A stretch of DNA of 64,000 bases from Flavobacterium sp. 9 (GTDB taxonomy: Bacteria > Bacteroidota > Bacteroidia > Flavobacteriales > Flavobacteriaceae): the NCBI RefSeq assembly GCF_002754195.1, contig NZ_PEEU01000001.1, forward strand, positions 1,426,001 to 1,490,000, written 5' to 3'. Shown here piece after piece: positions 1 through 64,000 of this stretch; within the stretch, counting starts at the first letter, position 1, and the number at the start of each line of letters is the position of its first letter. The position numbers and the translations under genes were made by a program. The notes beneath the pieces were generated by a model. It was given only the letters and a program-made list of their open reading frames with translations, did not search any database and was not told the DNA's origin.

Positions 1-1
1 T

Positions 2-508
2 ATTTCTACAACTGCTACAGAATTGACTTTCAACGGAAATGACGCTGTAGGTTTATTCAAAAACGGAGTTTTAATAGACATCATCGGAACTTTTAATGGC
101 GGAACAGCAAATTTTGCTGCAGATGTTACTTTAAGAAGAAAATCGACAGTTACGGCTCCAAGTACTACTTTTAATTTGGCATCACAATGGGATTCATTTA
201 CCACAGATACGTGCTCAAATTTAGGTGCAAAACTAGTTAAAGATATAGCTCTTGAAACACCAGAAACTGTAGATTCAACAGGAATCATTTTATACCCAAA
301 TCCTTCTAACGGAAACTTCACAATCTATTTTAATAATTCAGAAGCACCCTATTCTATCGAGATAATTTCAATATTAGGTCAGAAAATATTTGAGAGATCA
401 AATATCGCAGATTCATTATCAACGATAAATAATTTACCGAAAGGTATCTACATTGTTCATATTAGTAAAGGTTCTGAAAATTTCAACAAAAAGATCCTTA
501 TCAACTAA
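2..508 (+). CDS. C-terminal part of a T9SS-secreted protein with lamin-tail-like domain (5' partial)
   Basis: The reading frame is open to the left edge, so the gene starts outside the window; the TTG at 23 is only an internal codon. The first 80 or so residues (GNDAVGLFKNGVLIDIIG, then TTFNLASQWDSF) resemble the lamin-tail domain seen in flavobacterial secreted nucleases and adhesins. The last 75 residues carry a type A sorting domain of the type IX secretion system: YPNPSNGNF, then a beta-rich stretch with LPKGIYIV and a basic end (KKILIN). Established knowledge says this tail routes the protein through the outer membrane and is cleaved off. The catalytic part, if any, lies upstream and cannot be judged. 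A strong terminator follows at 534. Confidence 0.8.
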   Translation: MSTTATELTFNGNDAVGLFKNGVLIDIIGTFNGGTANFAADVTLRRKSTVTAPSTTFNLASQWDSFTTDTCSNLGAKLVKDIALETPETVDSTGIILYPNPSNGNFTIYFNNSEAPYSIEIISILGQKIFERSNIADSLSTINNLPKGIYIVHISKGSENFNKKILIN

Positions 509-533
509 TTAAAAAATGAGTGCTTACTAAACT

Positions 534-562
534 AAAAGCGGCAATATTGCCGCTTTTTTTTT
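534..562 (+). terminator. Rho-independent terminator
   Basis: Perfect hairpin AAAGCGGCAA/TTGCCGCTTT followed by a run of nine T, 26 bases after the stop codon at 508. Confidence 0.9.
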
Positions 563-663
563 GTTTTTTTAACCATATAAGGGATATAAGTTCATTTTAG
601 AAGAATGAATAATACATAATCATTTTTTTAATCACGTAAAGTCGCAAATTTATTCTCATTTTA

Positions 664-763
664 TGTCATTTCGACGAAGGAGAAATCTTCACGAGAAGCT
701 CGACAAAGATTGGACTCTCGTTGCAGAGTTACTTGCGAAGATTTCTCCTTCGTCGAAATGACA
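664..763. repeat. 100-bp palindromic repeat, copy 1
   Basis: Begins TGTCATTTCGACGAAGGAG and ends with its exact reverse complement; the terminal arms are 27 bp and perfect. The middle (about 46 bases) contains AGCTCGACAAAGATT and CTCGTTGCAGAG. Related copies lie at 17219-17318, 31070-31178 and, degenerate, 44551-44666. It has no coding capacity and resembles a REP- or MITE-like intergenic repeat. The rest of the 509-972 gap holds a TTTGCGACTTCGCGACTTTG repeat at 797-816 and nothing else I can support. Confidence 0.85.
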
Positions 764-972
764 AATAATACGATTAATCATTACTTTAAATAAAACTTTG
801 CGACTTCGCGACTTTGCGAGCAAAATTCACACAATCCTTAAATGAACTTATATCACTTATATGGTAGAAAAAAGCACCGTATATATTTTTTCAAAAGAGT
901 TTGTTTTCAAATTTGCGCTTACTATTTATTTACACTAAATTTGCACCTCAATACAACAAACTACACATCACA

Positions 973-3900
973 ATGATCCATTTCTTTGAAAACCAAAGCA
1001 AAACTGTTTTTGCCGTACAAACGCAAAACGAAATTTCGGCTCAAGACATTTCAAAATTAAACTGGCTTTTTGCCAACTCTAATAAGATCGAAAAATCCGC
1101 CTTGACGGATTTTTTTGTTGGTCCACGTGCCACTATGATCACACCTTGGAGTACAAATGCTGTAGAAATTACTCAAAATATGGGTATTCCGGGCATTATC
1201 AGAATTGAAGAATTTCATCCGGCAACGGAAGATTTCACGGATTTTGATCCAATGCTTTCACAAAAATTCAATCAATTAGATCAGGAGATTTTCACGATTA
1301 ATGTTCAGCCAGAACCAATTTTGGAAATCGATGATATTGCGACTTACAACAAAGTAGAAGGTTTGGCTTTAAGCCAGGAAGAAGTTGATTACTTAGACAA
1401 TCTTGCTGTAAAACTAGGAAGAAAGTTAACTGATTCTGAGATTTTTGCTTTCTCACAAGCGAATTCAGAGCACTGTCGTCACAAAATCTTCAACGGAACT
1501 TTTGTTATTGATGGTGAAGAAAAAGAAACTTCTCTTTTTAAATTAATCAAAAAGACATCACAGGAAAATCCTAACGATATAGTGTCTGCTTACAAAGACA
1601 ACGTTGCTTTTGTAAAAGGACCAAAAGTGCAGCAGTTTGCACCAAAAACAGCTGACAAACCAGATTATTATGAGATAAAAGAATTTGATTCGGTTTTATC
1701 TTTAAAAGCAGAAACACACAATTTCCCAACAACTGTAGAGCCTTTCAACGGAGCTGCAACAGGTTCAGGAGGAGAAATTCGTGACCGTTTAGCTGGTGGT
1801 CAAGGTTCACTTCCATTAGCTGGAACTGCAGTTTACATGACTTCATATTCTCGTTTGAATGATGACAGAAAATGGGAAAATGCTGTTGAAGAAAGAAAAT
1901 GGTTGTACCAAACTCCAATGGATATTTTGATCAAAGCTTCAAACGGAGCTTCTGATTTTGGAAATAAATTCGGTCAACCGTTAATTACAGGTTCGGTTTT
2001 AACTTTCGAACATTCAGAAAACGACCGTAAAATTGGTTACGATAAAGTAATCATGCAAGCGGGCGGAATTGGTTACGGAAAATTAGATCAGGCAATTAAA
2101 AAGAAACCACAAGAAGGTGATAAAATCGTAATTCTTGGTGGAGAAAATTATAGAATCGGAATGGGTGGAGCTGCGGTTTCATCTGCAGATACCGGAGCTT
2201 TTGGTTCAGGAATTGAATTAAATGCAATCCAACGTTCAAACCCTGAAATGCAAAAACGTGCTGCCAACGCGATTCGTGGTTTAGTAGAAAGCGACAATAA
2301 CCCAATTGTTTCGATTCACGATCACGGAGCTGGAGGACACTTAAACTGTCTTTCGGAATTGGTGGAAGAAACTGGAGGTTTAATCGACTTGGATAAATTA
2401 CCAGTTGGAGATCCTACACTTTCTGCAAAAGAAATTATTGGTAACGAATCTCAGGAAAGAATGGGATTGGTTATTGGTCAAAAAGATATTGATACTTTAC
2501 AAAGAATTGCTGACAGAGAGCGTTCGCCAATGTATCAGGTTGGAGATGTTACGGGAGATCACCGTTTTACATTCGAATCAAAATCTACTGGTTTGAAACC
2601 GATGGATTATGCTTTAGAAGATTTCTTCGGAAGTTCTCCTAAAACGGTTATGACTGACAAAACTATCGATAGAAAATATGCTGATGTTGCTTACAACGCA
2701 GGAGATTTTGAATCATACTTAAAAGACGTTTTACGTTTAGAAGCAGTTGCCTCAAAAGATTGGTTAACTAATAAAGTTGACCGTTGTGTAGGTGGAAAAG
2801 TAGCTAAACAACAAAATGCAGGACCGCTTCAATTGCCTTTGAATAATGTTGGGGTTATGGCTCTTGATTATTTAGGAAAAGAAGGAATCGCAACTTCTAT
2901 TGGTCACGCTCCTATCGCTGCTTTGATTGATCCGGTTGCAGGAAGTAGAAATGCTATTGCAGAATCGTTATCAAACATTGTTTGGGCGCCAATTAAAGAT
3001 GGTTTAAAAGGAATTTCATTATCTGCAAACTGGATGTGGGCTTGTAAAAACGAAGGTGAAGACGCTCGTTTGTACGCTGCCGTTGAAGGTTGTTCAGATT
3101 TTGCAATCGAATTAGGAATCAATATTCCAACAGGAAAAGATTCACTTTCGATGAAACAAAAATATCCAAATGACGAAGTAATTGCGCCGGGAACGGTTAT
3201 TATTTCGGCTGGAGGAAACTGTACAGATATTAGAAAAGTAGTGGAACCGGTTTTACAGAAAAACGGAGATTCTATTTATTATATCAATTTGTCTCAGGAT
3301 GATTTCAAATTAGGAGGTTCTTCTTTTGCACAAATTAGAAACACAATCGGAAACGAAACTTCTACCATAAAAGATGCTTCTTTCTTCAAAAATGCATTTA
3401 ATACCGTTCAGGATTTAATCGGCGAAAGCCAAATTTTAGCTGGACATGATATCGGAAGCGGTGGTTTAATTACTACTTTATTAGAATTGTGTTTTGCTGA
3501 TGTAAATCTTGGAGCAAAAATTGATTTCAGCGCTTTCGCGGAAAAAGACTTATTAAAAATTCTTTTCGCTGAAAACATCGGAATCGTTTTCCAGGCAAAA
3601 TCTGATTCAGCTGTAGAAGCTAAATTGAAAGCTAACAATATCGAATTCTTCAAAATTGGTACAGTTCAAGAAACTGCAGCTTTAGAATTTGGAGATTATA
3701 AATTGGATATTCCAACTTACAGAGATATTTGGTTTGAAACTTCTTATTTATTAGATCAAAAACAATCTAAAAACGGAAGAGCTCAGGCACGTTTCGAAAA
3801 CTATAAAAATCAAGTCTTACAATATACTTTCCCAGCGCACTTTACAGGAAAAAAACCAGTAATCGACGCTTCAAAACCGAGACCAAAAGCAGCTATTATC

Positions 3901-4626
3901 CGTGAAAAAGGAAGTAATTCTGAGCGTGAAATGGCAAATGCTATGTACTTAGCCGGTTTTGATGTAAAAGACGTTCACATGACGGATTTAATTTCTGGTC
4001 GTGAAACTCTTGAAGATATTCAGTTTATTGGTGCAGTTGGAGGATTCTCTAACTCTGATGTTTTAGGTTCTGCTAAAGGTTGGGCCGGAGCATTTTTATA
4101 CAACGAAAAAGCAAAAACAGCTTTAGATAAATTCTTTAAAAGAGAAGATACATTATCTGTTGGAATCTGTAACGGTTGTCAGTTGTTTATGGAACTTGAA
4201 GTAATTAATCCAGAGCATGAAGTTCACGGAAAACTATTGCATAACGAAAGCCAGAAACACGAAAGTATCTTTACTTCTGTAAAAGTTCAGGAAAACAATT
4301 CAGTTATGTTATCGACTTTGGCCGGAAGTACTTTAGGAGTTTGGGTTTCTCACGGAGAAGGAAAATTCAATTTACCTCTTGCTGAAGAAAACTACAACAT
4401 TGTTTCTAAATATGCTTACGAAGGATATCCTGCAAACCCTAACGGATCTGATTACAACACAGCAATGATGTGTGATAAAACAGGAAGACATTTGGTTATG
4501 ATGCCTCATATTGAGCGTTCAACTTTCCAATGGAACTGGGCTCATTATCCAAAAGACAGAAACGACGAAGTTTCGCCTTGGCATGAAGCTTTTGTTAACG
4601 CAAGAAAATGGATTGAGAAAATCTAA
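973..4626 (+). CDS. purL: Phosphoribosylformylglycinamidine synthase
   Basis: Single-chain FGAM synthase of 1217 residues, the large fused PurL form. It converts FGAR to FGAM with ATP and glutamine in de novo purine synthesis in the cytosol. The order is N-terminal PurS-like part, two AIRS-type ATP-binding halves (SEHCRHKIFNG and ETHNFPTTVEPFNGAATGSG near the front) and a C-terminal glutamine amidotransferase with the nucleophile cysteine at about residue 1066 (GICNGCQLF) and later VSHGEGKF and PHIERS. The frame extends upstream to 901 without a plausible start; ATG 973 (MIHFFENQSKTV) gives the family N-terminus. The gene is monocistronic, with a terminator right behind it. Confidence 0.96.
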   Translation: MIHFFENQSKTVFAVQTQNEISAQDISKLNWLFANSNKIEKSALTDFFVGPRATMITPWSTNAVEITQNMGIPGIIRIEEFHPATEDFTDFDPMLSQKFNQLDQEIFTINVQPEPILEIDDIATYNKVEGLALSQEEVDYLDNLAVKLGRKLTDSEIFAFSQANSEHCRHKIFNGTFVIDGEEKETSLFKLIKKTSQENPNDIVSAYKDNVAFVKGPKVQQFAPKTADKPDYYEIKEFDSVLSLKAETHNFPTTVEPFNGAATGSGGEIRDRLAGGQGSLPLAGTAVYMTSYSRLNDDRKWENAVEERKWLYQTPMDILIKASNGASDFGNKFGQPLITGSVLTFEHSENDRKIGYDKVIMQAGGIGYGKLDQAIKKKPQEGDKIVILGGENYRIGMGGAAVSSADTGAFGSGIELNAIQRSNPEMQKRAANAIRGLVESDNNPIVSIHDHGAGGHLNCLSELVEETGGLIDLDKLPVGDPTLSAKEIIGNESQERMGLVIGQKDIDTLQRIADRERSPMYQVGDVTGDHRFTFESKSTGLKPMDYALEDFFGSSPKTVMTDKTIDRKYADVAYNAGDFESYLKDVLRLEAVASKDWLTNKVDRCVGGKVAKQQNAGPLQLPLNNVGVMALDYLGKEGIATSIGHAPIAALIDPVAGSRNAIAESLSNIVWAPIKDGLKGISLSANWMWACKNEGEDARLYAAVEGCSDFAIELGINIPTGKDSLSMKQKYPNDEVIAPGTVIISAGGNCTDIRKVVEPVLQKNGDSIYYINLSQDDFKLGGSSFAQIRNTIGNETSTIKDASFFKNAFNTVQDLIGESQILAGHDIGSGGLITTLLELCFADVNLGAKIDFSAFAEKDLLKILFAENIGIVFQAKSDSAVEAKLKANNIEFFKIGTVQETAALEFGDYKLDIPTYRDIWFETSYLLDQKQSKNGRAQARFENYKNQVLQYTFPAHFTGKKPVIDASKPRPKAAIIREKGSNSEREMANAMYLAGFDVKDVHMTDLISGRETLEDIQFIGAVGGFSNSDVLGSAKGWAGAFLYNEKAKTALDKFFKREDTLSVGICNGCQLFMELEVINPEHEVHGKLLHNESQKHESIFTSVKVQENNSVMLSTLAGSTLGVWVSHGEGKFNLPLAEENYNIVSKYAYEGYPANPNGSDYNTAMMCDKTGRHLVMMPHIERSTFQWNWAHYPKDRNDEVSPWHEAFVNARKWIEKI

Positions 4627-4641
4627 AAAACATATTTTATT

Positions 4642-4676
4642 AAAAAAGCGCTCAAAATTTTGAGCGCTTTTTTTTT
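4642..4676 (+). terminator. Rho-independent terminator of purL
   Basis: Hairpin AAAGCGCTCAAAA/TTTTGAGCGCTTT followed by a T-run, 15 bases after the purL stop. Confidence 0.92.
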
Positions 4677-4797
4677 GCCACGGTAAGGATAATAACCAAC
4701 TGGCGAAGCAATTTCACTAATAAAGTTTTCCCCAAAAAACAGATTCATGAAATCAGAAAAATTCGTGATAAAAAAAACACTTATAATCCTTATATAA

Positions 4798-4836
4798 AAA
4801 ATACCTCAGTGCTATCCCTAAAACTGAGGCATTTTT
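4798..4836. terminator. Hairpin terminator, probably for the small minus-strand gene
   Basis: CCTCAGT and ACTGAGG arms (4804-4810 and 4823-4829) with A/T runs on both sides, so it could stop transcription in either direction. It lies just downstream of the small minus-strand ORF ending at 4840. Confidence 0.6.
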
Positions 4837-4839
4837 ATT

Positions 4840-4965
4840 TTATTTTTTTTGAAAGTTGTGGCAATACTGACATACAATTCCCCACCAGATCATTGCTAAA
4901 AAAGCAGTTAACATTTGATTTAGTATTAAATTAATGCCTACTCTTTTGCTTTTCGGCTTTCGCAT
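4840..4965 (-). CDS. Putative 41-residue single-pass membrane protein
   Basis: A short ORF in the purL/barrel gap. It starts with a basic stretch (MRKPKSKRVG), followed by one hydrophobic segment (ILNQMLTAFLAMIWWGIV) and a short tail with CQYCHN. A hairpin with a T-run on this strand directly follows the stop. No ribosome binding site is visible, which is normal for this phylum. I do not recognise the family. Basic head plus one membrane span plus dedicated terminator is the reason for calling it; conservation is untested. Confidence 0.45.
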   Translation of the reverse strand: MRKPKSKRVGINLILNQMLTAFLAMIWWGIVCQYCHNFQKK

Positions 4966-5006
4966 TTTAATAAAATAAAAATACTGTTGTCGTTCTTCAA
5001 ATCACT

Positions 5007-5050
5007 GGTGGTTTTTCCTGTTTCTTATAGGGGAAAAACACCCTTTTTTT
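5007..5050 (+). terminator. Imperfect hairpin with T-run upstream of the barrel gene
   Basis: GGTGGTTTTTCC pairs with GGAAAAACACC across a 13-base loop, and seven T follow on the plus strand. It lies between the divergent small ORF and the gene at 5160. It could be a terminator, or a regulatory hairpin for the minus-strand ORF. Confidence 0.4.
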
Positions 5051-5147
5051 GATACCAAAATCTATCGCTTCAGAAAATTAAATATCATCTAAGACTAATT
5101 TAATAATATCTTAAGGCAGTTTAAGCAAGCGCATTTACTGGGATAAA

Positions 5148-5155
5148 TATCTTTG
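5148..5155 (+). promoter_or_regulatory. Flavobacterial -7 element TATCTTTG directly before the start codon
   Basis: Matches TAnnTTTG. It ends 5 bases before ATG 5160, so transcription would begin at or within a few bases of the start codon, implying a leaderless mRNA. No clear TTG -33 box is seen at the usual spacing. Confidence 0.5.
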
Positions 5156-5159
5156 TCTC

Positions 5160-7565
5160 ATGAAAAATTGCAGACAACACCTTTTACTTTTTATTTTCTT
5201 ATTTATAATAAGCCAACTTTCTTTTGGTCAAAATCAGGCAGCTATAAAAGGAACTATTTCTGACGGAAAACTTCCAATAGAATTTGTAGATGTTATTTTA
5301 AAAAATGCAAATGATTCCACAAAAGTTGCAGCTTATGCAGTAACTGATGCTTTAGGAAATTTTGCATTAGACAATATTCTAAATGGTGATTATCAATTGC
5401 AATTCAAATTAATTGGGTTTAAAACCAATATTCAAAAAGTGAAATTTTCAGGTTCTGCTATTTCTATTGGAACAATCACTTTGCAAAACGATACTAATTT
5501 ATTGAATACTGTTGTTGTTAATTCGGCCAAAAAACAAATTCAGAAAACGGATGAAGGTTTTATTTTTAATGCTGTTTCGAATATTTCTCAATCTGGCGGA
5601 ACTGCGACCGATATGCTTAAAAATATCCCAACCGTTGCTGTAGATGCTGAAGGCGGAATAACTTTGAGAGGTAAATCGCCGATGATTTTAATTAACGGAA
5701 AAAATTCTGCGATTACCAATATGGATCAAATTGCTGCGAGCAGTATCGAAAGTATTGAGATAATTAGTAATCCAACGGCAAAATATGATGCTAATGCTGA
5801 AAGCGGAATTATCAACATAAAACTAAAGAAAAATAACCAAAGCGGTATGAATGGCGCAATGGTTCTAGGCGGTGGTTTTGGTGCCAAAGGGAGAGTAAAC
5901 AGTTCTATACTTTTAAATCATAAAACAGAGAAATGGAATTTCGGTCTTGGATATGACAATCGTTTTGCCGGCCGAACAAAAAAAATAAATGCTGAACGAA
6001 CCAATTATTTTATTGATGATGAACATTTCATTAATCAAAGGCGAAATGACGAACGTACAGAAGGTTTACAGAATTTAAAACTGAATATCGATTTTTCTCC
6101 AAATGATAAAAACAGTTTTTCATTTGAAGCTTTAGGAAATCTGGAAACTCAGGATAATGACGAAACTTTATACACGCATGTTAATACGAGCGCAAATCAG
6201 TTTTACTCGGACAATAGAAGACATTCTCTGGAATTGGAACGTTCAAAAGTGGGTGAATTGGCTTTTAATTATGATCGAAAGTTCGCTGACGATCGAAAAA
6301 GCCTGAACGTTAGTCTTACCTCATCTTTTAACAGACACAAAGAGAATACCAATATTGATAATTATAATTACGATCAATATCAGGAACAAATTGATGATGC
6401 TTTTTTGCAAAGAACACACAATTACGAACACGAAAACATCTCGAATGCAATTGTAAATTATGCTTTTCCGGTTTCTGAAAAATCGATTGTAGAAACGGGT
6501 TATAAAGGAACATTCCGTTCTTTTGATTCCGATTTTCAAAGTGCTGATTTGGTTAATGGCGAATATGTTATTAATCCAATTTCGAGCAATAGTTTTAAAT
6601 ACAACGAACAAATAAATGCTTTTTACGGAATGTTGAATTCTTTTATTGGAACTGCCGATAATCCAAAATGGAAATACAATTTAGGTTTGCGAGCCGAAAA
6701 TGTTTCTAATAACGGAGCAACACAAAATAATAGTGATCGCTTTAATAATGATTATCTAAAACTCTTTCCTTCGGCTTCTTTACAACTGAATTTAGAATCA
6801 AATGATTTTGTCAAAATTGGTTATAGCAAACGTATCAATCGTCTGGATTTAGATGATTTGAATCCGTTTATGGATATTACAGATGCTTTGAATCCACATA
6901 GTGGAAATCCTTATTTGAAACCGGAAATCATTCATATTGCCGAATTAAGCTATAATAAAGAATGGTCAAAATATTCTTTCTCTACAAATGCTTTTTACAG
7001 AAATGCAACTGATGCAATCAGGCAATATGCAGAACTTAAAGACAATGGAGTAATTTTATTAATGCCAAAAAATATTGGAAGTACTATTACTTATGGAGTT
7101 GAAACAATTTTCAGCTTAAAACCAATTGGTTTCTATGACGCTAATATTAGTGTAACTGCTTTTCAGCAAAAAATAAACGCTTCAAATTTGGCGCAGGATG
7201 TCGTGAGCAATGCTTTTAACTGGTACGGAAAAATCATCAATAATTTTGTTCCGTGGAAAGGCGGAAAACTTCAAATAATTGGCAATTACAACTCGGCATT
7301 GGCAACTCCACAAGGAAAAAGAATACCTATATATAATGTAGATATGGGTTTTCAGCAAAAATTAGGAAAAGGAAATGCCCGTTTAGGATTAGTCGTTACA
7401 GATATGTTTAATACGCTTGAAAGCGGATACAAAAATAATACAGCTTTGTTTAGCAATAACCGAACTAATAAATCAGATACGCGCGCTTTGATGTTGACAT
7501 TTGCTTATACTTTTAAATCTGATTTTAAAGAAAAATTATTAGAAAATCAGTTTTCTACAGAGTAA
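5160..7565 (+). CDS. Outer-membrane beta-barrel protein with carboxypeptidase-regulatory-like N-domain (TonB-receptor type)
   Basis: 801 residues. A signal peptide (hydrophobic LLLFIFLFIISQLSFG) leads into a CarboxypepD_reg-like beta-sandwich (about 28-110: AIKGTISDGKLPIEFVDV, ALGNFALDNILNGDYQL), then a plug-like region (TATDMLKNIPTVAVDAEG, LRGKSPMILINGK, IEIISNPTAKYDA) and a long barrel with alternating hydrophobic strands and aromatic ends. This is the flavobacterial 'outer membrane beta-barrel family protein', related to TonB-dependent receptors. The substrate cannot be inferred: there is no SusD partner or other transport gene beside it. It stands alone. Confidence 0.88.
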   Translation: MKNCRQHLLLFIFLFIISQLSFGQNQAAIKGTISDGKLPIEFVDVILKNANDSTKVAAYAVTDALGNFALDNILNGDYQLQFKLIGFKTNIQKVKFSGSAISIGTITLQNDTNLLNTVVVNSAKKQIQKTDEGFIFNAVSNISQSGGTATDMLKNIPTVAVDAEGGITLRGKSPMILINGKNSAITNMDQIAASSIESIEIISNPTAKYDANAESGIINIKLKKNNQSGMNGAMVLGGGFGAKGRVNSSILLNHKTEKWNFGLGYDNRFAGRTKKINAERTNYFIDDEHFINQRRNDERTEGLQNLKLNIDFSPNDKNSFSFEALGNLETQDNDETLYTHVNTSANQFYSDNRRHSLELERSKVGELAFNYDRKFADDRKSLNVSLTSSFNRHKENTNIDNYNYDQYQEQIDDAFLQRTHNYEHENISNAIVNYAFPVSEKSIVETGYKGTFRSFDSDFQSADLVNGEYVINPISSNSFKYNEQINAFYGMLNSFIGTADNPKWKYNLGLRAENVSNNGATQNNSDRFNNDYLKLFPSASLQLNLESNDFVKIGYSKRINRLDLDDLNPFMDITDALNPHSGNPYLKPEIIHIAELSYNKEWSKYSFSTNAFYRNATDAIRQYAELKDNGVILLMPKNIGSTITYGVETIFSLKPIGFYDANISVTAFQQKINASNLAQDVVSNAFNWYGKIINNFVPWKGGKLQIIGNYNSALATPQGKRIPIYNVDMGFQQKLGKGNARLGLVVTDMFNTLESGYKNNTALFSNNRTNKSDTRALMLTFAYTFKSDFKEKLLENQFSTE

Positions 7566-7712
7566 TATTCAGGCAAAACCAAAATGTTAAAAAATAAATT
7601 CATTCTTGTAATTGGGATTCATTTTTCTATTGAAATTTGAACTATATTCGCAAAAAAGAATCCTGCCACTGGTTCTTTTTTGAAACTCCAAAAACAATTA
7701 AACCTACAAAGA

Positions 7713-8144
7713 ATGAAATCTTTACGTCTTTTATTTATTGCATTATTTTTTGTTTCTACACATTCTTATTCTCAAGTTCAGGTAGATAAAATTACTTATA
7801 ATGGTCGCGATCATTATATTACAACAACTATTGGTTATCCGGTTCCGGGAACTTTTGTAATTACGGGACAAAAAGAACCTACTACAGTATTAAATCCTGA
7901 TGGTACAGGAGTTATTCAATCTGATGATTTAAGCAAAAAAAAGATCAACTGGGGAATCGAATGTACTGAAGAAGGCATTCCGGTTTTCAAGGAAGGTTTT
8001 AACAGTGCTTCGTACACATTTTGGTACAGAAACAATGATAGTGACGATTGGATCTATTCTCAATTTTCAATTCATTTTGCCAAGAAAAAAATGTTCCTGA
8101 TGGGAGAACGCGTAAAAGAATACGTTGATTACAATGTTCAATAG
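7713..8144 (+). CDS. Secreted hypothetical protein
   Basis: 143 residues from ATG 7713; the frame opens at a TTG at 7680, but 7713 starts a clean signal peptide (SLRLLFIALFFVSTHSYSQ). The mature part is short and beta-rich (GRDHYITTTIGYPVPGTFVITG, SYTFWYRNNDSDDWIYSQFSIHF). I do not recognise the family. Likely periplasmic or surface; the neighbours give no functional clue. Confidence 0.7.
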   Translation: MKSLRLLFIALFFVSTHSYSQVQVDKITYNGRDHYITTTIGYPVPGTFVITGQKEPTTVLNPDGTGVIQSDDLSKKKINWGIECTEEGIPVFKEGFNSASYTFWYRNNDSDDWIYSQFSIHFAKKKMFLMGERVKEYVDYNVQ

Positions 8145-8323
8145 TTTACCTGAAACTTATAGCAAAAAATAAATATTTCTTGATTTTTCGAAAAAATATT
8201 ACAAAAAAGAAAACGTTTTCGTTGATTTTCAAGAGTACTTATAAATTTTACCATAAAATTCCACAAAATTAAAAATTATACCTAATTTTTATTTAATTTG
8301 CAATAAAATTCAATAAAACAAAC

Positions 8324-10102
8324 ATGGCTTCAATTACACGTCTTTTTGATTTTCCCTATTATCAACAAGAAACTTATAACTTACCAGTTGCTTTGGCAAC
8401 CAAAAAAAATGGAGTCTGGGAAAAAACATCTAGCCAGGAATATATCGCAAAAGCTAATGCCGTTTCAAGAGCATTATTGCGTATGGGCGTTCAAAAAGAT
8501 GATAAGATTGCATTAATCACTTCAAATAACCGCACTGAATGGAATATCATGGATATTGGTATTCTGCAAACCGGAGCGCAAAACGTTCCTATTTACCCAA
8601 CAATTTCTGAAGAAGATTACGAATATATATTAAACCACAGCGGTAGTATTTACTGCTTTGTATCTGATGATGAAGTACTTCAAAAAGTAAATGCTATTAA
8701 AGCAAATGTACCTACTTTAAAAGAAGTTTATTCGTTTAACGAAATTCCGGGTTGTAAACACTGGAGTGATTTATTATTACTTGGTGAAGACCAAAGCAAT
8801 CAGAGTGAAGTTGATGCCAGAAAAGATAGTATTCACACAGATGATTTGGCTACAATTATCTATACTTCAGGAACTACAGGAAGACCAAAAGGTGTAATGC
8901 TTTCTCATAAAAATATAGTTTCAAATGTTTTGGACAGTGCGCCAAGAATTCCGTTTGATCCGGGGAAAAGCACTTCTTTAAGCTTCTTGCCTATTTGCCA
9001 TATTTTTGAAAGAATGATTTTGTACATCTATCAATATTATGGTGTTTCTGTTTATTTTGGAGAATCAATTGACAAGATTAGTGACAACCTAAAAGAAGTT
9101 CGTCCAACTGTTATTACGGCTGTACCAAGACTTTTAGAGAAGGTTTACGATAAAATTTATGCAAAAGGAACTGAATTAACCGGTATCAAGAAAAAACTAT
9201 TTTTCTGGGCGATTGATTTAGGTTTAAAATATGAACCATACGGAGCAAATGGCTTTTGGTATGAGTTTCAATTGAAGATTGCACGAAAACTTATTTTCAG
9301 TAAATGGAAAGAAGGTTTGGGAGGAAATTTAGATTTAATGGTTTCCGGAAGTGCAGCTTTACAACCACGTTTAACAAGAGTTTTTGCTGCTGCTGAAATT
9401 CCGGTTATGGAAGGTTACGGTTTATCTGAAACTTCTCCTGTAATTGCAGTAAACGATCAAAGAAATAAAGGTTTCAAAATTGGAACTGTTGGAAAAGTAA
9501 TTCGCAATGTTGAAGTAAAAATTGCTCAGGACGGAGAAATTCTTTGCAAAGGACCAAATGTAATGTTAGGTTACTTTAAAGATCCTGAAAAAACTGCCGA
9601 AGCTTTAATCGACGGATATTTCCATACGGGAGATATTGGTGAAATTGACAGCGAAGGTTTCTTGAAAATCACGGATCGTAAGAAAGAAATGTTCAAAACT
9701 TCTGGTGGAAAATATATTGCTCCTCAATTGATTGAAAATGCAATGAAACAATCTCGTTTTATTGAGCAAATCATGGTAATTGGTGAAGGCGAAAAAATGC
9801 CGGCAGCTTTTATTCAGCCAAATTTTGAATTCGTAAAAGAATGGGCTAAAATTCATAAAATCACTTTAGGAAGTACAGACAAAGAAATCAGCACAAATCC
9901 TGATGTAATCAAACGTATTGATGAAGAAGTTGAAGGAATTAATGAAAAATTCGGACACTGGGAAAAAATCAAACGTTTTGAGTTAACTCCGGATGTTTGG
10001 TCAATCGATGGCGGACAACTTACTCCTACTTTAAAATTGAAACGTAAAATTATTAAAGAAATCTACAAAGATCTTTACGTTAAAATTTATGGTCAAAATT
10101 AA
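8324..10102 (+). CDS. fadD: Long-chain fatty acid-CoA ligase (AMP-forming)
   Basis: 592 residues of the ANL superfamily. The P-loop-like YTSGTTGRPKG lies at 180-190, the adenylate-binding GYGLSETSPV near 366 and the hinge region DGYFHTGDIGEID and KITDRKKEMFKTSGGKY near 426-463, as in FadD/FAA-type acyl-CoA synthetases. It activates free fatty acids with ATP and CoA at the membrane face for lipid synthesis or beta-oxidation; the beta-oxidation operon lies 41 kb away. The start is ATG 8324. Monocistronic, with a hairpin terminator at 10125. The gene symbol is by family, not proven orthology. Confidence 0.9.
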   Translation: MASITRLFDFPYYQQETYNLPVALATKKNGVWEKTSSQEYIAKANAVSRALLRMGVQKDDKIALITSNNRTEWNIMDIGILQTGAQNVPIYPTISEEDYEYILNHSGSIYCFVSDDEVLQKVNAIKANVPTLKEVYSFNEIPGCKHWSDLLLLGEDQSNQSEVDARKDSIHTDDLATIIYTSGTTGRPKGVMLSHKNIVSNVLDSAPRIPFDPGKSTSLSFLPICHIFERMILYIYQYYGVSVYFGESIDKISDNLKEVRPTVITAVPRLLEKVYDKIYAKGTELTGIKKKLFFWAIDLGLKYEPYGANGFWYEFQLKIARKLIFSKWKEGLGGNLDLMVSGSAALQPRLTRVFAAAEIPVMEGYGLSETSPVIAVNDQRNKGFKIGTVGKVIRNVEVKIAQDGEILCKGPNVMLGYFKDPEKTAEALIDGYFHTGDIGEIDSEGFLKITDRKKEMFKTSGGKYIAPQLIENAMKQSRFIEQIMVIGEGEKMPAAFIQPNFEFVKEWAKIHKITLGSTDKEISTNPDVIKRIDEEVEGINEKFGHWEKIKRFELTPDVWSIDGGQLTPTLKLKRKIIKEIYKDLYVKIYGQN

Positions 10103-10124
10103 TAAATCAGAATAATATAACCAC

Positions 10125-10158
10125 GAAAACGGCTGTTCCAAAAGAACGGCCGTTTTTA
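10125..10158 (+). terminator. Rho-independent terminator
   Basis: AACGGCTGTTC pairs with GAACGGCCGTT (one bulge) over a short A-rich loop, then TTTTT. It closes the acyl-CoA synthetase gene. Confidence 0.75.
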
Positions 10159-10291
10159 ATTTTAGCCCAATAGAAGTCGTTTTACAAGGTCTGTAAAGCG
10201 TTATTTTTCTTTCAGAATTAGATTCATAAAATTGTTAAAAAAAGTTCAATCTATTTTCACTTTTAGTAGTATTCAATTAAAAGTTTTTTAG

Positions 10292-10299
10292 TATGTTTG
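10292..10299 (+). promoter_or_regulatory. -7 element TATGTTTG for the retron ncRNA
   Basis: Exact TAnnTTTG match. The expected start site about six bases downstream falls at the beginning of the a1 strand of the retron RNA, an independent agreement. No good TTG box is seen at -33. Confidence 0.5.
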
Positions 10300-10303
10300 T
10301 TTT

Positions 10304-10525
10304 GAGTTTAAGAAATACCTTGCTTTTCTTGTATAAAGAAAAAGATGATGTTTCGTCATCGGTGTAAGATTATTTAACATTCAGCACTACTTCTATCTTA
10401 TGGATGAGAAAAGGTACTATGCGTACAGTTTCGGTTCCACCTCCTCGAGATTAACTGTACGCATAGTACCTTTTCTCGGGAGTTGATAGACATAGTCCTT
10501 AGAAAATACGAAGGTTTTAAACTTT
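10304..10525 (+). ncRNA. Retron msr-msd non-coding RNA
   Basis: Structured region directly before the retron reverse transcriptase. An outer helix that fits a1/a2: AGTTTAA (10305-10311) and ACCTT (10317-10321) pair with AAGGT (10511-10515) and TTAAACT (10517-10523). Inside are msr-type hairpins (CTTTTCTT/AAGAAAAAG; GATGA-TGTTTCG-TCATC at 10344-10360). The msd part is a perfect 25-bp stem, left arm 10406-10430 and right arm 10453-10477, with a 22-base loop and a base extension CTATC/GATAG. By family knowledge the RT would copy the msd into branched multicopy single-stranded DNA. The priming guanosine cannot be fixed from sequence alone. Confidence 0.85.
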
Positions 10526-10553
10526 AAGCCCTATTGCTACAATAGGGCTTTTT
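10526..10553 (+). terminator. Terminator/attenuator between the retron RNA and its RT gene
   Basis: AAGCCCTATTG and CAATAGGGCTT form an 11-bp perfect stem with a 3-base loop and a T-run. It starts three bases after a2 and ends 22 bases before the RT start. It should let the ncRNA accumulate as a separate abundant transcript, with RT made by readthrough. Confidence 0.75.
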
Positions 10554-10575
10554 AATGTAAAATAGCGATTGTAAT

Positions 10576-12090
10576 ATGTCTGAACAGCTTAGTAAACAAC
10601 AAATTTATGATAGAATAAAAGCTACCTCAAAAGATAGCTACATATTAGAAGAAATGCAACGTTTAGGTTTCTGGCAATCAGGATCTGAACCTACTCTATC
10701 TGAGATTCTTATCAAACAAGAAGCAAAAGTTGAGAAGGAATTAAATGAGCTTTTGGCACAAGACAGGAAGTTTAGCAATCGAGAAGCAATGATTCTCGAA
10801 ATGCGTAAAGCCCGAATGAAAATCGCCAAAGAAAAAAGGGCTGAAACCAAATTAAACCAAGAGAAAAAAAGGATCGAAAAAGCTGAAAACTGGAAATTAC
10901 TTCAGCAACAGCAAATTCTCTATTTGGGTGAAACCGTATCTAAAGGTTTAAATACTAAAGAATCCAATCCTGAAATTTTAGAAAAATACAATTTGCCTGT
11001 TTTTAAAGACGCATTGGCTCTTGCCAAAAGCATGCAAATCGATCTGAAAGCATTACAATATCTTGCTTACAACAGAAAAGTTTCTAAGATTAACCATTAT
11101 CATACTTTTGAGCTTGAAAAGAAATCTGGCGGCAAACGCAAAATTTCAGCTCCAAAAGCAAAATTAAAAGAAATTCAAACCTGGATTTTAGAAAACATAC
11201 TTCATAAAATACCTTATACTATTGAAGCGCATGGTTTTATAAAAGAACGTTCTATTGTAACCAATGCAATGCCTCACGTTAATAAAGACATTGTCGTTAA
11301 TATCGATTTAAAAGATTTTTTCCCAACTGTAACTCATAAACGAGTAAAAGGATTATTTCATAAAATTGGCTATTCTGAAGAAGTTGCTACGATTTTAAGT
11401 CTTTTATGTACTTATTCTGAGATTAACGAAACCACATTAGACGGCGTTACATATTATGTACAATCCGGTGAACGCAAATTACCACAGGGTTCTCCAGCAA
11501 GTCCGGCGATAAGCAACATGATTGTTTATAAAATGGATCAGAAAATCAAAGGATTAGCTAAGAAATTAAACTTCAGCTATACGCGTTATGCAGATGATAT
11601 GAGTTTTTCGACTACTGAAGAAAACAGCCAAAATGTTTCTCGTTTATTGTTTTTTACCAAAAAAATTATTGAATCAGAAGGTTTTATAATTCATCCCGAT
11701 AAAGTTCATGTCATGCGAAAAGGCATGCAGCAAAAAGTGACCGGAGTTGTTGTAAACAAGAAACTAAATGTTGACAGAATTCAGTTGCGAAAATTCCGTG
11801 CCGTATTGCATAATATTGAAAAAAACGGATGGAAAGACCAGCAATGGGGAAAAGCAATTCACCTGATCAATGCCATAGAAGGTTACATCAATTATGTAAA
11901 TATGGTGAATCCTGAGAAAGGGAAAATCTTCAAACAAAATTTAAAAAACATAATTGCCAAACACGGTCAGCCTCATATTGAAAAAACAAATATTCCTGAA
12001 AAAGTGATTCCAATTCCTGTGATTATTCCTGAGGAAATAAAAGAAGTACAAATGGAACAAAAGCCAGAAAACTGGTGGAATATTTTTTAA
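10576..12090 (+). CDS. Retron-type reverse transcriptase
   Basis: 504 residues. About 120 N-terminal residues are strongly charged and helical (coiled-coil-like), followed by the RT fingers and palm. Retron signatures are present: NAMPH at 230-234 (the NAxxH motif), catalytic aspartate in NIDLKDFF (D244), LPQGSPASPAISN, YADD at 338-341 and VTG at 388-390. The C-terminal tail after about 430 is proline-rich. It would reverse-transcribe the msd of the RNA just upstream. The long N-terminal extension is unlike the short classical retron RTs. It forms an operon with the next two genes (gaps of 19 and 3 bases) ending at the terminator at 17108. Confidence 0.93.
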   Translation: MSEQLSKQQIYDRIKATSKDSYILEEMQRLGFWQSGSEPTLSEILIKQEAKVEKELNELLAQDRKFSNREAMILEMRKARMKIAKEKRAETKLNQEKKRIEKAENWKLLQQQQILYLGETVSKGLNTKESNPEILEKYNLPVFKDALALAKSMQIDLKALQYLAYNRKVSKINHYHTFELEKKSGGKRKISAPKAKLKEIQTWILENILHKIPYTIEAHGFIKERSIVTNAMPHVNKDIVVNIDLKDFFPTVTHKRVKGLFHKIGYSEEVATILSLLCTYSEINETTLDGVTYYVQSGERKLPQGSPASPAISNMIVYKMDQKIKGLAKKLNFSYTRYADDMSFSTTEENSQNVSRLLFFTKKIIESEGFIIHPDKVHVMRKGMQQKVTGVVVNKKLNVDRIQLRKFRAVLHNIEKNGWKDQQWGKAIHLINAIEGYINYVNMVNPEKGKIFKQNLKNIIAKHGQPHIEKTNIPEKVIPIPVIIPEEIKEVQMEQKPENWWNIF

Positions 12091-12109
12091 TTAATACCCT
12101 TTTTGAATC

Positions 12110-15100
12110 ATGAAATTAATTAAACAGATTAAACTTTTCTATAAAGAAGGGAATTCAGATAAAGTATACGAAATCGACTTGTGCAGTATCGATGCCAATA
12201 ATTATGTGGTAAATTTTAGATACGGAAGAAGAGGAAGCGTTTTGAAAGACGGAACTAAAACACCGGAATACGTTTCGGAAGAAAAAGCACAAATCATTTT
12301 TGATAAACTCGAAAATGAGAAAAAAGTTAAAGGATATGCTTCAGAAATAGAGACATTAATCGATCTACCTTCTTTTGAAAGTGTCGAACCAGATTCTATA
12401 AACGGTGTGATTCTTCAGCGTTTAGAAGATGCTGTAATGGGTAAAAACAGTTTTAAAACCCAATGGAAAACCAGCCGGGTAATCTGGAAAGCAGGTTTAT
12501 TAGAAGTTAAAGAAGCGATTCCATATATCATTAAATTAGCCTCAAAAGGTGATGATTTACAAACTTATTCTGCGATTTGGGCTTTAATAAAATTTAAATC
12601 TGATACTGCCGAAGAAGTTTTTAGATCATACGCTTTACAAAATAAACAAAAAGATTACATAAAAAATCTGGCTCACGAAGGATTATTAGAAATCCTGAAA
12701 GAGACAGAGTTACAAAAACATATCTCGACAATTCTTGAAACGATTCCGCAAGAAGCAAGATATTATATCGATAAAAAAGATTATGATTCGTTAGTAAATT
12801 TTCTAAAAGAAGAATTACAAAACAACGCTATCAATTATCTGACGGCTTTATACTTAGTAGCGAAGTTTGATCGTAATTTACATGAGATTATTGTTTTCTT
12901 ACTGGAAGCTGTTCCGTTCAGACCGCCATATTTCAAACATATCAGAGCCATTTACAAATTAGCTCATTTAAGAAACGATGCTGATGTAATTGCCGTTCTT
13001 GCTTATAGATTTGAGAATGAAGCTCCAATGTTCACCAGAACAGTTTCATTGGAAGATGACTATTATAACTCGCAATTTATTAGCGCTATAAATGAAAGGT
13101 TAAATATTGGAAAGGAACTTAGAGGAAAAGACAGTAAAATTGCCTTCTCGAATTTTACCAAAACCTATTTCCAGAAAAATAGTCTTCGCTTTTTAAACGA
13201 AATGGATTCTGAAACAGATGCTAAAAAATACCTGAAGTTTGCCGTTTCAATTTTATCAAAGTACACGGAAAATGATTATAGCAAAGCCCAAAAAGAGCCT
13301 CTAAATACTTATGGACAATACAATTATAATGATAAAAAATATTATTATACTGTTGTAGATTATCCTGAATGTTCGAATTTACTTCTATTGTCAACTATTT
13401 TATTTGGGAATGACAAGAAGCGAATTTTGACTCCATCGATGAAATTCATTTTAAATCAGGAAGTTTTCTCGAGTAAAAATTATTATTTCGATATAAATCA
13501 GGCAACGAGAGTAAGCAGTAAAGTAAATACTGACGAAAAGAAAACAAATACAACAACAGATCAGAATTCAGGTTCTGTATTAGACGTTGCTAAAAAAGCA
13601 TTTTCAACATTTTTTGGTAAAAAAGAAACAGAGCAAAAACCTCAAAGTCTAATAGTTCCCGAAGAACCAAAAGTTATTGTAGAAACCGTTTCAAACCGTT
13701 TAGAATTGTTTCCGGAACATTGGGATGCTTTTCCGGAAGCTTATGTTCATCTGATAATGGAAGCACAAATGAATATCATTCATAATTTTGCTTACGGAAA
13801 TTTAAAGGCGAGAAATGACTTTAATACTATCATCAATAATTTTGATGAAACCAATATTTTAACTTTACTGAATAGTAATTTTAGGATTCCAAACAATTTA
13901 GGATTTGAAACTATAGTCCTGAAAAACAATACACTTTCTACTCAGATTGGTTTTATTGGCGATGTATTAAATTCTAAAACCGAAGCTGCCAGAAATTGGG
14001 CCAAAAATCACATTTTATCAAACAAAGATCTTTTTCTAAATGACACTGAATTTGTTGTAAAACTAATTTTTAATGAAGTTCCCGATTTAAAAAGTTGGAT
14101 AACGAGCACATTGGAAAACTTTAGATTTACAGAAGATAAAGCCAAAGCAATAACCGGAAAAGTAATAATTGAACTTCTTACGTTTGAAGAATCTGATGCA
14201 AACAATGCTCTTGCAACTCTTGCCATCGACAGACTTAAAAAAATAGCTACGCCACAACTTGAACAATTAAGCTGGGATATTGTTGCGCGTTTAATTTCTT
14301 CTGATTTAAAAACGAATAATCTGTTAGCGAGTTCTATTCTAATTCTAAAATCTAAAACAGTCGATTCTAAGGAAATTCCGTTTTCGTTGATCGCTTTGTT
14401 TTTAGAAGATACAAATAATGAGATTAGAAAAAATGGAATTCAGCTGTTAAATAACTATCAGAACGATTACTTATTGGCAAATACTGAATCTTTATTAGAT
14501 TTATTAAACAATGAGAATCAAGATGTTTTAGAATCTGTTATAGAACGTATTACGCAATTAGGCAAATCAAATTCTAATATCATCGACATTGCACTTCGTA
14601 ATACGGTTTATGCGATGATTCGAAAAGAAAAATTTGAAGGCGCACATTTGATCTTCAAAAAATTCATTCTTGAAGAAACCACAAATCATTGGAATACAGC
14701 ATTAGAACCGCGAGATGTTATAAAACTAATTCACGCTAATTACAGAGAAAGTCAATTAACGGGTTATGAAATATTGAAAAAATATACTCGTAAAGACGAT
14801 TTTACAATTCGCCAGATTATCTCTTTAGGAAACCATGAAATCCTTGCCATTCGTCAATGGTGTTGGAATTATTTTATGGACAAAAAAGAACGAATTCGTG
14901 CTGAAAGAAACAATGCATTAGCAATATTAGACACTACTTGGGACGATACGAGAACATTTGCTTTTCATTTTTTCAAAACCGAATTTGATGAAACAGATTG
15001 GGATTTAGAATGTCTGATTAGTATCGTAGATTCTGTATTGCCGGCGGTTGAACAATTTGGAAAAGAAATCATTACCAAATATTTTAATCCGGATGATGGC

Positions 15101-15454
15101 GTAACTTATTTGACCAAATTAAGTCAACATCCAAGCGTAAATATTCAGTTTTTTGTGACTAATTATCTCAATACATACGCTACAGATAATTTGCCTAAGT
15201 TGAGAGAACTTGAATTCTATTTCCGTTCTGTATTAACGCGTGTACACAAAGCGAGAATTGCCAAACAGCGTATTTTTGAATTCTTACTTCAGGAAGGAAA
15301 GAAAAGCGAAGATGCAGCCGTTTTTGTAACGCAAATTATCGACGAAATTTCGGCTACTGTGACCATACAGGATAAGGCAAATTGTATCTCTATTTTGACG
15401 GATTTAAAAACGTTATATCCGCAATTGCATACCCATTTAATCCTTAAAAACTAA
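12110..15454 (+). CDS. WGR-domain and HEAT/ARM-repeat protein, retron-associated
   Basis: 1114 residues. The N-terminus (1-80) is a WGR domain, here with YGRRG in place of the name-giving WGR; such domains bind nucleic acid in PARPs and DNA-repair proteins. From about 95 on it is almost all helical repeats of HEAT/ARM type (AIPYIIKLASKGDDLQTYSA, SLIALFLEDTNNEIRKNG, and others). A polar linker with FFGKKETEQKP lies near 505. No catalytic motif is visible. Position between RT and the SWIM protein suggests it is part of the retron effector complex. From memory of retron typology, RT plus ARM-repeat plus WH-SWIM protein corresponds to type XIII; I could not verify this. Confidence 0.82.
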   Translation: MKLIKQIKLFYKEGNSDKVYEIDLCSIDANNYVVNFRYGRRGSVLKDGTKTPEYVSEEKAQIIFDKLENEKKVKGYASEIETLIDLPSFESVEPDSINGVILQRLEDAVMGKNSFKTQWKTSRVIWKAGLLEVKEAIPYIIKLASKGDDLQTYSAIWALIKFKSDTAEEVFRSYALQNKQKDYIKNLAHEGLLEILKETELQKHISTILETIPQEARYYIDKKDYDSLVNFLKEELQNNAINYLTALYLVAKFDRNLHEIIVFLLEAVPFRPPYFKHIRAIYKLAHLRNDADVIAVLAYRFENEAPMFTRTVSLEDDYYNSQFISAINERLNIGKELRGKDSKIAFSNFTKTYFQKNSLRFLNEMDSETDAKKYLKFAVSILSKYTENDYSKAQKEPLNTYGQYNYNDKKYYYTVVDYPECSNLLLLSTILFGNDKKRILTPSMKFILNQEVFSSKNYYFDINQATRVSSKVNTDEKKTNTTTDQNSGSVLDVAKKAFSTFFGKKETEQKPQSLIVPEEPKVIVETVSNRLELFPEHWDAFPEAYVHLIMEAQMNIIHNFAYGNLKARNDFNTIINNFDETNILTLLNSNFRIPNNLGFETIVLKNNTLSTQIGFIGDVLNSKTEAARNWAKNHILSNKDLFLNDTEFVVKLIFNEVPDLKSWITSTLENFRFTEDKAKAITGKVIIELLTFEESDANNALATLAIDRLKKIATPQLEQLSWDIVARLISSDLKTNNLLASSILILKSKTVDSKEIPFSLIALFLEDTNNEIRKNGIQLLNNYQNDYLLANTESLLDLLNNENQDVLESVIERITQLGKSNSNIIDIALRNTVYAMIRKEKFEGAHLIFKKFILEETTNHWNTALEPRDVIKLIHANYRESQLTGYEILKKYTRKDDFTIRQIISLGNHEILAIRQWCWNYFMDKKERIRAERNNALAILDTTWDDTRTFAFHFFKTEFDETDWDLECLISIVDSVLPAVEQFGKEIITKYFNPDDGVTYLTKLSQHPSVNIQFFVTNYLNTYATDNLPKLRELEFYFRSVLTRVHKARIAKQRIFEFLLQEGKKSEDAAVFVTQIIDEISATVTIQDKANCISILTDLKTLYPQLHTHLILKN

Positions 15455-15457
15455 GTT

Positions 15458-17104
15458 ATGTTATTTGATTATAAATACAGCGGAAGCACCACTATAAATA
15501 ACACTTCGAATAGTACCGGAATGAGTTTTGCGCCGGATACTTTGAGAGAACCTACTTTTTTTGTTGGAAAACTAAACCAAAAAATCGCTTTTAGAGAAGC
15601 TATTTCGGCACTACATGATGTCGTGATTTCGGATTTACGTTTTTTCCCTAAGGATAAAGAAGAATACAAATCATGGGCTGCAGAACAAGAAAAATTGTGG
15701 CTTAGCGAATATATGGCCGATTTTCAGATTGAAACTGTTCGCACACGCATTCAGGAATTAAAAGAAGAATTAAGCACCGTTCAAAAAGAGAAAAGTAGAA
15801 TTCTGGGGCCTTTTAACAAAGCTAAAAGCGCCTATTTTGATTATCTCTATAAAAATGACAAAGATGCCTGGTACGTTTTAGATCCGGTAATTACGGTACA
15901 TCCCGATGAAGTTTTTTTCGAATGTTTCAGTAAAGATGAATCATCTTATGGAAAATTAAGCTGTAACTATAATATTTTCACAGAAATAAGCGACTTTAAA
16001 TGCGGAACAACAAACATTGATTATTCAGAAGGATTGTATAACGAATTCCAGAAAATAAGAAATTATAAAGAAACCGAATTTAAGATTGATCCGTCTGGTT
16101 TTGAAGCCAAAACCACAAATGAACAAGTCTATAAAGAGGTAAAAATAGACTTACCGGATTCCTGGGTTAGAGGATTTTTGCAAGTAAGTTCTGCAATGAC
16201 GCTTCCGGCAACTGTGTTGGATTTACATCCAATGGATATTTTTAGTTTATGTCAATATTTGCGTCGTTTCAAAGAAAAGAAAGGACCAAGAGCTTTGCGT
16301 TTTGTTCTGGAACCGGACAAACCTATCAAAGCCATATTTGAACCTACGCATGACGAAATCACCTTTCATCGTTCGATTTTTCAAGGAAATGAAGCCAAAA
16401 CAATTCGTATTTGGGGAAGACGCCGTTTACTAATTTTAGAAAGACTAATTCCTATTGCGAAGAATTTTAAAGTCGTTTTATTAGGTTCTGGTTTGCCTTC
16501 TTTTTTCATTGCCGATTTAGGCGATATGTCTTATACTTTAGGATTATCCGGCTGGACTAAAAACGATTGGAGTACTGCAGGAAATTTCGATTTAATGGCG
16601 CCAAGAAATAACGTCGATTTATTTACGCAGGAAAAAGTTTTCAATGCATTGAAAGAAAACTGGTTTGATACTTCTGATAATTTAGCCAAAAAACTAAATC
16701 TTGATCCATCAACAGTTTCTGCCTCATTAACGGCTTACACGCAAGCCGGAAGAGTAATCTACGATTTAAATCTAGGATTATATCGTGTGCGAGAATTGAC
16801 ACAGGAACCTTTGAATATGAAAACATTGCGTTTTGCAAGTCCGCAGGAAGAGATTGCGAATCAATATATAGCAGAAAATCGCATAAAAATCACTTCAGAT
16901 GTAAAAGGCGATCAATTGCAAATCAAAGGAAAAGTAACCGATAAAAATTTCACTTATACAACTCTAGCGGTTATAGACAAAGACAACCGACTTATTGAAG
17001 GGAATTGTGAATGTTCTTTTTTCAAATCAAATCAATTACGAAAAGGACCTTGCGAACATATTCTCGCAACCAGAATGGCATTACATACCAAAATAACAGC
17101 ATAA
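15458..17104 (+). CDS. Winged-helix and SWIM zinc-finger protein, retron-associated
   Basis: 548 residues, starting three bases after the WGR gene. The C-terminus holds a SWIM zinc finger: Cys517-x-Cys519, then Cys532-x-His534. Before it lies a winged-helix-like stretch (FNALKENWFDTSDNLAKKL, LDPSTVSASLTAYTQAGR). The N-terminal half is unassigned, with a coiled coil near 85-125. Both recognisable domains suggest DNA or RNA binding, which fits a protein reading msDNA or sensing its state. A terminator follows at 17108, making it the last gene of the retron operon. Confidence 0.82.
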   Translation: MLFDYKYSGSTTINNTSNSTGMSFAPDTLREPTFFVGKLNQKIAFREAISALHDVVISDLRFFPKDKEEYKSWAAEQEKLWLSEYMADFQIETVRTRIQELKEELSTVQKEKSRILGPFNKAKSAYFDYLYKNDKDAWYVLDPVITVHPDEVFFECFSKDESSYGKLSCNYNIFTEISDFKCGTTNIDYSEGLYNEFQKIRNYKETEFKIDPSGFEAKTTNEQVYKEVKIDLPDSWVRGFLQVSSAMTLPATVLDLHPMDIFSLCQYLRRFKEKKGPRALRFVLEPDKPIKAIFEPTHDEITFHRSIFQGNEAKTIRIWGRRRLLILERLIPIAKNFKVVLLGSGLPSFFIADLGDMSYTLGLSGWTKNDWSTAGNFDLMAPRNNVDLFTQEKVFNALKENWFDTSDNLAKKLNLDPSTVSASLTAYTQAGRVIYDLNLGLYRVRELTQEPLNMKTLRFASPQEEIANQYIAENRIKITSDVKGDQLQIKGKVTDKNFTYTTLAVIDKDNRLIEGNCECSFFKSNQLRKGPCEHILATRMALHTKITA

Positions 17105-17107
17105 CAT

Positions 17108-17141
17108 AAAAAAGCCGTTTCAAATTTGAAACGGCTTTTTT
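17108..17141 (+). terminator. Rho-independent terminator of the retron operon
   Basis: AAAAGCCGTTTCAAA/TTTGAAACGGCTTTT hairpin followed by T-run, directly behind the stop at 17104. Confidence 0.9.
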
Positions 17142-17218
17142 CATGACAATTATGTCTTAAAAAATTTCTCGTAATCCCGAGGCTAAGAGAGCAAAATCTC
17201 AATACTTAAACACAATCT

Positions 17219-17318
17219 TGTCATTTCGACGAAGGAGAAATCTTCGCAAGTAACTCCGCAACGAGAATCCAATCTTTGTCGAGCTTCTCGTGAAGATTTC
17301 TCCTCCGTCGAAATGACA
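17219..17318. repeat. 100-bp palindromic repeat, copy 2 (inverted relative to copy 1)
   Basis: Same terminal arms starting TGTCATTTCGACGAAGGAG; the middle is the reverse complement of the copy at 664-763 with few changes. It fills the gap between the convergent retron and MoxR operons, with a short CCCGAAGCTTCGGGA palindrome after it (17336-17350). Confidence 0.85.
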
Positions 17319-17396
17319 AAACAACTACTCCCGATCCCGAAGCTTCGGGACGGGACTATCTGTTCAAATAACATTTTACAAATTACGTCCAACAGT

Positions 17397-19175
17397 CTAC
17401 GCTTTCCCTTTAATCTTTATTTTATACTTCATAACATCTTTTAGCATTGATTTATTCCTGATGTTAAAACTCAATAATTCTGAGGCAATATCCGGTTTTT
17501 CATCAATGCGTTCTGCTACGATTTCATAAGCGATATTCTTTGTGATTTCTTCAAGCGCTTCGTATCTGCTAAATTCATGTTTTAGCAAATGAAGAAATGT
17601 TACTGCATTTTCTGAATTCACTTCGTTTTCGTAAATATTTGGTATCGCAACAGCTAAATCTTCAGCCGATTTTATATTTGCAAAATAAACATTAAGACAT
17701 CTTCCGGCATCTTTATTTGTCTTCCAGCCGTCTAATAATAATTCTTGCGCATCACTTATATCGCCAATTTTATCTCTGTAAACCAATGATGCTTTTACAT
17801 ATTGAAAATTCGTTTTATAATCTTCAATTACTTTCATAAAGTGCTTATCAGCTTCTTTTTTGTCTTTTAAAATCACATACAAATCACCTACTTTTTCATC
17901 ATTATTGAGCTCTTTAAAGATTTCAATTGCTTCTTTGTACGCGTGACCTTTCTCATAACATTCGGCTGCTTTTAGTTTGTTTTTACAATACTTTAAATAG
18001 ATTGCCGCCGCTTCCGGATACAATTCTCCCTTTTCCAGAACTTCGGCAGCTTTTTGATAATTTTTTAATAATTTCAAATAAATGTGCGCTGCTTTCTGAT
18101 AGTCTCCTTTGGCAATAAATTCCTCAGCAAGTTTTTCATATTTGCTTTGCAAAGTGCTGAATCTCTGAGAATCGACCATAAAAGATCCTCCCGAAGCTGA
18201 ACCTGAACCGCTTCCACTTGATTTTCCTTTTGATAAAAGTGCTATAATCAAAACTATTATAATTATGACAACTACACATACAAAAAAAGTCTGACTACTA
18301 AAACTCGATTTTCCAGAGCTGCAACTGCGAATAGTGGACATAAACAACAAAACAGCAATCAATCTAAAGATTATAGTTAAACCGTCATTTTGATTTGAGT
18401 TACCACTTTTTCTATCAAAAAAATCTCCAATTTTAGCAAAACCAGTTTGGAAAACATTTCCACCGGAACCAAAAGAAAACTTCCCATAATTATCTCCTCT
18501 TGAAGTTCCTAATGTATCAAGTGGAATCGCATATTGTAAAGCTAACTTTGGATTTTTATCCAGAAAAGCCATAAACTTATCCATTTCCTTCTGATTCCCT
18601 TTCATTACTTTTTGCATATCAAAAGGCAATTTCCCAATCATTTCTTCTTCTGAAGGCGGATTTTCAATATTTTCCAGAATCTTTTCTTTGTCAACCTCAA
18701 CACGCAAGGACGAAATAAACTGAGGCGCATAAACCGTTTTTGATGGTTCAGTAATCTCAACTTCTTTAGCTTTTGGCATTTGAAGTAAAGCTGTCCATTC
18801 GACTTGATCTTTCAGTTCGACCAAACCAATTTCTGGATGCAAAAAATGATATTCATCTGAAAATAAAGTATGCCATTCCTCTTTTGTTAATTCGGGTGAA
18901 ATCGTTGTGTTTTCAGGAATAAACAATTTGTTTTCGATCAATTGCAAGAAATTATTCCCTCGAATATCGACTTTATCTATTCTTTGATTCAAAACCAATA
19001 AACAGCCATATAATTCGTTTGCAACTACGCCCGGAACAGGATAAACCTTAACCGATTCAAGCTTTAAACCAATATTTTGAATCTCGTGAAGCCACACTTC
19101 CGGTGAGGCACTTTTTATAAAAATGCCTCCTTTAGGAAATGTGTTTTTTGAATGTATTTTTAATTTAAGCTCCAT
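17397..19175 (-). CDS. TPR-containing membrane protein of the MoxR-vWA operon
   Basis: 592 residues. The N-terminal 200 or so residues are a beta/alpha domain of unknown type (possibly one of the bpX-type domains). Then come two membrane spans (about 265-282 and 297-314, IIFRLIAVLLFMS and FVCVVVIIIIVLIIALL), a Ser/Gly linker, and TPR-like helical repeats (about 340-480: YQKAAHIYLKLLKNYQKA, ELYPEAAAIYLKYC). Last gene of the five-gene operon; its start overlaps the preceding gene by 11 bases, so they are translationally coupled. It would anchor the system to the membrane. Confidence 0.7.
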   Translation of the reverse strand: MELKLKIHSKNTFPKGGIFIKSASPEVWLHEIQNIGLKLESVKVYPVPGVVANELYGCLLVLNQRIDKVDIRGNNFLQLIENKLFIPENTTISPELTKEEWHTLFSDEYHFLHPEIGLVELKDQVEWTALLQMPKAKEVEITEPSKTVYAPQFISSLRVEVDKEKILENIENPPSEEEMIGKLPFDMQKVMKGNQKEMDKFMAFLDKNPKLALQYAIPLDTLGTSRGDNYGKFSFGSGGNVFQTGFAKIGDFFDRKSGNSNQNDGLTIIFRLIAVLLFMSTIRSCSSGKSSFSSQTFFVCVVVIIIIVLIIALLSKGKSSGSGSGSASGGSFMVDSQRFSTLQSKYEKLAEEFIAKGDYQKAAHIYLKLLKNYQKAAEVLEKGELYPEAAAIYLKYCKNKLKAAECYEKGHAYKEAIEIFKELNNDEKVGDLYVILKDKKEADKHFMKVIEDYKTNFQYVKASLVYRDKIGDISDAQELLLDGWKTNKDAGRCLNVYFANIKSAEDLAVAIPNIYENEVNSENAVTFLHLLKHEFSRYEALEEITKNIAYEIVAERIDEKPDIASELLSFNIRNKSMLKDVMKYKIKIKGKA

Positions 19176-21723
19176 GATGTATAATATTCTGAATGAATCG
19201 TTTCAAGTATTTTGTACTAAATCTATCTTCTCCAATATTTTCTCTCTTAGCATCCTCAATGAAATAAGAATTTCCTGCAAAATCGTTTTCAGTTGCCATA
19301 ACAGTAGTTGTACCAATTACAAACGGAATATAAATTTTTTCGATTTGTTTGTTACTGCTTTCAAAAATCAAAATTCCATCCTGATTTCTAATCGTGCTTC
19401 CGTCCACAGCTTCAAAAAGTACGTTTTCGATATAACAAACTGCTCCGTTTTTTTCGATTTCCTTTTTTAATTTTTCGGCAACTTCTCTTTTTACACTTTC
19501 CAAAATAACTCCAAAAGGTTGCTCCGTAATAGTTTTGCAATCTCTCAACGATATATCTGTATTTGTTTTTATGGTTTGGATAACCGCTAATGGCGATGTT
19601 CCAACATTCTTTAAAACAAGGTTTACTTTTTCTTCCAATTTTATAGCGGAATCCTCAGACATTCTACTTGAAAACTTACTCTCTTTCTCAAAAAAGAAAT
19701 TTGAAAGATAGAAGTTATTTATCTTAAACACATCTTTCTGGATTACAACACTTTCCAATCGTTTAACAACGCCATATTTGAATTTGTTGTATCTGTAATT
19801 TCGAACAAAAACAGTTTGCTTTTCAAAATGAGTATCGAAAGCTTCTTTTATACTTTTGCTAAATGCTTTATCTAAACTAAAATCATCATTAATACGCCAA
19901 AAATAAATATTGTTCATAAAGAAAAAATCCTGATTATACTCAAATACTGCAAGTTTACCTTCATTAAGCTCATCGTCAATAAGCTTAAATTTTTTGATTT
20001 CTCTGGTCTCAAGATTTATCGTACTTACGTTTTGTGCCGAATCGAAGAAATAATAAAGCATCGTTTTTTCGCCCTTATCATTCTCTTTGATCGCATATTC
20101 ACCATTCCCAAACGGAAGATTTGAAGCTATTTTTTTTAATCCTTTGTCAAAACTATTATCGAAAAACTGATACAAACTTCCATTCAAATAAAAGTAAAAA
20201 TTACCTCCACTCTCAAAAACATTCTTGTAAAACCTTTCAACCGGATATAAAAGCGGAATCTCAACCGACGTACTATTTTTTGCGACAGTTATAGTTTCTT
20301 TACTGTTTCGAACCCACAATTCGTCTAAAGGCATTATAATATGCTGAAGCATTTTTTTGCCTTTATTGTGGTTTTTAAAAACCGTAACATCCTGCATTCC
20401 TACTGAAAAAGTATATTTTATATCAACAAAATAATCGTTCGTAACTTTCTGCATTGGAGCCAGTTTTAAACTTTCTTCGGATGAAAAAAGAAAAACTTCC
20501 TGATTTTTACTACTGATTTTATTCTCAAGAAAAAAAGAATTTAATCCGTCTGAACAATCCAATTTTCCACTAAGATTACTCAAAGCATCAATCACATTAT
20601 TTACATTGTCAAAAGATACTTCTTCATAGTTTTTTCCAACTATAAAAGCTTTACATTCGATATCAGTTTTTGGATGTCTCGCTATTGCAATTGCCGAAGC
20701 AAACGAAAGAATCTTAGGATTTCCCCAGTTTTTCAACGAACTATCTATTAACAAAATACGCACAAATTTATCGGCTTCAGGCGGAACTTCTCTTTGAATA
20801 TAAAGCGCTTCGTTATTGGCAATTCTAGACATAAAAACATCATCGTCATAAGCAAACTCAGAAATAACGAGTTTGTCAAAATCACCTTTATTGGTCAAAT
20901 CAGAGATTCCTCCCAACGGTTGTTCGCTTGGATGATTGTGATGCAACGGAATGTTCAAACCTGACCAAAGTCGCTTGATCAGACTTCCAACATGAAAAGT
21001 TTTATCTTCTTCAATAAGCTGATCTACAAAACTGGTTACATTATCAGACAGGTTTTTTTCTTCTAAAACTTCTTCTTTTAGTTTGTCTCCTAAATCTTCA
21101 TGCGGAATATCTTCCATCGCTTTTAGCAAAGACTGAACCGTAGGAAACTTAACTTTTAATAAAGCTAATGTTCTGAAATCCTTTATAAAATTAGCCTCAT
21201 TAAACGCATCTTTTACTCCGGCTCTTGCCAAATGATGTCTGTGTTCTTTATATTCTTTCAGGATTTTTTTTGCTTTCTCATCAGAAATTCTGTTATGACA
21301 TTGGTGAAATATCGTCTGAAAAAGTTTCATTCTTTTCTGCCCAACTTTATATTCTTCCGGCAAAGAAGCCAATATTTTTATAAAACCAATACTTGCGCCA
21401 ATCCTAAAGAAATCAGAAGCTTCGGTAGATTTTATAGTTCTAAAAGAATCTGATTTATCTTTGCTTTTTGCTAATTCATAAATCATCTGAACAGAAGCAC
21501 AATTCTCAGGATTCGTAGCAATTATAGCCAACAATAATGATCCAAATGGCGGAATTGAGTCTTCTGATAAATATTCTAAAATTTCAAAGACAAATTTTTC
21601 GTAACCAATCGTTTGTCCATTCGGAATTGCGAGCGACTCAAATACACTATCTTCAGAAAATATCTGATTGTCCCATTCCCAGAAATAGTCCTCGTATGAT
21701 TGAAAGTATTTTTGAAATTCCAT
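19165..21723 (-). CDS. vWA-like and beta-propeller-like protein of a MoxR ternary system
   Basis: 852 residues. A helical N-terminal part (1-300) is followed by a von Willebrand A-like fold starting about 320 with LLIDSSL (a degenerate MIDAS: Asp-x-Ser in place of DxSxS) and SFASAIAIARHPKTD. After about 470 the protein is beta-strand rich with repeating YFYLNGSLYQFFDNS- and FFMNNIYFWRI-like blades, fitting a beta-propeller. A MoxR ATPase next door plus vWA plus propeller matches the 'MoxR-vWA-beta-propeller (bpX) ternary systems' predicted as NTP-dependent conflict systems. The exact subfamily is not assignable by eye. Confidence 0.68.
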   Translation of the reverse strand: MEFQKYFQSYEDYFWEWDNQIFSEDSVFESLAIPNGQTIGYEKFVFEILEYLSEDSIPPFGSLLLAIIATNPENCASVQMIYELAKSKDKSDSFRTIKSTEASDFFRIGASIGFIKILASLPEEYKVGQKRMKLFQTIFHQCHNRISDEKAKKILKEYKEHRHHLARAGVKDAFNEANFIKDFRTLALLKVKFPTVQSLLKAMEDIPHEDLGDKLKEEVLEEKNLSDNVTSFVDQLIEEDKTFHVGSLIKRLWSGLNIPLHHNHPSEQPLGGISDLTNKGDFDKLVISEFAYDDDVFMSRIANNEALYIQREVPPEADKFVRILLIDSSLKNWGNPKILSFASAIAIARHPKTDIECKAFIVGKNYEEVSFDNVNNVIDALSNLSGKLDCSDGLNSFFLENKISSKNQEVFLFSSEESLKLAPMQKVTNDYFVDIKYTFSVGMQDVTVFKNHNKGKKMLQHIIMPLDELWVRNSKETITVAKNSTSVEIPLLYPVERFYKNVFESGGNFYFYLNGSLYQFFDNSFDKGLKKIASNLPFGNGEYAIKENDKGEKTMLYYFFDSAQNVSTINLETREIKKFKLIDDELNEGKLAVFEYNQDFFFMNNIYFWRINDDFSLDKAFSKSIKEAFDTHFEKQTVFVRNYRYNKFKYGVVKRLESVVIQKDVFKINNFYLSNFFFEKESKFSSRMSEDSAIKLEEKVNLVLKNVGTSPLAVIQTIKTNTDISLRDCKTITEQPFGVILESVKREVAEKLKKEIEKNGAVCYIENVLFEAVDGSTIRNQDGILIFESSNKQIEKIYIPFVIGTTTVMATENDFAGNSYFIEDAKRENIGEDRFSTKYLKRFIQNIIHHGA

Positions 21724-21730
21724 TTTTGTT

Positions 21731-22429
21731 TTATGAAAAAGTTAAGCGAAATGAACTAATTGAAAGTGGTCTTATTTTTATTTTCGGAATACTGGAATAA
21801 CTATTATCCGTGTTCCATAATATGAGGTTTTCTCCTGATGGATTTAACTTTTCCTGAAATGTTTTCGCTAAAGCAAACCATTCAAAATTATATCCCGTTG
21901 GCAACAAAAAATTATCCGCTAACCAATATGTTTTTCCTTTTATGGGCAACAATGGATTTCCTATAATTAAGGCGCTTTTATCGATCACAATCCATTGTAG
22001 AGACTCTAATCTATATCTTGGCGCCGTTTCTATATACAGTTTTAATTCGTCATAATCTACCAGCAAAGCACAAGCTTCTTTTACCTCTTCAGAAGCTTTT
22101 ATAGTGATTTGAAGTTGATGATCAATCCCAAAAAAGTTGTGATTAAACTTAGACAAAGAAACCGGTAATGCACGCAAAATTGGCGTCCATAATAATCCTG
22201 ACGGAAGTTTTTTTGACGGTAAAAGATTTCCATATTCAAACAACAAATTTTCCTTTAATTCATAGACTTTTTTATACGGAATCTGCTGAATTTCCGGAGC
22301 ATTTATTTGTTCCTGTAAAAAATCTTTTACCCATACAACATCGGCTTCAAAAGCTATTTTTAGATTGTCCCAATGTCGTATGGATCCCAGAAAATCCTTG
22401 TGTTCTTTTTTTATTTCTAAAAAATACAT
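21731..22429 (-). CDS. Hypothetical protein of the MoxR-vWA operon
   Basis: 232 residues, mixed alpha/beta, with conserved-looking aromatic patches (LPSGLLWTPILRALPVSLSK, YNFEWFALAKTF). No motif I recognise; it may be one of the small bpX-type components. Its start lies one base from the MoxR stop and its stop seven bases before the next gene, so it belongs to the operon. Confidence 0.65.
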   Translation of the reverse strand: MYFLEIKKEHKDFLGSIRHWDNLKIAFEADVVWVKDFLQEQINAPEIQQIPYKKVYELKENLLFEYGNLLPSKKLPSGLLWTPILRALPVSLSKFNHNFFGIDHQLQITIKASEEVKEACALLVDYDELKLYIETAPRYRLESLQWIVIDKSALIIGNPLLPIKGKTYWLADNFLLPTGYNFEWFALAKTFQEKLNPSGENLILWNTDNSYSSIPKIKIRPLSISSFRLTFS

Positions 22430-22430
22430 A

Positions 22431-23561
22431 TTAAATAGTTTGAAGGATTTTCTGCCACAAAGATTCTATATGATTCTGAATATATTTCTTTTGTTCGGCA
22501 TCTTTAATCCAGTCACAACGCGTTTGAATGTATCTTAATTTATCTTTAATGACGTTTTGTTCTTCAAACGAAAGACTATCATCCTGCCATTTTTCGATTA
22601 AATAATTAACCTCTTTCATCACGCTTTCGGCATCCGGAGTTTTATTATACATCGCTTGCGGATGTGCCAAAATCGAATCGTCTTTTTCGATTATCTGATT
22701 AATGATTCCTTCCAGGATTTCGATTTGTTCTTCGTTATCCCAAATATATTTTAAAACCCATAAATCAGATAAAATCGCTTCATTTCGACCACACATTAAT
22801 GCGCTTGCAGCAATCAGATTCTGCAATTTTACAGCACGTCTGTCGGAAACTTTTATTCCAGTATTTCTAAGACTATGCACAATATCAACATATTGATTGC
22901 GTATTCCGGTTAAATCAACCTGACGGCAAAGCAATTGCAATTCTCTAATTTCGTCTGCCTGAATTGTTGGAACTTCTTTAGCGTTTCCGGCTTCTAATTT
23001 CCAACCTGCCAAAAGTACTTCGTGAAGTAAATCCGGTTCTACATAATCACATTTTATACGAATTAAAAAACGGTCTAATAACGCGTTTAATGATTCGTCT
23101 TCGGGCAAAACGTTACTTGCTCCAACAAACATAAGCGCTGGCAACTTTCTGGTTTCTTTACCTCTACGGAATATTTTTTCGTTAAGTGCCATTAACAAAC
23201 TATTCAAAATTGCTGAATTGGCATTAAAAATCTCATCGAGAAATACCATCGAAGCTTCCGGCATCATTCCGTCAGTATTCGTGATTAATTCTCCTTCTTT
23301 TAATTTTCGAATATCAAAAGGTCCAAAAATCTCGTTAGGTTCTGTAAAACGCGTTAACAGATATTCGAAATTTTTCCCGCCGTCAATTCCATTTGATAAA
23401 GCTCTGATAATCGCACTTTTTGCCGTTCCCGGAGGCCCTAACAAAAAGGCATTTTCTTTGGCCAATAATCCAATTCCTAATAAATCTATGATTTCGTTTT
23501 TTCCAACAAAAGTTTCTTTGATATGCTTTAAAACTGCATTTAATTTATCTGTAGCGCTCAT
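22431..23561 (-). CDS. MoxR-family AAA+ ATPase
   Basis: 376 residues. Walker A GPPGTAKS at 42-49, Walker B MVFLDE at 105-110 and a sensor-1 asparagine at 150 (FVGASN) are all intact. MoxR/RavA-type ATPases act as chaperones that remodel a vWA partner, here the 852-residue protein two genes downstream. The close packing supports one multi-protein system. Confidence 0.9.
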   Translation of the reverse strand: MSATDKLNAVLKHIKETFVGKNEIIDLLGIGLLAKENAFLLGPPGTAKSAIIRALSNGIDGGKNFEYLLTRFTEPNEIFGPFDIRKLKEGELITNTDGMMPEASMVFLDEIFNANSAILNSLLMALNEKIFRRGKETRKLPALMFVGASNVLPEDESLNALLDRFLIRIKCDYVEPDLLHEVLLAGWKLEAGNAKEVPTIQADEIRELQLLCRQVDLTGIRNQYVDIVHSLRNTGIKVSDRRAVKLQNLIAASALMCGRNEAILSDLWVLKYIWDNEEQIEILEGIINQIIEKDDSILAHPQAMYNKTPDAESVMKEVNYLIEKWQDDSLSFEEQNVIKDKLRYIQTRCDWIKDAEQKKYIQNHIESLWQKILQTI

Positions 23562-23605
23562 TTACTTTGCTTCTATTTTTGATCTTAATTTGTTTTATTT
23601 TCTCT

Positions 23606-24232
23606 TTATAATTGTGGCCAGAATACCTTTTTATAATCGCCAAAACCTATTTCTAATTGTTTCTTTATAAAATCCGGCTCAGCAAATTTGACTGCTTTTC
23701 TTTCGACAATTCTATTAAGATAAAGTCCTTTTAACGAATCATTTACAGCCAGAATATCAAAATTTATCTTTTCGATTTCAATCTCATATCCAATCACTGA
23801 ATAATGAAACTGAACCAAATGATTTTCTAATATTGGTATAACCAAATCATCTGCGTCTAATCTTTTCATTTCCAGAATAATCTGAGGCAAAAACCGCAGA
23901 CAAATATCAGCAGACAACAAAGCAGAAGCGTCTATTTCGCCATGATATTTCGGTAAGAAATCAAGCAATTCACTTATTTTATGTTCTCTGAACAATAATA
24001 ACTGCGCAGCGCTATATACTGTTTTTGCAGCCCATAATGCAGCGTCAGGATTAAACTTTGGCGCAACATCCGGATATTCTAAAATCTCGTTTTCATACTC
24101 TGTTTCCAGAAATGAAGTCGTATCGATTTCTTCACTTCGGGAAACGGTCATGATTTTATTGTACAAGATAATCTGCTCAATAGTTCTGAGGTGATAAATT
24201 GTATCTAAAAAAGGTGTTTTTGTACTTTCCAT
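23606..24232 (-). CDS. Hypothetical protein, first gene of the MoxR-vWA operon
   Basis: 208 residues from the ATG at 24232 (MESTKTPFLDTIYHL); a longer version from 24262 is possible but adds an unlikely head. Mostly helical (DAALWAAKTVYSAAQLLLF), no known motif. It lies 44 bases upstream of the MoxR gene on the same strand and is probably an adaptor of the system. Confidence 0.6.
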   Translation of the reverse strand: MESTKTPFLDTIYHLRTIEQIILYNKIMTVSRSEEIDTTSFLETEYENEILEYPDVAPKFNPDAALWAAKTVYSAAQLLLFREHKISELLDFLPKYHGEIDASALLSADICLRFLPQIILEMKRLDADDLVIPILENHLVQFHYSVIGYEIEIEKINFDILAVNDSLKGLYLNRIVERKAVKFAEPDFIKKQLEIGFGDYKKVFWPQL

Positions 24233-24410
24233 TTTACTAAACGTTGCTCCGTTTTTAAGCAATTACATTTGTTATAATCTGCTTTTATTTAGCCAATTTA
24301 ACAAAAAACGTGTCTTAACAAATATATAATTATATTGGTAGTTTCTTAAAATTTTAGGCTCAATTATCTGATTAAATTTCGAACAAAAAAAGATTGCTAA
24401 ATCGTAAAAA

Positions 24411-24447
24411 TAAGAACTGCAAATCACTAAAATTCGCAGTTCTTTTA
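24411..24447 (-). terminator. Rho-independent terminator behind the exonuclease gene
   Basis: AGAACTGC/GCAGTTCT stem with A- and T-rich flanks. On the minus strand it is followed by TATTTTT, 45 bases after the exonuclease stop. Confidence 0.7.
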
Positions 24448-24491
24448 CTGAATATTGCTTTTTTCGAATTGATACAAATACAGATTGCTAT

Positions 24492-25037
24492 CTAATTCTG
24501 TAAACACCAATGCAAAATTTTAGCGATATTCTTTGCATCATCAATTCCTCTGTGATGCGTTCCTTCCAGCGGAATATCCAGCAAATGCAAGGCTCCGTTC
24601 ATTCCGGTTGGTTTTACTAAACCAAATTTATCTCCAAACGAGGTTTTCACATTAATATGCTCCTCACCCATTGGATAGGGAATCCCGAATGATTTACATT
24701 GCTTTCTCAGCATATTGAGATCGTATTGACCGTAACTCGCCCAGGTATATAAATCCGGATTATATTCGTCAACCAATTTCTCGATTGCTTCCTCAAAACT
24801 CACTCCGTTTTTATCCAGTAAATCTTGGGTAATCATTGTTAATTCTGTACAAAACGGACTCACAATCGAGCGTTGTGGTTTGATCAAAATACCTTGATTT
24901 TGAGTTATCGCACCAGTTTCTGAATCCAGAACTGCCAAACCAATCTCTATAATTTCATTTTCCTGACCTTGCGGGACAGTCGTTTGCCAACATGTGGCTT
25001 CTAAATCGATAATAATAATTTTATCTGTAGTTTTCAT
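24492..25037 (-). CDS. DEDDh 3'-5' exonuclease (ERI-1-like)
   Basis: 181 residues. Exo I motif IIIIDLEATCW (Asp11 and Glu13), Exo II around TWASYGQYDLNML and Exo III HRGIDDAKNIAKI with His and Asp complete the DEDDh set. The closest familiar group is the single-domain RNase-T/ERI-1-like exonucleases that trim RNA 3' ends. It opens the minus-strand cluster that contains the RNA ligases, so an RNA-end trimming role is plausible but inferred. Confidence 0.85.
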   Translation of the reverse strand: MKTTDKIIIIDLEATCWQTTVPQGQENEIIEIGLAVLDSETGAITQNQGILIKPQRSIVSPFCTELTMITQDLLDKNGVSFEEAIEKLVDEYNPDLYTWASYGQYDLNMLRKQCKSFGIPYPMGEEHINVKTSFGDKFGLVKPTGMNGALHLLDIPLEGTHHRGIDDAKNIAKILHWCLQN

Positions 25038-25207
25038 TTTTTTAATTTTTTAATATTTTACCCACATTGGGTATATTTCTTTTAACACATAGAAACATAG
25101 TTTTTGTTTGCTTAAAAAAGGCGTTTCACTTGTTTGAATGCACATAGTTTTCTATGCGAAATAAATGTGTGTTTTTGTCTCCTTTTTTATACTTCAAATC
25201 TATGTTT

Positions 25208-25714
25208 CTAGAAAAGAGCCATAACCTGACGAAGATTTCTTTCGATAGTTTTATAACGTTTCCGCCATTTGAAAATGTTTATGACTTTTTTATCGCTTTC
25301 AACAACTGTCGTGGCTTTATTGCTTTTTCCAAGTTGTTTAGCTTCTTCAAGTCTGCATTTTTCGTTAAACTTTTTAAAAGGACGCGGTTCAAAATCAACC
25401 ATAATTGCTGCCAGATTAATTGCATCAATATTTGTTGGATCTGTTTGGCCTTTAAAGAACGTTTCAATAGGTCTGAACTTATCTTTTTGGTCTTTAAATT
25501 TTTTCTTTTTAGCAGGATCAAAATCCATAGAAAATAGATTTTTAAAAACTTTTAGATCATCTTCTGTTGGGTTATTTTCGAAAATCAACCAACAAAAGTC
25601 ACGTAGTTTTCCACGAGAAGGACTTTGCAAATAATCAAAGTATTCTCTTTCTTTTTCTATCTCATATTTATTTCTGATCGCTTTTTTATATTCTTTTAAT
25701 GTATTAGTACGCAT
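25208..25714 (-). CDS. Hypothetical basic protein
   Basis: 168 residues, rich in Lys and Arg, mainly helical (KEYKKAIRNKYEIEKEREYF, ENPTEDDLKVFKNLF). No recognisable domain. It sits between the exonuclease and a broken metallophosphoesterase in the RNA-repair region. The frame is long and has typical codon use, which is the reason to accept it. Confidence 0.6.
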   Translation of the reverse strand: MRTNTLKEYKKAIRNKYEIEKEREYFDYLQSPSRGKLRDFCWLIFENNPTEDDLKVFKNLFSMDFDPAKKKKFKDQKDKFRPIETFFKGQTDPTNIDAINLAAIMVDFEPRPFKKFNEKCRLEEAKQLGKSNKATTVVESDKKVINIFKWRKRYKTIERNLRQVMALF

Positions 25715-25777
25715 GATATATTTTCTTTTAGGAATCCTTTTGGAACCTCAGAAAAACTCGGGAATTCTGCGAATCCC

Positions 25778-25988
25778 TTATCTGCAAAGCTTTAAAAACA
25801 CTTTTACCTGATCAGAGATATCACTTAAATGATACATAATTCCTTGTACTTAACTTTTGATTCCAGCGTTTAATGAGCCCTAAATCCAAATCCATTTCTT
25901 CTACAAAAGCAAACGGATGCTCATTAAACCTAATTATATTGGTCTGATCAAAATGATGATCTGACATAAATAATATTTCTTGATTCAT
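25778..25988 (-). pseudogene. Remnant of a calcineurin-like metallophosphoesterase (N-terminal fragment, frameshifted)
   Basis: The first 48 codons read MNQEILFMSDHHFDQTNIIR, then FNEHPFAFVEEMD and LIKRWNQKLST. This is the start of the single-domain metallophosphoesterase family (SDxHFxHxNIIxFxxRPF, then LIxRWN). Where family members continue with YVYHLGD the frame is lost: two bases appear missing in TATGTATCATTTAAGTGAT, and YHLSDIS continues in another frame until a stop at 25778. The remainder of the gene is absent. Such phosphatases are known companions of RNA ligases, so this is probably a decayed member of the locus. Confidence 0.7.
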
Positions 25989-26037
25989 TCTTAATTTTAT
26001 TTTTAATTAAACCTTCAACATTTACTGCTGATGATTT

Positions 26038-27135
26038 CTATTTTACGAAGATTTCTTTCAATTGACCAATTACGTTTCCGCTTCCTGAAATTGTGATTTC
26101 TCCAATTTTGTCGGCGATTTTTTCTACGTATTCCATCTCTTTCAATTTCCACAACATTTCGTTTTCTTCCATGAGCTTTGCTGTGTTTAGCAAACTTCTT
26201 GTTGCGGCAGTTTCTTCTCTTCGCATAATGCTGTTGGCTTGCGCTTTTTTCTCGGCAACCAAAACCTGATTCATGATTTCTTTCATATCTCCTGGCAAAA
26301 TCACGTCTCGGATTCCAGCATCAGAAATTGTCAAACCTAACTCAGTGATTTTAGTAGTTACTTCTGCCAAAATCGATTCTGCAATAGAGTCTTTTTTCGC
26401 CAATAACTCATCCAAAGTCAATCCGCCAACAAAAGCTCTCAAAGCCAATTGCATTGCTACATACAATTGTTTCTCGAAGTCTTTGTTATCAACAAGCGCT
26501 TTCATAATATCAATAACCTGGTATCTCACAAAGAAATTGATTCTTAATCCTGCCTTATCTTTTGTCAACAATTCTTGTCCGGAAATCTCTACTTGTTGTT
26601 GTCTTGCATCAACAGTTTTAACTTCGATTGTAATGCTATTGTTCCAGAAATAATGCGTTCCCGCTTTTAATTCTTTCACGAAAGTTCCATTCACAAACAA
26701 CAAAGCTTTGTCGTTGCTCGAGACAATGAATTTTCGAACATAGTATTTCAACTGATTGTGTTTTAACAAATTCGCCGAGATATTCTCTGTGATTTCAATC
26801 TTAGAAAGATCTACTCTGGTAAATTCATTTTTCACAATTCCTTTCCAGAACGCATATCTTCCTGCGGCCAAAGTCCCTTTAAAGTTCCCGTTCACGAATT
26901 GCAAAACAATCTCATTATCAGCAACCGCAACAACTTCTAACATTGAAGCCAAAATTTCGTTTTCCAACAAAATATTCAACTCAAATGGCGCAATGAAATT
27001 CGCATTCATATCGTAAATCATTACATTCTTGTTTCCAAAAATCCAATGTAAACCTTGCTCAATTACGTTAACTAATTTTCTATTTTCGAACACCAAACCC
27101 ACTTGGTACGCCTCGATTTTTACTTTTTTTATCAT
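26038..27135 (-). CDS. Slipin/SPFH (band 7) family protein
   Basis: 365 residues from ATG 27135 (MIKKVKIEAYQVGLVF); the frame extends to 27168, but the extra residues are basic and outside the family. The SPFH core carries NVIEQGLHWIFG, TVDARQQQVEISGQELLTKD and ISDAGIRDVILPGDMKEIM, followed by a helical coiled-coil tail (AEKKAQANSIMRREETAATR). There is no clear membrane anchor. SPFH proteins oligomerise at membranes; slipins recur beside RNA-repair genes (RtcB, RNA ligases), where their role is unknown. The leader of this gene carries the permuted tRNA-like elements. Confidence 0.88.
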   Translation of the reverse strand: MIKKVKIEAYQVGLVFENRKLVNVIEQGLHWIFGNKNVMIYDMNANFIAPFELNILLENEILASMLEVVAVADNEIVLQFVNGNFKGTLAAGRYAFWKGIVKNEFTRVDLSKIEITENISANLLKHNQLKYYVRKFIVSSNDKALLFVNGTFVKELKAGTHYFWNNSITIEVKTVDARQQQVEISGQELLTKDKAGLRINFFVRYQVIDIMKALVDNKDFEKQLYVAMQLALRAFVGGLTLDELLAKKDSIAESILAEVTTKITELGLTISDAGIRDVILPGDMKEIMNQVLVAEKKAQANSIMRREETAATRSLLNTAKLMEENEMLWKLKEMEYVEKIADKIGEITISGSGNVIGQLKEIFVK

Positions 27136-27141
27136 CTTATA

Positions 27142-27282
27142 TTTTTGTTTCAAGTTTTTTGGTTTCATGTTTCATGTTTTGTAACCGTAAAAACTTAGTT
27201 CTATTTTCTCAAATTTTTGTTTCAAGTTTTTCTGGTTTCAAGTTTCAAGTTTCGTAACCGTCAAAACTTAGTTCTATTTTCT
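27142..27282. repeat. Two-copy tandem direct repeat, unit about 72 bases
   Basis: Copies at 27142-27209 and 27214-27282 share TTTTTGTTTCAAGTTTTT, GTTTCA-GTTTCA and GTAACCGT-AAAACTTAGTT with few changes. It lies between the slipin start and the tRNA-like elements. The rest of the 27283-27633 gap shows nothing else I can support. Confidence 0.75.
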
Positions 27283-27633
27283 ATTCTCTATATTCTATCC
27301 ACAACAATCTTGCTTCTAAAATCTTGCATCTATCTTATCTAAAAAAATAAAAAAACATCAATGTCTCTCTCCTCTGAGAAAACGGATGAATAGTTGGTGT
27401 TTTGTATATTCTAAATGTTTTGCAATTCTATTTTGTGACAGCGATTCTAAATTCTAAAAAAACCGCTAAAACAATCAAACCGAAAAGAAAAAGAGTATTT
27501 CAAAATACGTTTCTGTTCGCACTGGTTTTATCTTGAGTGTGAAACTTTTGGATCCTCAAATCCAGGTTTCACTGACAAAGACAAATCAGTTTTTTTTCAA
27601 TGGTCATCTTTTTAAGAGTGATGGTCTCTAAAC

Positions 27634-27704
27634 ACAGATTTTCAGTCTGTAGTTGACTTACCGTTTGTCTAACCGAACTTAATCGGTGCAGGACTCGAAC
27701 CTGC
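27634..27704 (-). ncRNA. Permuted tRNA-like element with Phe-type anticodon arm
   Basis: 71 bases read on the minus strand in the order T-arm, acceptor, D-arm, anticodon arm. T-arm GCAGG-TTCGAGT-CCTGC; acceptor stem ACCGA/TCGGT closed by a six-base loop (TTAAGT); D-arm GAC-AAACGGTAA-GTC; then ACAGA-CTGAAAA-TCTGT, a 5-bp stem with a 7-base loop, U33 and GAA in anticodon position. This is the tRNA order circularly permuted with its break in the variable region. Three extra bases precede the anticodon stem, so it is not an intact tRNA. Confidence 0.6.
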
Positions 27705-27711
27705 AGAAATT

Positions 27712-27777
27712 TCTATTACTCTAACCGATTGAGTTACCGCATTGCTGCGAATGGGACTCGAACCCACAACACATAGA
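27712..27777 (-). ncRNA. Permuted tRNA-like element, acceptor capped by a GCAA tetraloop
   Basis: 66-base core with its ends at the anticodon stem. The half-stem TCTAT (27773-27777) comes first, then a 5-base variable region, T-arm GTGGG-TTCGAGT-CCCAT, acceptor hairpin TCGCA-GCAA-TGCGG, TA, D-arm ACTC-AATCGGTTA-GAGT, A26 and the partner half-stem ATAGA (27712-27716). Stem lengths equal those of a standard tRNA (27-31/39-43, variable loop 5, T-stem 5). This is the layout of the tRNA-mimic module of bacterial Y RNAs. The flank 27778-27983 contains further hairpins (for example TTTGGA/TCCAAA) and could be its outer stem. Confidence 0.65.
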
Positions 27778-27983
27778 TTGTGATCGTTTTTTGGAAAACA
27801 ACCTAAAACCTCCAAATCAAGTTGCATAGAAAAACATAATACGCTTTCGCGAAAAGTTCCCTACAATGGTGCTATACAGAAACACGCAACAAGACTTGTT
27901 TGATATTGTAAATCAAAGTTTCCTTTGATGTATTTCATTTTTTAAAAGAACGTTTTTTATTTCCTGAGCAAATATTCAAATTA

Positions 27984-28008
27984 CACTGCGCAATGATTTT
28001 GCGCAGTG
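27984..28008. promoter_or_regulatory. Palindromic operator, copy 1 of 5
   Basis: CACTGCGCAA-N5-TTGCGCAGTG, a perfect 10-bp inverted repeat. On the minus strand GAATATTTG (-7-like) follows. It lies behind the ATP-grasp gene and in front of the tRNA-like/slipin unit. Other copies: 29546, 44443, 46768 and 48391. Confidence 0.7.
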
Positions 28009-28016
28009 CAAAAAAT

Positions 28017-28808
28017 TTATTTAATCCATTCAATTACCGTTGATAAATAGACTTGTCGAACGTCTTCAAATCGGGTTATATTTGGGATATGATTTACTTC
28101 TAATAAATATTTAGAACCGTCTTTTGCAACGATATAATCATTACCAATCATATCCATATTCAAAGTGTTTTTAATGTGCAAAGTATCAGCAAGTAACTCA
28201 GGATCAACCTCCATAAATCCGGCATTATCCGGGTGAATTGATTTTAGCCACGAATCACCTTCGAGTTTTATCTGCCAATAAACTTCACCAATTATCATAA
28301 TCCTAACAGCTTCACCTTCATAATAAGGTTCTGTTGTTGCGGTAAATTCGCTTTCCCATTCTCCTGTAAAACGATGTTTATTTTCGCCACAATGCCAGTT
28401 TCCCCATTTAGCAACAGTATCATTGCCAACATTTACAGAAGCGCCTGCGCTAATAAATCCTCGTGGCGCACTAAATCTCGAATGAGCTAAAGCTTTTACC
28501 AAACACGGAATCTTAAAGCGACAATCCAACATCGCAGCAGCGTTAGGATAACAAGCACCTCGCCAGATTGCTAAACCAGAAATAAAGTCGAAATCATTGT
28601 CGTAAATTCCATAATAAACCACTTTGTCTACCGGCAACATTCCTATTCCGTTTGATTTTTCCATATAAAGAACTTCATCTTTAACAACAATTTTTGGAAT
28701 TGATTGATGCCAAATAATATGTCCAGAATAATTGGCTTTTATAATATCATATTCTTCTTGTTCTATTCCTACAAGAGCAATTCGGTTGTAATCTTGTTTC
28801 ATAATCAT
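28017..28808 (-). CDS. ATP-grasp-like protein of the RNA-repair locus
   Basis: 263 residues (ATG 28808; ATG 28802 also possible). The C-terminal part has the metal/ATP-site pattern of ATP-grasp enzymes: DMIGNDYIVAKDGSKYLLEV followed by NHIPNI. The N-terminal half has HIIWHQSIPKIVV and AMLDCRFKIPCLVKA. ATP-grasp proteins catalyse carboxylate-amine or similar ligations; versions next to RNA ligases are known in predicted RNA-repair operons, with substrate unknown. It lies upstream of the tRNA-like/slipin unit and downstream of the small RNA ligase. Confidence 0.72.
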   Translation of the reverse strand: MIMKQDYNRIALVGIEQEEYDIIKANYSGHIIWHQSIPKIVVKDEVLYMEKSNGIGMLPVDKVVYYGIYDNDFDFISGLAIWRGACYPNAAAMLDCRFKIPCLVKALAHSRFSAPRGFISAGASVNVGNDTVAKWGNWHCGENKHRFTGEWESEFTATTEPYYEGEAVRIMIIGEVYWQIKLEGDSWLKSIHPDNAGFMEVDPELLADTLHIKNTLNMDMIGNDYIVAKDGSKYLLEVNHIPNITRFEDVRQVYLSTVIEWIK

Positions 28809-28958
28809 TGTTATTAAATTTTTATTTTTTTTATCACAAAGGCACTAACTTTTTTCTTTGCGCCTTTGGTCAATCTCTCGCAAAGACGCTAAGTTGCAAA
28901 GTTTTTAACCTCTGTGCCTTTATATCTCTGCATCTTTGTGCCTTTGCAGCACCACTTT

Positions 28959-29528
28959 TTAAACTTTTTCCAATTCCAGCCGTTTAATTCCGAAATCAGA
29001 TTTTCTTAACTTACACATTCTGTCATCTGCGATATGATGAAAAACAATTCCTTCGATATCATTTTCCGACAAGAATTTTTCTAGATCCTCAAACCCAAGG
29101 TTTACAAAATCAAGCACTTCGCTTCCGTGTTTAATTAAAGTATGTTTCTCTAATTTCTCAGGATTTCCCTGTACTTTTGGTCCGCATAATTCGTAAGTTC
29201 CATCTTCTTTAATTTCTAAAGAATCAAATCCTTCGAAGAAAAATTTATCTTCAGATTTCATGCGATCACATTTTATCCAATGCGGGTGATGTCCTGAAAT
29301 CAAATCTGCTTCCTGACACGGAATTGCTCCTAACGGAATTGCGCGTCCTTTTTTGGCATCAAATCTTTTGAACAATTCACCACCAATAATAGCAACAGAT
29401 GTTCCGTCAAATTTTCTTGTTGCAATGGCATCACCATTAATTACCCAAGCATTTTCGGCATTTATCTTATTTATTACTCTAGCCAAGTTCTTTGGATCTT
29501 TAGCGAATAGTGTACTTATCTTTTTCAT
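28959..29528 (-). CDS. Small RNA ligase (DUF5565-like nucleotidyltransferase)
   Basis: 189 residues, only the nucleotidyltransferase core. Motif I is RKFDGTS, with the lysine to be adenylylated at position 39; motif IV is DIEGIVFHH and motif V CKLRKSDFG. This is the covalent nucleotidyltransferase superfamily of RNA and DNA ligases and capping enzymes. By size it resembles the DUF5565 RNA-ligase family. It would seal RNA 5'-phosphate and 3'-OH ends. It is flanked on both sides by repeats and tRNA-like elements; a palindrome lies 18 bases before the start. Confidence 0.82.
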   Translation of the reverse strand: MKKISTLFAKDPKNLARVINKINAENAWVINGDAIATRKFDGTSVAIIGGELFKRFDAKKGRAIPLGAIPCQEADLISGHHPHWIKCDRMKSEDKFFFEGFDSLEIKEDGTYELCGPKVQGNPEKLEKHTLIKHGSEVLDFVNLGFEDLEKFLSENDIEGIVFHHIADDRMCKLRKSDFGIKRLELEKV

Positions 29529-29545
29529 CTTTTATTTTTTTTAGC

Positions 29546-29565
29546 TTGCACATTATTTTGTGCAA
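29546..29565. promoter_or_regulatory. Palindromic operator, divergent copy 2 of 5
   Basis: TTGCACA-N6-TGTGCAA, same TTATTT spacer as the other copies but with CAC/GTG in place of CGC/GCG. It lies just upstream of the small RNA ligase start. Confidence 0.45.
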
Positions 29566-29574
29566 CATTTTAGT

Positions 29575-29647
29575 TCAGGAAAAGAGATTCGAACTCTCAA
29601 AATACCGATTCTAAATCAGTCGCGTCTACCAATTCCGCCATTCCAGC
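29575..29647 (-). tRNA. tRNA-Leu(TAG)-like element, degenerate
   Basis: 73 bases in normal order. D-arm TGGCGGAATTGGTAGACGCG is typical of leucine tRNAs. Anticodon arm ACTGA-TTTAGAA-TCGGT reads TAG. T-arm AGAG-TTCGAAT-CTCT is good. But the long class II variable arm is missing, and the acceptor (GCTGGAA against TTCCTGA) has two mismatches. No CCA is encoded. Probably not a working tRNA but a decoy or remnant. Confidence 0.6.
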
Positions 29648-29794
29648 ATTTTTTTTAAAGGTTCTGAGGTACTGAGATTCTAAGTTGCTAAGTTTTTTTT
29701 CTTAGCGCACTTGGTCAATCTCTCGCAAAGACGCTAAGTCGCAAAGTTTTTAACCTTTGAACCTCTGCACCTTTGTACCTTTACAAAACCTTGT

Positions 29795-29865
29795 CTGAGA
29801 AGTAGGATTCGAACCTACGACCTCCCGCATCCAAAGCGGGTAAACAACCACCGTTATCTTCTCAG
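29795..29865 (-). tRNA. tRNA-Pro(TGG)-like element
   Basis: 71 bases, the best-formed of the set. The acceptor CTGAGAA/TTCTCAG is perfect, the anticodon arm CCCGC-TTTGGAT-GCGGG has TGG and U33, and the T-arm is GTAGG-TTCGAAT-CCTAC. The D-arm is abnormal (TAAC-GGTG-GTTG, a four-base loop), and the acceptor is unlike usual proline tRNAs, which start with CGGGG. CCA is not encoded. Confidence 0.65.
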
Positions 29866-29879
29866 TTTTTTTTTTTAAG

Positions 29880-30000
29880 GTTCTTAGGTACTAAGTTTCT
29901 AAGGCGCTAAGCTTTTTTTCTTTTTAACCTTAGTACCTCAGTAACTCAGTACCTTTTTAAAACCTCAGAACCTTAGTACCTCAGTACCTCAGAACCTTAA
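29880..30000. repeat. Degenerate 'CTAAGGTTCTGAGGTACTAAG' type repeats
   Basis: Many overlapping variants of AACCTTAGTACCTCAGTA and its complement fill the space between two tRNA-like elements. Similar CGCAAAGACGCTAAG-type repeats lie at 28856-28905, 29660-29790, 31005-31035, 37255-37285, 41385-41420, 42270-42310, 49270-49300, 49555-49585 and 49660-49695. Confidence 0.7.
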
Positions 30001-30023
30001 CATATTCCTTCTAGAGAATTTGT

Positions 30024-30094
30024 TATTCCGGAAGGACTCGAACCTTCATACGATTAACCTCTGTATATCGATCTACCTGTTGAATTACGGAATC
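30024..30094 (-). tRNA. tRNA-like element with large anticodon-region loop
   Basis: 71 bases. Acceptor GATTCCG/CGGAATA pairs at six of seven positions, and T-arm GAAGG-TTCGAGT-CCTTC is perfect. The D-arm is poor (ATTC-AACAGGTA-GATC) and the anticodon region is only a CGAT/ATCG stem with a 12-base loop, so no anticodon can be assigned. Confidence 0.5.
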
Positions 30095-30110
30095 ATTAAT
30101 TTTTGGGCAT

Positions 30111-30322
30111 AAAAAAAACACCCGATTAAAGGTGCTTCATGAGATCTAATAAGATATGCGTATCCTATTGCCTGTATTCATGCACCTGTATTGCTATACG
30201 TCCAAGTTCTGAGCTCGGGTATAGGGATTGTACGTTATATATTTTTTTACTGAAATCCATTTTGTGTATTGTATTATAAATTGAAATCGTTGTTATTATT
30301 TTAAATCCGTGTTACAGATTTT
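30111..30322 (-). ncRNA. Candidate structured small RNA with own promoter and terminator
   Basis: No ORF. It begins just after a good flavobacterial promoter (30329-30360) and ends with CACC-N8-GGTG and eight T on the minus strand. Inside is a long hairpin with CTATAC/GTATAG and CCGAG/CTTGG around a 7-base loop CTCAGAA that looks like an anticodon loop (U33, CAG). It is the first transcribed piece of the tRNA-like/RNA-ligase strand and may be a free RNA or an attenuating leader. Confidence 0.5.
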
Positions 30323-30328
30323 CTTCGG

Positions 30329-30360
30329 CAAAGATAAAGTCGAAAAAATCAATTATCCAA
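30329..30360 (-). promoter_or_regulatory. Flavobacterial promoter TTG-N21-TATCTTTG
   Basis: On the minus strand TTG (30358-30360), then TATCTTTG (30329-30336), matching TTG-N17..23-TAnnTTTG. It would drive the small RNA and, by readthrough, tRNA-like elements and the RNA ligase. Confidence 0.6.
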
Positions 30361-30579
30361 ATCTTTTTTGAAATTATTTTACTGATAATCAAATAGTTAA
30401 CTATAAAATAAAGCGATAGAAATCCCTGTCCGCCAACTGAAGCAGATCTCCTTTTGTATCAAATGACTGTCCCTCAACAGATTACTTTTCAAGATTATAT
30501 TTCGCTATTTAGTTTAATCATTAAACATTTGGTCGATTATTTTTTTAATTATTTTTAGTTAATGGTTATTTTTTATCTT

Positions 30580-30656
30580 TTTATTGTCACATTGAGCGAA
30601 GTCGAAGTGTCAAGCTGAGCATTTTTATTGTCACACTGAGCGAAGTCGAAGTGTCT
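30580..30656. repeat. Two direct copies of TTGTCAC-TTGAGCGAAGTCGAAGTGTC-type repeat
   Basis: ATTGTCACATTGAGCGAAG and ATTGTCACACTGAGCGAAG, each followed by TCGAAGTGTC, 45 bases apart. The rest of the 30361-30728 gap shows nothing supportable apart from the terminator at 30662. Confidence 0.7.
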
Positions 30657-30661
30657 AAAAC

Positions 30662-30690
30662 AAAAAAAGCGCCCCAATTAGGACGCTTTT
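30662..30690. terminator. Bidirectional hairpin terminator
   Basis: AAAGCGCCC/GGACGCTTT (one mismatch) with A-run before and T-run on the opposite strand. It serves the small minus-strand ORF ending at 30729. Confidence 0.65.
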
Positions 30691-30728
30691 ATATATTTAT
30701 GCTGAGTTCGAAACTACAATTTACTCTT

Positions 30729-30818
30729 CTATTCCATAAAATACATATTACGCCCTGAATCTTTAGCCGGAAAATCTTCCGCTAAACGATTGCTATTTTT
30801 TATTGCTGACAGGTTCAT
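30729..30818 (-). CDS. Candidate 29-residue microprotein
   Basis: MNLSAIKNSNRLAEDFPAKD, then SGRNMYFME. A TACATTTG promoter element sits at 30847-30854 with an expected leader of about 20 bases, and a hairpin terminator follows at 30662, so this looks like a complete tiny transcription unit. The frame can be extended to 30947, but only across the promoter. I do not recognise the peptide. Confidence 0.45.
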   Translation of the reverse strand: MNLSAIKNSNRLAEDFPAKDSGRNMYFME

Positions 30819-30846
30819 ATGTATTCTTTTATTTTTATTTCGAGAG

Positions 30847-30854
30847 CAAATGTA
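30847..30854 (-). promoter_or_regulatory. -7 element TACATTTG of the small ORF
   Basis: TAnnTTTG on the minus strand, 29 bases before the ATG at 30818; a TTA near-match to the TTG box lies about 20 bases upstream. Confidence 0.45.
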
Positions 30855-31069
30855 GTTTATTTTTTTAATTAATATAACTTTTCTTGCTTCATTTGTTAAA
30901 AAATAGTTAAAAGACGTGTAATGCTGTGGCGAATAAATCTCTCGCAAGCTTTTTTTGCCATTAAATAAAAAGACGATTTACAATGTTATGGCGAATAAAT
31001 TTCTCGCAAAGACGCTAAGTCGCAAGGTTTTTTTCATTTCTATTTCTATAACAACATTTCCGTCTAGTT

Positions 31070-31178
31070 TGTCATTTCGACGGAGGAGAAATCTCCAAGA
31101 GAAGCTCGACAAAGATTAGATTCTCGTTGCGTCCCGAAGCTTCGGGATTGGGAAGATTTCTCCTCCGTCGAAATGACA
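31070..31178. repeat. Palindromic repeat, copy 3 (109 bp)
   Basis: Same ends as the copies at 664 and 17219, with an extra CCCGAAGCTTCGGGA palindrome inserted near the right arm. It makes up most of the 30855-31301 gap together with a CGCAAAGACGCTAAG repeat. Confidence 0.85.
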
Positions 31179-31301
31179 AATATTGGGGTTAATTTAATTT
31201 TATAAAGACATCAAACAACTTTACTCATACTTCTTTAGAACATAAAATATTTTGAGTTTGAATAAAAGTTTTAACTATTTTTATCTCACTTAAATCTACA
31301 T

Positions 31302-32177
31302 ATGAAAGAATTTATCGATAGCATTAATTGGTCTGAAATTTGGGAAATAACAAAAGAATATGTTTTACCCAATATTGGTTGGTTTATTTTCTGGATCGTT
31401 TTATTTGTAATTATTGGACTTATTCTCGGAATCGTTTTCAATGTATTCTTGTACCGAAAAAACATTTTCTTTCGTGACAGAAAATATTACAATTGGTTTG
31501 CCAAGCTTTGGATTCCGTATTTTATGATTGTTTTTCTGTATTTTTCTTCTATGATTGGGCTTTTTTACGGCGTACATTCTGTTTTGCGATCTGAGAATAA
31601 AAGCATAACCTCCAATATTTATTCCAGGACTATTGGTACGACATTTTCGTCTGAAAAAGAGAAAAAAGAGTTCTTGAATTCGCTTCAAACGTTATCCAAA
31701 TCGTCTGAAGATGTGAGTAAATCTATGACTCAGGCATTGGCGATTTACATCAAACAAAATAATAGCGGCTACGCTTCTGTAGATAATTTTAAGAATTCGT
31801 CGACTTCGTATTTGCTTAAAAAATATGAATCCGAAGTTTACAGCGCGTGCGTATATGGTTTTATGAAAGTTGTGGACGACAAAGCCAACATGAAAAACGT
31901 AAAAGATATTGATTACACACAATTCAAATCGCTTTTGCAGAAATTAGATCAAATCGAACCTCAACGAATCGAAAATTCGATACAATCTGAAATGGGACGC
32001 AAATTGCAAGCTATTTTAGATTATATTTTTAAAGAAATCCTGAAACATGAATTGTTCTTTTTCTTCTTGTTTTTGCTGATTCCGTTTGTTGAATATTTTA
32101 TTTATTTGAAGTTTATAAAAACTAAAGAATCTGATATAAACAGACCAAAACCTGTTGAAAATGTAATTAAATATTAA
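31302..32177 (+). CDS. Membrane protein of unknown function
   Basis: 291 residues. Two hydrophobic spans near the N-terminus (WFIFWIVLFVIIGLILGIVF; IPYFMIVFLYFSSMIGLFYG), a soluble helical middle of about 150 residues (KKEFLNSLQTLSKSSEDVSK), and a third span near the end (LFFFFLFLLIPFVEYFIYL). No known motif. It stands alone on the plus strand within an otherwise minus-strand locus. Confidence 0.75.
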   Translation: MKEFIDSINWSEIWEITKEYVLPNIGWFIFWIVLFVIIGLILGIVFNVFLYRKNIFFRDRKYYNWFAKLWIPYFMIVFLYFSSMIGLFYGVHSVLRSENKSITSNIYSRTIGTTFSSEKEKKEFLNSLQTLSKSSEDVSKSMTQALAIYIKQNNSGYASVDNFKNSSTSYLLKKYESEVYSACVYGFMKVVDDKANMKNVKDIDYTQFKSLLQKLDQIEPQRIENSIQSEMGRKLQAILDYIFKEILKHELFFFFLFLLIPFVEYFIYLKFIKTKESDINRPKPVENVIKY

Positions 32178-32181
32178 TCAT

Positions 32182-32328
32182 TTAACGTTCTTTCTTTGCT
32201 TTTGATTTGCTTGCCTGGCTCAAACGTTGCGCTTGTGCTCTTGCTTTTTCTAAAGTAACCGGAGATTGTTTGGATAATATCTCCATACCGATTTTTGCTC
32301 TTTCCTGAAACGATATTTTGTAATTCAT
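32182..32328 (-). CDS. Small basic protein, 48 residues
   Basis: MNYKISFQERAKIGMEILSK, then QSPVTLEKARAQAQRLSQAS and KSKAKKER. Helical, strongly basic C-terminus. It fits tightly behind the convergent membrane-protein gene (4-base gap). The family is unknown to me; the start is AT-rich without a ribosome binding site, as usual here. Confidence 0.5.
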   Translation of the reverse strand: MNYKISFQERAKIGMEILSKQSPVTLEKARAQAQRLSQASKSKAKKER

Positions 32329-32493
32329 TTTTTATGAAGTTTATAATGCAAACATAAAGTTTTAAAGTTAAATAAAGTAAGAAAAAGCGTATTTTTACTA
32401 AATCTAAAAAACACCCAAAACGGTATTTTATCGAATCAATCTTGTTTTTTACCGATCAGTATTTTTTAAAAGAATTTTAAATACCTTTGAATT

Positions 32494-32895
32494 ATGAGCA
32501 CAGCAACTAAACCAAAACACATTGGCAGAAATATTAGCCGAATCAGAGAACTTCGTGGTATGAAACAAGAAGCACTTGCGCAGGCAATTGGCTCAAACCA
32601 ACAAGCTATCTCCGGAATTGAAGGAAGCGAAGAAGTTGATTCTAAAAAACTTGCCGAAATTGCAAAAGCACTTGGCGTTACAGTTGAAGCACTTGAAAAC
32701 TTCACAGAAGAATCTGTGTTTAATTTCTTTAATAGCTTTTACGACAATAGTTCTAATACTGGTGCTCAAGGAAATACTCATAACAATCATTGTACTTTCA
32801 ATCCTCTTGATAAAGTTGTCGAGCTTTACGAACGTTTGGTTCAATCTGAAAAAGAAAAGGTTGAATATTTAGAAAAATTGTTGAAAGAGAAATAA
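32494..32895 (+). CDS. XRE-family (Cro/CI) transcriptional regulator
   Basis: 133 residues. The helix-turn-helix lies at about 12-66 (ISRIRELRGMKQEALAQAIG, NQQAISGIEGSEEVDSKKL), then a Ser/Asn-rich spacer and a C-terminal coiled coil (KVVELYERLVQSEKEKVEYL) probably for dimerisation. It converges on the SEC-C gene; a shared terminator lies between them. It may regulate neighbouring accessory genes. Confidence 0.85.
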   Translation: MSTATKPKHIGRNISRIRELRGMKQEALAQAIGSNQQAISGIEGSEEVDSKKLAEIAKALGVTVEALENFTEESVFNFFNSFYDNSSNTGAQGNTHNNHCTFNPLDKVVELYERLVQSEKEKVEYLEKLLKEK

Positions 32896-32918
32896 TATTC
32901 TTTTTCTTTATATAATAG

Positions 32919-32953
32919 AAAAGCGCAAATTTTTATGATTTGCGCTTTTTTTT
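32919..32953. terminator. Bidirectional terminator between XRE and SEC-C genes
   Basis: AAAAGCGCAAAT/ATTTGCGCTTTT 12-bp stem with A- and T-runs on the two sides. Confidence 0.88.
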
Positions 32954-32981
32954 GTTTTTCCTAAAAAAATAGTTGAGATGA

Positions 32982-35900
32982 CTATTTTAGATTCTTTTCA
33001 AATAGAATTAGAGGATTATTTCTCATGTCATATATTGTTAAGAATCGATAATTTATATCTTTTATAAAACTTAATGGGATTGTTTCTTTAGTTAGAAAAA
33101 CATATTCTATAGAGAAATTAGAGTAATCAACATTATTTTTAAGTGCCTTTAAAGAATTTTTATTTTCATTGAGCCATTTCTCTCTCTTTTCAACTTTTTG
33201 AATCCAGCCTTTATCACTTTTTTTTAGAAAATTTTTTATTTCTCTATTCATTTCGTAAGCTGTCCTAGCAAAATTAGTATTCTTACTTTCAACACAAATA
33301 ATTTTATTTAAAATATTGTCAACTAATAAAATATCAAAATCTCCCAAGTCTTTATCATTAACCAAAATATGTGATTTCTGTGGACCTATAGTAATTTCCT
33401 TTTCTATAATTAAACAATCTAATTTTGATTTAATAAGATCATATAATTCATTATTAAACTCATCTCCTTTCTCTTGATTTATTTTTGACAAAAATGAATT
33501 CATCTTTGGCTTATCTGAATTAAATCTCGCAGAAAATATAATATTATGGAGGTTTACAAAGGAATCATACACCTCTCTTGAACCATAAAAAATTTTGTCA
33601 TCTTTTCCATCATTTTTAAGAATAAATGGTTTTTGTAAAAGTGATATCTTTCTATTGTATCTCCAAGGATAATTTTCATTGTTTTTTGAATCAAAATAAT
33701 CAATGTGATCATCACGGTTTACAGTTATCGAAAATATGTTAATAATTTTATTAACTTCAACGATTTCCATATCTAGCTTTTTACTTAAAATTGAAGCAAT
33801 TTTCTCTCTATTATCAAATATAACAGAGTACTTTTCTTCAAATGCCAAAAGCATACTTCCAAAAATAACATCACAATAATTATTATAATCTATTCCAAAT
33901 TCATCTTCAAATGCAATTTCAAATTCATCTTTACTATTAATATCATTTATTGAATTAATATTATTTTCTGGTAGTTTAAAATGGTCATTCATAAAGACGC
34001 TGGAATAATCTACAATATCTTCCTTAAATTTTTCATTATAAAACGCCGCAATATGGTTATTTCTAAAATCTTTATTAGTACCAAGCCTACCTGATTTCAA
34101 AATAGTTATATTTTCATTTGTAATATTAAAAATATGCTCATCATATAAGGTTCCCCAATTGATAATATTACTCATTAAAGCGATAGATTCATCAAACGCA
34201 TTACTATCAAAAGAATCATTCCCATTTGGTGGATTATTTACAACATATTCGATTAAGCATCGTACACTTAATGAAATCTGAGTATTTTTTCTAATATCAT
34301 CTGAAATTATCTTTTCTATATCACAGTGATTCTTAAAACATTCTATTTTGGGAATTAGTTGAAATTTACTATGCTCTCTTTTAAAAATAATTAATTCATA
34401 AAAGGAAAGCAATTTTGTGAGTAAATCATCAAAATCAAATTTTGCTATATTTTTTTTTATTAAATTCTGAAAATGATTAATAACATTTTTAAGTAATTCT
34501 TCTTTATCAGTTCCTTTTAAAATTATTTCGTGAGTAAAATCAGAATAACCTAAAAATTGCGAAAGATTATCTAGCTGTTTATTGACGTGATACAATGAAA
34601 TACCTCTATTGTATCCTATTAGATTTCTAGGATTACTTCGCACATCAAAATCAGATATTTGAAATAATATTTTCTTCTTTTGATTCAGAGGGATTTTTTT
34701 TAAAATAAGAGCATCAATTTCTTCAAAATTTAAGTTTAAGATAGACAAGTTATTTGAGTCCTTTATTTGGGATAAAACATATAAAATTCTTTTCATCAAC
34801 AATTGTTCTCCCAAATTATCATTTCTGTACAACGCTTTATAAAAAACTGAATTTAGTTTAATAGTAATTTCATTCTCATTAACAGAACAAATAATATTCT
34901 CAAATGCATCCAACGAATCATCCAATTTTTCAAATTCATCAAGAATATTTTCGACATAATCAAAATCTATTTTAAAAACTAACGGTTTTATTTTTCTTAG
35001 ATTTAATAAAATTGAGTTATCTAATGATAATTCATTAAACCAAAATGCAATTGCAATACATATTTCCAATGCAAATTTCTTCTTATCATTTTCATCTTTA
35101 GTAATATTAACTGGTTCAATCCAAATCTCTCTTTGAAATGCCCTACATAATATCTTATCTGAAAATGGATCAATATCTTTAGTTCTATATATAGGCAAAT
35201 TAATTGGAAAATTTTCTCTCTCAACAGGAAGGTGAATAAAACTCCCTGCATATGGATAAATCCCTAAATGCACATCATTTTTTACAATTGAATCACTTTT
35301 GAAATCAAGAGCATTGCCTACTCCTACATAAAAAACATCGGGAACTGTATTATCATCCCTATAGAAACTTTCATCATTTTTTATAAACATTGAAATATTA
35401 TCTAAAAAAAATGGTGACATTAAACGACTTTCTGATTTCGCTTTAGCAAAATTAAATAAGGTAAGATTATTTAATTTATCACTTTTATGAAGTATAAATA
35501 ATTCCTCAATTTTTAAACTTAAATAAATATTACTTTCCTCTATTGGTCTCGTAACCACATAAGCTGGTCTACCTATACCGAAAGTCAAATCTAATTCAAA
35601 AATTTGATGTTTAGAAAATTCATCCTTTTCAATTAAACTATCATATGTGTTTTTTTTATGGTTAAAAATATCATCTAAAAGACTTTCTGAAAAATAGGGA
35701 GTCATTGGATTTATTGAATCATAATTATCCCCATTATCATATTGATATGATAGATAGGCTAATTTATCTGTATCAAAAATATATAAAGCTTCACGAATAG
35801 GCAACTCGGTTTTCACTGATGTCAATTGAATTCTTTTAAAGCCTAAATTGTCTAAAATAAAGTTACATTGTCTCCAACCTTCTTTTGATAAAAGTTTTAT

Positions 35901-36803
35901 TAAATCTTTCAAACAATTATACTTTGAAGCTAATCGATAAATATTAAAAACTGCTGAAAAAACTATATTTGTCGGAGAAACAACAATATACTCATTATCA
36001 ACTTCCTTTATTGGCTTAAAAATCAATGGGTTTTCATTCAAATCGTCTGATTTAAAATTATCCTCGTCAATATTGATTAAAAAATCATCTATTTGATTAT
36101 GTTTAATATCTAGCGTATCACACAAATTTTGAATTTGAACTTTACTAAAGACTAATTTATTTATATTATTATCAATAAATCTATCATCAGGAAAATAAAT
36201 ATCATTCGAATCAGTATCAACAAAAGATTGATTTCTTTTGTAACCTAAAGAATTACAAATCAAATCAGATATCTTTAATATTAGAAATGTTGACCCCAAA
36301 GAATCATTTAAAAATTCCTTAGGCAAAAAATTTTCATTAGAAAGAACATTTACTAATAATTGTAAAATAGAAACTTGTCCTTCTGTTATTCCTGATAGAA
36401 CCATCATATTACCTAATGGTGTCATTATATTTTCGGTAAATAAATTTTCAGGAGGATCTTCGTTGTGATCAAATGAATAATTCCTAGACAAATAATCATT
36501 TAACTTCACATAATTTACGGAGCTATTTTGATTATCTCTCAACTGCAAAACTATTTTTTGAATTTTCTCTAATCTAATATTTTTACCATGATTTTGAGGT
36601 AAAGATTTCAACAATGCAATTACTAATAAAAGCTCCTTTTTATTAAACATACTCAAGAATGATGAATCATCTTTATCTATTCTATTGATTAAAATTTTGT
36701 CTATATGTTTTCCTAGATTATTGTTACTATTATTTAAGCAACATTTTTTATATTTCAAACCACTGTCACACGGACAAGAATCATTTCTGCCAATTTTACT
36801 CAT
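32982..36803 (-). CDS. Large SEC-C protein with PD-(D/E)XK nuclease-like C-terminus
   Basis: 1273 residues. A SEC-C zinc motif opens the protein (GRNDSCPCDSGLKYKKCC). The bulk is unassigned, Asn/Asp/Ile-rich and more AT-rich than its neighbours, which suggests recent transfer. Near the C-terminus GDFDILLV (Asp1155/Asp1157) followed by CVESKN (Glu1172, Lys1174) fits the D...ExK core of PD-(D/E)XK nucleases, and is then followed by a helical segment. Such lone, very large nuclease-like genes beside an XRE gene and tRNA-like sequences are often defence genes; that is inference. It begins about 360 bases from the tRNA-like array. Confidence 0.7.
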   Translation of the reverse strand: MSKIGRNDSCPCDSGLKYKKCCLNNSNNNLGKHIDKILINRIDKDDSSFLSMFNKKELLLVIALLKSLPQNHGKNIRLEKIQKIVLQLRDNQNSSVNYVKLNDYLSRNYSFDHNEDPPENLFTENIMTPLGNMMVLSGITEGQVSILQLLVNVLSNENFLPKEFLNDSLGSTFLILKISDLICNSLGYKRNQSFVDTDSNDIYFPDDRFIDNNINKLVFSKVQIQNLCDTLDIKHNQIDDFLINIDEDNFKSDDLNENPLIFKPIKEVDNEYIVVSPTNIVFSAVFNIYRLASKYNCLKDLIKLLSKEGWRQCNFILDNLGFKRIQLTSVKTELPIREALYIFDTDKLAYLSYQYDNGDNYDSINPMTPYFSESLLDDIFNHKKNTYDSLIEKDEFSKHQIFELDLTFGIGRPAYVVTRPIEESNIYLSLKIEELFILHKSDKLNNLTLFNFAKAKSESRLMSPFFLDNISMFIKNDESFYRDDNTVPDVFYVGVGNALDFKSDSIVKNDVHLGIYPYAGSFIHLPVERENFPINLPIYRTKDIDPFSDKILCRAFQREIWIEPVNITKDENDKKKFALEICIAIAFWFNELSLDNSILLNLRKIKPLVFKIDFDYVENILDEFEKLDDSLDAFENIICSVNENEITIKLNSVFYKALYRNDNLGEQLLMKRILYVLSQIKDSNNLSILNLNFEEIDALILKKIPLNQKKKILFQISDFDVRSNPRNLIGYNRGISLYHVNKQLDNLSQFLGYSDFTHEIILKGTDKEELLKNVINHFQNLIKKNIAKFDFDDLLTKLLSFYELIIFKREHSKFQLIPKIECFKNHCDIEKIISDDIRKNTQISLSVRCLIEYVVNNPPNGNDSFDSNAFDESIALMSNIINWGTLYDEHIFNITNENITILKSGRLGTNKDFRNNHIAAFYNEKFKEDIVDYSSVFMNDHFKLPENNINSINDINSKDEFEIAFEDEFGIDYNNYCDVIFGSMLLAFEEKYSVIFDNREKIASILSKKLDMEIVEVNKIINIFSITVNRDDHIDYFDSKNNENYPWRYNRKISLLQKPFILKNDGKDDKIFYGSREVYDSFVNLHNIIFSARFNSDKPKMNSFLSKINQEKGDEFNNELYDLIKSKLDCLIIEKEITIGPQKSHILVNDKDLGDFDILLVDNILNKIICVESKNTNFARTAYEMNREIKNFLKKSDKGWIQKVEKREKWLNENKNSLKALKNNVDYSNFSIEYVFLTKETIPLSFIKDINYRFLTIYDMRNNPLILFEKNLK

Positions 36804-37160
36804 ATTATTTCGTTTCTGATATTTAAATTTACTGCCTATTTTACGTCATATAATATCAAATCTAATTAGAAAAATTTTCTTACCATTATGGTAATCCATA
36901 ACTAACCTATAAATCTGTTGAACAGTCATTTTTATGTTAAAAAAGAATAATACATTTAAGTTCCAAGAAAAATAAAATTCTCTATAGTTTCCTTCGAAAC
37001 TATTATAAACTGTGAAACTACTACCACAACAAATAGCAGAAAAATAGTTTAGCAATAACTATTGTGGTGTTTTTTAAAGAGATTATTTAGTAAATATCTT
37101 AGAAATATAAATTCCCCTAAATACAGAGTATTTCAAGCTTTTAATCCAAAAAAAAAATAA
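36804..37160. other. Gap without recognisable gene
   Basis: AT-rich leader region of the SEC-C gene. A 69-codon frame (36846-37055, minus) has no protein-like composition. Nothing else is supported. Confidence 0.5.
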
Positions 37161-37231
37161 AGGTGCGCAAGGACTCGAACCTGCATCCTTCCCCCTTGGT
37201 GGGGAACGCTCTTCCAATTGAGCTAACACCT
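37161..37231 (-). tRNA. tRNA-like element, loop CACCAAG (no U33)
   Basis: 71 bases. Acceptor AGGTGTT/CGCACCT (one mismatch, one wobble), D-arm GCTC-AATTGGAA-GAGC perfect, anticodon stem TTCCC/GGGGA. The loop has A instead of U at position 33, so formal anticodon CCA is doubtful. T-arm GCAGG-TTCGAGT-CC-T-TGC carries a one-base bulge shared with the next two elements. No CCA end. Confidence 0.6.
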
Positions 37232-37310
37232 TCATTAGGATTGTATTTTTTATGCCACGAAGGCGATAAGTCGCAAAGTTTTATTTTAAGCTTTGAACCC
37301 AAAAAAGTAA

Positions 37311-37381
37311 AAGCGTGCAAGGACTCGAACCTGCATCCCTCAGTTTAGCAAACTGCTGCTCTTCCAATTGAGCTAACGCTT
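37311..37381 (-). tRNA. tRNA-Ser(GCT)-like element without long variable arm
   Basis: 71 bases. Acceptor AAGCGTT/CACGCTT (six of seven pairs), D-arm as in the neighbour, anticodon arm CAGT-TTGCTAA-ACTG with U33 and GCT (Ser). A bacterial serine tRNA should have a class II variable arm, but only five bases are present. T-stem bulge as in the neighbours. Confidence 0.6.
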
Positions 37382-37469
37382 TCATATAAATTTGCCACAA
37401 AGGCAACCAAACACAAGTTTCAAACCCTTTGAACCTTTGCCACTCTGAACCTCTGAGCCTTAAAAATAA

Positions 37470-37540
37470 AGGTGTGCAGGGACTCGAACCCGCAACCGCT
37501 CGCGTGGTGGGCAAGTGCTCTTCCAATTGAGCTAACACCT
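37470..37540 (-). tRNA. tRNA-like element, loop CCACCAC (no U33)
   Basis: 71 bases. Acceptor AGGTGTT/CACACCT, D-arm GCTC-AATTGGAA-GAGC, anticodon stem CTTGC/GCGAG. Position 33 is C, so it should not decode normally. T-arm GCGGG-TTCGAGT-CCC-TGC with the shared bulge. Confidence 0.6.
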
Positions 37541-37545
37541 TTGTC

Positions 37546-37614
37546 GGATAGTTGGGACTCGAACCCAAAACCAATGCGGTGGCTGCACTTATTTTTCCAA
37601 TTAAACTACTATCC
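37546..37614 (-). tRNA. tRNA-like element, loop AGCCACC (no U33)
   Basis: 69 bases, beginning five bases after the SDR stop codon. Acceptor GGATAGT/ACTATCC is perfect, but the D-arm has decayed to TTT-AATTGGAA-AATA. Anticodon stem AGTGC/GCATT has wobble, and the loop has G at 33. T-arm TGGG-TTCGAGT-CCCA is good. It forms a four-member array with the elements at 37161, 37311 and 37470. Confidence 0.6.
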
Positions 37615-37619
37615 CATTT

Positions 37620-38990
37620 TTACCATTGAGAAACCTTATAGTTTTTCAATAAGACCCCAAATATACTTTTTCCGTTGATTCCGTCAACTATTGGATCAAA
37701 AATTCTACTGGCGCCATCTACAGAATCCAGCGGCGGAATATATCCTTCTTCAAATTGTTTTTTTCGCAAACTTTCTTTTGCTCCTGTCGAAATCCAGCCA
37801 ACATCTACGCTGGTCATAAAAATAGAATCAACAGCAAATTCCTTCGCCGATGTCAGCGTCATCATATTCAGCGCCGCCTTTGTCATATTGGTATGCGGAT
37901 GAAAAATGGTTTTGTTGGTATAACTAAAAATCCCTTCAGACGAAGTTACATTTACAATAAAACGTTCCTCAAAATCTGAATTCAGAAATAATGGTTTTAA
38001 CTCTTTTATTAAAAAATAAGGCGCAATTTGATTGATCAAATTAACCTCAACCAATTCATACATACTTATTTCTTCCAAAGTCGAATTCCAACTTGTCTTT
38101 TCGCGATTGTCAACCGGTTGTCCAAAACGTGTGAGCTGTACTTCGGTTTTCTCTCCAGAACTATATTCTAATGCTTTTACTTCTTTTGTAACGGCAGTTT
38201 GATTTGCTATTAAATTTATATTCGACTGGAATATATCCAATAACTTATCTTCTTTTTGAATCAAAGGCTGATAATATTCATCGGTATATTTTATGGTTTG
38301 TGCAGCATTGTTGATCAAAATATCCAAACTCTGAAATTTAGATTTATAAAAAGAAATAAAGTCGTTAATTGCGTTTAAATTTCTCAAATCTAAACCGTAA
38401 ACAATTAGGTTTTCTTTCCAGTTTTCGAAATCACTTTCCTGCATAAATTGTTCTAAAGCAAGCGCGGGAAAACGAGTTGTAAGCACAACATTAGCATTAT
38501 TTCGCAACAATCTTAGCGCTGTTGCAAATCCAACTTTTACGCGTCCGCCGGTCAAAATGACGTTTCTGCCTTTTAAATCAAGATTCTGAAAACGTTTTGC
38601 ATAATTTTCTACAGCACAATCCGGACAAAGTCTCGTGTAGAAACTATGCGCCAACTTATAAGATTGATTGCAGCAATAACAGTTTTTAGGCAAATTTAAT
38701 TCGGTAAATTGCTGTTCGTCAGGATTCTCTTTTTCCGAGAATAGAGTGATTCCGTTTAAAGCTTTTGAAACCAATTCTGCATTGAGACTTGTTTGAAGAT
38801 CTTCCTGCTTTTTTGAACTATAACTTACAGTCCGAATATTCTTTTTGGCATTTTTGTGAATTTTAGTAATCAAACCGGCAAACAAATTGTTATCCGGATT
38901 CTCAAACGGATTCTCTTTCAACGCTTTTAAAACCTTTATACAGCTTTGCCATTCTTCGTCACTAAAAGTATATTTTATATCTTCTTTCAT
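37620..38990 (-). CDS. SDR-family oxidoreductase with N-terminal zinc ribbon
   Basis: 456 residues. A helical head (1-90), a probable zinc ribbon CYCC (about 104-107) with CPDC about 20 residues later, then a Rossmann fold from about 140 (GRNVILTGGRVKVGFATALR) and NNAA. The usual SDR active site is altered: serine is present in VTSSEG, but where YxxxK is expected the sequence is HTNMTKAAL, with Thr in place of the catalytic Tyr. It may bind NAD(P) without normal reductase activity. It overlaps nothing but is spaced 1 base from the next gene upstream, forming an operon with the DUF434 protein. Confidence 0.78.
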   Translation of the reverse strand: MKEDIKYTFSDEEWQSCIKVLKALKENPFENPDNNLFAGLITKIHKNAKKNIRTVSYSSKKQEDLQTSLNAELVSKALNGITLFSEKENPDEQQFTELNLPKNCYCCNQSYKLAHSFYTRLCPDCAVENYAKRFQNLDLKGRNVILTGGRVKVGFATALRLLRNNANVVLTTRFPALALEQFMQESDFENWKENLIVYGLDLRNLNAINDFISFYKSKFQSLDILINNAAQTIKYTDEYYQPLIQKEDKLLDIFQSNINLIANQTAVTKEVKALEYSSGEKTEVQLTRFGQPVDNREKTSWNSTLEEISMYELVEVNLINQIAPYFLIKELKPLFLNSDFEERFIVNVTSSEGIFSYTNKTIFHPHTNMTKAALNMMTLTSAKEFAVDSIFMTSVDVGWISTGAKESLRKKQFEEGYIPPLDSVDGASRIFDPIVDGINGKSIFGVLLKNYKVSQW

Positions 38991-38991
38991 T

Positions 38992-39681
38992 TTATTCTTC
39001 TAAAAAATGTTCTAAAAACCCAATGAATTTCTTTCCGTCCCGCGACCATCTCATTCCTTGTCCGTTTGGAATTCTAATTTCATAAACGACATCATGTTTG
39101 TAATGAAAAAACACATTCCACCATGTTTTATTTGCAATAATATAGTGAACCAATTTTTCTACCGTTTCCTGTTTCTGTTGGTTATTTCCTTTTATTTCGC
39201 CAAAAATACTGTCTTTTTTTCTGCCAACATGTTTTTCCCAAGCTCGCACTACAATCGAGGTTTCTGTATTAAAAGGCTGTAAACAACTTTCTAAAAGTAT
39301 TTCTTTTGAAGGCGGAATTGCGGTTTCATCACGAACACTTGCCGAGGTTAATCGTTGTCCCAAAATAAGCAAAATAATTTCGAATGGCGTCTTTTCGAAC
39401 ATATTAATAATTTCGAATTTCACTTGATCCAAATTACTTTCTAAAGCTTCAAAAACAGCTGTGAAATAAGGCAGAAAAACTTCTTTAGAAATTACAATCT
39501 CTTCTTTAAAATAAGGCAATCCTGAAACTTCAGAATTTGGATTTTGATACCAATAAAACAGGTTTTTCGAGAAACCATTTAGATTTTCATCGGTAAGAAA
39601 CAAAGCATATTTATCTTTCCATTCTTTTGGCAAGTCTGGTATTGTTGCTTTTAATTCGTTACAAAACTGATTTTCATTCAT
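38992..39681 (-). CDS. Hypothetical protein in the SDR/DUF434 operon
   Basis: 229 residues, helical, with a conserved-looking end (YEIRIPNGQGMRWSRDGKKF). I do not recognise the family. It lies 1 base from the SDR gene and 3 bases from the DUF434 gene, so it is co-translated with both. Confidence 0.68.
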   Translation of the reverse strand: MNENQFCNELKATIPDLPKEWKDKYALFLTDENLNGFSKNLFYWYQNPNSEVSGLPYFKEEIVISKEVFLPYFTAVFEALESNLDQVKFEIINMFEKTPFEIILLILGQRLTSASVRDETAIPPSKEILLESCLQPFNTETSIVVRAWEKHVGRKKDSIFGEIKGNNQQKQETVEKLVHYIIANKTWWNVFFHYKHDVVYEIRIPNGQGMRWSRDGKKFIGFLEHFLEE

Positions 39682-39684
39682 TAT

Positions 39685-40395
39685 TTATTGGCTTTCGATT
39701 ATGGTTTCGTGAATATCTAATTGAGCCAAAACATATTTTATCAAATTAAAATTAACTTGACTATTATCCAAAATCCAGGCATCAGAAGTTATTGCGATCA
39801 AATTACTTTCGGCAATTATTTTATCTGGATTATTGACCAAATCAACTTTCCAGTTATAATTGTTTAAAGTTGCCATTTCTTCTATCATTTGCTTTAGTTT
39901 TCCGCTATTCGAAACTGGTTTATCAAAAACCCATTGTATCTTTTTAATCTTTTCTTTTATAAAAAAATCAGCTATAATTTCGATTGCCTGCGAGGTTTGC
40001 TGCACTTTTTTATAAGTTCCGTAAACACTTGACAAATCTCTGACAAATCCGTCTAATCCTTTAAAAACATAGGCATTCGACAAAATACTTTCTAACAAAA
40101 TCAGCACATTAAATCCATCAATAATGATTTCTTTTTCGGCCAGATTTTCAATTTCTTTTGATTTTCGATTTTCAATTTGACTTTTAGAAGCGCTCATTCC
40201 GCGAACGGCTTGTTGCTGACGCGAATTTAATCTGTAACGATTTCCAACTAAAACCAATGTTGCTTTTTCGCCATATCCTCTGCTTAGAAAATAATGCATA
40301 TCGGCAACGGCTTCTTTCAGTTTTTCCTGCATTTTTAATGTGCCGAATAAAACGTCGTCGCTCGCTTCTTTTCCTCGGTTTTTAAGATTTGTCAT
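39685..40395 (-). CDS. DUF434/DUF5616 protein with PIN-like domain
   Basis: 236 residues. The N-terminal part (about 1-65) reads DMHYFLSRGYGEKATLVLVG and NRYRLNSRQQQAVRGM, characteristic of DUF434. From about 90 comes EIIIDGFNVLILLES, the first acidic strand of a PIN-like nuclease fold, with later DKPVSNSGKL and ITSDAWIL. Family knowledge places it among nucleases associated with RNA-repair genes. It is the first gene of a three-gene operon with the hypothetical and SDR genes; RNA is the likely substrate. Confidence 0.75.
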   Translation of the reverse strand: MTNLKNRGKEASDDVLFGTLKMQEKLKEAVADMHYFLSRGYGEKATLVLVGNRYRLNSRQQQAVRGMSASKSQIENRKSKEIENLAEKEIIIDGFNVLILLESILSNAYVFKGLDGFVRDLSSVYGTYKKVQQTSQAIEIIADFFIKEKIKKIQWVFDKPVSNSGKLKQMIEEMATLNNYNWKVDLVNNPDKIIAESNLIAITSDAWILDNSQVNFNLIKYVLAQLDIHETIIESQ

Positions 40396-40481
40396 TTTGT
40401 GAAATTATAAAACATTGTATCATTTAGAATCTTCATGCTTAACCGTTTTTTGACAAAATGAATCGTTTATTTATTCAATTA

Positions 40482-41294
40482 TCAAACTAAAAAATCTGAA
40501 ATCAATCGTTGTTTGAATCGATCTATAGGTTTTAGATCGACATTTGTATCTCCGTTATGAATATCAAAAGGATCGTCTAAACCGCTGATTAATAAATACA
40601 AATAGCAAAATATAAAGGTGATCGCAGAAGTCACCAAATAATCTGCCGAAGGACTTTTGAATTTGCTAATCAATAAAAACGACATCACGATAAACAAAAT
40701 ACTTTGAAGCAAAATATAGGCTGGTTTGATAAAGTTATTTCTCGAAATCGAATAAGCACGCGTAAGTTGTTTTCGCATTGCATTGGTATTTTCCTGTATG
40801 CCTTTTATGGCTTCTTTGTCAACACCTCTTTCGGCAAAATAATAGGCGATTTCATTTGACTTTCGAATTAAAGGAAAAATAACGGTAGAATCTTTTCCGC
40901 TCGAATATATCCAATCAATAATGCCATTTGTAATAAAAATCATTTCCTCGCGCAAAAAAGCACGGTTTAAATCTTCCTTGCACAAATCAGAAGTTCCAGT
41001 TCTTGGCGCTTTAAAAGCCAGATAAATCCAATCTTTTATCGCTTCCAGATTTGAAGCAACTTCTCCCGGGATTTTTTCGCTTTCTTTAAAATCCGTCATC
41101 GTTGCTGCCAGTAATAATCCAAAAACAAAAAATGCGCCTGTAAAAATAATCGTGATATCTGATAATTCTATCAAATAATGAAAATCCTGTCCGTAGAAAG
41201 ATAGATTTTTGAATACAAAATTTTTAATTCCTAATATAGCCAGAGCGGCAATTAATGATTTTATGATTATGGTTCTGTGTAGTACGAATTTCAT
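40482..41294 (-). CDS. Bestrophin-like (DUF4239-type) membrane protein
   Basis: 270 residues with about four membrane spans: two near the N-terminus (IIIKSLIAALAILGIKNFVF; IIFTGAFFVFGLLLAATM) and two near the C-terminus (YILLQSILFIVMSFLLIS; VTSAITFIFCYLYLLISG), followed by LDDPFD, the short motif typical of this group. It may be a channel; ion not assignable. Placement among RNA-processing genes could be incidental. Confidence 0.68.
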   Translation of the reverse strand: MKFVLHRTIIIKSLIAALAILGIKNFVFKNLSFYGQDFHYLIELSDITIIFTGAFFVFGLLLAATMTDFKESEKIPGEVASNLEAIKDWIYLAFKAPRTGTSDLCKEDLNRAFLREEMIFITNGIIDWIYSSGKDSTVIFPLIRKSNEIAYYFAERGVDKEAIKGIQENTNAMRKQLTRAYSISRNNFIKPAYILLQSILFIVMSFLLISKFKSPSADYLVTSAITFIFCYLYLLISGLDDPFDIHNGDTNVDLKPIDRFKQRLISDFLV

Positions 41295-41464
41295 TATTAT
41301 TTTTTCGGCAAATTAAATAAATATTTATATCTCCTACTCTATGCTGATATAAATCTGTTTGTTTTTTTATTCTCTTGGTCTGGTTTTAATCTCGCAAAGA
41401 CGCGGAGTCGCAAAGTTTTTTTTGTTTTTATCCTTTGTCCCTCTGCACCTTTGCCACTTTGAAC

Positions 41465-42265
41465 CTAAATCTCAAAAAAGCTTTTTGCATTCTTCGTCGT
41501 TTCCTCAGCAACTACAATTCCCGAAACTCCTTTGAACTGTACAACTGTTGCTGCAACAAAAGGCAGAAAAGCTGGTTCGCAGCGGCGTTCGTGGTATTTT
41601 TTCAAGAGATTATTAGGAGTGTTTTTAGGAAGCATAAATGGCGCATCGGTTTCGATCATTAATCTATCAAGCGGAACGTATTGAATTACTTCTTTTAAAT
41701 GTTCAAAACGTTTACTGTCTGAAATCGCTCCGGTAAAACCAAGATAGAATCCGTTATCGAGATACGTTTTGGCTTCTTGCAAACTTCCTGTAAAACAATG
41801 TACAACGGCTTTTGGTAATTGTGGCAAATACTCTTTTGTAATGCTCATAAACTTTGCAAAAGCGGCTCTTTCGTGCAAAAACAAAGGTTTCTGAACTTCG
41901 ATCGCCAATTCTAGTTGGGCTTTATAACAGGTTTCCTGTACATTTCTTGGCGAAAAATCACGATCAAAATCGAGTCCGCACTCGCCTACCGAGACTATGT
42001 GTTTCTGTTTTAATAAATTTCTCAGTTTCGAAATGCTTTGTGCATCAAAACTCTTCGCATCATGTGGATGAATTCCTGCCGTTGCATATAATATTCCCTG
42101 ATATTCTTTTGCTATTCGAGCAGATTCTTCACTATTTCTTACGCTTGTTCCCGTTAGTATCATTTGCGATACATCGGCGTCTAAAGCGTTTTGTACAACA
42201 TCGTCTATGTCGTTTTGGAATTGTTTATTGGTTAAATTAATTCCTATGTCTATGTATTGTTTCAT
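41465..42265 (-). CDS. TatD-family metal-dependent hydrolase/nuclease
   Basis: 266 residues. YIDIGINLTNKQF opens the protein; then AGIHPHDAK, SVGECGLDFDRD, FLHERAAF, VVHCFTGSLQEA and IETDAPFM, the full metal-site series of TatD DNases (with N in the first metal motif where many have H). TatD enzymes are 3'-5' nucleases on DNA and RNA. It lies in the same strand as kinase and ligase genes but 250 bases downstream of them. Confidence 0.9.
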   Translation of the reverse strand: MKQYIDIGINLTNKQFQNDIDDVVQNALDADVSQMILTGTSVRNSEESARIAKEYQGILYATAGIHPHDAKSFDAQSISKLRNLLKQKHIVSVGECGLDFDRDFSPRNVQETCYKAQLELAIEVQKPLFLHERAAFAKFMSITKEYLPQLPKAVVHCFTGSLQEAKTYLDNGFYLGFTGAISDSKRFEHLKEVIQYVPLDRLMIETDAPFMLPKNTPNNLLKKYHERRCEPAFLPFVAATVVQFKGVSGIVVAEETTKNAKSFFEI

Positions 42266-42517
42266 TTTTTTTTAAGTTGCTAAGGTTCTGAGAGGCTAAG
42301 GTGCTAAGGCTTTTTTCCTCTCTGTTACCTTATTTTTTTTATTTTTTTGGAGAGTAAAGAGACAAGAAGCAAGACTTTATGTTAAAACCTCATTTCTTTC
42401 TTCTTGTATCTTACTTCTCACCCTTTTTCATCTTGCTTCTTGCTTCTTGCTTCTCACATCTTTCATCTAACTTCTCACGCCTTTGTCCCTTTGTTACTTT
42501 GAACCTTTGAACCTTTC
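42266..42517. repeat. Low-complexity repeat gap
   Basis: Series of CTTGCTTCTTGCTTCTCAC-like and CTTTGAACCTTTGAACCTTT-like repeats plus CTAAGGTTCTGAGAGGCTAAG. No gene or RNA seen. Confidence 0.6.
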
Positions 42518-43390
42518 CTAAAAATCCCCATAATAAACTTGGAAGCACGGTAATTTCAAGTCATTTCTCCAGGTGTCAACTACTTGGTTTCTATCGTCGA
42601 GAACAAATTCTACAAAGTATTTATCTTTTATAGATTCGTTGTAGATTTCGGTTTTGATGATCGAGTCTTTTCGGCTATCCTGAGTTTTTCGCATGATTAA
42701 AGCATCGTATTCGATTTCGTGTTTTTCAAGAAACCTCAACGTTGGTGCTTTGTATCGGTCTTCTCTTCCCGAAACTAATAATATCTCATAACCCAATTTC
42801 TTGTAATTTCTCAACACATTTGCCACCGGATCATTGATTTCGTCCTGATCACATTTGCTTGCATCAAACGGGTTTCTTCCGTTCATTAAAGCCAAAGTTC
42901 CGTCAAGATCGCAGATAATTGCTTTTGGCAAATCTGGGTTTTGGATCGCGTATTCCGGTGAATCTTTAAAGAATTGTCGGTGCATTTTTTTGATCACTTT
43001 TTCGCCAACAGGTTTTTCTCTCAAAGCATCTCTTTCGATACAAATCGCAACATCTGTATTGACTTCCATAACCTCAACTTCTACCTTTTCGTTGAATTTT
43101 GTGTTGTATTCTTTAACTAATTGTGAAACTCGTCTTAAATTAGTTTCTGACAAATTGGTATCATCAATCACAATGCTTTTTCCTTCTTCTAAAGCTTTTA
43201 CGATTAATAAATCACGCACTTTTTTAACGAATTTCTCGTTGCTTTGGCTTGTATTTCCGTTATCAAACATAGCGCGCAAATCGTCTCTGTTGATTCTTTT
43301 ATAAGTTTCTGGATTATCTGCAATTATCTTTTTTGCCAAAGTAGATTTCCCACTTCCCGGCAATCCTTTCATTAAAATTACTTTTCTCAT
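42518..43390 (-). CDS. T4-like polynucleotide 5'-kinase/3'-phosphatase
   Basis: 290 residues from ATG 43390 (MRKVILMKGLPGSGKSTLAK). Kinase P-loop GLPGSGKS at 9-16 with lid-type residues later, then a HAD phosphatase with DLDGT at 161-165 and LLVSGRED. Kinase-then-phosphatase order and length match bacteriophage T4 Pnkp (about 300 residues), which converts 2',3'-cyclic-phosphate and 5'-OH ends into 3'-OH and 5'-phosphate. The start lies one base after the stop of the Rnl1-like ligase, so the two enzymes are co-translated. Together they heal and seal cut tRNAs. Confidence 0.92.
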   Translation of the reverse strand: MRKVILMKGLPGSGKSTLAKKIIADNPETYKRINRDDLRAMFDNGNTSQSNEKFVKKVRDLLIVKALEEGKSIVIDDTNLSETNLRRVSQLVKEYNTKFNEKVEVEVMEVNTDVAICIERDALREKPVGEKVIKKMHRQFFKDSPEYAIQNPDLPKAIICDLDGTLALMNGRNPFDASKCDQDEINDPVANVLRNYKKLGYEILLVSGREDRYKAPTLRFLEKHEIEYDALIMRKTQDSRKDSIIKTEIYNESIKDKYFVEFVLDDRNQVVDTWRNDLKLPCFQVYYGDF

Positions 43391-43391
43391 T

Positions 43392-44408
43392 TTATTCTTC
43401 TTCTCTATTAAACGGTTTTTCAAATGTTGGCCGAATCATTTTCCATATAATGACCGAATAATCTTTGTTATTCAGCATTGCAAATAATACGCCCGGATGT
43501 TTACAAGTCATGAAATACAAAGCGGTTTCTTTGACAGTTTCTAATACTTTGAAATCCTTTTTTGCCTGATTTTTTATTACCGCATATTGATTTTCTAAAT
43601 CTTTCTTAGTTTCTTTTACCCAATCAAAAAACTCATCGGGAACACGTTCCAGAATTTCTTCCATTGGCTGATTTGTTTTCAAATATTCCCAGATATTCAA
43701 ATTAGAAACCTGAGTAATAATTCGGTGTAAACGAAGATACTCTTCAAATTTAATTTTTACTCTAAAGTTGTTTGCATATTTAATTATAAAACCTTCTTTG
43801 TTCGCAATATCCATTTCTTTTAAAAGGGAAATATCTTTGATTCCGTTGTATTTTTCAACCAAAGGAAATCCAATATCTTCCAGCGGAAATTCTTCACCTG
43901 TTTGTGTATCAATAATGGCAAGTAAAACCAATTCTTCCGCCGAACCATAATCTAAAACAATTCGGTTTTCAGGATAAATAATCTCGAATAAATAGGTTTT
44001 GTTTTTATCCAAAAGTGACCATGAATTTCTATATTTTCCGTGTAACATTTTATTCGCTTTATCCGATTGTTCGCTTGCAAAAGAACCTCGGCTTGCCATA
44101 AACGGAACCTCATCTATCCAATACAAGATTCCCATTGAACCATCCATTTTATCATAAACTTCAAAAGTGGTATCCGGAAGTATTTGATTTTCCATTTCGC
44201 CCAAATTAAAAAACTTAGGAAAAGGTCTTGCAATTACATTCTCTTTTTCGTCCAAAATTAAACCTCTGCACGCCAAAGTAACATCATTCCAAATTCTTTC
44301 AAATTGTGCACTTTGTGTGTAATTATAAATATATAAATCATGTTTAGGATGTTTGTTTACCCTTACATAATTTTTGGAAATCATCTCTTTTAAAAGCGTT
44401 ATATTCAT
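43392..44408 (-). CDS. T4 Rnl1-like RNA ligase
   Basis: 338 residues. Adenylylation motif I is VYDKMDGSMG, with Lys87 as the nucleotide acceptor. Motif III-like YLFEIIYPENRIV, motif IV EGFIIKY and motif V RVKIKFEEYL follow, and the C-terminal region is helical. T4 Rnl1 repairs tRNA cut in the anticodon loop, with Pnkp preparing the ends. Here the ligase is directly upstream of the kinase/phosphatase. A TGCGCAA palindrome lies 35 bases before the start. Confidence 0.92.
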   Translation of the reverse strand: MNITLLKEMISKNYVRVNKHPKHDLYIYNYTQSAQFERIWNDVTLACRGLILDEKENVIARPFPKFFNLGEMENQILPDTTFEVYDKMDGSMGILYWIDEVPFMASRGSFASEQSDKANKMLHGKYRNSWSLLDKNKTYLFEIIYPENRIVLDYGSAEELVLLAIIDTQTGEEFPLEDIGFPLVEKYNGIKDISLLKEMDIANKEGFIIKYANNFRVKIKFEEYLRLHRIITQVSNLNIWEYLKTNQPMEEILERVPDEFFDWVKETKKDLENQYAVIKNQAKKDFKVLETVKETALYFMTCKHPGVLFAMLNNKDYSVIIWKMIRPTFEKPFNREEE

Positions 44409-44442
44409 TAGTTCTTTTCTTTGAACAAATATTCAAAAGTTA

Positions 44443-44462
44443 GTGCGCAATCATTTTGCGTA
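44443..44462. promoter_or_regulatory. Palindromic operator, copy 3 of 5
   Basis: TGCGCAA-TCATT-TTGCGTA with GAATATTTG downstream on the minus strand, in front of the Rnl1-like ligase at 44408. Confidence 0.6.
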
Positions 44463-44550
44463 GATTTTTTTTTTAAGGGACAAAGTTGCAATCCCGGAGT
44501 TTCGGGACATAGAGACAAAGGTTTTGTTTCGTAACGATTTTCTCATTTTA

Positions 44551-44666
44551 TGTCATTGCGAGGGACGAAGCAACCACACTAATAAAATCACACCAGGAAC
44601 TCCTCAGTCAAAATCGCCAATTATTGTCGCGCTTCTTGCGAGGATTTCTCCTTCGTCGAAATGACA
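44551..44666. repeat. Palindromic repeat, degenerate copy 4
   Basis: Right end GATTTCTCCTTCGTCGAAAT matches the other copies; the left end TGTCATTGCGAGGGACGAAG is a different but related form. It fills the gap between ligase and nucleotidyltransferase genes. Confidence 0.7.
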
Positions 44667-44685
44667 AACAGAACGATTAGATCAA

Positions 44686-45456
44686 TTAAAATTTTTCATT
44701 TAACATATCAATACATTCCTCTTTACAAGTCAAAAATCCATTTGCAGATTTAAATTCTCCAAAATTTTGAAGCAGTTTCAACCAATGATTAATATATCGC
44801 TGTAAAATCATTTTATCATCTGCAGTAATTGTTTTTCTATAGATAAAGTCACTCAAATCATTGTAATGGCTTATGAAGTTCTTTTTGGTATATATTTCAA
44901 TATCATTTTCGATAAGTGCAATATTTTGTCCAATATAAAAAGCTATGATTTTCCAAATATCTGCATCTGGTGTATTCTTCTGATGAAACTCTGAAAGTGA
45001 AAGAAAATCTATTTTGCCAAGTACTTCCAATTTCAAATTAAAATCATGTATTCCTTTTATAATTGGGCGAATCTGAGTTCTGTATTCTGTTCGTGTTAAC
45101 ATGGTTAAAACGGTACGAACAGCTTTGTAAATCGCCAATGTTTTATTCCTGGTTTGTCTTTCGGTTATTAATAAATCATATTCCTGTTGATGTAAACTAT
45201 AGGTTTCAAGAACAGCATTATTAAGCGAATCAATCCATGATTTGGTAAAAATTGTATCCGAAATTTTCCCGTTTTCGATAACCGCTAATGTTGCATTCCA
45301 TTTCAGATCATATTCTTTCAAAAGAAAAAAGACCTTGTTTTTTCGGTCTTCCTGCGTTTCCGGCATATCTTCTTTTGGAACTATAATAATAACATCCTGA
45401 TCTGTAGAATCATCAGAACCATAAATATAATAGGGATATGGGAAAATATTTTTCAT
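44686..45456 (-). CDS. Nucleotidyltransferase-like protein of the RNA-repair locus
   Basis: 256 residues from ATG 45456 (MKNIFPYPYYIYGSDDSTDQ); the frame extends 9 codons further up. YGSDDSTDQDVIII is a GS-x-D-x-D type nucleotidyltransferase signature of the pol-beta fold; the C-terminal half is helical. MNT/KNTase-like enzymes occur in predicted RNA-repair operons, where 3'-end repair is suspected. It lies 64 bases downstream of the SUKH gene. Confidence 0.68.
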   Translation of the reverse strand: MKNIFPYPYYIYGSDDSTDQDVIIIVPKEDMPETQEDRKNKVFFLLKEYDLKWNATLAVIENGKISDTIFTKSWIDSLNNAVLETYSLHQQEYDLLITERQTRNKTLAIYKAVRTVLTMLTRTEYRTQIRPIIKGIHDFNLKLEVLGKIDFLSLSEFHQKNTPDADIWKIIAFYIGQNIALIENDIEIYTKKNFISHYNDLSDFIYRKTITADDKMILQRYINHWLKLLQNFGEFKSANGFLTCKEECIDMLNEKF

Positions 45457-45520
45457 TATAAATTGTATTAAATGAAGCCGCAAAATTGCTGCATCATTAT
45501 ATCATTATTTCGTATAATTA

Positions 45521-46051
45521 TTAATGATTTAAGAATTCATACTTCAGATATTCTTTCAAATTGTTTCTGAATACAATTATATCACCACCCATAACAGAAA
45601 TAACTGGAGAAAGATATTTATTCTCGAAAACAACAAGTACTCTGTGGTTGTAAATTGGAATGTAACCTACAATTTTAGAAACGTCAAATCCTGCTTCTGT
45701 TAAAACTTCTTCTGCATAAAACCTGAATTTGTTTATATCTTCAATCAACCATTTTGATTTCTCAATATCTCTTGGATATTGGTAGAAAAAATCAACAAAT
45801 CTTATTTCCTCTTCTCCATCTGGATCAATTGAAATTTCCGGAGTATCTAATCCTCCCAGAATTAAAAGCATTTCTCTATAGTCCCAAGGAAAATCAAAGC
45901 CAAATAATACTTGTAATTGATCTATTTCTTTTCTGCTAATACCTTTTGTAAACTTGGTATTAGGTTGTATTTGAAATCCATAACAATCATCTCTGAGTTG
46001 TATCTTTTGAAACTTCTTTTCGGCTTTATATTTTATTTCTTTGATTGTCAT
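45521..46051 (-). CDS. SMI1/KNR4 (SUKH) family protein
   Basis: 176 residues. KGISRKEIDQLQVLFGFDFP, then DYREMLLILGG and a later YIPIYNHRVLVV are the SUKH-fold hallmarks. SUKH proteins are often immunity proteins of contact-dependent toxins but have other roles. It sits between the Y-RNA-like array and the nucleotidyltransferase; the leader contains the last array unit (46092-46145), whose hairpin could regulate this gene. Confidence 0.8.
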   Translation of the reverse strand: MTIKEIKYKAEKKFQKIQLRDDCYGFQIQPNTKFTKGISRKEIDQLQVLFGFDFPWDYREMLLILGGLDTPEISIDPDGEEEIRFVDFFYQYPRDIEKSKWLIEDINKFRFYAEEVLTEAGFDVSKIVGYIPIYNHRVLVVFENKYLSPVISVMGGDIIVFRNNLKEYLKYEFLNH

Positions 46052-46091
46052 AATCTAAAATATTTATGTTTTTAATTTTAAAAGAGGTAAT

Positions 46092-46145
46092 GTTTAGGAA
46101 TGGTCTAATTTTCTTTGGAACGAAGTAACCATTTCCTGACGACAC
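46092..46145 (-). ncRNA. Y-RNA-like unit 6 (no tRNA insert)
   Basis: Minus-strand GTGTCGT, then stem AGGAAATGGT, invariant TACTTCG and a short loop, then ACCATTCCT closing the stem with one bulged A. Sequence of the stem differs from the other units, but pairing is preserved (covariation). Confidence 0.6.
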
Positions 46146-46167
46146 TCTTTTTTTTAAGAGCAATATT

Positions 46168-46215
46168 GTATAAGTGATGATTTTCATGTAAGACGAAGTA
46201 ACACTTTATACACGG
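46168..46215 (-). ncRNA. Y-RNA-like unit 5 (no tRNA insert)
   Basis: GCCGT, stem GTATAAAGTG, TTACTTCG and a loop of about 17 bases, then CACTTATAC. Nine pairs with one bulge, same position as in unit 6. Confidence 0.6.
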
Positions 46216-46243
46216 CATCTTATAATTTTGAAAAAGCAACAAT

Positions 46244-46287
46244 TGATGAGAATTCTTTTTGGAACGAAGTATTTCTCACACACGACA
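46244..46287 (-). ncRNA. Y-RNA-like unit 4 (no tRNA insert)
   Basis: TGTCGTG, stem TGAGAAA, TACTTCG, short A-rich loop, then TTCTCA. The most compact unit. Confidence 0.55.
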
Positions 46288-46312
46288 TTTTTCGAATTAA
46301 AAAGAAGTTAAA

Positions 46313-46426
46313 GGCAATAAGAGAAACGGGGCTTGTCTTGCCAGAGTCGAACTGGATAACCTTGCTGCTTCTAAAACTTCGCTATTCCTCCCCAAATTTG
46401 AGACGAAGTAACCCTTATTTACGACA
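46313..46426 (-). ncRNA. Y-RNA-like unit 3 with tRNA-like insert
   Basis: Starts TGTCGTAAATAAGGGTTACTTCG-type (AATAAG stem) and ends CTCTTATTGCC. The insert holds a T-arm CCAG-TTCGACT-CTGG, a D-arm-like AGCGAAGTTTTAGAAGC and a GGGG/CCCC stem. Here the D-like part precedes the T-arm, unlike units 1 and 2. Confidence 0.6.
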
Positions 46427-46456
46427 TTCTTTTTTATTTTTAGTATTGGATAATAA

Positions 46457-46565
46457 GCAATAAGAGACTATATAATTGTGTGTTACCATTTCACTATCAG
46501 CCTAAACTGAACAGGATTCGAACCTGTACTACAATTCCCCTGAAGTAACTCTTATCTACGAAACC
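46457..46565 (-). ncRNA. Y-RNA-like unit 2 with permuted tRNA insert
   Basis: Outer stem ATAAGAG/CTCTTAT, then TTACTTC. The insert has half-stem AATTG, 4 bases, T-arm ACAGG-TTCGAAT-CCTGT, acceptor TCAG-TTTAGG-CTGA (TCAGTTT can pair with AGGCTGA), D-arm GTG-AAATGGTAA-CAC as in Gln/Glu tRNAs, and partner half-stem CAATT. AATTG and CAATT form a perfect 5-bp anticodon-type stem continuous with the outer stem across an internal loop. Confidence 0.72.
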
Positions 46566-46593
46566 AATACTTATTTTTTAAAACAAGGCAACT

Positions 46594-46716
46594 GGCAATA
46601 AGTGACATATCCTGCTCTAACCACTGAGCTACATTTCTGTAATTAAACAGAATTGGTGGGGATCGAACCCACGTCCCGGGCGTTATCAATGCGAAGTAAC
46701 ACTTATCTACGACACT
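46594..46716 (-). ncRNA. Y-RNA-like unit 1 with permuted tRNA insert
   Basis: Outer stem ATAAGTG/CACTTAT with GTGTCGTAG before and TTGCC after; TTACTTCG on the 5' side. The insert has T-arm GTGGG-TTCGATC-CCCAC, acceptor TTCTGT-TTAATT-ACAGAA (six pairs, six-base loop), then D-arm AGCTC-AGTGGTTA-GAGC. It retains TTGATAA, an Ile-type anticodon loop, in front of the T-arm. It starts about 90 bases after the ro60 stop. Confidence 0.72.
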
Positions 46717-46767
46717 TGTTTTTTATTCTTATTTTCAATGAACATTTCTATTGCAAAGATTCAAATA

Positions 46768-46794
46768 CTACTGCGCGATTATTTTGCGCAGTAG
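46768..46794. promoter_or_regulatory. Palindromic operator, copy 4 of 5
   Basis: CTACTGCGC-N9-GCGCAGTAG, perfect 9-bp arms, with GAATCTTTG downstream on the minus strand. It lies between the ro60 stop (46804) and unit 1, so the RNA array probably has its own promoter. Confidence 0.68.
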
Positions 46795-46803
46795 ATTTTA
46801 TTT

Positions 46804-48321
46804 TTACAATTCTATTCGGTTGATGTAATTCAAAGCGCTGCTTTTATCGTCTAAAGCATTCAATACATCAAATACTTTATCTGACCAACCGGCAATTAAA
46901 TACACATCGTTTTTCTCGACATTTATTGGTGCCTGACCGTAACCTGCCAAATCAAACAAATACAATTTTGCATTTGGTGCGATATTTTTATAGCGGTTCC
47001 AGGAGTTTGCAAATGAATCTTTTGTGTAATTACTATTCCACATTTGAACATCTGTAAACAACATTACTTTGTCTACTATTTCTTTTCGGCTAATCAAATC
47101 TTCCAAAACCAAATAACCGTTTGTCGAATAACCTACTTCACCTTCGCGTTTGTAATACTCGTTTACATTTGACAATATGGCTCGTTTTGGCATATTGATT
47201 ATTTTCCATCGATCACCAAACATACCGCTTACGACATTTTTACAACGGTTTTGCATCAACATACCCAACATCAAACCAATATCATAAAGCATTACTTTAC
47301 TTTTTGGCGAGATATTTTTTTGCATCGAACCCGAAACGTCACAAGCAATTACAACTGATGTATGGATATCGAAACCTTTTATATTTTGTGCACTCACCAA
47401 AACGGCATCTTCTAAAGCATCCAAAATCATGGATATATATTTAGAATCTAAGGTTTTTAACTCGCGATAAGCGGCTAAAAATCGGAATGGTAATTGTTTC
47501 GAATTTGCAACTGCTTTTTCATTAGAAAGATAATCACAAACTTTTAATATATGAAATCGCGAAACGTTGGCTTCGACTATATTTCGTAAATTTCGCAACA
47601 AAGCCATGTAACCAATTTTGTTACTATCGATCAATTCTTCCCATTTTTGAGTGAATGCTTTTTGTTTTTCGGCTTCGTTAAAATACTTTATCTGACCTAT
47701 TTTTGACAATTCGGTTTCCCAGGTATATGGCGTTTCTAAACTATCGTTTACTATTTTATTGAATAATATTTGTTGTGCTTCGTCTTTTGCTTTTGGATGT
47801 ACCAAAAACAATGCATCTTTTAATTTTACTGCACCATCTCGGTTGTATTTTGCGAATTGGTATTCATCAAATTTATTGAATGAATGCGCCAAACCTTTTT
47901 GTATTTGTTTAGACAAACGGTTTAATTTTTTGATTCCGTTTCGCTCGTTTGCCATTTGGTAATACGCCAATAATTCGGTTATTTCGTCTGCACGTTGTAT
48001 AACTTGTGTAATCATTTTACTGATTAAGGAATCACCGGAATATATTTTTGCCAATTCAACAATTAATACTAATGGAACTGAACGCATATGCATTTCGTTT
48101 CGGGCATAAACGGCTAGTTTTGCAACAAAAACAGGATCAGCTTTTTTGATCAACTCTTTAATTCTTTCTAAACGAGTTGTATCTTTTTCATAAAATGAAG
48201 CATTCAAACTTGTTGTTACAACCGCTGCATACAATTCATAATCTGTTGTTAATGTATATGCTGTTGCATTTTCGTAATTCATTACGGTGTTTTTTTCTTT
48301 TGCTAAAAAATTGAATTTCAT
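46804..48321 (-). CDS. Ro60/TROVE-domain RNA-binding protein
   Basis: 505 residues, the usual size. The TROVE HEAT-ring covers about 14-320 (FVAKLAVYARNEMHMRSVPL, YMALLRNLRNI) and a vWA domain follows with an intact MIDAS DVSGS at 328-332 and later TDVQMW. The ring binds misfolded RNA ends in its hole and Y RNA on its outer face; bacterial Ro60 works with exonucleases and Y RNAs in RNA quality control. The array of Y-RNA-like units begins just behind the gene. Symbol rsr would be used by Deinococcus homology; not asserted. Confidence 0.95.
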   Translation of the reverse strand: MKFNFLAKEKNTVMNYENATAYTLTTDYELYAAVVTTSLNASFYEKDTTRLERIKELIKKADPVFVAKLAVYARNEMHMRSVPLVLIVELAKIYSGDSLISKMITQVIQRADEITELLAYYQMANERNGIKKLNRLSKQIQKGLAHSFNKFDEYQFAKYNRDGAVKLKDALFLVHPKAKDEAQQILFNKIVNDSLETPYTWETELSKIGQIKYFNEAEKQKAFTQKWEELIDSNKIGYMALLRNLRNIVEANVSRFHILKVCDYLSNEKAVANSKQLPFRFLAAYRELKTLDSKYISMILDALEDAVLVSAQNIKGFDIHTSVVIACDVSGSMQKNISPKSKVMLYDIGLMLGMLMQNRCKNVVSGMFGDRWKIINMPKRAILSNVNEYYKREGEVGYSTNGYLVLEDLISRKEIVDKVMLFTDVQMWNSNYTKDSFANSWNRYKNIAPNAKLYLFDLAGYGQAPINVEKNDVYLIAGWSDKVFDVLNALDDKSSALNYINRIEL

Positions 48322-48390
48322 AATTTCTCGTTTTTAAAAATTAAACAATCTATCGTTGTTCCTTTTTGACATTACAAAGATTTCTGAACT

Positions 48391-48413
48391 ACTACGCAAT
48401 TATTTTGCGCAGT
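48391..48413. promoter_or_regulatory. Palindromic operator, copy 5 of 5, upstream of ro60
   Basis: ACTACGCAA-TTATT-TTGCGCAGT (8 of 9 arm pairs), followed on the minus strand by GAAATCTTTG, 70 bases before the ro60 start. Confidence 0.68.
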
Positions 48414-48454
48414 AAAAAAAGAATTCTATATTTGAGTAAACATTTATTTAGCAA

Positions 48455-48640
48455 AATCGTGTAAGTCCCTTTAGGGATGGCATATTTATAATTTTTTCAG
48501 GTACATTTCAAAAACCTCATCGAGGTGACATATTTTAATAATAAAGATAAAACCGAAAATACCGCTCCTATGGAGCTTTGCTATTACATCAGAAATCAGT
48601 TATAAATATTATGCTCCTCTGGAGCTATTTACCAGATTTA
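48455..48640. repeat. Row of short REP-like palindromes
   Basis: GTCCCTTTAGGGA, CCTCATCGAGG, GCTCCTATGGAGC and GCTCCTCTGGAGC follow each other within 180 bases between ro60 and the HD gene. They resemble REP-type hairpins; no transposase is present. Confidence 0.5.
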
Positions 48641-48652
48641 AACAAAAACAAC

Positions 48653-49267
48653 ATGAATCTAAAGGAAAAATACACTGAATTGCTTGCTAATATTGGCTTT
48701 GATGAAAAAGCGATTCAGCAAAATTGGCTTGATTTAGAAAAAACATATTCCGGTAAATCAAGGCATTATCATAATCTGACACATATTAAGGATATGATTC
48801 TCTGTTTTGAAACGTATTCTGACAGACTTAGAAATCCTGATGAAATATTATTTTCTATTTTTTATCATGATTATGTTTATAAGAGTTCTAAAAAAGATAA
48901 TGAACTCAAAAGTGCTGAATTTGCGTTATCGATTTTACCTGAAAATAGTTCATTTGATCGTCAATTGGTTTTTGATGCGATTTGTGCAACGCAACTTCAT
49001 CAGTATAATGCAAATGAAGATATTAATTGGTTAATTGATTTTGATTTGAAAATTCTCGCCCGCAATTGGGATGAATATCAGATTTACTTTGAACAAATTA
49101 GAAAGGAATATCGCATTTATCCTGATTTTCTCTATAAACCTGGACGCGCAAAAGCTTTGAAACATTTTCTGGAATATGAGTTTATTTTTCAGACTGAGGA
49201 ATTCAGAGGTTTATATGAAGAGAAAGCGAGAATTAATATTGAAAAAGAGATTTTATTGTTGAGTTAG
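48653..49267 (+). CDS. HD-superfamily metal-dependent phosphohydrolase
   Basis: 204 residues from ATG 48653 (MNLKEKYTELLANIGFDEKA). RHYHNLTHIKDM and FSIFYHDYVY give the His and HD metal ligands of the 'predicted metal-dependent HD superfamily phosphohydrolase' group. Substrate unknown; such proteins occur in RNA-repair neighbourhoods. Earlier in-frame ATGs (48578, 48611) lie in repeat sequence and are less likely. Confidence 0.85.
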   Translation: MNLKEKYTELLANIGFDEKAIQQNWLDLEKTYSGKSRHYHNLTHIKDMILCFETYSDRLRNPDEILFSIFYHDYVYKSSKKDNELKSAEFALSILPENSSFDRQLVFDAICATQLHQYNANEDINWLIDFDLKILARNWDEYQIYFEQIRKEYRIYPDFLYKPGRAKALKHFLEYEFIFQTEEFRGLYEEKARINIEKEILLLS

Positions 49268-49368
49268 ATATTAATCGCGCAGAGTCGCAAAGTTTTTTTG
49301 CCACAGATTAAAGGATTAAAATGATTGCGTTATTTGTGCGAAAATACGATGATAGCACAAAGTATTTC

Positions 49369-49453
49369 CGTAGAGGCGCACAGCAGTGCGTCTTCCGCAA
49401 CGTGAATAAATTGTGGTTACATTGTGTGAGACGCACTGCTGTGCGCCTCTACG
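49369..49453. repeat. Inverted repeat with arms CGTAGAGGCGCACAGCAGTG...
   Basis: Two 25-base arms (49369-49393 and 49429-49453) are exact reverse complements around a 35-base spacer. A single arm recurs at 57568-57593. REP/MITE-like. The rest of 49268-49706 holds TTTGCGACTTCGCGACTTTG-type repeats and no gene. Confidence 0.8.
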
Positions 49454-49706
49454 ATAATTGGAATAAACAATTGAAACGGAAAGCCCGACTAGGAGGGACA
49501 TGCCCAAAAACAAGAAATAATTATAAGAAATTAAAATATCTAAAATTTGAATCTCGCAAAGTCGCGAAGTCGCAAAGTATTTATTTTTTTTTAAGCTAAA
49601 GATTAAGAGATTAAAATGATTAAAAAAATCTGCTTAATCTACTTAATCTGCGAGAGACAAAAAAAACTTTGCGACTTCGCGACTTTGCGAGCAAAAACAT
49701 AAAACT

Positions 49707-50720
49707 ATGTCACAAAACAAAAATGCCTTAATACGGTACAAAACCATTGACAAATGTCTGCAGAATAAATACAGGCAATGGACTTTGGAGGATTTAATCG
49801 AATGTTGTTCTGAAGCTTTATTCGAATATGAAGGTCGAGCAAACCCAATTAGCAAACGAACAATCCAAATGGATATTCAGTTGATGCGAAGTGAAAAACT
49901 GGGTTATAATGCGCCAATTGTGGTGTATGATAAGAAGTTTTACAAATATGATGACGACGAATTTACGATAACGGATATTCCCCTGACGGAAACAGATATG
50001 AATGTTTTGACGGAGACAGTTTCGATGTTGAAGCAGTTTAAGGATTTTTCGTTGTTTAATGATGTGTCAGATATTTTGCAGCGTTTGGAGGATAAAATCT
50101 ACTCGGAGAAATCGCATACGAAACCTGTTATTTATCTGGATAAAAACGAAGGTTTGAAAGGTTTGCATTATTTAGATGAGATTTATCAGGCGATTATTAA
50201 GAAGGTTGTTCTGATGATTACGTATAAATCTTTTAAATCTAAGGAAGAAAGTAAGTTTCATTTTCATCCTTTTATTTTGAAGGAATTCAATAATCGTTGG
50301 TTTCTAATTGGAAAGACTAAGGGTTCTCAACCGATTACGAATTTAGCTTTGGACAGAATTATTGCGATTGATTACGATTTTAGCCTTCCTTACATAGAGG
50401 AGGATTTTGATGCTGATGTGTATTATAAGAATATTATTGGCGTGACGGTAAATACTGGTTTGAAACCGAGAAAAATAGAACTTTGGATTGATGCAACAAA
50501 CGCGCCTTATGTTTTGACAAAACCGCTGCATCATACGCAAAGACTGATTCAGGAAAATGAGGATAAGAGTATTATTGTTCATTTGTTTATTTCTGCAAAT
50601 TTTGAAATGGAACGCATTATTTTGGGTTTTGGAGACGGAATTGAAGTTTTGCAACCTGAAAACCTGAGAAACAGAATGAAAAAAATCCTTCAAAATGCGA
50701 TTCAGCGATATGAAGACTAA
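49707..50720 (+). CDS. WYL-domain transcriptional regulator
   Basis: 337 residues. N-terminal winged helix (about 8-70: YKTIDKCLQNKYRQWTLEDL, RTIQMDIQLMRS), then a WYL domain (about 145-215: LMITYKSFKSKEESKFHFHP, EFNNRWFLIGKTKG) and the WCX extension (ERIILGFGDGIEVL). WYL proteins sense nucleic acid or nucleotide ligands and often control defence or RNA-repair genes. It is the best candidate in the window to bind the five TGCGCAA palindromes, but it stands on the opposite strand and has no palindrome itself. Confidence 0.88.
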   Translation: MSQNKNALIRYKTIDKCLQNKYRQWTLEDLIECCSEALFEYEGRANPISKRTIQMDIQLMRSEKLGYNAPIVVYDKKFYKYDDDEFTITDIPLTETDMNVLTETVSMLKQFKDFSLFNDVSDILQRLEDKIYSEKSHTKPVIYLDKNEGLKGLHYLDEIYQAIIKKVVLMITYKSFKSKEESKFHFHPFILKEFNNRWFLIGKTKGSQPITNLALDRIIAIDYDFSLPYIEEDFDADVYYKNIIGVTVNTGLKPRKIELWIDATNAPYVLTKPLHHTQRLIQENEDKSIIVHLFISANFEMERIILGFGDGIEVLQPENLRNRMKKILQNAIQRYED

Positions 50721-50916
50721 AGTTTATTCGCACTTTATTATACCTTTTTTTACATAATGAAGAATTTTAGAGACTTTTTGACTCGGAAAACATTTTTTAA
50801 GTCTTAAATTTTGTTAAAATCCCAAAAAAGAATAGTATATTTCAATTAAAAATTAACCCTAAACCCCTCTAATTCAGAGATATTTTTTTACTAACCAAAA
50901 ATTTATCATAAATTAA

Positions 50917-50928
50917 TATGCATGCATA
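50917..50928. promoter_or_regulatory. Candidate MarR operator TATGCATGCATA
   Basis: Perfect 12-base palindrome about 13 bases upstream of the -7 element of the fad operon, at the -33 position, well placed for autorepression. Confidence 0.5.
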
Positions 50929-50940
50929 GTATTTTTTGAT

Positions 50941-50948
50941 TATATTTG
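50941..50948 (+). promoter_or_regulatory. -7 element TATATTTG of the MarR/fad operon
   Basis: TAnnTTTG match 19 bases before the MarR start, giving a leader of about ten bases. Confidence 0.6.
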
Positions 50949-50966
50949 AAATCGATATAGTTACTT

Positions 50967-51425
50967 ATGAAAGACAAAACAATAGATTATATTTTGAGAG
51001 CTACATGGCAAGCCGTATCAAGAATGTATAATGAGGAGGCTGCAAAATACGATGCTACAATGGCGACGGGATTTGCGCTTTTGAGTATAGATAAAGAAGA
51101 CGGAACTCCATCGACCGCTTTAGGGCCAAGAATGGGTATGGAAGCCACAAGCCTTACGAGAACATTGAAATCAATGGAGGATAAGGGTTTGATTGTTCGT
51201 AAAAAAAATCCAAGTGACGGCCGTGGTGTTTTGATCTACCTGACGGATTTTGGAAAAGAAAAAAGAGAATTATCTAAAAATACGGTTTTGAAATTTAATG
51301 AGAGTGTTAGAAAACATGTTTCTGACGAAAAGCTGAAACATTTTATCGAAGTCTCAGAAATCATAAATGAACTTATTCAGGATAAAAACATATTTAATCA
51401 AACAGAAAAACTGGAAAATGAATAA
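50967..51425 (+). CDS. MarR-family transcriptional regulator of the fad operon
   Basis: 152 residues. Winged helix typical of MarR: TSLTRTLKSMEDKGLIVRKK, then PSDGRGVLIYLTDFGKE. It is the first gene of the beta-oxidation operon (54 bases before the FadN-like gene), so it probably represses it and is released by acyl-CoA or fatty acid; ligand inferred only. Confidence 0.9.
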   Translation: MKDKTIDYILRATWQAVSRMYNEEAAKYDATMATGFALLSIDKEDGTPSTALGPRMGMEATSLTRTLKSMEDKGLIVRKKNPSDGRGVLIYLTDFGKEKRELSKNTVLKFNESVRKHVSDEKLKHFIEVSEIINELIQDKNIFNQTEKLENE

Positions 51426-51478
51426 CCTTATTTAATAAGGAAACCTCAAATTCAAACAAAAACAAATATTAACGACTT

Positions 51479-53869
51479 ATGAAACGCACAATTAAAAAAG
51501 TTGCTGTAATTGGATCCGGAATTATGGGTTCAGGAATAGCTTGTCATTTTGCCAATATTGGTGTTGAAGTTTTATTACTTGACATCGTACCACGCGAGTT
51601 GACAGAAGCTGAAGCTAAAAAAGGATTAACGCTTGAAAGTAAAGTTGTTCGCAACCGTGTAGTAAACGAGCACTTAGCGAATTCATTAAAATCGAAACCG
51701 TCTCCTATTTACAGTCAAAAATTTGCTAACAGAATTACGACTGGAAATACTACTGATGATATGGCAAAAATTGCCAATGTTGATTGGATTATCGAGGTTG
51801 TTGTAGAACGTTTGGATATCAAAAAATTAGTTTTTGAGCAAATCGAGAAATTCCGTAAACCGGGAACTTTGGTTACTTCAAACACTTCTGGTATTCCAAT
51901 TCATTTTATGAGCGAAGGAAGAAGCGAAGATTTTCAACAACACTTCTGCGGAACTCACTTTTTTAACCCTGCGCGTTACTTAAAGTTATTTGAAATTATT
52001 CCTGGTCCAAAAACTTCTACTGAAGTATTGGATTTCTTAAACGAATACGGATCTAAATTCTTAGGAAAAACTTCGGTTGTTGCTAAAGATACTCCGGCGT
52101 TTATTGGAAACAGAATTGGTATTTACGGAATCCAAAGTTTATTCCATTTAGTTAAAGAAATGGGATTAACGATTGAAGAAGTTGATAAATTGACTGGTCC
52201 GGTTATTGGTCGTCCAAAATCGGCTACTTTCCGTACTGTTGACGTTGTTGGTTTAGATACTTTGGTACACGTTGCCAATGGTATTTATGAAAACTGCCCA
52301 AATGACGAACAACACGAATTGTTTAAACTTCCTGATTTCATCACAAAAATGATGGAGAATAATTGGTTAGGAAGCAAAACAGGTCAAGGTTTTTATAAAA
52401 AAGTAGATAAAGATATTCTTTCTTTAGACTTAGATACATTAGAATACCGCGCTGCTAAAAAAGCAAATTTTGCTACGCTTGAACTGACAAAAACTATTGA
52501 TAAACCAATCAACCGTTTTAAAGTTCTTGTAAAAGGAAAAGATAAAGCGGGAGAATTTTACCGTAAGAGTTTCGCCGGAATGTTTGCTTATGTGTCAAAC
52601 AGAATTCCTGAAATCTCAGACGAACTATTCAAAATTGATGATGCGATGAAAGCTGGTTTTGGATGGGAAAATGGTCCATTCGAAATCTGGGATGCAATTG
52701 GTGTTGCAAACGGAATCGAAATCATGAAAGCAGAAGGTCTTGAACCAGCTGCGTGGGTTACTGAAATGTTGGCTTCTGGAAGCGAAAGTTTCTACTCTGT
52801 AAAAGAAGGAGCAACTTATTTCTATAACATTCCAACAAAATCACAAACTAAAGTTCCTGGACAAGATTCATTCATTATCCTAAACAACATTCGCGAAAGC
52901 AAAAAAGTTTGGAGTAATAGTGGTGCAATCATTCAGGATTTAGGAGATGGAATCTTAAACTTAGAATTCCAATCTAAAATGAATACAATTGGTGGCGATG
53001 TACTTCAGGCTATCAATAAAGCAATCGACTTATCTGAAAAAGAATATCAAGGTTTAGTTATTGGTAATCAAGCAGCGAATTTCTCTGTTGGTGCTAATAT
53101 CGGAATGATTTTCATGATGGCAGTTGAGCAGGAATATGACGAGTTGAACATGGCAATCAAATTGTTTCAGGACACGATGATGCGCGTTCGTTATTCTTCT
53201 ATTCCAGTTGTTGTAGCGCCTCACGGAATGACTTTTGGTGGTGGATGCGAAATGAGCTTACACGCTGATAAAGTGGTTGCTGCTGCTGAAACTTATATGG
53301 GATTAGTTGAATTTGGTGTTGGTGTACTTCCTGGTGGTGGTGGATCTAAAGAAATGGCTTTGAGAGCTTCAGATTTATTCCGCAAAAATGATGTGGAATT
53401 AAACGTTCTTCAGGAGTATTTCTTAACAATCGCAATGGCAAAAGTTTCTACTTCTGGTTATGAAGCTTTTGATACAGGACTTCTTCAACATGGTAAAGAT
53501 GTTATTGTGGTAAACAAAGATCGTCAGATCGCTGAAGCTAAAAAACATGCTTTGTTAATGGCTGAAGCTGGTTATACACAACCGATCAGAAGAACTGATG
53601 TGAAAGTATTAGGAAAACAAGCTCTTGGAATGTTCTTAGTTGGAACGGATCAAATGGAAGCTGGAAAATACATTTCTGAGCACGACAAGAAAATCGCTAA
53701 CAAACTTGCTTATGTGATGGCTGGTGGTGATTTATCTGAAGCAACTTTAGTATCTGAACAATATTTATTAGATATCGAACGTGAAGCTTTCTTGAGTTTA
53801 TGTACTGAACGTAAGACTTTAGAGAGAATTCAGTATATGTTAACTAAAGGAAAACCACTTAGAAATTAG
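51479..53869 (+). CDS. fadN: 3-hydroxyacyl-CoA dehydrogenase/enoyl-CoA hydratase, FadN type
   Basis: 796 residues. The NAD-binding 3-hydroxyacyl-CoA dehydrogenase comes first (VAVIGSGIMGSGIACHFANI; TSNTSGIPI; GTHFFNPARYLKLFEII) and a crotonase-fold hydratase last (from about 480; PHGMTFGGGCEMSLHADKVV, FGVGVLPGGGG). This order is that of Bacillus FadN, the reverse of E. coli FadB. It performs the hydration and second oxidation of fatty-acid beta-oxidation. Followed by thiolase and acyl-CoA dehydrogenase genes, the FadNAE arrangement. Confidence 0.93.
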   Translation: MKRTIKKVAVIGSGIMGSGIACHFANIGVEVLLLDIVPRELTEAEAKKGLTLESKVVRNRVVNEHLANSLKSKPSPIYSQKFANRITTGNTTDDMAKIANVDWIIEVVVERLDIKKLVFEQIEKFRKPGTLVTSNTSGIPIHFMSEGRSEDFQQHFCGTHFFNPARYLKLFEIIPGPKTSTEVLDFLNEYGSKFLGKTSVVAKDTPAFIGNRIGIYGIQSLFHLVKEMGLTIEEVDKLTGPVIGRPKSATFRTVDVVGLDTLVHVANGIYENCPNDEQHELFKLPDFITKMMENNWLGSKTGQGFYKKVDKDILSLDLDTLEYRAAKKANFATLELTKTIDKPINRFKVLVKGKDKAGEFYRKSFAGMFAYVSNRIPEISDELFKIDDAMKAGFGWENGPFEIWDAIGVANGIEIMKAEGLEPAAWVTEMLASGSESFYSVKEGATYFYNIPTKSQTKVPGQDSFIILNNIRESKKVWSNSGAIIQDLGDGILNLEFQSKMNTIGGDVLQAINKAIDLSEKEYQGLVIGNQAANFSVGANIGMIFMMAVEQEYDELNMAIKLFQDTMMRVRYSSIPVVVAPHGMTFGGGCEMSLHADKVVAAAETYMGLVEFGVGVLPGGGGSKEMALRASDLFRKNDVELNVLQEYFLTIAMAKVSTSGYEAFDTGLLQHGKDVIVVNKDRQIAEAKKHALLMAEAGYTQPIRRTDVKVLGKQALGMFLVGTDQMEAGKYISEHDKKIANKLAYVMAGGDLSEATLVSEQYLLDIEREAFLSLCTERKTLERIQYMLTKGKPLRN

Positions 53870-53960
53870 AAAATAGAACAAAGAGAATAGAATATAGATT
53901 TTAAGACTTCAAAGTCTATTTTCTATACTCTATCTTCTATACTCTTAAAAAACGAAACAA

Positions 53961-55142
53961 ATGAAAACAGCATATATAGTAAAAGCTTACCGTACTGCGG
54001 TAGGAAAAGCACCAAAAGGGGTTTTTAGATTTAAAAGACCTGATGAATTAGCTGCAGAAACCATTCAGTTTATGATGGATGAATTGCCTGATTTTGACAA
54101 AAAACGTATCGATGACGTTATGGTAGGAAATGCCATGCCGGAAGCTGAACAAGGACTTAACGTTGGACGTTTGATCTCTCTTATGGGATTAAAAGTAGAA
54201 GATGTTCCTGGTGTAACAGTTAACCGTTATTGCGCATCTGGATTAGAAACTATCGGAATGGCAACTGCAAAAATCCAATCAGGAATGGCAGATTGTATCA
54301 TCGCTGGTGGAGCTGAAAGTATGAGTTTTATTCCGATGGGAGGTTACAAACCAACTCCGGATTATAAAGTTGCTGCTGCAGGTCACGAAGATTACTATTG
54401 GGGAATGGGTTTAACTGCGGAAGCGGTTGCTAATCAATATAAAATTTCAAGAGAAGATCAGGATGAGTTTGCTTACAACTCTCATATGAAAGCCTTGAAA
54501 GCTCAAGCTGAAGGAAAATTTGACAAACAAATCGTTCCGATTACTGTTGAGCAGACTTTCATTAATGAAAATGGTAAAAAAGAAACTAAATCTTATGTTG
54601 TAAAACAAGACGAAGGTCCAAGAGCCGGAACTTCTGTTGCTGCTTTAGCTGGTTTAAGACCTGTTTTTGCTGCTGACGGAAGCGTAACTGCCGGAAACTC
54701 TTCTCAAATGAGTGATGGTGCTGCTTTTGTTTTAATCATGAGTGAGGATATGGTAAAAGAATTAAACCTTGAGCCAATTGCAAGACTTGTAAACTTTGCT
54801 TCTTCTGGTGTTGAGCCAAGAATCATGGGTATTGGTCCTGTAAAAGCAATTCCGAAAGCTTTGAAACAAGCTGGATTAACATTAAATGATATCGAGTTAA
54901 TTGAATTAAACGAGGCTTTTGCTTCACAAGCTTTAGCAGTAACTCGCGAATTAAATATAAATCCAGAAATCGTAAACGTAAACGGTGGAGCGATCGCTCT
55001 AGGACACCCTCTGGGTTGTACTGGTGCTAAACTTTCTGTTCAGTTATTCGACGAAATGAAACGCAGAGGTAATAAATACGGAATCGTTTCTATGTGTGTG
55101 GGAACTGGGCAAGGAAGTGCTGGGATTTACGAGGTATTGTAG
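53961..55142 (+). CDS. fadA: Acetyl-CoA acyltransferase (3-ketoacyl-CoA thiolase)
   Basis: 393 residues. Nucleophile Cys91 in NRYCASGLE, NEAFA, GHPLGCTGA with the catalytic His and a C-terminal CVGTGQG with the second Cys. Cleaves 3-ketoacyl-CoA to acetyl-CoA and a shortened acyl-CoA. The gap from the FadN gene contains a TAGACTTTGAAGTCTA-type hairpin at 53899-53922 region, without a T-run. Confidence 0.94.
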   Translation: MKTAYIVKAYRTAVGKAPKGVFRFKRPDELAAETIQFMMDELPDFDKKRIDDVMVGNAMPEAEQGLNVGRLISLMGLKVEDVPGVTVNRYCASGLETIGMATAKIQSGMADCIIAGGAESMSFIPMGGYKPTPDYKVAAAGHEDYYWGMGLTAEAVANQYKISREDQDEFAYNSHMKALKAQAEGKFDKQIVPITVEQTFINENGKKETKSYVVKQDEGPRAGTSVAALAGLRPVFAADGSVTAGNSSQMSDGAAFVLIMSEDMVKELNLEPIARLVNFASSGVEPRIMGIGPVKAIPKALKQAGLTLNDIELIELNEAFASQALAVTRELNINPEIVNVNGGAIALGHPLGCTGAKLSVQLFDEMKRRGNKYGIVSMCVGTGQGSAGIYEVL

Positions 55143-55269
55143 ACTGTTTTTAAGAGGAAAGAAGCAAGAAGCAAGACTTAATTTTGGAATAAATAGGTTC
55201 TGAAAACAAGATTTAAAAAAGTAGTAAAAAGACTACTTTAGTATTTCTTTCTTATCTTGCCTAAAAAAC

Positions 55270-55635
55270 ATGAGACATAATTTTAAGAATTTGAAAATTT
55301 GGATTTTAGCAATGAATATTACAAATGATATTTATAAACTAACCTCAACTTTTCCAAAATTCGAAATCTATAGCTTGACAAGTCAAATGAACAGATGTTC
55401 TGTTTCGATGCCCTCTAACATAGCTGAAGGCTCAAATAGAGGTGCTAAACATTTTCAGCATTATTTGAATATTAGTTTAGGTTCGTCATTTGAATTGCAA
55501 ACCCAATTATTGATAGCTTTTCAAAATGATTACCTATCTAAGACAAAAACAGAAGAAATAGAAAACAAAATAATTGAATTTCAAAGGATGACCACAGGTT
55601 TCATCAACAAGTTAGACAACAATCTTTCTTCTTGA
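55270..55635 (+). CDS. Four-helix-bundle protein (S23/IVS-like)
   Basis: 121 residues. FKNLKIWILAMNITNDIYKL, FPKFEIYSLTSQMNRCSVSM, then PSNIAEGSNRG and GSSFELQTQL are the hallmarks of the family first seen in 23S rRNA intervening sequences. Function unknown. It lies between fadA and the acyl-CoA dehydrogenase, flanked by GAAGCAAGAAGCAAGACT-like repeats, so it looks inserted into the operon. Confidence 0.88.
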   Translation: MRHNFKNLKIWILAMNITNDIYKLTSTFPKFEIYSLTSQMNRCSVSMPSNIAEGSNRGAKHFQHYLNISLGSSFELQTQLLIAFQNDYLSKTKTEEIENKIIEFQRMTTGFINKLDNNLSS

Positions 55636-55676
55636 CTCTTGCATCTTAATTTAAAAACATACAAAAAACAAAAGCA

Positions 55677-57482
55677 ATGGCAGATACAATCGAAAAAAAC
55701 GTAACCCGTGGTGGTCAGTTTTTAGTTAAGGAAACAAAGTGCGAAGATATCTTTACACCAGAAGATTTTTCGGAAGAGCAGTTAATGATGCGTGACTCTG
55801 TAAAAGAGTTCGTTGACAAAGAATTATGGGCACACAAAGATCGTTTTGAGAAAAAAGATTATGCTTATACTGAATCATCTATGCGTAAAGCTGGTGAACT
55901 TGGACTTCTAGGAGTTGCGGTTCCTGAGGAATACGGCGGATTAGGAATGGGATTCGTATCTACAATGCTAGTTTGTGATTACATTTCTGGTGCTACAGGA
56001 TCGTTCTCAACTGCTTTTGGTGCTCATACAGGTATTGGAACTATGCCAATTACGCTTTATGGTACTGAAGAACAAAAGAAAAAATATGTTCCTAAATTGG
56101 CTTCTGGAGAATGGTTTGGAGCTTATTGCTTAACTGAACCAGGTGCAGGATCTGATGCTAACTCAGGAAAAACTAAAGCTGTTTTATCTGAAGATGGAAC
56201 ACATTACTCTATTACAGGACAAAAAATGTGGATTTCGAATGCAGGTTTCTGTAGCGTTTTCATCGTTTTTGCTCGTATTGGAGATGACAAAAATATTACT
56301 GGTTTCATCGTAGAAAATGATCCGTCAAACGGAATTTCTATGAATGAAGAAGAGCATAAATTAGGAATCCGTGCTTCTTCTACTCGTCAGGTTTTCTTCA
56401 ACGATACTAAAGTTCCTGTTGAAAACATGTTGTCTGAAAGAGGAAACGGTTTCAAAATTGCAATGAACGCTTTGAACGTTGGTCGTATTAAATTGGCAGC
56501 AGCTTGTTTAGATGCGCAACGTAGAGTTACTACAAATGCAGTTAAATATGCTAACGAAAGAATCCAATTTAACACTGCAATTTCATCTTTTGGAGCGATC
56601 CGTTCTAAACTAGCTGAAATGGCAACTAATGCATACGCTGGAGAAAGTGCTTCTTACCGTGCTGCAAAAGATATCGAAGACAGAATCGCTGCTCGTGAAG
56701 CTGAAGGAACTTCTCACCAAGAAGCTGAATTGAAAGGTGTTGAAGAATATGCTATCGAATGTTCTATTCTTAAAGTTGCAGTTTCTGAAGACGTACAATC
56801 TTGTGCTGACGAAGGAATTCAGATTTTTGGTGGAATGGGATTCTCTGAAGACACTCCAATGGAAAGTGCCTGGAGAGATGCTCGTATCGCTAGAATCTAC
56901 GAAGGAACAAACGAAATCAACAGAATGCTTTCTGTAGGTATGTTGATCAAAAAAGCAATGAAAGGTCACGTTGAATTACTTGGACCAGCTATGAAAGTTC
57001 AGGAAGAATTAATGGGAATTCCATCTTTTGATACTCCTGATTTCTCTGAATTATTTGCTGAAGAAAAAGGAATTATCGCTAACCTTAAGAAAGTTTTCTT
57101 GATGGTTGCTGGTAGCGCTGTTCAAAAATACGGACCAGATTTAGATTCTCACCAACAGTTATTAATGGCTGCTTCTGATATCTTAATCGAGATTTACATG
57201 GCTGAAAGTACTATTCTTAGAACTGAAAAATTAGCTAAAAATCAAGGTGAAGCTAAAGTACAAGAGCAAATCGCTATGGCAAAATTATACTTGTATAAAG
57301 CTGTAGATATTGTTAACTCAAGAGGTAAAGAAGGAATTATTTCTTTTGCTGAAGGAGACGAACAACGTATGATGTTAATGGGACTTAAACGTTTCACAAA
57401 ATATACAAACAATCCAAATGTTGTAGCCTTAAGAGAGGTTATTACATCTAAATTAGTTGCAGAAAACGAATACTGCTTCTAA
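55677..57482 (+). CDS. fadE: Acyl-CoA dehydrogenase, FadE type
   Basis: 601 residues. N-terminal and middle domains hold AYCLTEPGAGSDANS and QKMWISNAGF; the C-terminal FAD domain has QIFGGMGFSED and the region with the catalytic base RIYEGTNEINR. A C-terminal extension of about 180 residues matches the FadE of Bacillus-type FadNAE operons. It catalyses the first oxidation step. Last gene of the operon; a strong terminator follows. Confidence 0.92.
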   Translation: MADTIEKNVTRGGQFLVKETKCEDIFTPEDFSEEQLMMRDSVKEFVDKELWAHKDRFEKKDYAYTESSMRKAGELGLLGVAVPEEYGGLGMGFVSTMLVCDYISGATGSFSTAFGAHTGIGTMPITLYGTEEQKKKYVPKLASGEWFGAYCLTEPGAGSDANSGKTKAVLSEDGTHYSITGQKMWISNAGFCSVFIVFARIGDDKNITGFIVENDPSNGISMNEEEHKLGIRASSTRQVFFNDTKVPVENMLSERGNGFKIAMNALNVGRIKLAAACLDAQRRVTTNAVKYANERIQFNTAISSFGAIRSKLAEMATNAYAGESASYRAAKDIEDRIAAREAEGTSHQEAELKGVEEYAIECSILKVAVSEDVQSCADEGIQIFGGMGFSEDTPMESAWRDARIARIYEGTNEINRMLSVGMLIKKAMKGHVELLGPAMKVQEELMGIPSFDTPDFSELFAEEKGIIANLKKVFLMVAGSAVQKYGPDLDSHQQLLMAASDILIEIYMAESTILRTEKLAKNQGEAKVQEQIAMAKLYLYKAVDIVNSRGKEGIISFAEGDEQRMMLMGLKRFTKYTNNPNVVALREVITSKLVAENEYCF

Positions 57483-57513
57483 TATAAAAATAGTTTTTAG
57501 CTTTTAATTTGTT

Positions 57514-57556
57514 TAAACCCGCACTAATCCGAAACAGTGCGGGTTTATTTTTTTTC
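57514..57556 (+). terminator. Terminator of the fad operon
   Basis: AAACCCGCACT/AGTGCGGGTTT 11-bp stem followed by TATTTTTTTT. Confidence 0.9.
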
Positions 57557-57567
57557 ATCATACCATT

Positions 57568-57593
57568 GTAGAGGCGCACAGCAGTGCGTCTAC
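57568..57593. repeat. GTAGAGGCGCACAGCAGTGC repeat, single copy
   Basis: Same unit as the arms at 49369-49453. The rest of the 57594-57812 gap is AT-rich leader of the GH18 gene without other features. Confidence 0.75.
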
Positions 57594-57812
57594 ACAAACC
57601 AATTTATCACCATGTAAGTAATATAAGAAAATGTAAGTAAGTTGGTTTATTTTTTGTCTATTTTTTTGTTTAAATGTGAAACAACGATTCGCAATAATTT
57701 CGCAACAATTTGCAATATTTTGTTAAAATTGACTTTCTGATCTTGTCAGAATAGTTAAATATTAAATGTATTACTTTATATTTAACATTCTAAAAACTCA
57801 AAAAAACATAAA

Positions 57813-58907
57813 ATGAAACAAATTAACCTAATTGTCTTATTTGTTTTGTGCTTTTGTACCACAAATACATTTGCTCAAAAAAACAAAAAGATGGACATTA
57901 TTGCTTACTATACTGGCGATGACAAACTAATTAATGAATACGAGGTAAACAAACTCAATCAAATTATTTTTAGTTTCTGCCATTTAAAAGAAGGTAAATT
58001 AAGTGTTGATTCTCCTAAAGATTCTACAACTATTAAATATTTAGTTTCTCTAAAAGCAAAAAATCCACAACTTAAAATTATTCTTTCACTTGGTGGCTGG
58101 GGAGGTTGTGAACCTTGTTCTGCCGCTTTTTCTACTGCTGAAGGAAGATTAACTTTTGCTAAATCAGTAAAAGAAGTTAGCAATTATTTCAAAGTAGATG
58201 GTTTAGATCTTGATTGGGAATATCCTGCAATCGAAGGACTTCCTGGGCATTTATATCAAGCTGCGGATAAACCAAACTTCACAGAATTAATCAAAATTTT
58301 ACGTTCGACATTAGGCAAAAAATACGAATTGAGTTTTGCTGCCGGTGGTTTTCAAAAATATTTAGACGAATCTATCGATTGGAAAACTGTTGCGCCACTT
58401 GTAAATCGTATCAACATTATGAGCTATGATTTGGTAAACGGATATTCTAAAGTTACCGGACATCACACGCCTTTATACAGTACAAATCCAAAGGAGGAAT
58501 CAACAGACAGAGCGGTTACTTATTTATTAAACCAAGGAATTCCTGCTGAAAAATTAATTATTGGAGGCGCTTTTTATACCAGAACATGGAAAAATGTAGA
58601 AAACGTAAACAATGGTTTATACCAAGCTGGAGAACATATTCCTGGTGTTGATTTTAAAAACTTTGCAACTACTTATACGGAGGCAAATGGCTGGAAATAT
58701 TTTTGGGATGATAAAGCTAAAGCGCCATATTGGTACAATGAAAAAGAAAAAACATTTGCTACGGGAGACGATTTAACTTCTATAAAAGCTAAAACAGAAT
58801 ATGTAAAAGCTAAAAAATTAGGTGGAATCATGTTTTGGGAACTTCCTCTCGATTCTCCGCGCGACGGAATGGTAAATGCCATTTACGAAGTTAAAACTTC
58901 TAAATAA
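57813..58907 (+). CDS. Glycoside hydrolase family 18 chitinase-like protein
   Basis: 364 residues with a signal peptide (LIVLFVLCFCTTNTFAQ). The GH18 barrel shows LKIILSLGGWGG and the catalytic DGLDLDWE, with Asp129, Asp132, Asp134 and Glu136 intact, then INIMSYDLVNGY and GIMFWELPLD. It would cleave chitin or related GlcNAc chains by substrate-assisted catalysis. No sorting tail, so probably periplasmic or lipid-free secreted by another route. Monocistronic. Confidence 0.93.
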   Translation: MKQINLIVLFVLCFCTTNTFAQKNKKMDIIAYYTGDDKLINEYEVNKLNQIIFSFCHLKEGKLSVDSPKDSTTIKYLVSLKAKNPQLKIILSLGGWGGCEPCSAAFSTAEGRLTFAKSVKEVSNYFKVDGLDLDWEYPAIEGLPGHLYQAADKPNFTELIKILRSTLGKKYELSFAAGGFQKYLDESIDWKTVAPLVNRINIMSYDLVNGYSKVTGHHTPLYSTNPKEESTDRAVTYLLNQGIPAEKLIIGGAFYTRTWKNVENVNNGLYQAGEHIPGVDFKNFATTYTEANGWKYFWDDKAKAPYWYNEKEKTFATGDDLTSIKAKTEYVKAKKLGGIMFWELPLDSPRDGMVNAIYEVKTSK

Positions 58908-58926
58908 ATCTATTTTCCAGAATATA

Positions 58927-58961
58927 AAAAAAAGCCGTTATTGAATCAATAACGGCTTTTT
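58927..58961. terminator. Bidirectional terminator
   Basis: AAAAGCCGTTATTGA/TCAATAACGGCTTTT with A- and T-runs; serves the GH18 gene and the convergent gene at 58978. Confidence 0.9.
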
Positions 58962-58977
58962 GTATATTAAAAAATAA

Positions 58978-59469
58978 TTAATTTAATTGAACTTTTGATT
59001 TGTCTAATTCTCCAATAAAAGGAATTGACTCCAGAATTTCGGCTCTGATTATCGTTTGAAGATATACTTCTAATTGGATAAATTTTGCAGCATTTATGGC
59101 TCCAATAGCTTTCTTTGACTGTCCGTAAGTTTTAGAATATAATTTTTCATACCCTAAATGATTTTTCAAAGTTCCTTTTGCCAATTCATCTGCTTTTTCA
59201 TCTGTTAAGGTTGCATAATTTGCGGCATAATCATTAATAAGCTGAAATTTCGTTTGCCCAAGTGCTTTACGTTCAGTTTCATAATTATCATACACTTTTG
59301 TAAAAGCAGCAGATTGTGCATCTGACAAATTCATGTATTGTTTTACAAGATCACTTTTTGATTTACCATAAACACTTTGAAGAACATCAATATCCTCTTT
59401 AAATGATGATTGAGCATAAGAAGAGAACGATGCAATTGCCACAATAAGAATAAGACTTAATTTTTTCAT
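58978..59469 (-). CDS. Small secreted helical protein
   Basis: 163 residues with a signal peptide (LSLILIVAIASFSSYAQ). The mature part is helical with repeated NLSDAQSAAFTKVYDNYETE- and LTDEKADELAKGTL-like stretches, reminiscent of periplasmic Spy/LTXXQ-type proteins, but without a convincing LTxxQ pair. Function unassigned. Confidence 0.72.
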   Translation of the reverse strand: MKKLSLILIVAIASFSSYAQSSFKEDIDVLQSVYGKSKSDLVKQYMNLSDAQSAAFTKVYDNYETERKALGQTKFQLINDYAANYATLTDEKADELAKGTLKNHLGYEKLYSKTYGQSKKAIGAINAAKFIQLEVYLQTIIRAEILESIPFIGELDKSKVQLN

Positions 59470-59565
59470 ACTTATAAATTTTAATTTGTTTATAAATGGG
59501 TATCTATTTTCAAATATACTGATTTTTAAGCTATTAAAAAATACTATATAAAAATATTCTTACGA

Positions 59566-60489
59566 TTAAAAAAACGAGTATTGATAGGCAACTGATAACG
59601 CATAATAATTTAATCCGTTATTAGTATACGCTCCTACGTGATATTGAAATTTAACTGATTGTCCTTTTCCAACTGGCGTAGAAAAGGTTCCTCCTACTCG
59701 CCAATTATCAATTTGGCTATCGTCTGAAACTCCATCTATTACGGTCTTTCCGCCAAAAAACCAATTGGTATTAAAACCAATCCACATATTATTTTTGAAG
59801 TAATAACTTGCGTGAGCTTGCAGACTATATGTTGCTTTTTGTTCTAACTTTTTACTTTTTAGATAATCGTTATTATTGGTATAAAACCAAATCCCACCAT
59901 AAGCTTCGGCGTAGAGATGCGCAAAACGTTTTGAAACTCCAATTTCAGGTTTAAATCCCCAACGGTTTGTACCTATATTTACTTGTTTATCATCGTAGTA
60001 TTTTCCGGTTGGAATTGATGTAACCAAACTAACTCCCAGAATTGTTTTTTGTTCAAAGTTTCTAAACTCGGATTTATCGAGCGCGGGCGAACCCAATAAA
60101 TTGATTCCAAATCGCACTTTCATATCAGCAAAACCAGTTCTTGAACCCGTTAAAACATCTCCGTTTGTACTTGTTAACGATCCGTCCATAAAAGAATATG
60201 GAAGCGAAACCTGTATACGCGCTAATTTATTATACAACCCAAAAGTTCTAATATAATTTGCAGCCACATTATGACTCTGAATCGTGAAATCCTTTATAGG
60301 TAATGCAGGATCTGTTAATACATTTCCATCCATAAAAACATAACCAACAGCAATTACGTTCAGGTTTTTGGCAACATTTGCATAAACTCTGGGTTCTAAA
60401 TCCTGACTAAAAGCTGTTATCGTAATGAATAAAAACATCGTCATGAAATGATGTTTCTGCGGCAAAATAAAAAGAGTCTTTTTCGGCAT
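59566..60489 (-). CDS. Outer-membrane protein of the phenol-degradation MetA-like transporter group
   Basis: 307 residues from ATG 60489 (MPKKTLFILPQKHHFMTMF), which gives a signal-like head; the frame reaches 60513. Alternating strands with aromatic ends (LEPRVYANVAKNLNVIAVGY, FADMKVRFGINLLGSP, YSLQAHASYYFKNNMWIGFN) and a C-terminal aromatic end (YQYSFF) fit a beta-barrel of the Phenol_MetA_deg type. Substrate unknown. Confidence 0.75.
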   Translation of the reverse strand: MPKKTLFILPQKHHFMTMFLFITITAFSQDLEPRVYANVAKNLNVIAVGYVFMDGNVLTDPALPIKDFTIQSHNVAANYIRTFGLYNKLARIQVSLPYSFMDGSLTSTNGDVLTGSRTGFADMKVRFGINLLGSPALDKSEFRNFEQKTILGVSLVTSIPTGKYYDDKQVNIGTNRWGFKPEIGVSKRFAHLYAEAYGGIWFYTNNNDYLKSKKLEQKATYSLQAHASYYFKNNMWIGFNTNWFFGGKTVIDGVSDDSQIDNWRVGGTFSTPVGKGQSVKFQYHVGAYTNNGLNYYALSVAYQYSFF

Positions 60490-60525
60490 AAACAATAGAA
60501 ATTCGGGACACAATGATTAGGTATT

Positions 60526-61044
60526 CTATTTCTTGCTTTCGTCTTTTTTAGGAGCTGAAACAACTCCTTGGTAAGAAATCGCAACTTTATTATTACTATT
60601 AATAGAAAGCGTTGCTCCTCCATCAGGAAAAACAGAAAAATACAAACTATAAACATCATCCTTACCTTTTACGGTCGCATTGATGTTGTAACTCTTTTTC
60701 TTTTTTTCAATCTGAATATTCTCCGGTACGCCTTCAAACTTCATTCCGCCATCTCCGCCATAAGGCACATAATAGGCACGACCAAAAAATGGTAAATCGC
60801 AAGTTGTTTTTGTTGTATTAAAATTCAAAAAATAAGTATTGTAATCTAAGTTTATCAGTCTTGAACCTAAAGGCTGTGCTTTTTGCGCTTCAAAAACAAA
60901 ATTCTTAGAATTAATAAGATCTTCAATTGCTTTTTGTTTTTGTAATTCCCTTTCTGCTTTTAATTCTTTCTTTGTCTTTTCCTGAGCAAAAACAGTTATA
61001 TTAAAAAAGCAAAACAACATCAATACTGTTATTTTAGTTTTCAT
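60526..61044 (-). CDS. DUF4251-type secreted protein
   Basis: 172 residues with signal peptide (ITVLMLFCFFNITVFAQ), a charged helix (KELKAERELQKQKAIEDLIN), then NFVFEAQKAQPLGSR, PFFGRAYYVPYGGDGGMKFE and a beta-rich end. This order is that of Bacteroidota DUF4251 proteins. Function unknown. It precedes the barrel gene with a short gap and may be co-transcribed. Confidence 0.82.
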   Translation of the reverse strand: MKTKITVLMLFCFFNITVFAQEKTKKELKAERELQKQKAIEDLINSKNFVFEAQKAQPLGSRLINLDYNTYFLNFNTTKTTCDLPFFGRAYYVPYGGDGGMKFEGVPENIQIEKKKKSYNINATVKGKDDVYSLYFSVFPDGGATLSINSNNKVAISYQGVVSAPKKDESKK

Positions 61045-61081
61045 GAAACATTTATTTAATAAAGTTTAGAAAAGCCTGATT

Positions 61082-61516
61082 CTATTTTTTGGTAAATCGC
61101 ATCATTGCAATATCTCCAGAGATAAAATTTAATGTTTTACCATTATCTGTAACATCATACGAAGTGATTTTTTGCAGTGTACTCATAAAAACCTGTTCAC
61201 CTTGTCCGTCCATACACATCATTTTGGTCATTGCCATAGGTTGTGTAAAATCGATTTTGTTTCCGGTTACGCTTAGTTTTCCATTAAAATTATTACAACT
61301 GCTATTTCCTGAAACTCGATTTCCTTTGACATCAAAATTAATTGTTGGCTTCTTATTCGGGTATAAACCATCAAAAGCTATTCTTGGTCCGCTGATATAA
61401 TTTAATTCCCAGGTTCCTTCAAGTTTAGAAACCGAATCTTCTTTTTGAGTTTTAGAAGCATTGCAAGACATTAAAATAACTCCTAAAAAAACTAAGGTTA
61501 AAACATTTTTTATCAT
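61082..61516 (-). CDS. META-domain lipoprotein
   Basis: 144 residues from ATG 61516 (MIKNVLTLVFLGVILMSC), with a lipobox ending in Cys; the frame opens at a TTG at 61543, which would spoil the signal. The mature part is a META/HslJ-like domain: GTWELNYISG, FDVKGNRVSGNSSCNNFNG, MAMTKMMCMDG. HslJ-type lipoproteins are linked to stress resistance; role here unknown. Confidence 0.86.
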   Translation of the reverse strand: MIKNVLTLVFLGVILMSCNASKTQKEDSVSKLEGTWELNYISGPRIAFDGLYPNKKPTINFDVKGNRVSGNSSCNNFNGKLSVTGNKIDFTQPMAMTKMMCMDGQGEQVFMSTLQKITSYDVTDNGKTLNFISGDIAMMRFTKK

Positions 61517-61727
61517 AATTCTACAGATTAAATTAAAAAACAATAAACACTAATTCTCAAGCTTTTAAATTCGAAGCCATACGAATTTACATAATAATTT
61601 TGGGTTTTCGGCTTAAAGTGTAATTAAATTATGGCTTATACTTTTAGATTTATTTAACTCTAAGCTTCAATCAAAGTCGGAATTTTATGTTAAATTTACT
61701 TAATCTTTAATTCAAAAAGCCTCGTAT

Positions 61728-62255
61728 ATGAAAAAAATAATTGTTTCTTTCGCAATAATTACTGCCTTAGTCATTGGCTGTAAAACCAATACAAAATCGG
61801 CTGATGCCAAAACTTTAACTGTAGCATTAGAGCCAAAAAGTAATAGTACTGTTAGCGGAACTGCAACTTTTACAGAGAAAAACGGAAAAGTAACTTTTAC
61901 TGCAAAAGTAGCTGGTTTACAACCGGGAGTTCATGCAATTCACATTCACGAAAAATCAGATTGTACTGCTGCTGACGGAAGTTCTGCTGGTGGACACTGG
62001 AATCCAACTTTCAAAAAACACGGAAAATGGGGTTCAGCTGAATATCATAAAGGAGATATCGGAAACTTTACTGCTGATGCAAAAGGAAACGGAACTATAA
62101 CTTTAACTACTGACGAATGGTGTATTGGTTGTGGAGATGCAACCAAAGATGTCTTAGGAAAAGGTTTAATCGTACATCAGGGAACTGACGATTTTACAAC
62201 ACAACCAACTGGAAATGCCGGCGGTAGAGTTGCTTGTGCAGGAATCATCAAATAA
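61728..62255 (+). CDS. sodC: Cu/Zn superoxide dismutase, lipoprotein
   Basis: 175 residues. The signal ends with a lipobox (ALVIGC). Metal and fold motifs: GVHAIHIHEKSDC, GGHWNPTFKKHG, GDIGNF, and LIVHQGTDDFTTQPTGNAGG with GRVACAGII, including the conserved cysteines. It dismutates superoxide in the periplasm. Monocistronic. Confidence 0.94.
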   Translation: MKKIIVSFAIITALVIGCKTNTKSADAKTLTVALEPKSNSTVSGTATFTEKNGKVTFTAKVAGLQPGVHAIHIHEKSDCTAADGSSAGGHWNPTFKKHGKWGSAEYHKGDIGNFTADAKGNGTITLTTDEWCIGCGDATKDVLGKGLIVHQGTDDFTTQPTGNAGGRVACAGIIK

Positions 62256-62263
62256 AAAACACG

Positions 62264-62300
62264 ATAACCACTATATTTTCACAAAATGTAGTGGTTATTT
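62264..62300 (+). terminator. Weak hairpin terminator behind sodC
   Basis: ATAACCACTA/TAGTGGTTAT stem with a 15-base loop and only a short T-run. Confidence 0.5.
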
Positions 62301-62361
62301 CATTTAAAATTAACCCCAAAACAAGAAAAAGATATAGCTTTGCAGCTATAAATTAAAGTTA

Positions 62362-63564
62362 ATGATTAACCCATCAGCTCCAGGTTGGATAGACAAGTTT
62401 TTTAGTGAACAAAAGTTTTCAGAAGCTATTCCTTTTGAGACTACAGATTCGTTCTACTATAAAGTCAGAGAAACCGGTTTTATTTATGGCCACATCATTT
62501 CTATAGATTCTCAAATTCCAATTGAAATAAAAGGCTGGTTTAAAACCGAGATTTCAAAAGTCGCCTTATTAAATACTTTGTACGGTGTTTTTTGTATTGA
62601 AAAAAGAAGTTCTGAACCTAATAATTTTATTACAGAGGTTTTAAAATTTTATAAAGAAATGAATCCTGAGGGATTTAGTATTTTCAAAATTTTACTTCCA
62701 AAAGACACTCCTTCCCTATCTTTAGAGAACATAATAGATCAGCGCGTTCAGACGAATGACAGTATTATCAGTAAAAACTTTTCGCATTTAGTAACCAATG
62801 CGCTTTTGTTTATTGATGTTTTGGCTTTCAGACAATATCTGGAACACGGATCAATTCCTGATAAATACCTGAAACGTATTGAAGAAACAGTTCTTGGTAT
62901 TGTAGCTTTGGCATTAAAAACCAAAACTGCAAAATCTCAACATGATGATTTACTAATCAAACTTTTTGAAGCTTCAATACGATATTCTAAGTTTTCAAAA
63001 GTTACGGTTGACACTTTAGAAACTTTACAATTAGATTATTTCAATAATAAACTTGAGCAATATTATTTAATTGATATGGCCGGAATGGCTTTATGGAGTG
63101 ATGGCGTTGTAGAAAATGAAGAAGCCTACTTTTTGTATTCATTAGGATCGATGATGCAAGTTTCAGATGAATTTGTAGCCAAAAGCGTTGAAACAACCAA
63201 CAACTTTATTACTACTCATAAAAAGAAGATTCCCTATTTTAATTACTCAAATCCGGTAAAACATTTTTATGATCAAATGACGCACAGCGTTGTAAAACTG
63301 ATTATAAGAAACAAAAACAGATTGGTCAAGGAAATCGTGCAAAGCAAAGAATTAATGATTCTCTTAGCTTATTCAACAACCAGAGATTTGGATGCTAAGG
63401 AAAAGAAAAAAGTTAAAAAACAACTTTTGGATATTTGCAAAACGATTCCGTCACTAACAATATTTTTACTTCCGGGCGGAAGTTTATTATTACCGATTTT
63501 AATAAAGTTTATTCCAACAATGTTACCATCGGCTTTTAATGAAAATCTTGACGAAAACGAATAA
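62362..63564 (+). CDS. LETM1-related biofilm-associated protein (flavobacterial family)
   Basis: 400 residues, no signal peptide. The middle is helical (TerB-like DMAGMALWSDGVVENEEAYF), and the end holds PGGSLLLPILIKFIPTMLPS, which resembles the membrane segment of LETM1. The family is conserved in Flavobacteriaceae, and the name comes from a biofilm phenotype in relatives. Molecular function unknown. Confidence 0.85.
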   Translation: MINPSAPGWIDKFFSEQKFSEAIPFETTDSFYYKVRETGFIYGHIISIDSQIPIEIKGWFKTEISKVALLNTLYGVFCIEKRSSEPNNFITEVLKFYKEMNPEGFSIFKILLPKDTPSLSLENIIDQRVQTNDSIISKNFSHLVTNALLFIDVLAFRQYLEHGSIPDKYLKRIEETVLGIVALALKTKTAKSQHDDLLIKLFEASIRYSKFSKVTVDTLETLQLDYFNNKLEQYYLIDMAGMALWSDGVVENEEAYFLYSLGSMMQVSDEFVAKSVETTNNFITTHKKKIPYFNYSNPVKHFYDQMTHSVVKLIIRNKNRLVKEIVQSKELMILLAYSTTRDLDAKEKKKVKKQLLDICKTIPSLTIFLLPGGSLLLPILIKFIPTMLPSAFNENLDENE

Positions 63565-63566
63565 AA

Positions 63567-63597
63567 AAAATCGCCCTTTTGAGGCGATTTTTTATTT
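63567..63597. terminator. Bidirectional terminator
   Basis: AAATCGCC/GGCGATTT stem with A-run before and T-run after, between convergent genes. Confidence 0.88.
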
Positions 63598-63598
63598 T

Positions 63599-64000
63599 TT
63601 ATAGATTACTTAGTTGGTAAACTTCGTCTAATTCAGCATTCGAAGCAATGTTTACATTTAAATCGGTTACAAAACCAGAATTTAATCCGTAAACCCATCC
63701 GTGAAGCATTAAATCCTGACCGTTTTTCCAAGCTCCTTGTACAATCGAAGTTTTCGCTAAGTTGTAAACTTGTTCTTTTGCATTGACTTCAACAAAAGCA
63801 TTAAAACGCTCTGTTTCATCTTCAATAGAATTTAGGTATTTATCGTGCAAACGGTATTCATCTTTAATGTGACGAATCCAGTTGTCGATAATCCCAACAG
63901 ACATATTACCCATTGCAGCTTTTACACCACCACAACCATAATGTCCGCAAACAATAACGTGTTTTACTTTTAGAACATTTACTGCATAATCAAGAACACT
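63599..64000 (-). CDS. Beta-carbonic anhydrase (5' partial, cut by window edge)
   Basis: 133 C-terminal residues. The frame runs to the window edge. VIVCGHYGCGGVKAAMG carries the His and Cys zinc ligands of beta-class carbonic anhydrases; then IDNWIRHIK, EVNAKEQVYNL and LHGWVYGLNSG, all typical. It interconverts CO2 and bicarbonate in the cytosol. An internal Met near 63913 is not the start. Confidence 0.94.
   Translation of the reverse strand, partial: SVLDYAVNVLKVKHVIVCGHYGCGGVKAAMGNMSVGIIDNWIRHIKDEYRLHDKYLNSIEDETERFNAFVEVNAKEQVYNLAKTSIVQGAWKNGQDLMLHGWVYGLNSGFVTDLNVNIASNAELDEVYQLSNL

Follow-up and report, generated by a model that had tools for sequence, protein, structure and literature searches.

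What are the six repeated, partly tRNA-like segments that follow the ro60 gene of Flavobacterium sp. 9, and what do their shared flanks and differing inserts mean? The segments lie in a window of 64,000 nucleotides, the whole stretch of DNA analyzed here (contig NZ_PEEU01000001.1, positions 1,426,001 to 1,490,000). Bacterial Y RNAs are known with a tRNA-like domain, with tether and gate roles and in operons with two yrl genes (PMC7790460, PMC8394870, PMC4726728, PMC7824862). They are described as separate RNAs of 90-150 nt (PMC8394870), Rsr binds their lower stem, and a Y RNA tethers Rsr to PNPase (PMC4726728, PMC7790460). In pull-downs from commensals, Bacteroides thetaiotaomicron among them, Y RNAs were found in the Ro60 RNPs (PMC11277228). 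According to a 2020 paper, Deinococcus radiodurans was until then the only organism in which the functions of bacterial Ro60 and Y RNAs had been studied (PMC7790460).

Judged from its sequence, the locus very probably holds an array of Y RNAs. We further consider it likely that the six units belong together as a conserved array of likely Y RNAs, that they are probably transcribed as one RNA, and that each combines the same predicted Ro60-binding platform with a different head. The shared platform, the variable heads and the bond to ro60 are demonstrated below from sequence. That the heads choose partners may also be the case, a proposal we rate a little below even.

Six consecutive units directly behind ro60 were found on the minus strand, bounded by ro60 on one side and a SUKH-1-like gene on the other. 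They and their neighbors are the following.

42518..43423, minus strand: polynucleotide kinase-phosphatase (PNKP; RNA end healing), Pfam HAD_PNKP, E 7e-51
43392..44408, minus strand: T4 Rnl1-like RNA ligase, downstream of the array, Pfam RNA_lig_T4_1, E 1.5e-17
45521..46051: SUKH-1-like gene between array and RNA ligase, Pfam match just under the cut-off
46079..46152, minus strand: unit 6, the last unit; common platform, short head with cap UUC-CAAA-GAA (46111-46120)
46152..46225, minus strand: unit 5; common platform with UGCCGU, insert of 28 nt
46228..46295, minus strand: unit 4; common platform, short head (cap 46253-46264), insert of 22 nt
46299..46434, minus strand: unit 3; common platform, head 46328-46404 with pseudoknot GUC/GAC crossing GGGG/CCCC, helix AUARY/RYUAU, a small hairpin and a T-arm hairpin (46341-46355)
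46442..46571, minus strand: unit 2; common platform but with UUUCGU and 3' ..AU in place of ..RC; head a permuted tRNA of another type, with T-arm 46511-46527, acceptor hairpin 46497-46510 and D-arm 46480-46494
46580..46722, minus strand: unit 1; outer stem, UGUCGU loop, inner stem, UUACUUCG and permuted tRNA head, with T-arm 46656-46672, loop-closed acceptor hairpin 46632-46655 and D-arm 46614-46630
46768..46794, minus strand: GC-rich hairpin CTACTGCGC..GCGCAGTAG between ro60 and array, putatively a terminator or processing hairpin
46804..48321, minus strand: ro60, TROVE/Ro60-family protein of 505 aa
49707..50720, plus strand: divergent WYL-domain transcription regulator (Pfam WYL/WCX), probably the regulator of the island

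The Ro60 protein matches Pfam TROVE at E 2.2e-29 (103.4 bits, cut-off 23) and has PDB relatives in 9l5y and 9kop ('TROVE domain-containing protein', E 2.5e-22). Its vWA_Ro60 match of 23.7 bits stays below the cut-off of 27.7, and the NCBIfam Rsr equivalog yields 25 bits, far below the 900-bit cut-off. A PADLOC run on ten island proteins returned no defense system, only matches to WYL, to TatD/QatD-like and, weakly, to kinases.

The comparison drew on the best 80 among 229 ro60 loci (Flavobacterium, Chryseobacterium, Epilithonimonas, Pedobacter, Saprospiraceae and others), together with a genus sample of 249 genomes, 22 of them with ro60, and a class-level draw of 295 genomes, 14 with ro60. Ten duplicate loci (L083-L087, L089, L090, L092, L095, L096) and the window's own copy were excluded, leaving 91 distinct loci. 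Neighbors were counted within flanks of 6 kb, or 1.5 kb for part of the loci. Homologues of the WYL regulator lie near ro60 in 38 of the 91 loci, and homologues of the ligase and of PNKP in five each. SUKH-1-like homologues were seen near ro60 in 13 of 91. Of 78 loci tested, 34 have their first unit less than 400 nt away from ro60, and 24 of these carry a perfect hairpin, 8 bp or longer, no farther than 70 nt from the ro60 stop. A promoter search by the TAnnTTTG box gave nothing convincing, the box being present in only 2 of 34 gaps.

All units of the window follow one plan. From 5' to 3', an outer stem, an internal loop and an inner stem are followed by the motif (U)UACUUC(G) and a head, after which the 3' strands of the two stems close the unit. 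The two ends of each unit pair into a long stem with an internal loop, as in bacterial Y RNAs, which is borne out by arm swaps and by a co-varying pair in the loop (see below). A finder built from the core motif and two pairing stems recovers all six units that the initial annotation had placed on the minus strand. That annotation saw the inner stem alone; a second, outer helix exists in every unit, and because it was missed the array, given as 46092..46716, was drawn too short, its true span being 46079-46722. Both stems vary in sequence from unit to unit with pairing retained, the outer one being for instance AGTATTGG/CCAATACT in unit 2, AAAAAGAA/TTCTTTTT in unit 3 and AAAAGAG/CTCTTTT in unit 6. 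The single bulge reported for the inner stems of units 4-6 is present in units 5 and 6, and unit 4 pairs without one.

The internal loop reads U-G-Y-C-G-U on its 5' side and ends in A/G-C on its 3' side, with UGYCGU in five of six units and ..RC likewise in five of six. The GTCGT described as common to all segments is GUCGU in units 1, 3, 4 and 6, UUCGU in unit 2 and GCCGU in unit 5, while of the supposedly invariant TACTTCG only TACTTC occurs in 6/6 units, the full motif in 5/6. TACTTCG had also been named as candidate Ro60 site. It is neither the sole nor probably the best candidate, since the UGYCGU/..RC loop contains a co-varying Y-R pair and, lying between the helices, sits at what we take to be the place of the Ro60 site in known Y RNAs. 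This pair, formed by the third base of UGY and the 3' R, is not scored by the finder; in the 439 of 489 units with a score of at least 30 and an insert of at most 200 nt, it is U-A in 188, C-G in 179, U-G in 31, C-A in 2 and something else in 39. The Ro60-site motif of bacterial Y RNAs is GNCGAAN0-1G. Units 1, 3, 4, 5 and 6 with G(U/C)CGU and unit 2 with UUCGU are related to this motif, not identical with it, and the YrlA consensus at the corresponding site of the Rfam alignment is gCgaAUG.

Several controls address chance. Shuffling a 1 kb stretch 20 times gave no unit, a comparison made easy by the motif filter of the finder. With equal search freedom, the units' own stems score 32-36, whereas 28 of 30 swaps of arms between units reach 13-28 and the remaining two 31 and 35. 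Among 99 units sampled from other loci, own stems beat same-locus swaps in 97 (mean 34.2 vs 22.1). Across 79 loci, the finder detects 425 units downstream of ro60 on its strand (0.47 Mb), compared with 4 upstream (0.58 Mb) and 11 on the opposite strand (1.05 Mb). Calls scoring below 28 were discarded (91 of the 580 first found, including those dropped for strand or position), and the 20 of 489 calls with inserts longer than 200 nt are often chance hits or two merged units. Folding of single units gave significant z-scores for units 5 and 6 (-2.98 and -3.30), unit 6 folding into the proposed stems, and insignificant ones for units 1-4 (-0.75, -1.36, 0.57 and -0.42). Folding energy was therefore rejected as evidence for units 1-4, whose case rests on covariation and conservation.

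The stem covariation noticed at the outset is backed by the arm swaps, by the platform Y-R pair and by two alignments. In alignment A1 (29 sequences with the pseudoknot head of unit 3, class B), 94.9% of cells are paired vs 82.2% in shuffles, double changes occur in 21 of 34 pairs, and the covariation score of 0.453 vs 0.204 is reached by none of 500 shuffles and exceeds all slid versions; the count of further pair types is equalled by 9 of 500 shuffles. Alignment A2 (27 sequences with permuted tRNA heads, class A) has 93.2% of cells paired vs 81.0% in shuffles and double changes in 18 of 26 pairs, again with a covariation score equalled by 0/500 shuffles. The paired-cell figures are partly built in for the outer and inner stems of both alignments, as the finder demands pairing of both arms. 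Pairing in the head helices is not selected in this way, and these helices alone contain doubly changed pairs in 7/20 cases (A1) and 9/15 cases (A2). Within the pseudoknot, double changes are confined to GUC/GAC, in two of its three pairs; GGGG/CCCC hardly varies and is thus untouched by the test. The covariation at the RNA level disfavors a reading of the repeats as an integron attC array.

Conservation of the stems beside ro60 was then assessed in the relatives. At least two two-stem units are present in 90 of the 91 loci, or in 89 when inserts above 200 nt are dropped; the one locus without units (L040) ends about 200 nt after ro60. At least three units occur in 86 loci and at least five in 61, with a median of five and a maximum of 12 (L049). 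Sequence motifs were used to sort the units into class A (permuted tRNA), B (pseudoknot), E (short) and T (lone T-arm), leaving 35 of 483 units outside the window without a head class. The order ABETE is found in nine of 31 Flavobacterium-type loci and AABETE in two; the other 20 show 15 different strings, many of them apparently the result of missed or merged units. Head classes are shared across genera, and a permuted tRNA head stands together with a short or T-only unit in 78/91 loci. Linkers are 8, 7, 3, 2 and -1 nt in the window (8-bp outer stems counted); in the 31 loci, counted alike and for inserts up to 130 nt, their median is 4 nt and 96 of 109 adjacent pairs lie at most 15 nt apart. 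In Chryseobacterium, units are scattered over kilobases, some with a gene between them.

The initial annotation had proposed a covariance-model search as a check. R1, a model made from 29 class-B units and thus trained partly on the genomes scanned, matches 22/22 ro60-positive and 0/227 ro60-negative genomes of the genus sample. All 74 listed matches there fall in the array beside ro60, the weaker ones on other units of the same array. In the class-level draw, R1 matches 12 of 14 genomes with ro60 and 0/281 without; the two missed (L117, L118) have seven and two units by the finder, and in one genome of this draw (G329) a distance of 25 kb on the same contig separates the units from ro60. R2, the corresponding model of class A, was rejected as a specific detector at E <= 0.01, where it matches 237/249 genomes, most probably because adjacent tRNA genes provide the same order of T-arm and D-arm. 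At 56 bits or more, it gives 34 matches, found in 22/22 ro60-positive vs 0/227 ro60-negative genomes, the best outside an array reaching 52.3 bits. These scans of many genomes used stricter filters, so that weak matches are lost. In the window, R1 scores 145 bits on unit 3 and R2 132 bits on unit 1, both training members, and R2 57 bits on unit 2. By these sequence searches, the units occur only where ro60 is present within the sampled bacterial genomes.

The heads differ within the single array of the window and comprise two permuted tRNA elbows, a pseudoknot with a T-arm, and short caps. The heads of units 1 and 2 consist, in this order, of a T-arm, an acceptor hairpin closed by a loop, and a D-arm; the platform stem consequently occupies the place of the anticodon arm. 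These heads retain T-arm and D-arm, with neither an anticodon nor a free acceptor end. They had been recognized as permuted tRNAs at the outset, and the assignment holds, with the arm order of YrlA (Rfam RF02553) and weak matches of 25.4 and 24.9 bits to its model. A bacterial Y RNA locus reportedly has at least one RNA with a tRNA-like domain of permuted arms (Chen et al. 2014), and here units 1 and 2 carry one. By weak assignment, the head of unit 1 is closest to tRNA Thr/Lys/His, and that of unit 2 to host tRNA-Gln in its D-arm and to Met/Tyr in its T-arm. ARAGORN called no tRNA within 46079-46722, and the Rfam tRNA model reached at best 23.3 bits on the array, under its gathering score of 29. 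Unit 3, described earlier as a tRNA-like insert in another order, aligns as a class of its own with pseudoknot and T-arm; the reading as a reordered tRNA was rejected in favor of this separate conserved fold.

Units 4-6 had been called empty. This is true in the window, and short units, present in 74 of 91 loci, are conserved as a class. An empty unit 5, by contrast, is peculiar to the window and the loci nearest to it: 22 of 31 close relatives carry a lone T-arm motif in their penultimate unit, immediately preceding the final E unit, in an insert of about 45 nt. A small cap, UYC-N2-8-GAA, is common to 65/126 short units and appears in 5% of shuffles.

Among 115 heads with the D-arm motif TAGCTYA, 111 have a GG within 5 nt, corresponding to the D-loop GG of tRNAs. 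How many class-A heads have a T-loop was not used as evidence, which would be circular as the class is defined by T and D motifs. Sorted by motif, D-arms are of the common TAGCTCA type in 119 cases, Gln-like GTGTAA in 19, Glu-like CGTCTAA in six, Ser/Leu-like in five and of another Leu-like type in four. Several tRNA types occur among the heads of one array, up to four in L049. Twelve loci, 11 from Chryseobacterium and the twelfth (L027) from a bin labelled Limnohabitans, have a head of some 177 nt that starts with 25-33 nt of 23S rRNA sequence, presumably helix 69 to 71. The piece is identical to the 23S of its own genome at 31 of 33 nt in L043, agrees with Chryseobacterium 23S genes at 24/25 nt in L044 and 23/25 in L027, and matches the 23S profile at E 2e-7. 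The remainder of the head gave no match to that profile, and a 23S copy spanning the entire 177-nt insert was rejected, the match being confined to its start.

Two further observations concern heads of relatives. Three of them (L027 at 8182, L098 at 3921, L119 at 3469) contain CGCCTGTCACGCTA, which we take to resemble the tRNA-Asp anticodon loop; other heads are without an anticodon. A conserved head class of 79-88 nt (..TTAGACCTCAAAATCTAAG..CCGAATAACAGTAAGGA..) is found in 13 Chryseobacterium loci, e.g., L033 at 10315, L036 at 10584 and L037 at 9932.

With units beside ro60 in relatives, the two-stem plan and YrlA-like heads, the Y-RNA-like character proposed for the segments is upheld, and the closest known systems can be compared. 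YrlA and the Salmonella operon rsr-yrlBA-rtcBA share with the window the place beside a Ro60 gene and the long stem with a tRNA elbow. YrlA also shares the order T-arm, loop-closed acceptor, D-arm (alignment; PMC8394870), and the Salmonella operon an RNA-repair neighborhood (PMC7790460), in the window given by ligase and PNKP following the array. The repair enzymes themselves differ, a T4 Rnl1-like ligase and PNKP here vs RtcB/RtcA in Salmonella, as does the number of units, with two yrl genes by operon name in Salmonella vs six here and a dozen at most elsewhere. The scores of the window against RF02553 fall below its gathering score of 69, the best of seven loci scanned reaching 43.8 bits (L101). 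The platform UGYCGU..UUACUUCG is unlike the YrlA model, in which the pseudoknot head, the lone T-arm head, the short caps and the 23S segment have no counterpart.

The complex of Rsr, Y RNA and PNPase in D. radiodurans (RYPER) likewise has a Ro60-type ring tethered via a Y RNA (PMC4726728), and its tether-and-gate role is the model adopted, by analogy, for the array. RYPER has one tether and PNPase as its partner, whereas the window has many heads and PNPase is only a proposed partner. Six units in a row, half of them empty, had initially been thought undescribed. Two Y RNA genes per operon are known from Salmonella (PMC7790460), and the claim can be made only for the literature searched. That literature, which did not extend to the central Y RNA papers, contained no Y RNA arrays with mixed heads, a pseudoknot head or a 23S segment.

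How might such an array work? The units are probably co-transcribed, because separate promoters would not fit into linkers of 8 nt at most; one transcript would not be the general case, since Chryseobacterium units spread over kilobases with a gene between some. A single transcript from the strand of ro60 would then probably be cut into units. By analogy with known Y RNAs, Ro60 would grip the platform, and the tRNA-elbow heads may recruit proteins that read elbows, such as PNPase, tRNA-modifying or end-healing enzymes. One Ro60 ring could thus be supplied with different partners, and the short units, bringing no partner, would fill Ro60 and serve as gates. As a tentative generalization, possible though somewhat less so than partner choice itself, Ro60 in Bacteroidota would possess exchangeable, RNA-coded tool heads: one transcript with up to a dozen modules, a repertoire of the ring set by the Y RNA it holds, and heads swapped in evolution on a fixed platform. 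Modules would offer elbows of different tRNA types, a T-arm alone or within the pseudoknotted fold, or part of 23S rRNA, and some would offer no surface.

Instead of recruiting, the heads might act as decoys that imitate tRNAs, or 23S rRNA in relatives, and soak up RNA-cleaving toxins or nucleases, with the repair enzymes of the island mending the damage and Ro60 only stabilizing the RNAs. RNA ligase and PNKP downstream of the array, heads of several tRNA types in one array and the 23S segment in 12 loci would all fit, and Hughes et al. suggest that YrlA may competitively inhibit anticodon nuclease; the same paper also reports that YrlA fragments were not detected under tRNA-cleavage conditions (PMC7790460). 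We regard this explanation as unlikely. The usual cleavage sites are missing from the permuted heads, which lack an anticodon arm and have a loop-closed acceptor, so that elbow recognition fits them better than the decoying of anticodon nucleases; short caps imitate nothing evident, and within the flanks taken, homologues of the two repair enzymes are near only five loci each.

A different use of the same platform would be a scaffold, in which the array stays one long RNA along which as many as six Ro60 rings are lined up. The short linkers of the window and the recurring order in Flavobacterium-type loci would suit it, yet the scattered units of Chryseobacterium and the size of known bacterial Y RNAs, described as separate molecules of 90-150 nt (PMC8394870), make it less probable still than decoys. 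The idea that the units are not Y RNAs at all, being left over from tandem tRNA genes or belonging to a repeat element that spread behind ro60, draws on the fact that neighboring tRNA genes yield the order of T-arm and D-arm unaided and on one tRNA called by ARAGORN inside the L018 array. It is hard to reconcile with co-varying stems and heads, non-tRNA folds among the heads, head classes recurring across genera, the absence of ARAGORN tRNAs from the window's array and the co-occurrence with ro60, and we consider it extremely improbable.

On the preferred reading of an array of Y RNAs with a common platform, several natural heads on one platform in a single genome amount to a ready-made domain-swap experiment. 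It lends itself to direct tests of whether partner choice lies with the head, whether short Y RNAs work as gates, and whether mimicry of tRNA or rRNA serves repair, decay or protection. Co-occurrence with ro60 also offers a marker for Y RNAs across Bacteroidota and ro60-bearing phages.

In phages, R1 or R2 matches lie beside ro60 in six of seven IMG/VR ro60 contigs and in phage csAssE-Sib. As in the window, the units of phage Ro60 loci are mostly tandem, carry TACTTC or a variant and adjoin ro60; they differ in preceding ro60 and in a core of UGGCGU, UGGUGU, UGGUGA or UUGCGU/A. The finder built on the window returned none in the seven IMG/VR loci. Two to five tandem units were seen per phage or IMG/VR locus, some with permuted tRNA heads and some short, at the following positions.

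L126, 4290-4966: units before ro60
L125, 2120-2560: units before ro60
L129, 3415-3690: units before ro60
L127, 4610-4920: units before ro60
L162, 1950-2395: units before ro60

Other RNAs were observed elsewhere in the window. A DUF805b RNA motif lies at 4935-4966 on the minus strand (44 bits). A second tRNA-like noncoding RNA, with two tandem permuted tRNA modules and an anticodon-like arm at its end, occupies 27560-27960 of the minus strand, before an SPFH/HflK-like gene (26038-27168); its homologues of about 320-380 nt are found in 13 Chryseobacterium loci, e.g., L043 at 2820-3190, and the same 13 loci carry a homologue of the SPFH/HflK-like gene.

The tRNA genes of the island (37158-37615 and 29573-29865, minus strand) score low, four of them at 36.5-48.6 bits; of 66 other listed tRNAs of the genome, with 150 of 590 candidates scored, one has 43.1 bits and 65 have at least 50.6. 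By eye, several of the island's anticodon loops seem to lack U33, and tRNA-Pro at 29793-29865 has an odd D-arm (GATAACGGTGGTTGTTT) in common with L044, L030, L041 and L069. In seven of 72 loci scanned (L044 at 1292-3290; L030, L031, L039, L041, L065, L069), additional tRNA genes stand near ro60 in clusters of four to 16, nearly all of them upstream of ro60 on its strand; they might serve as a spare set.
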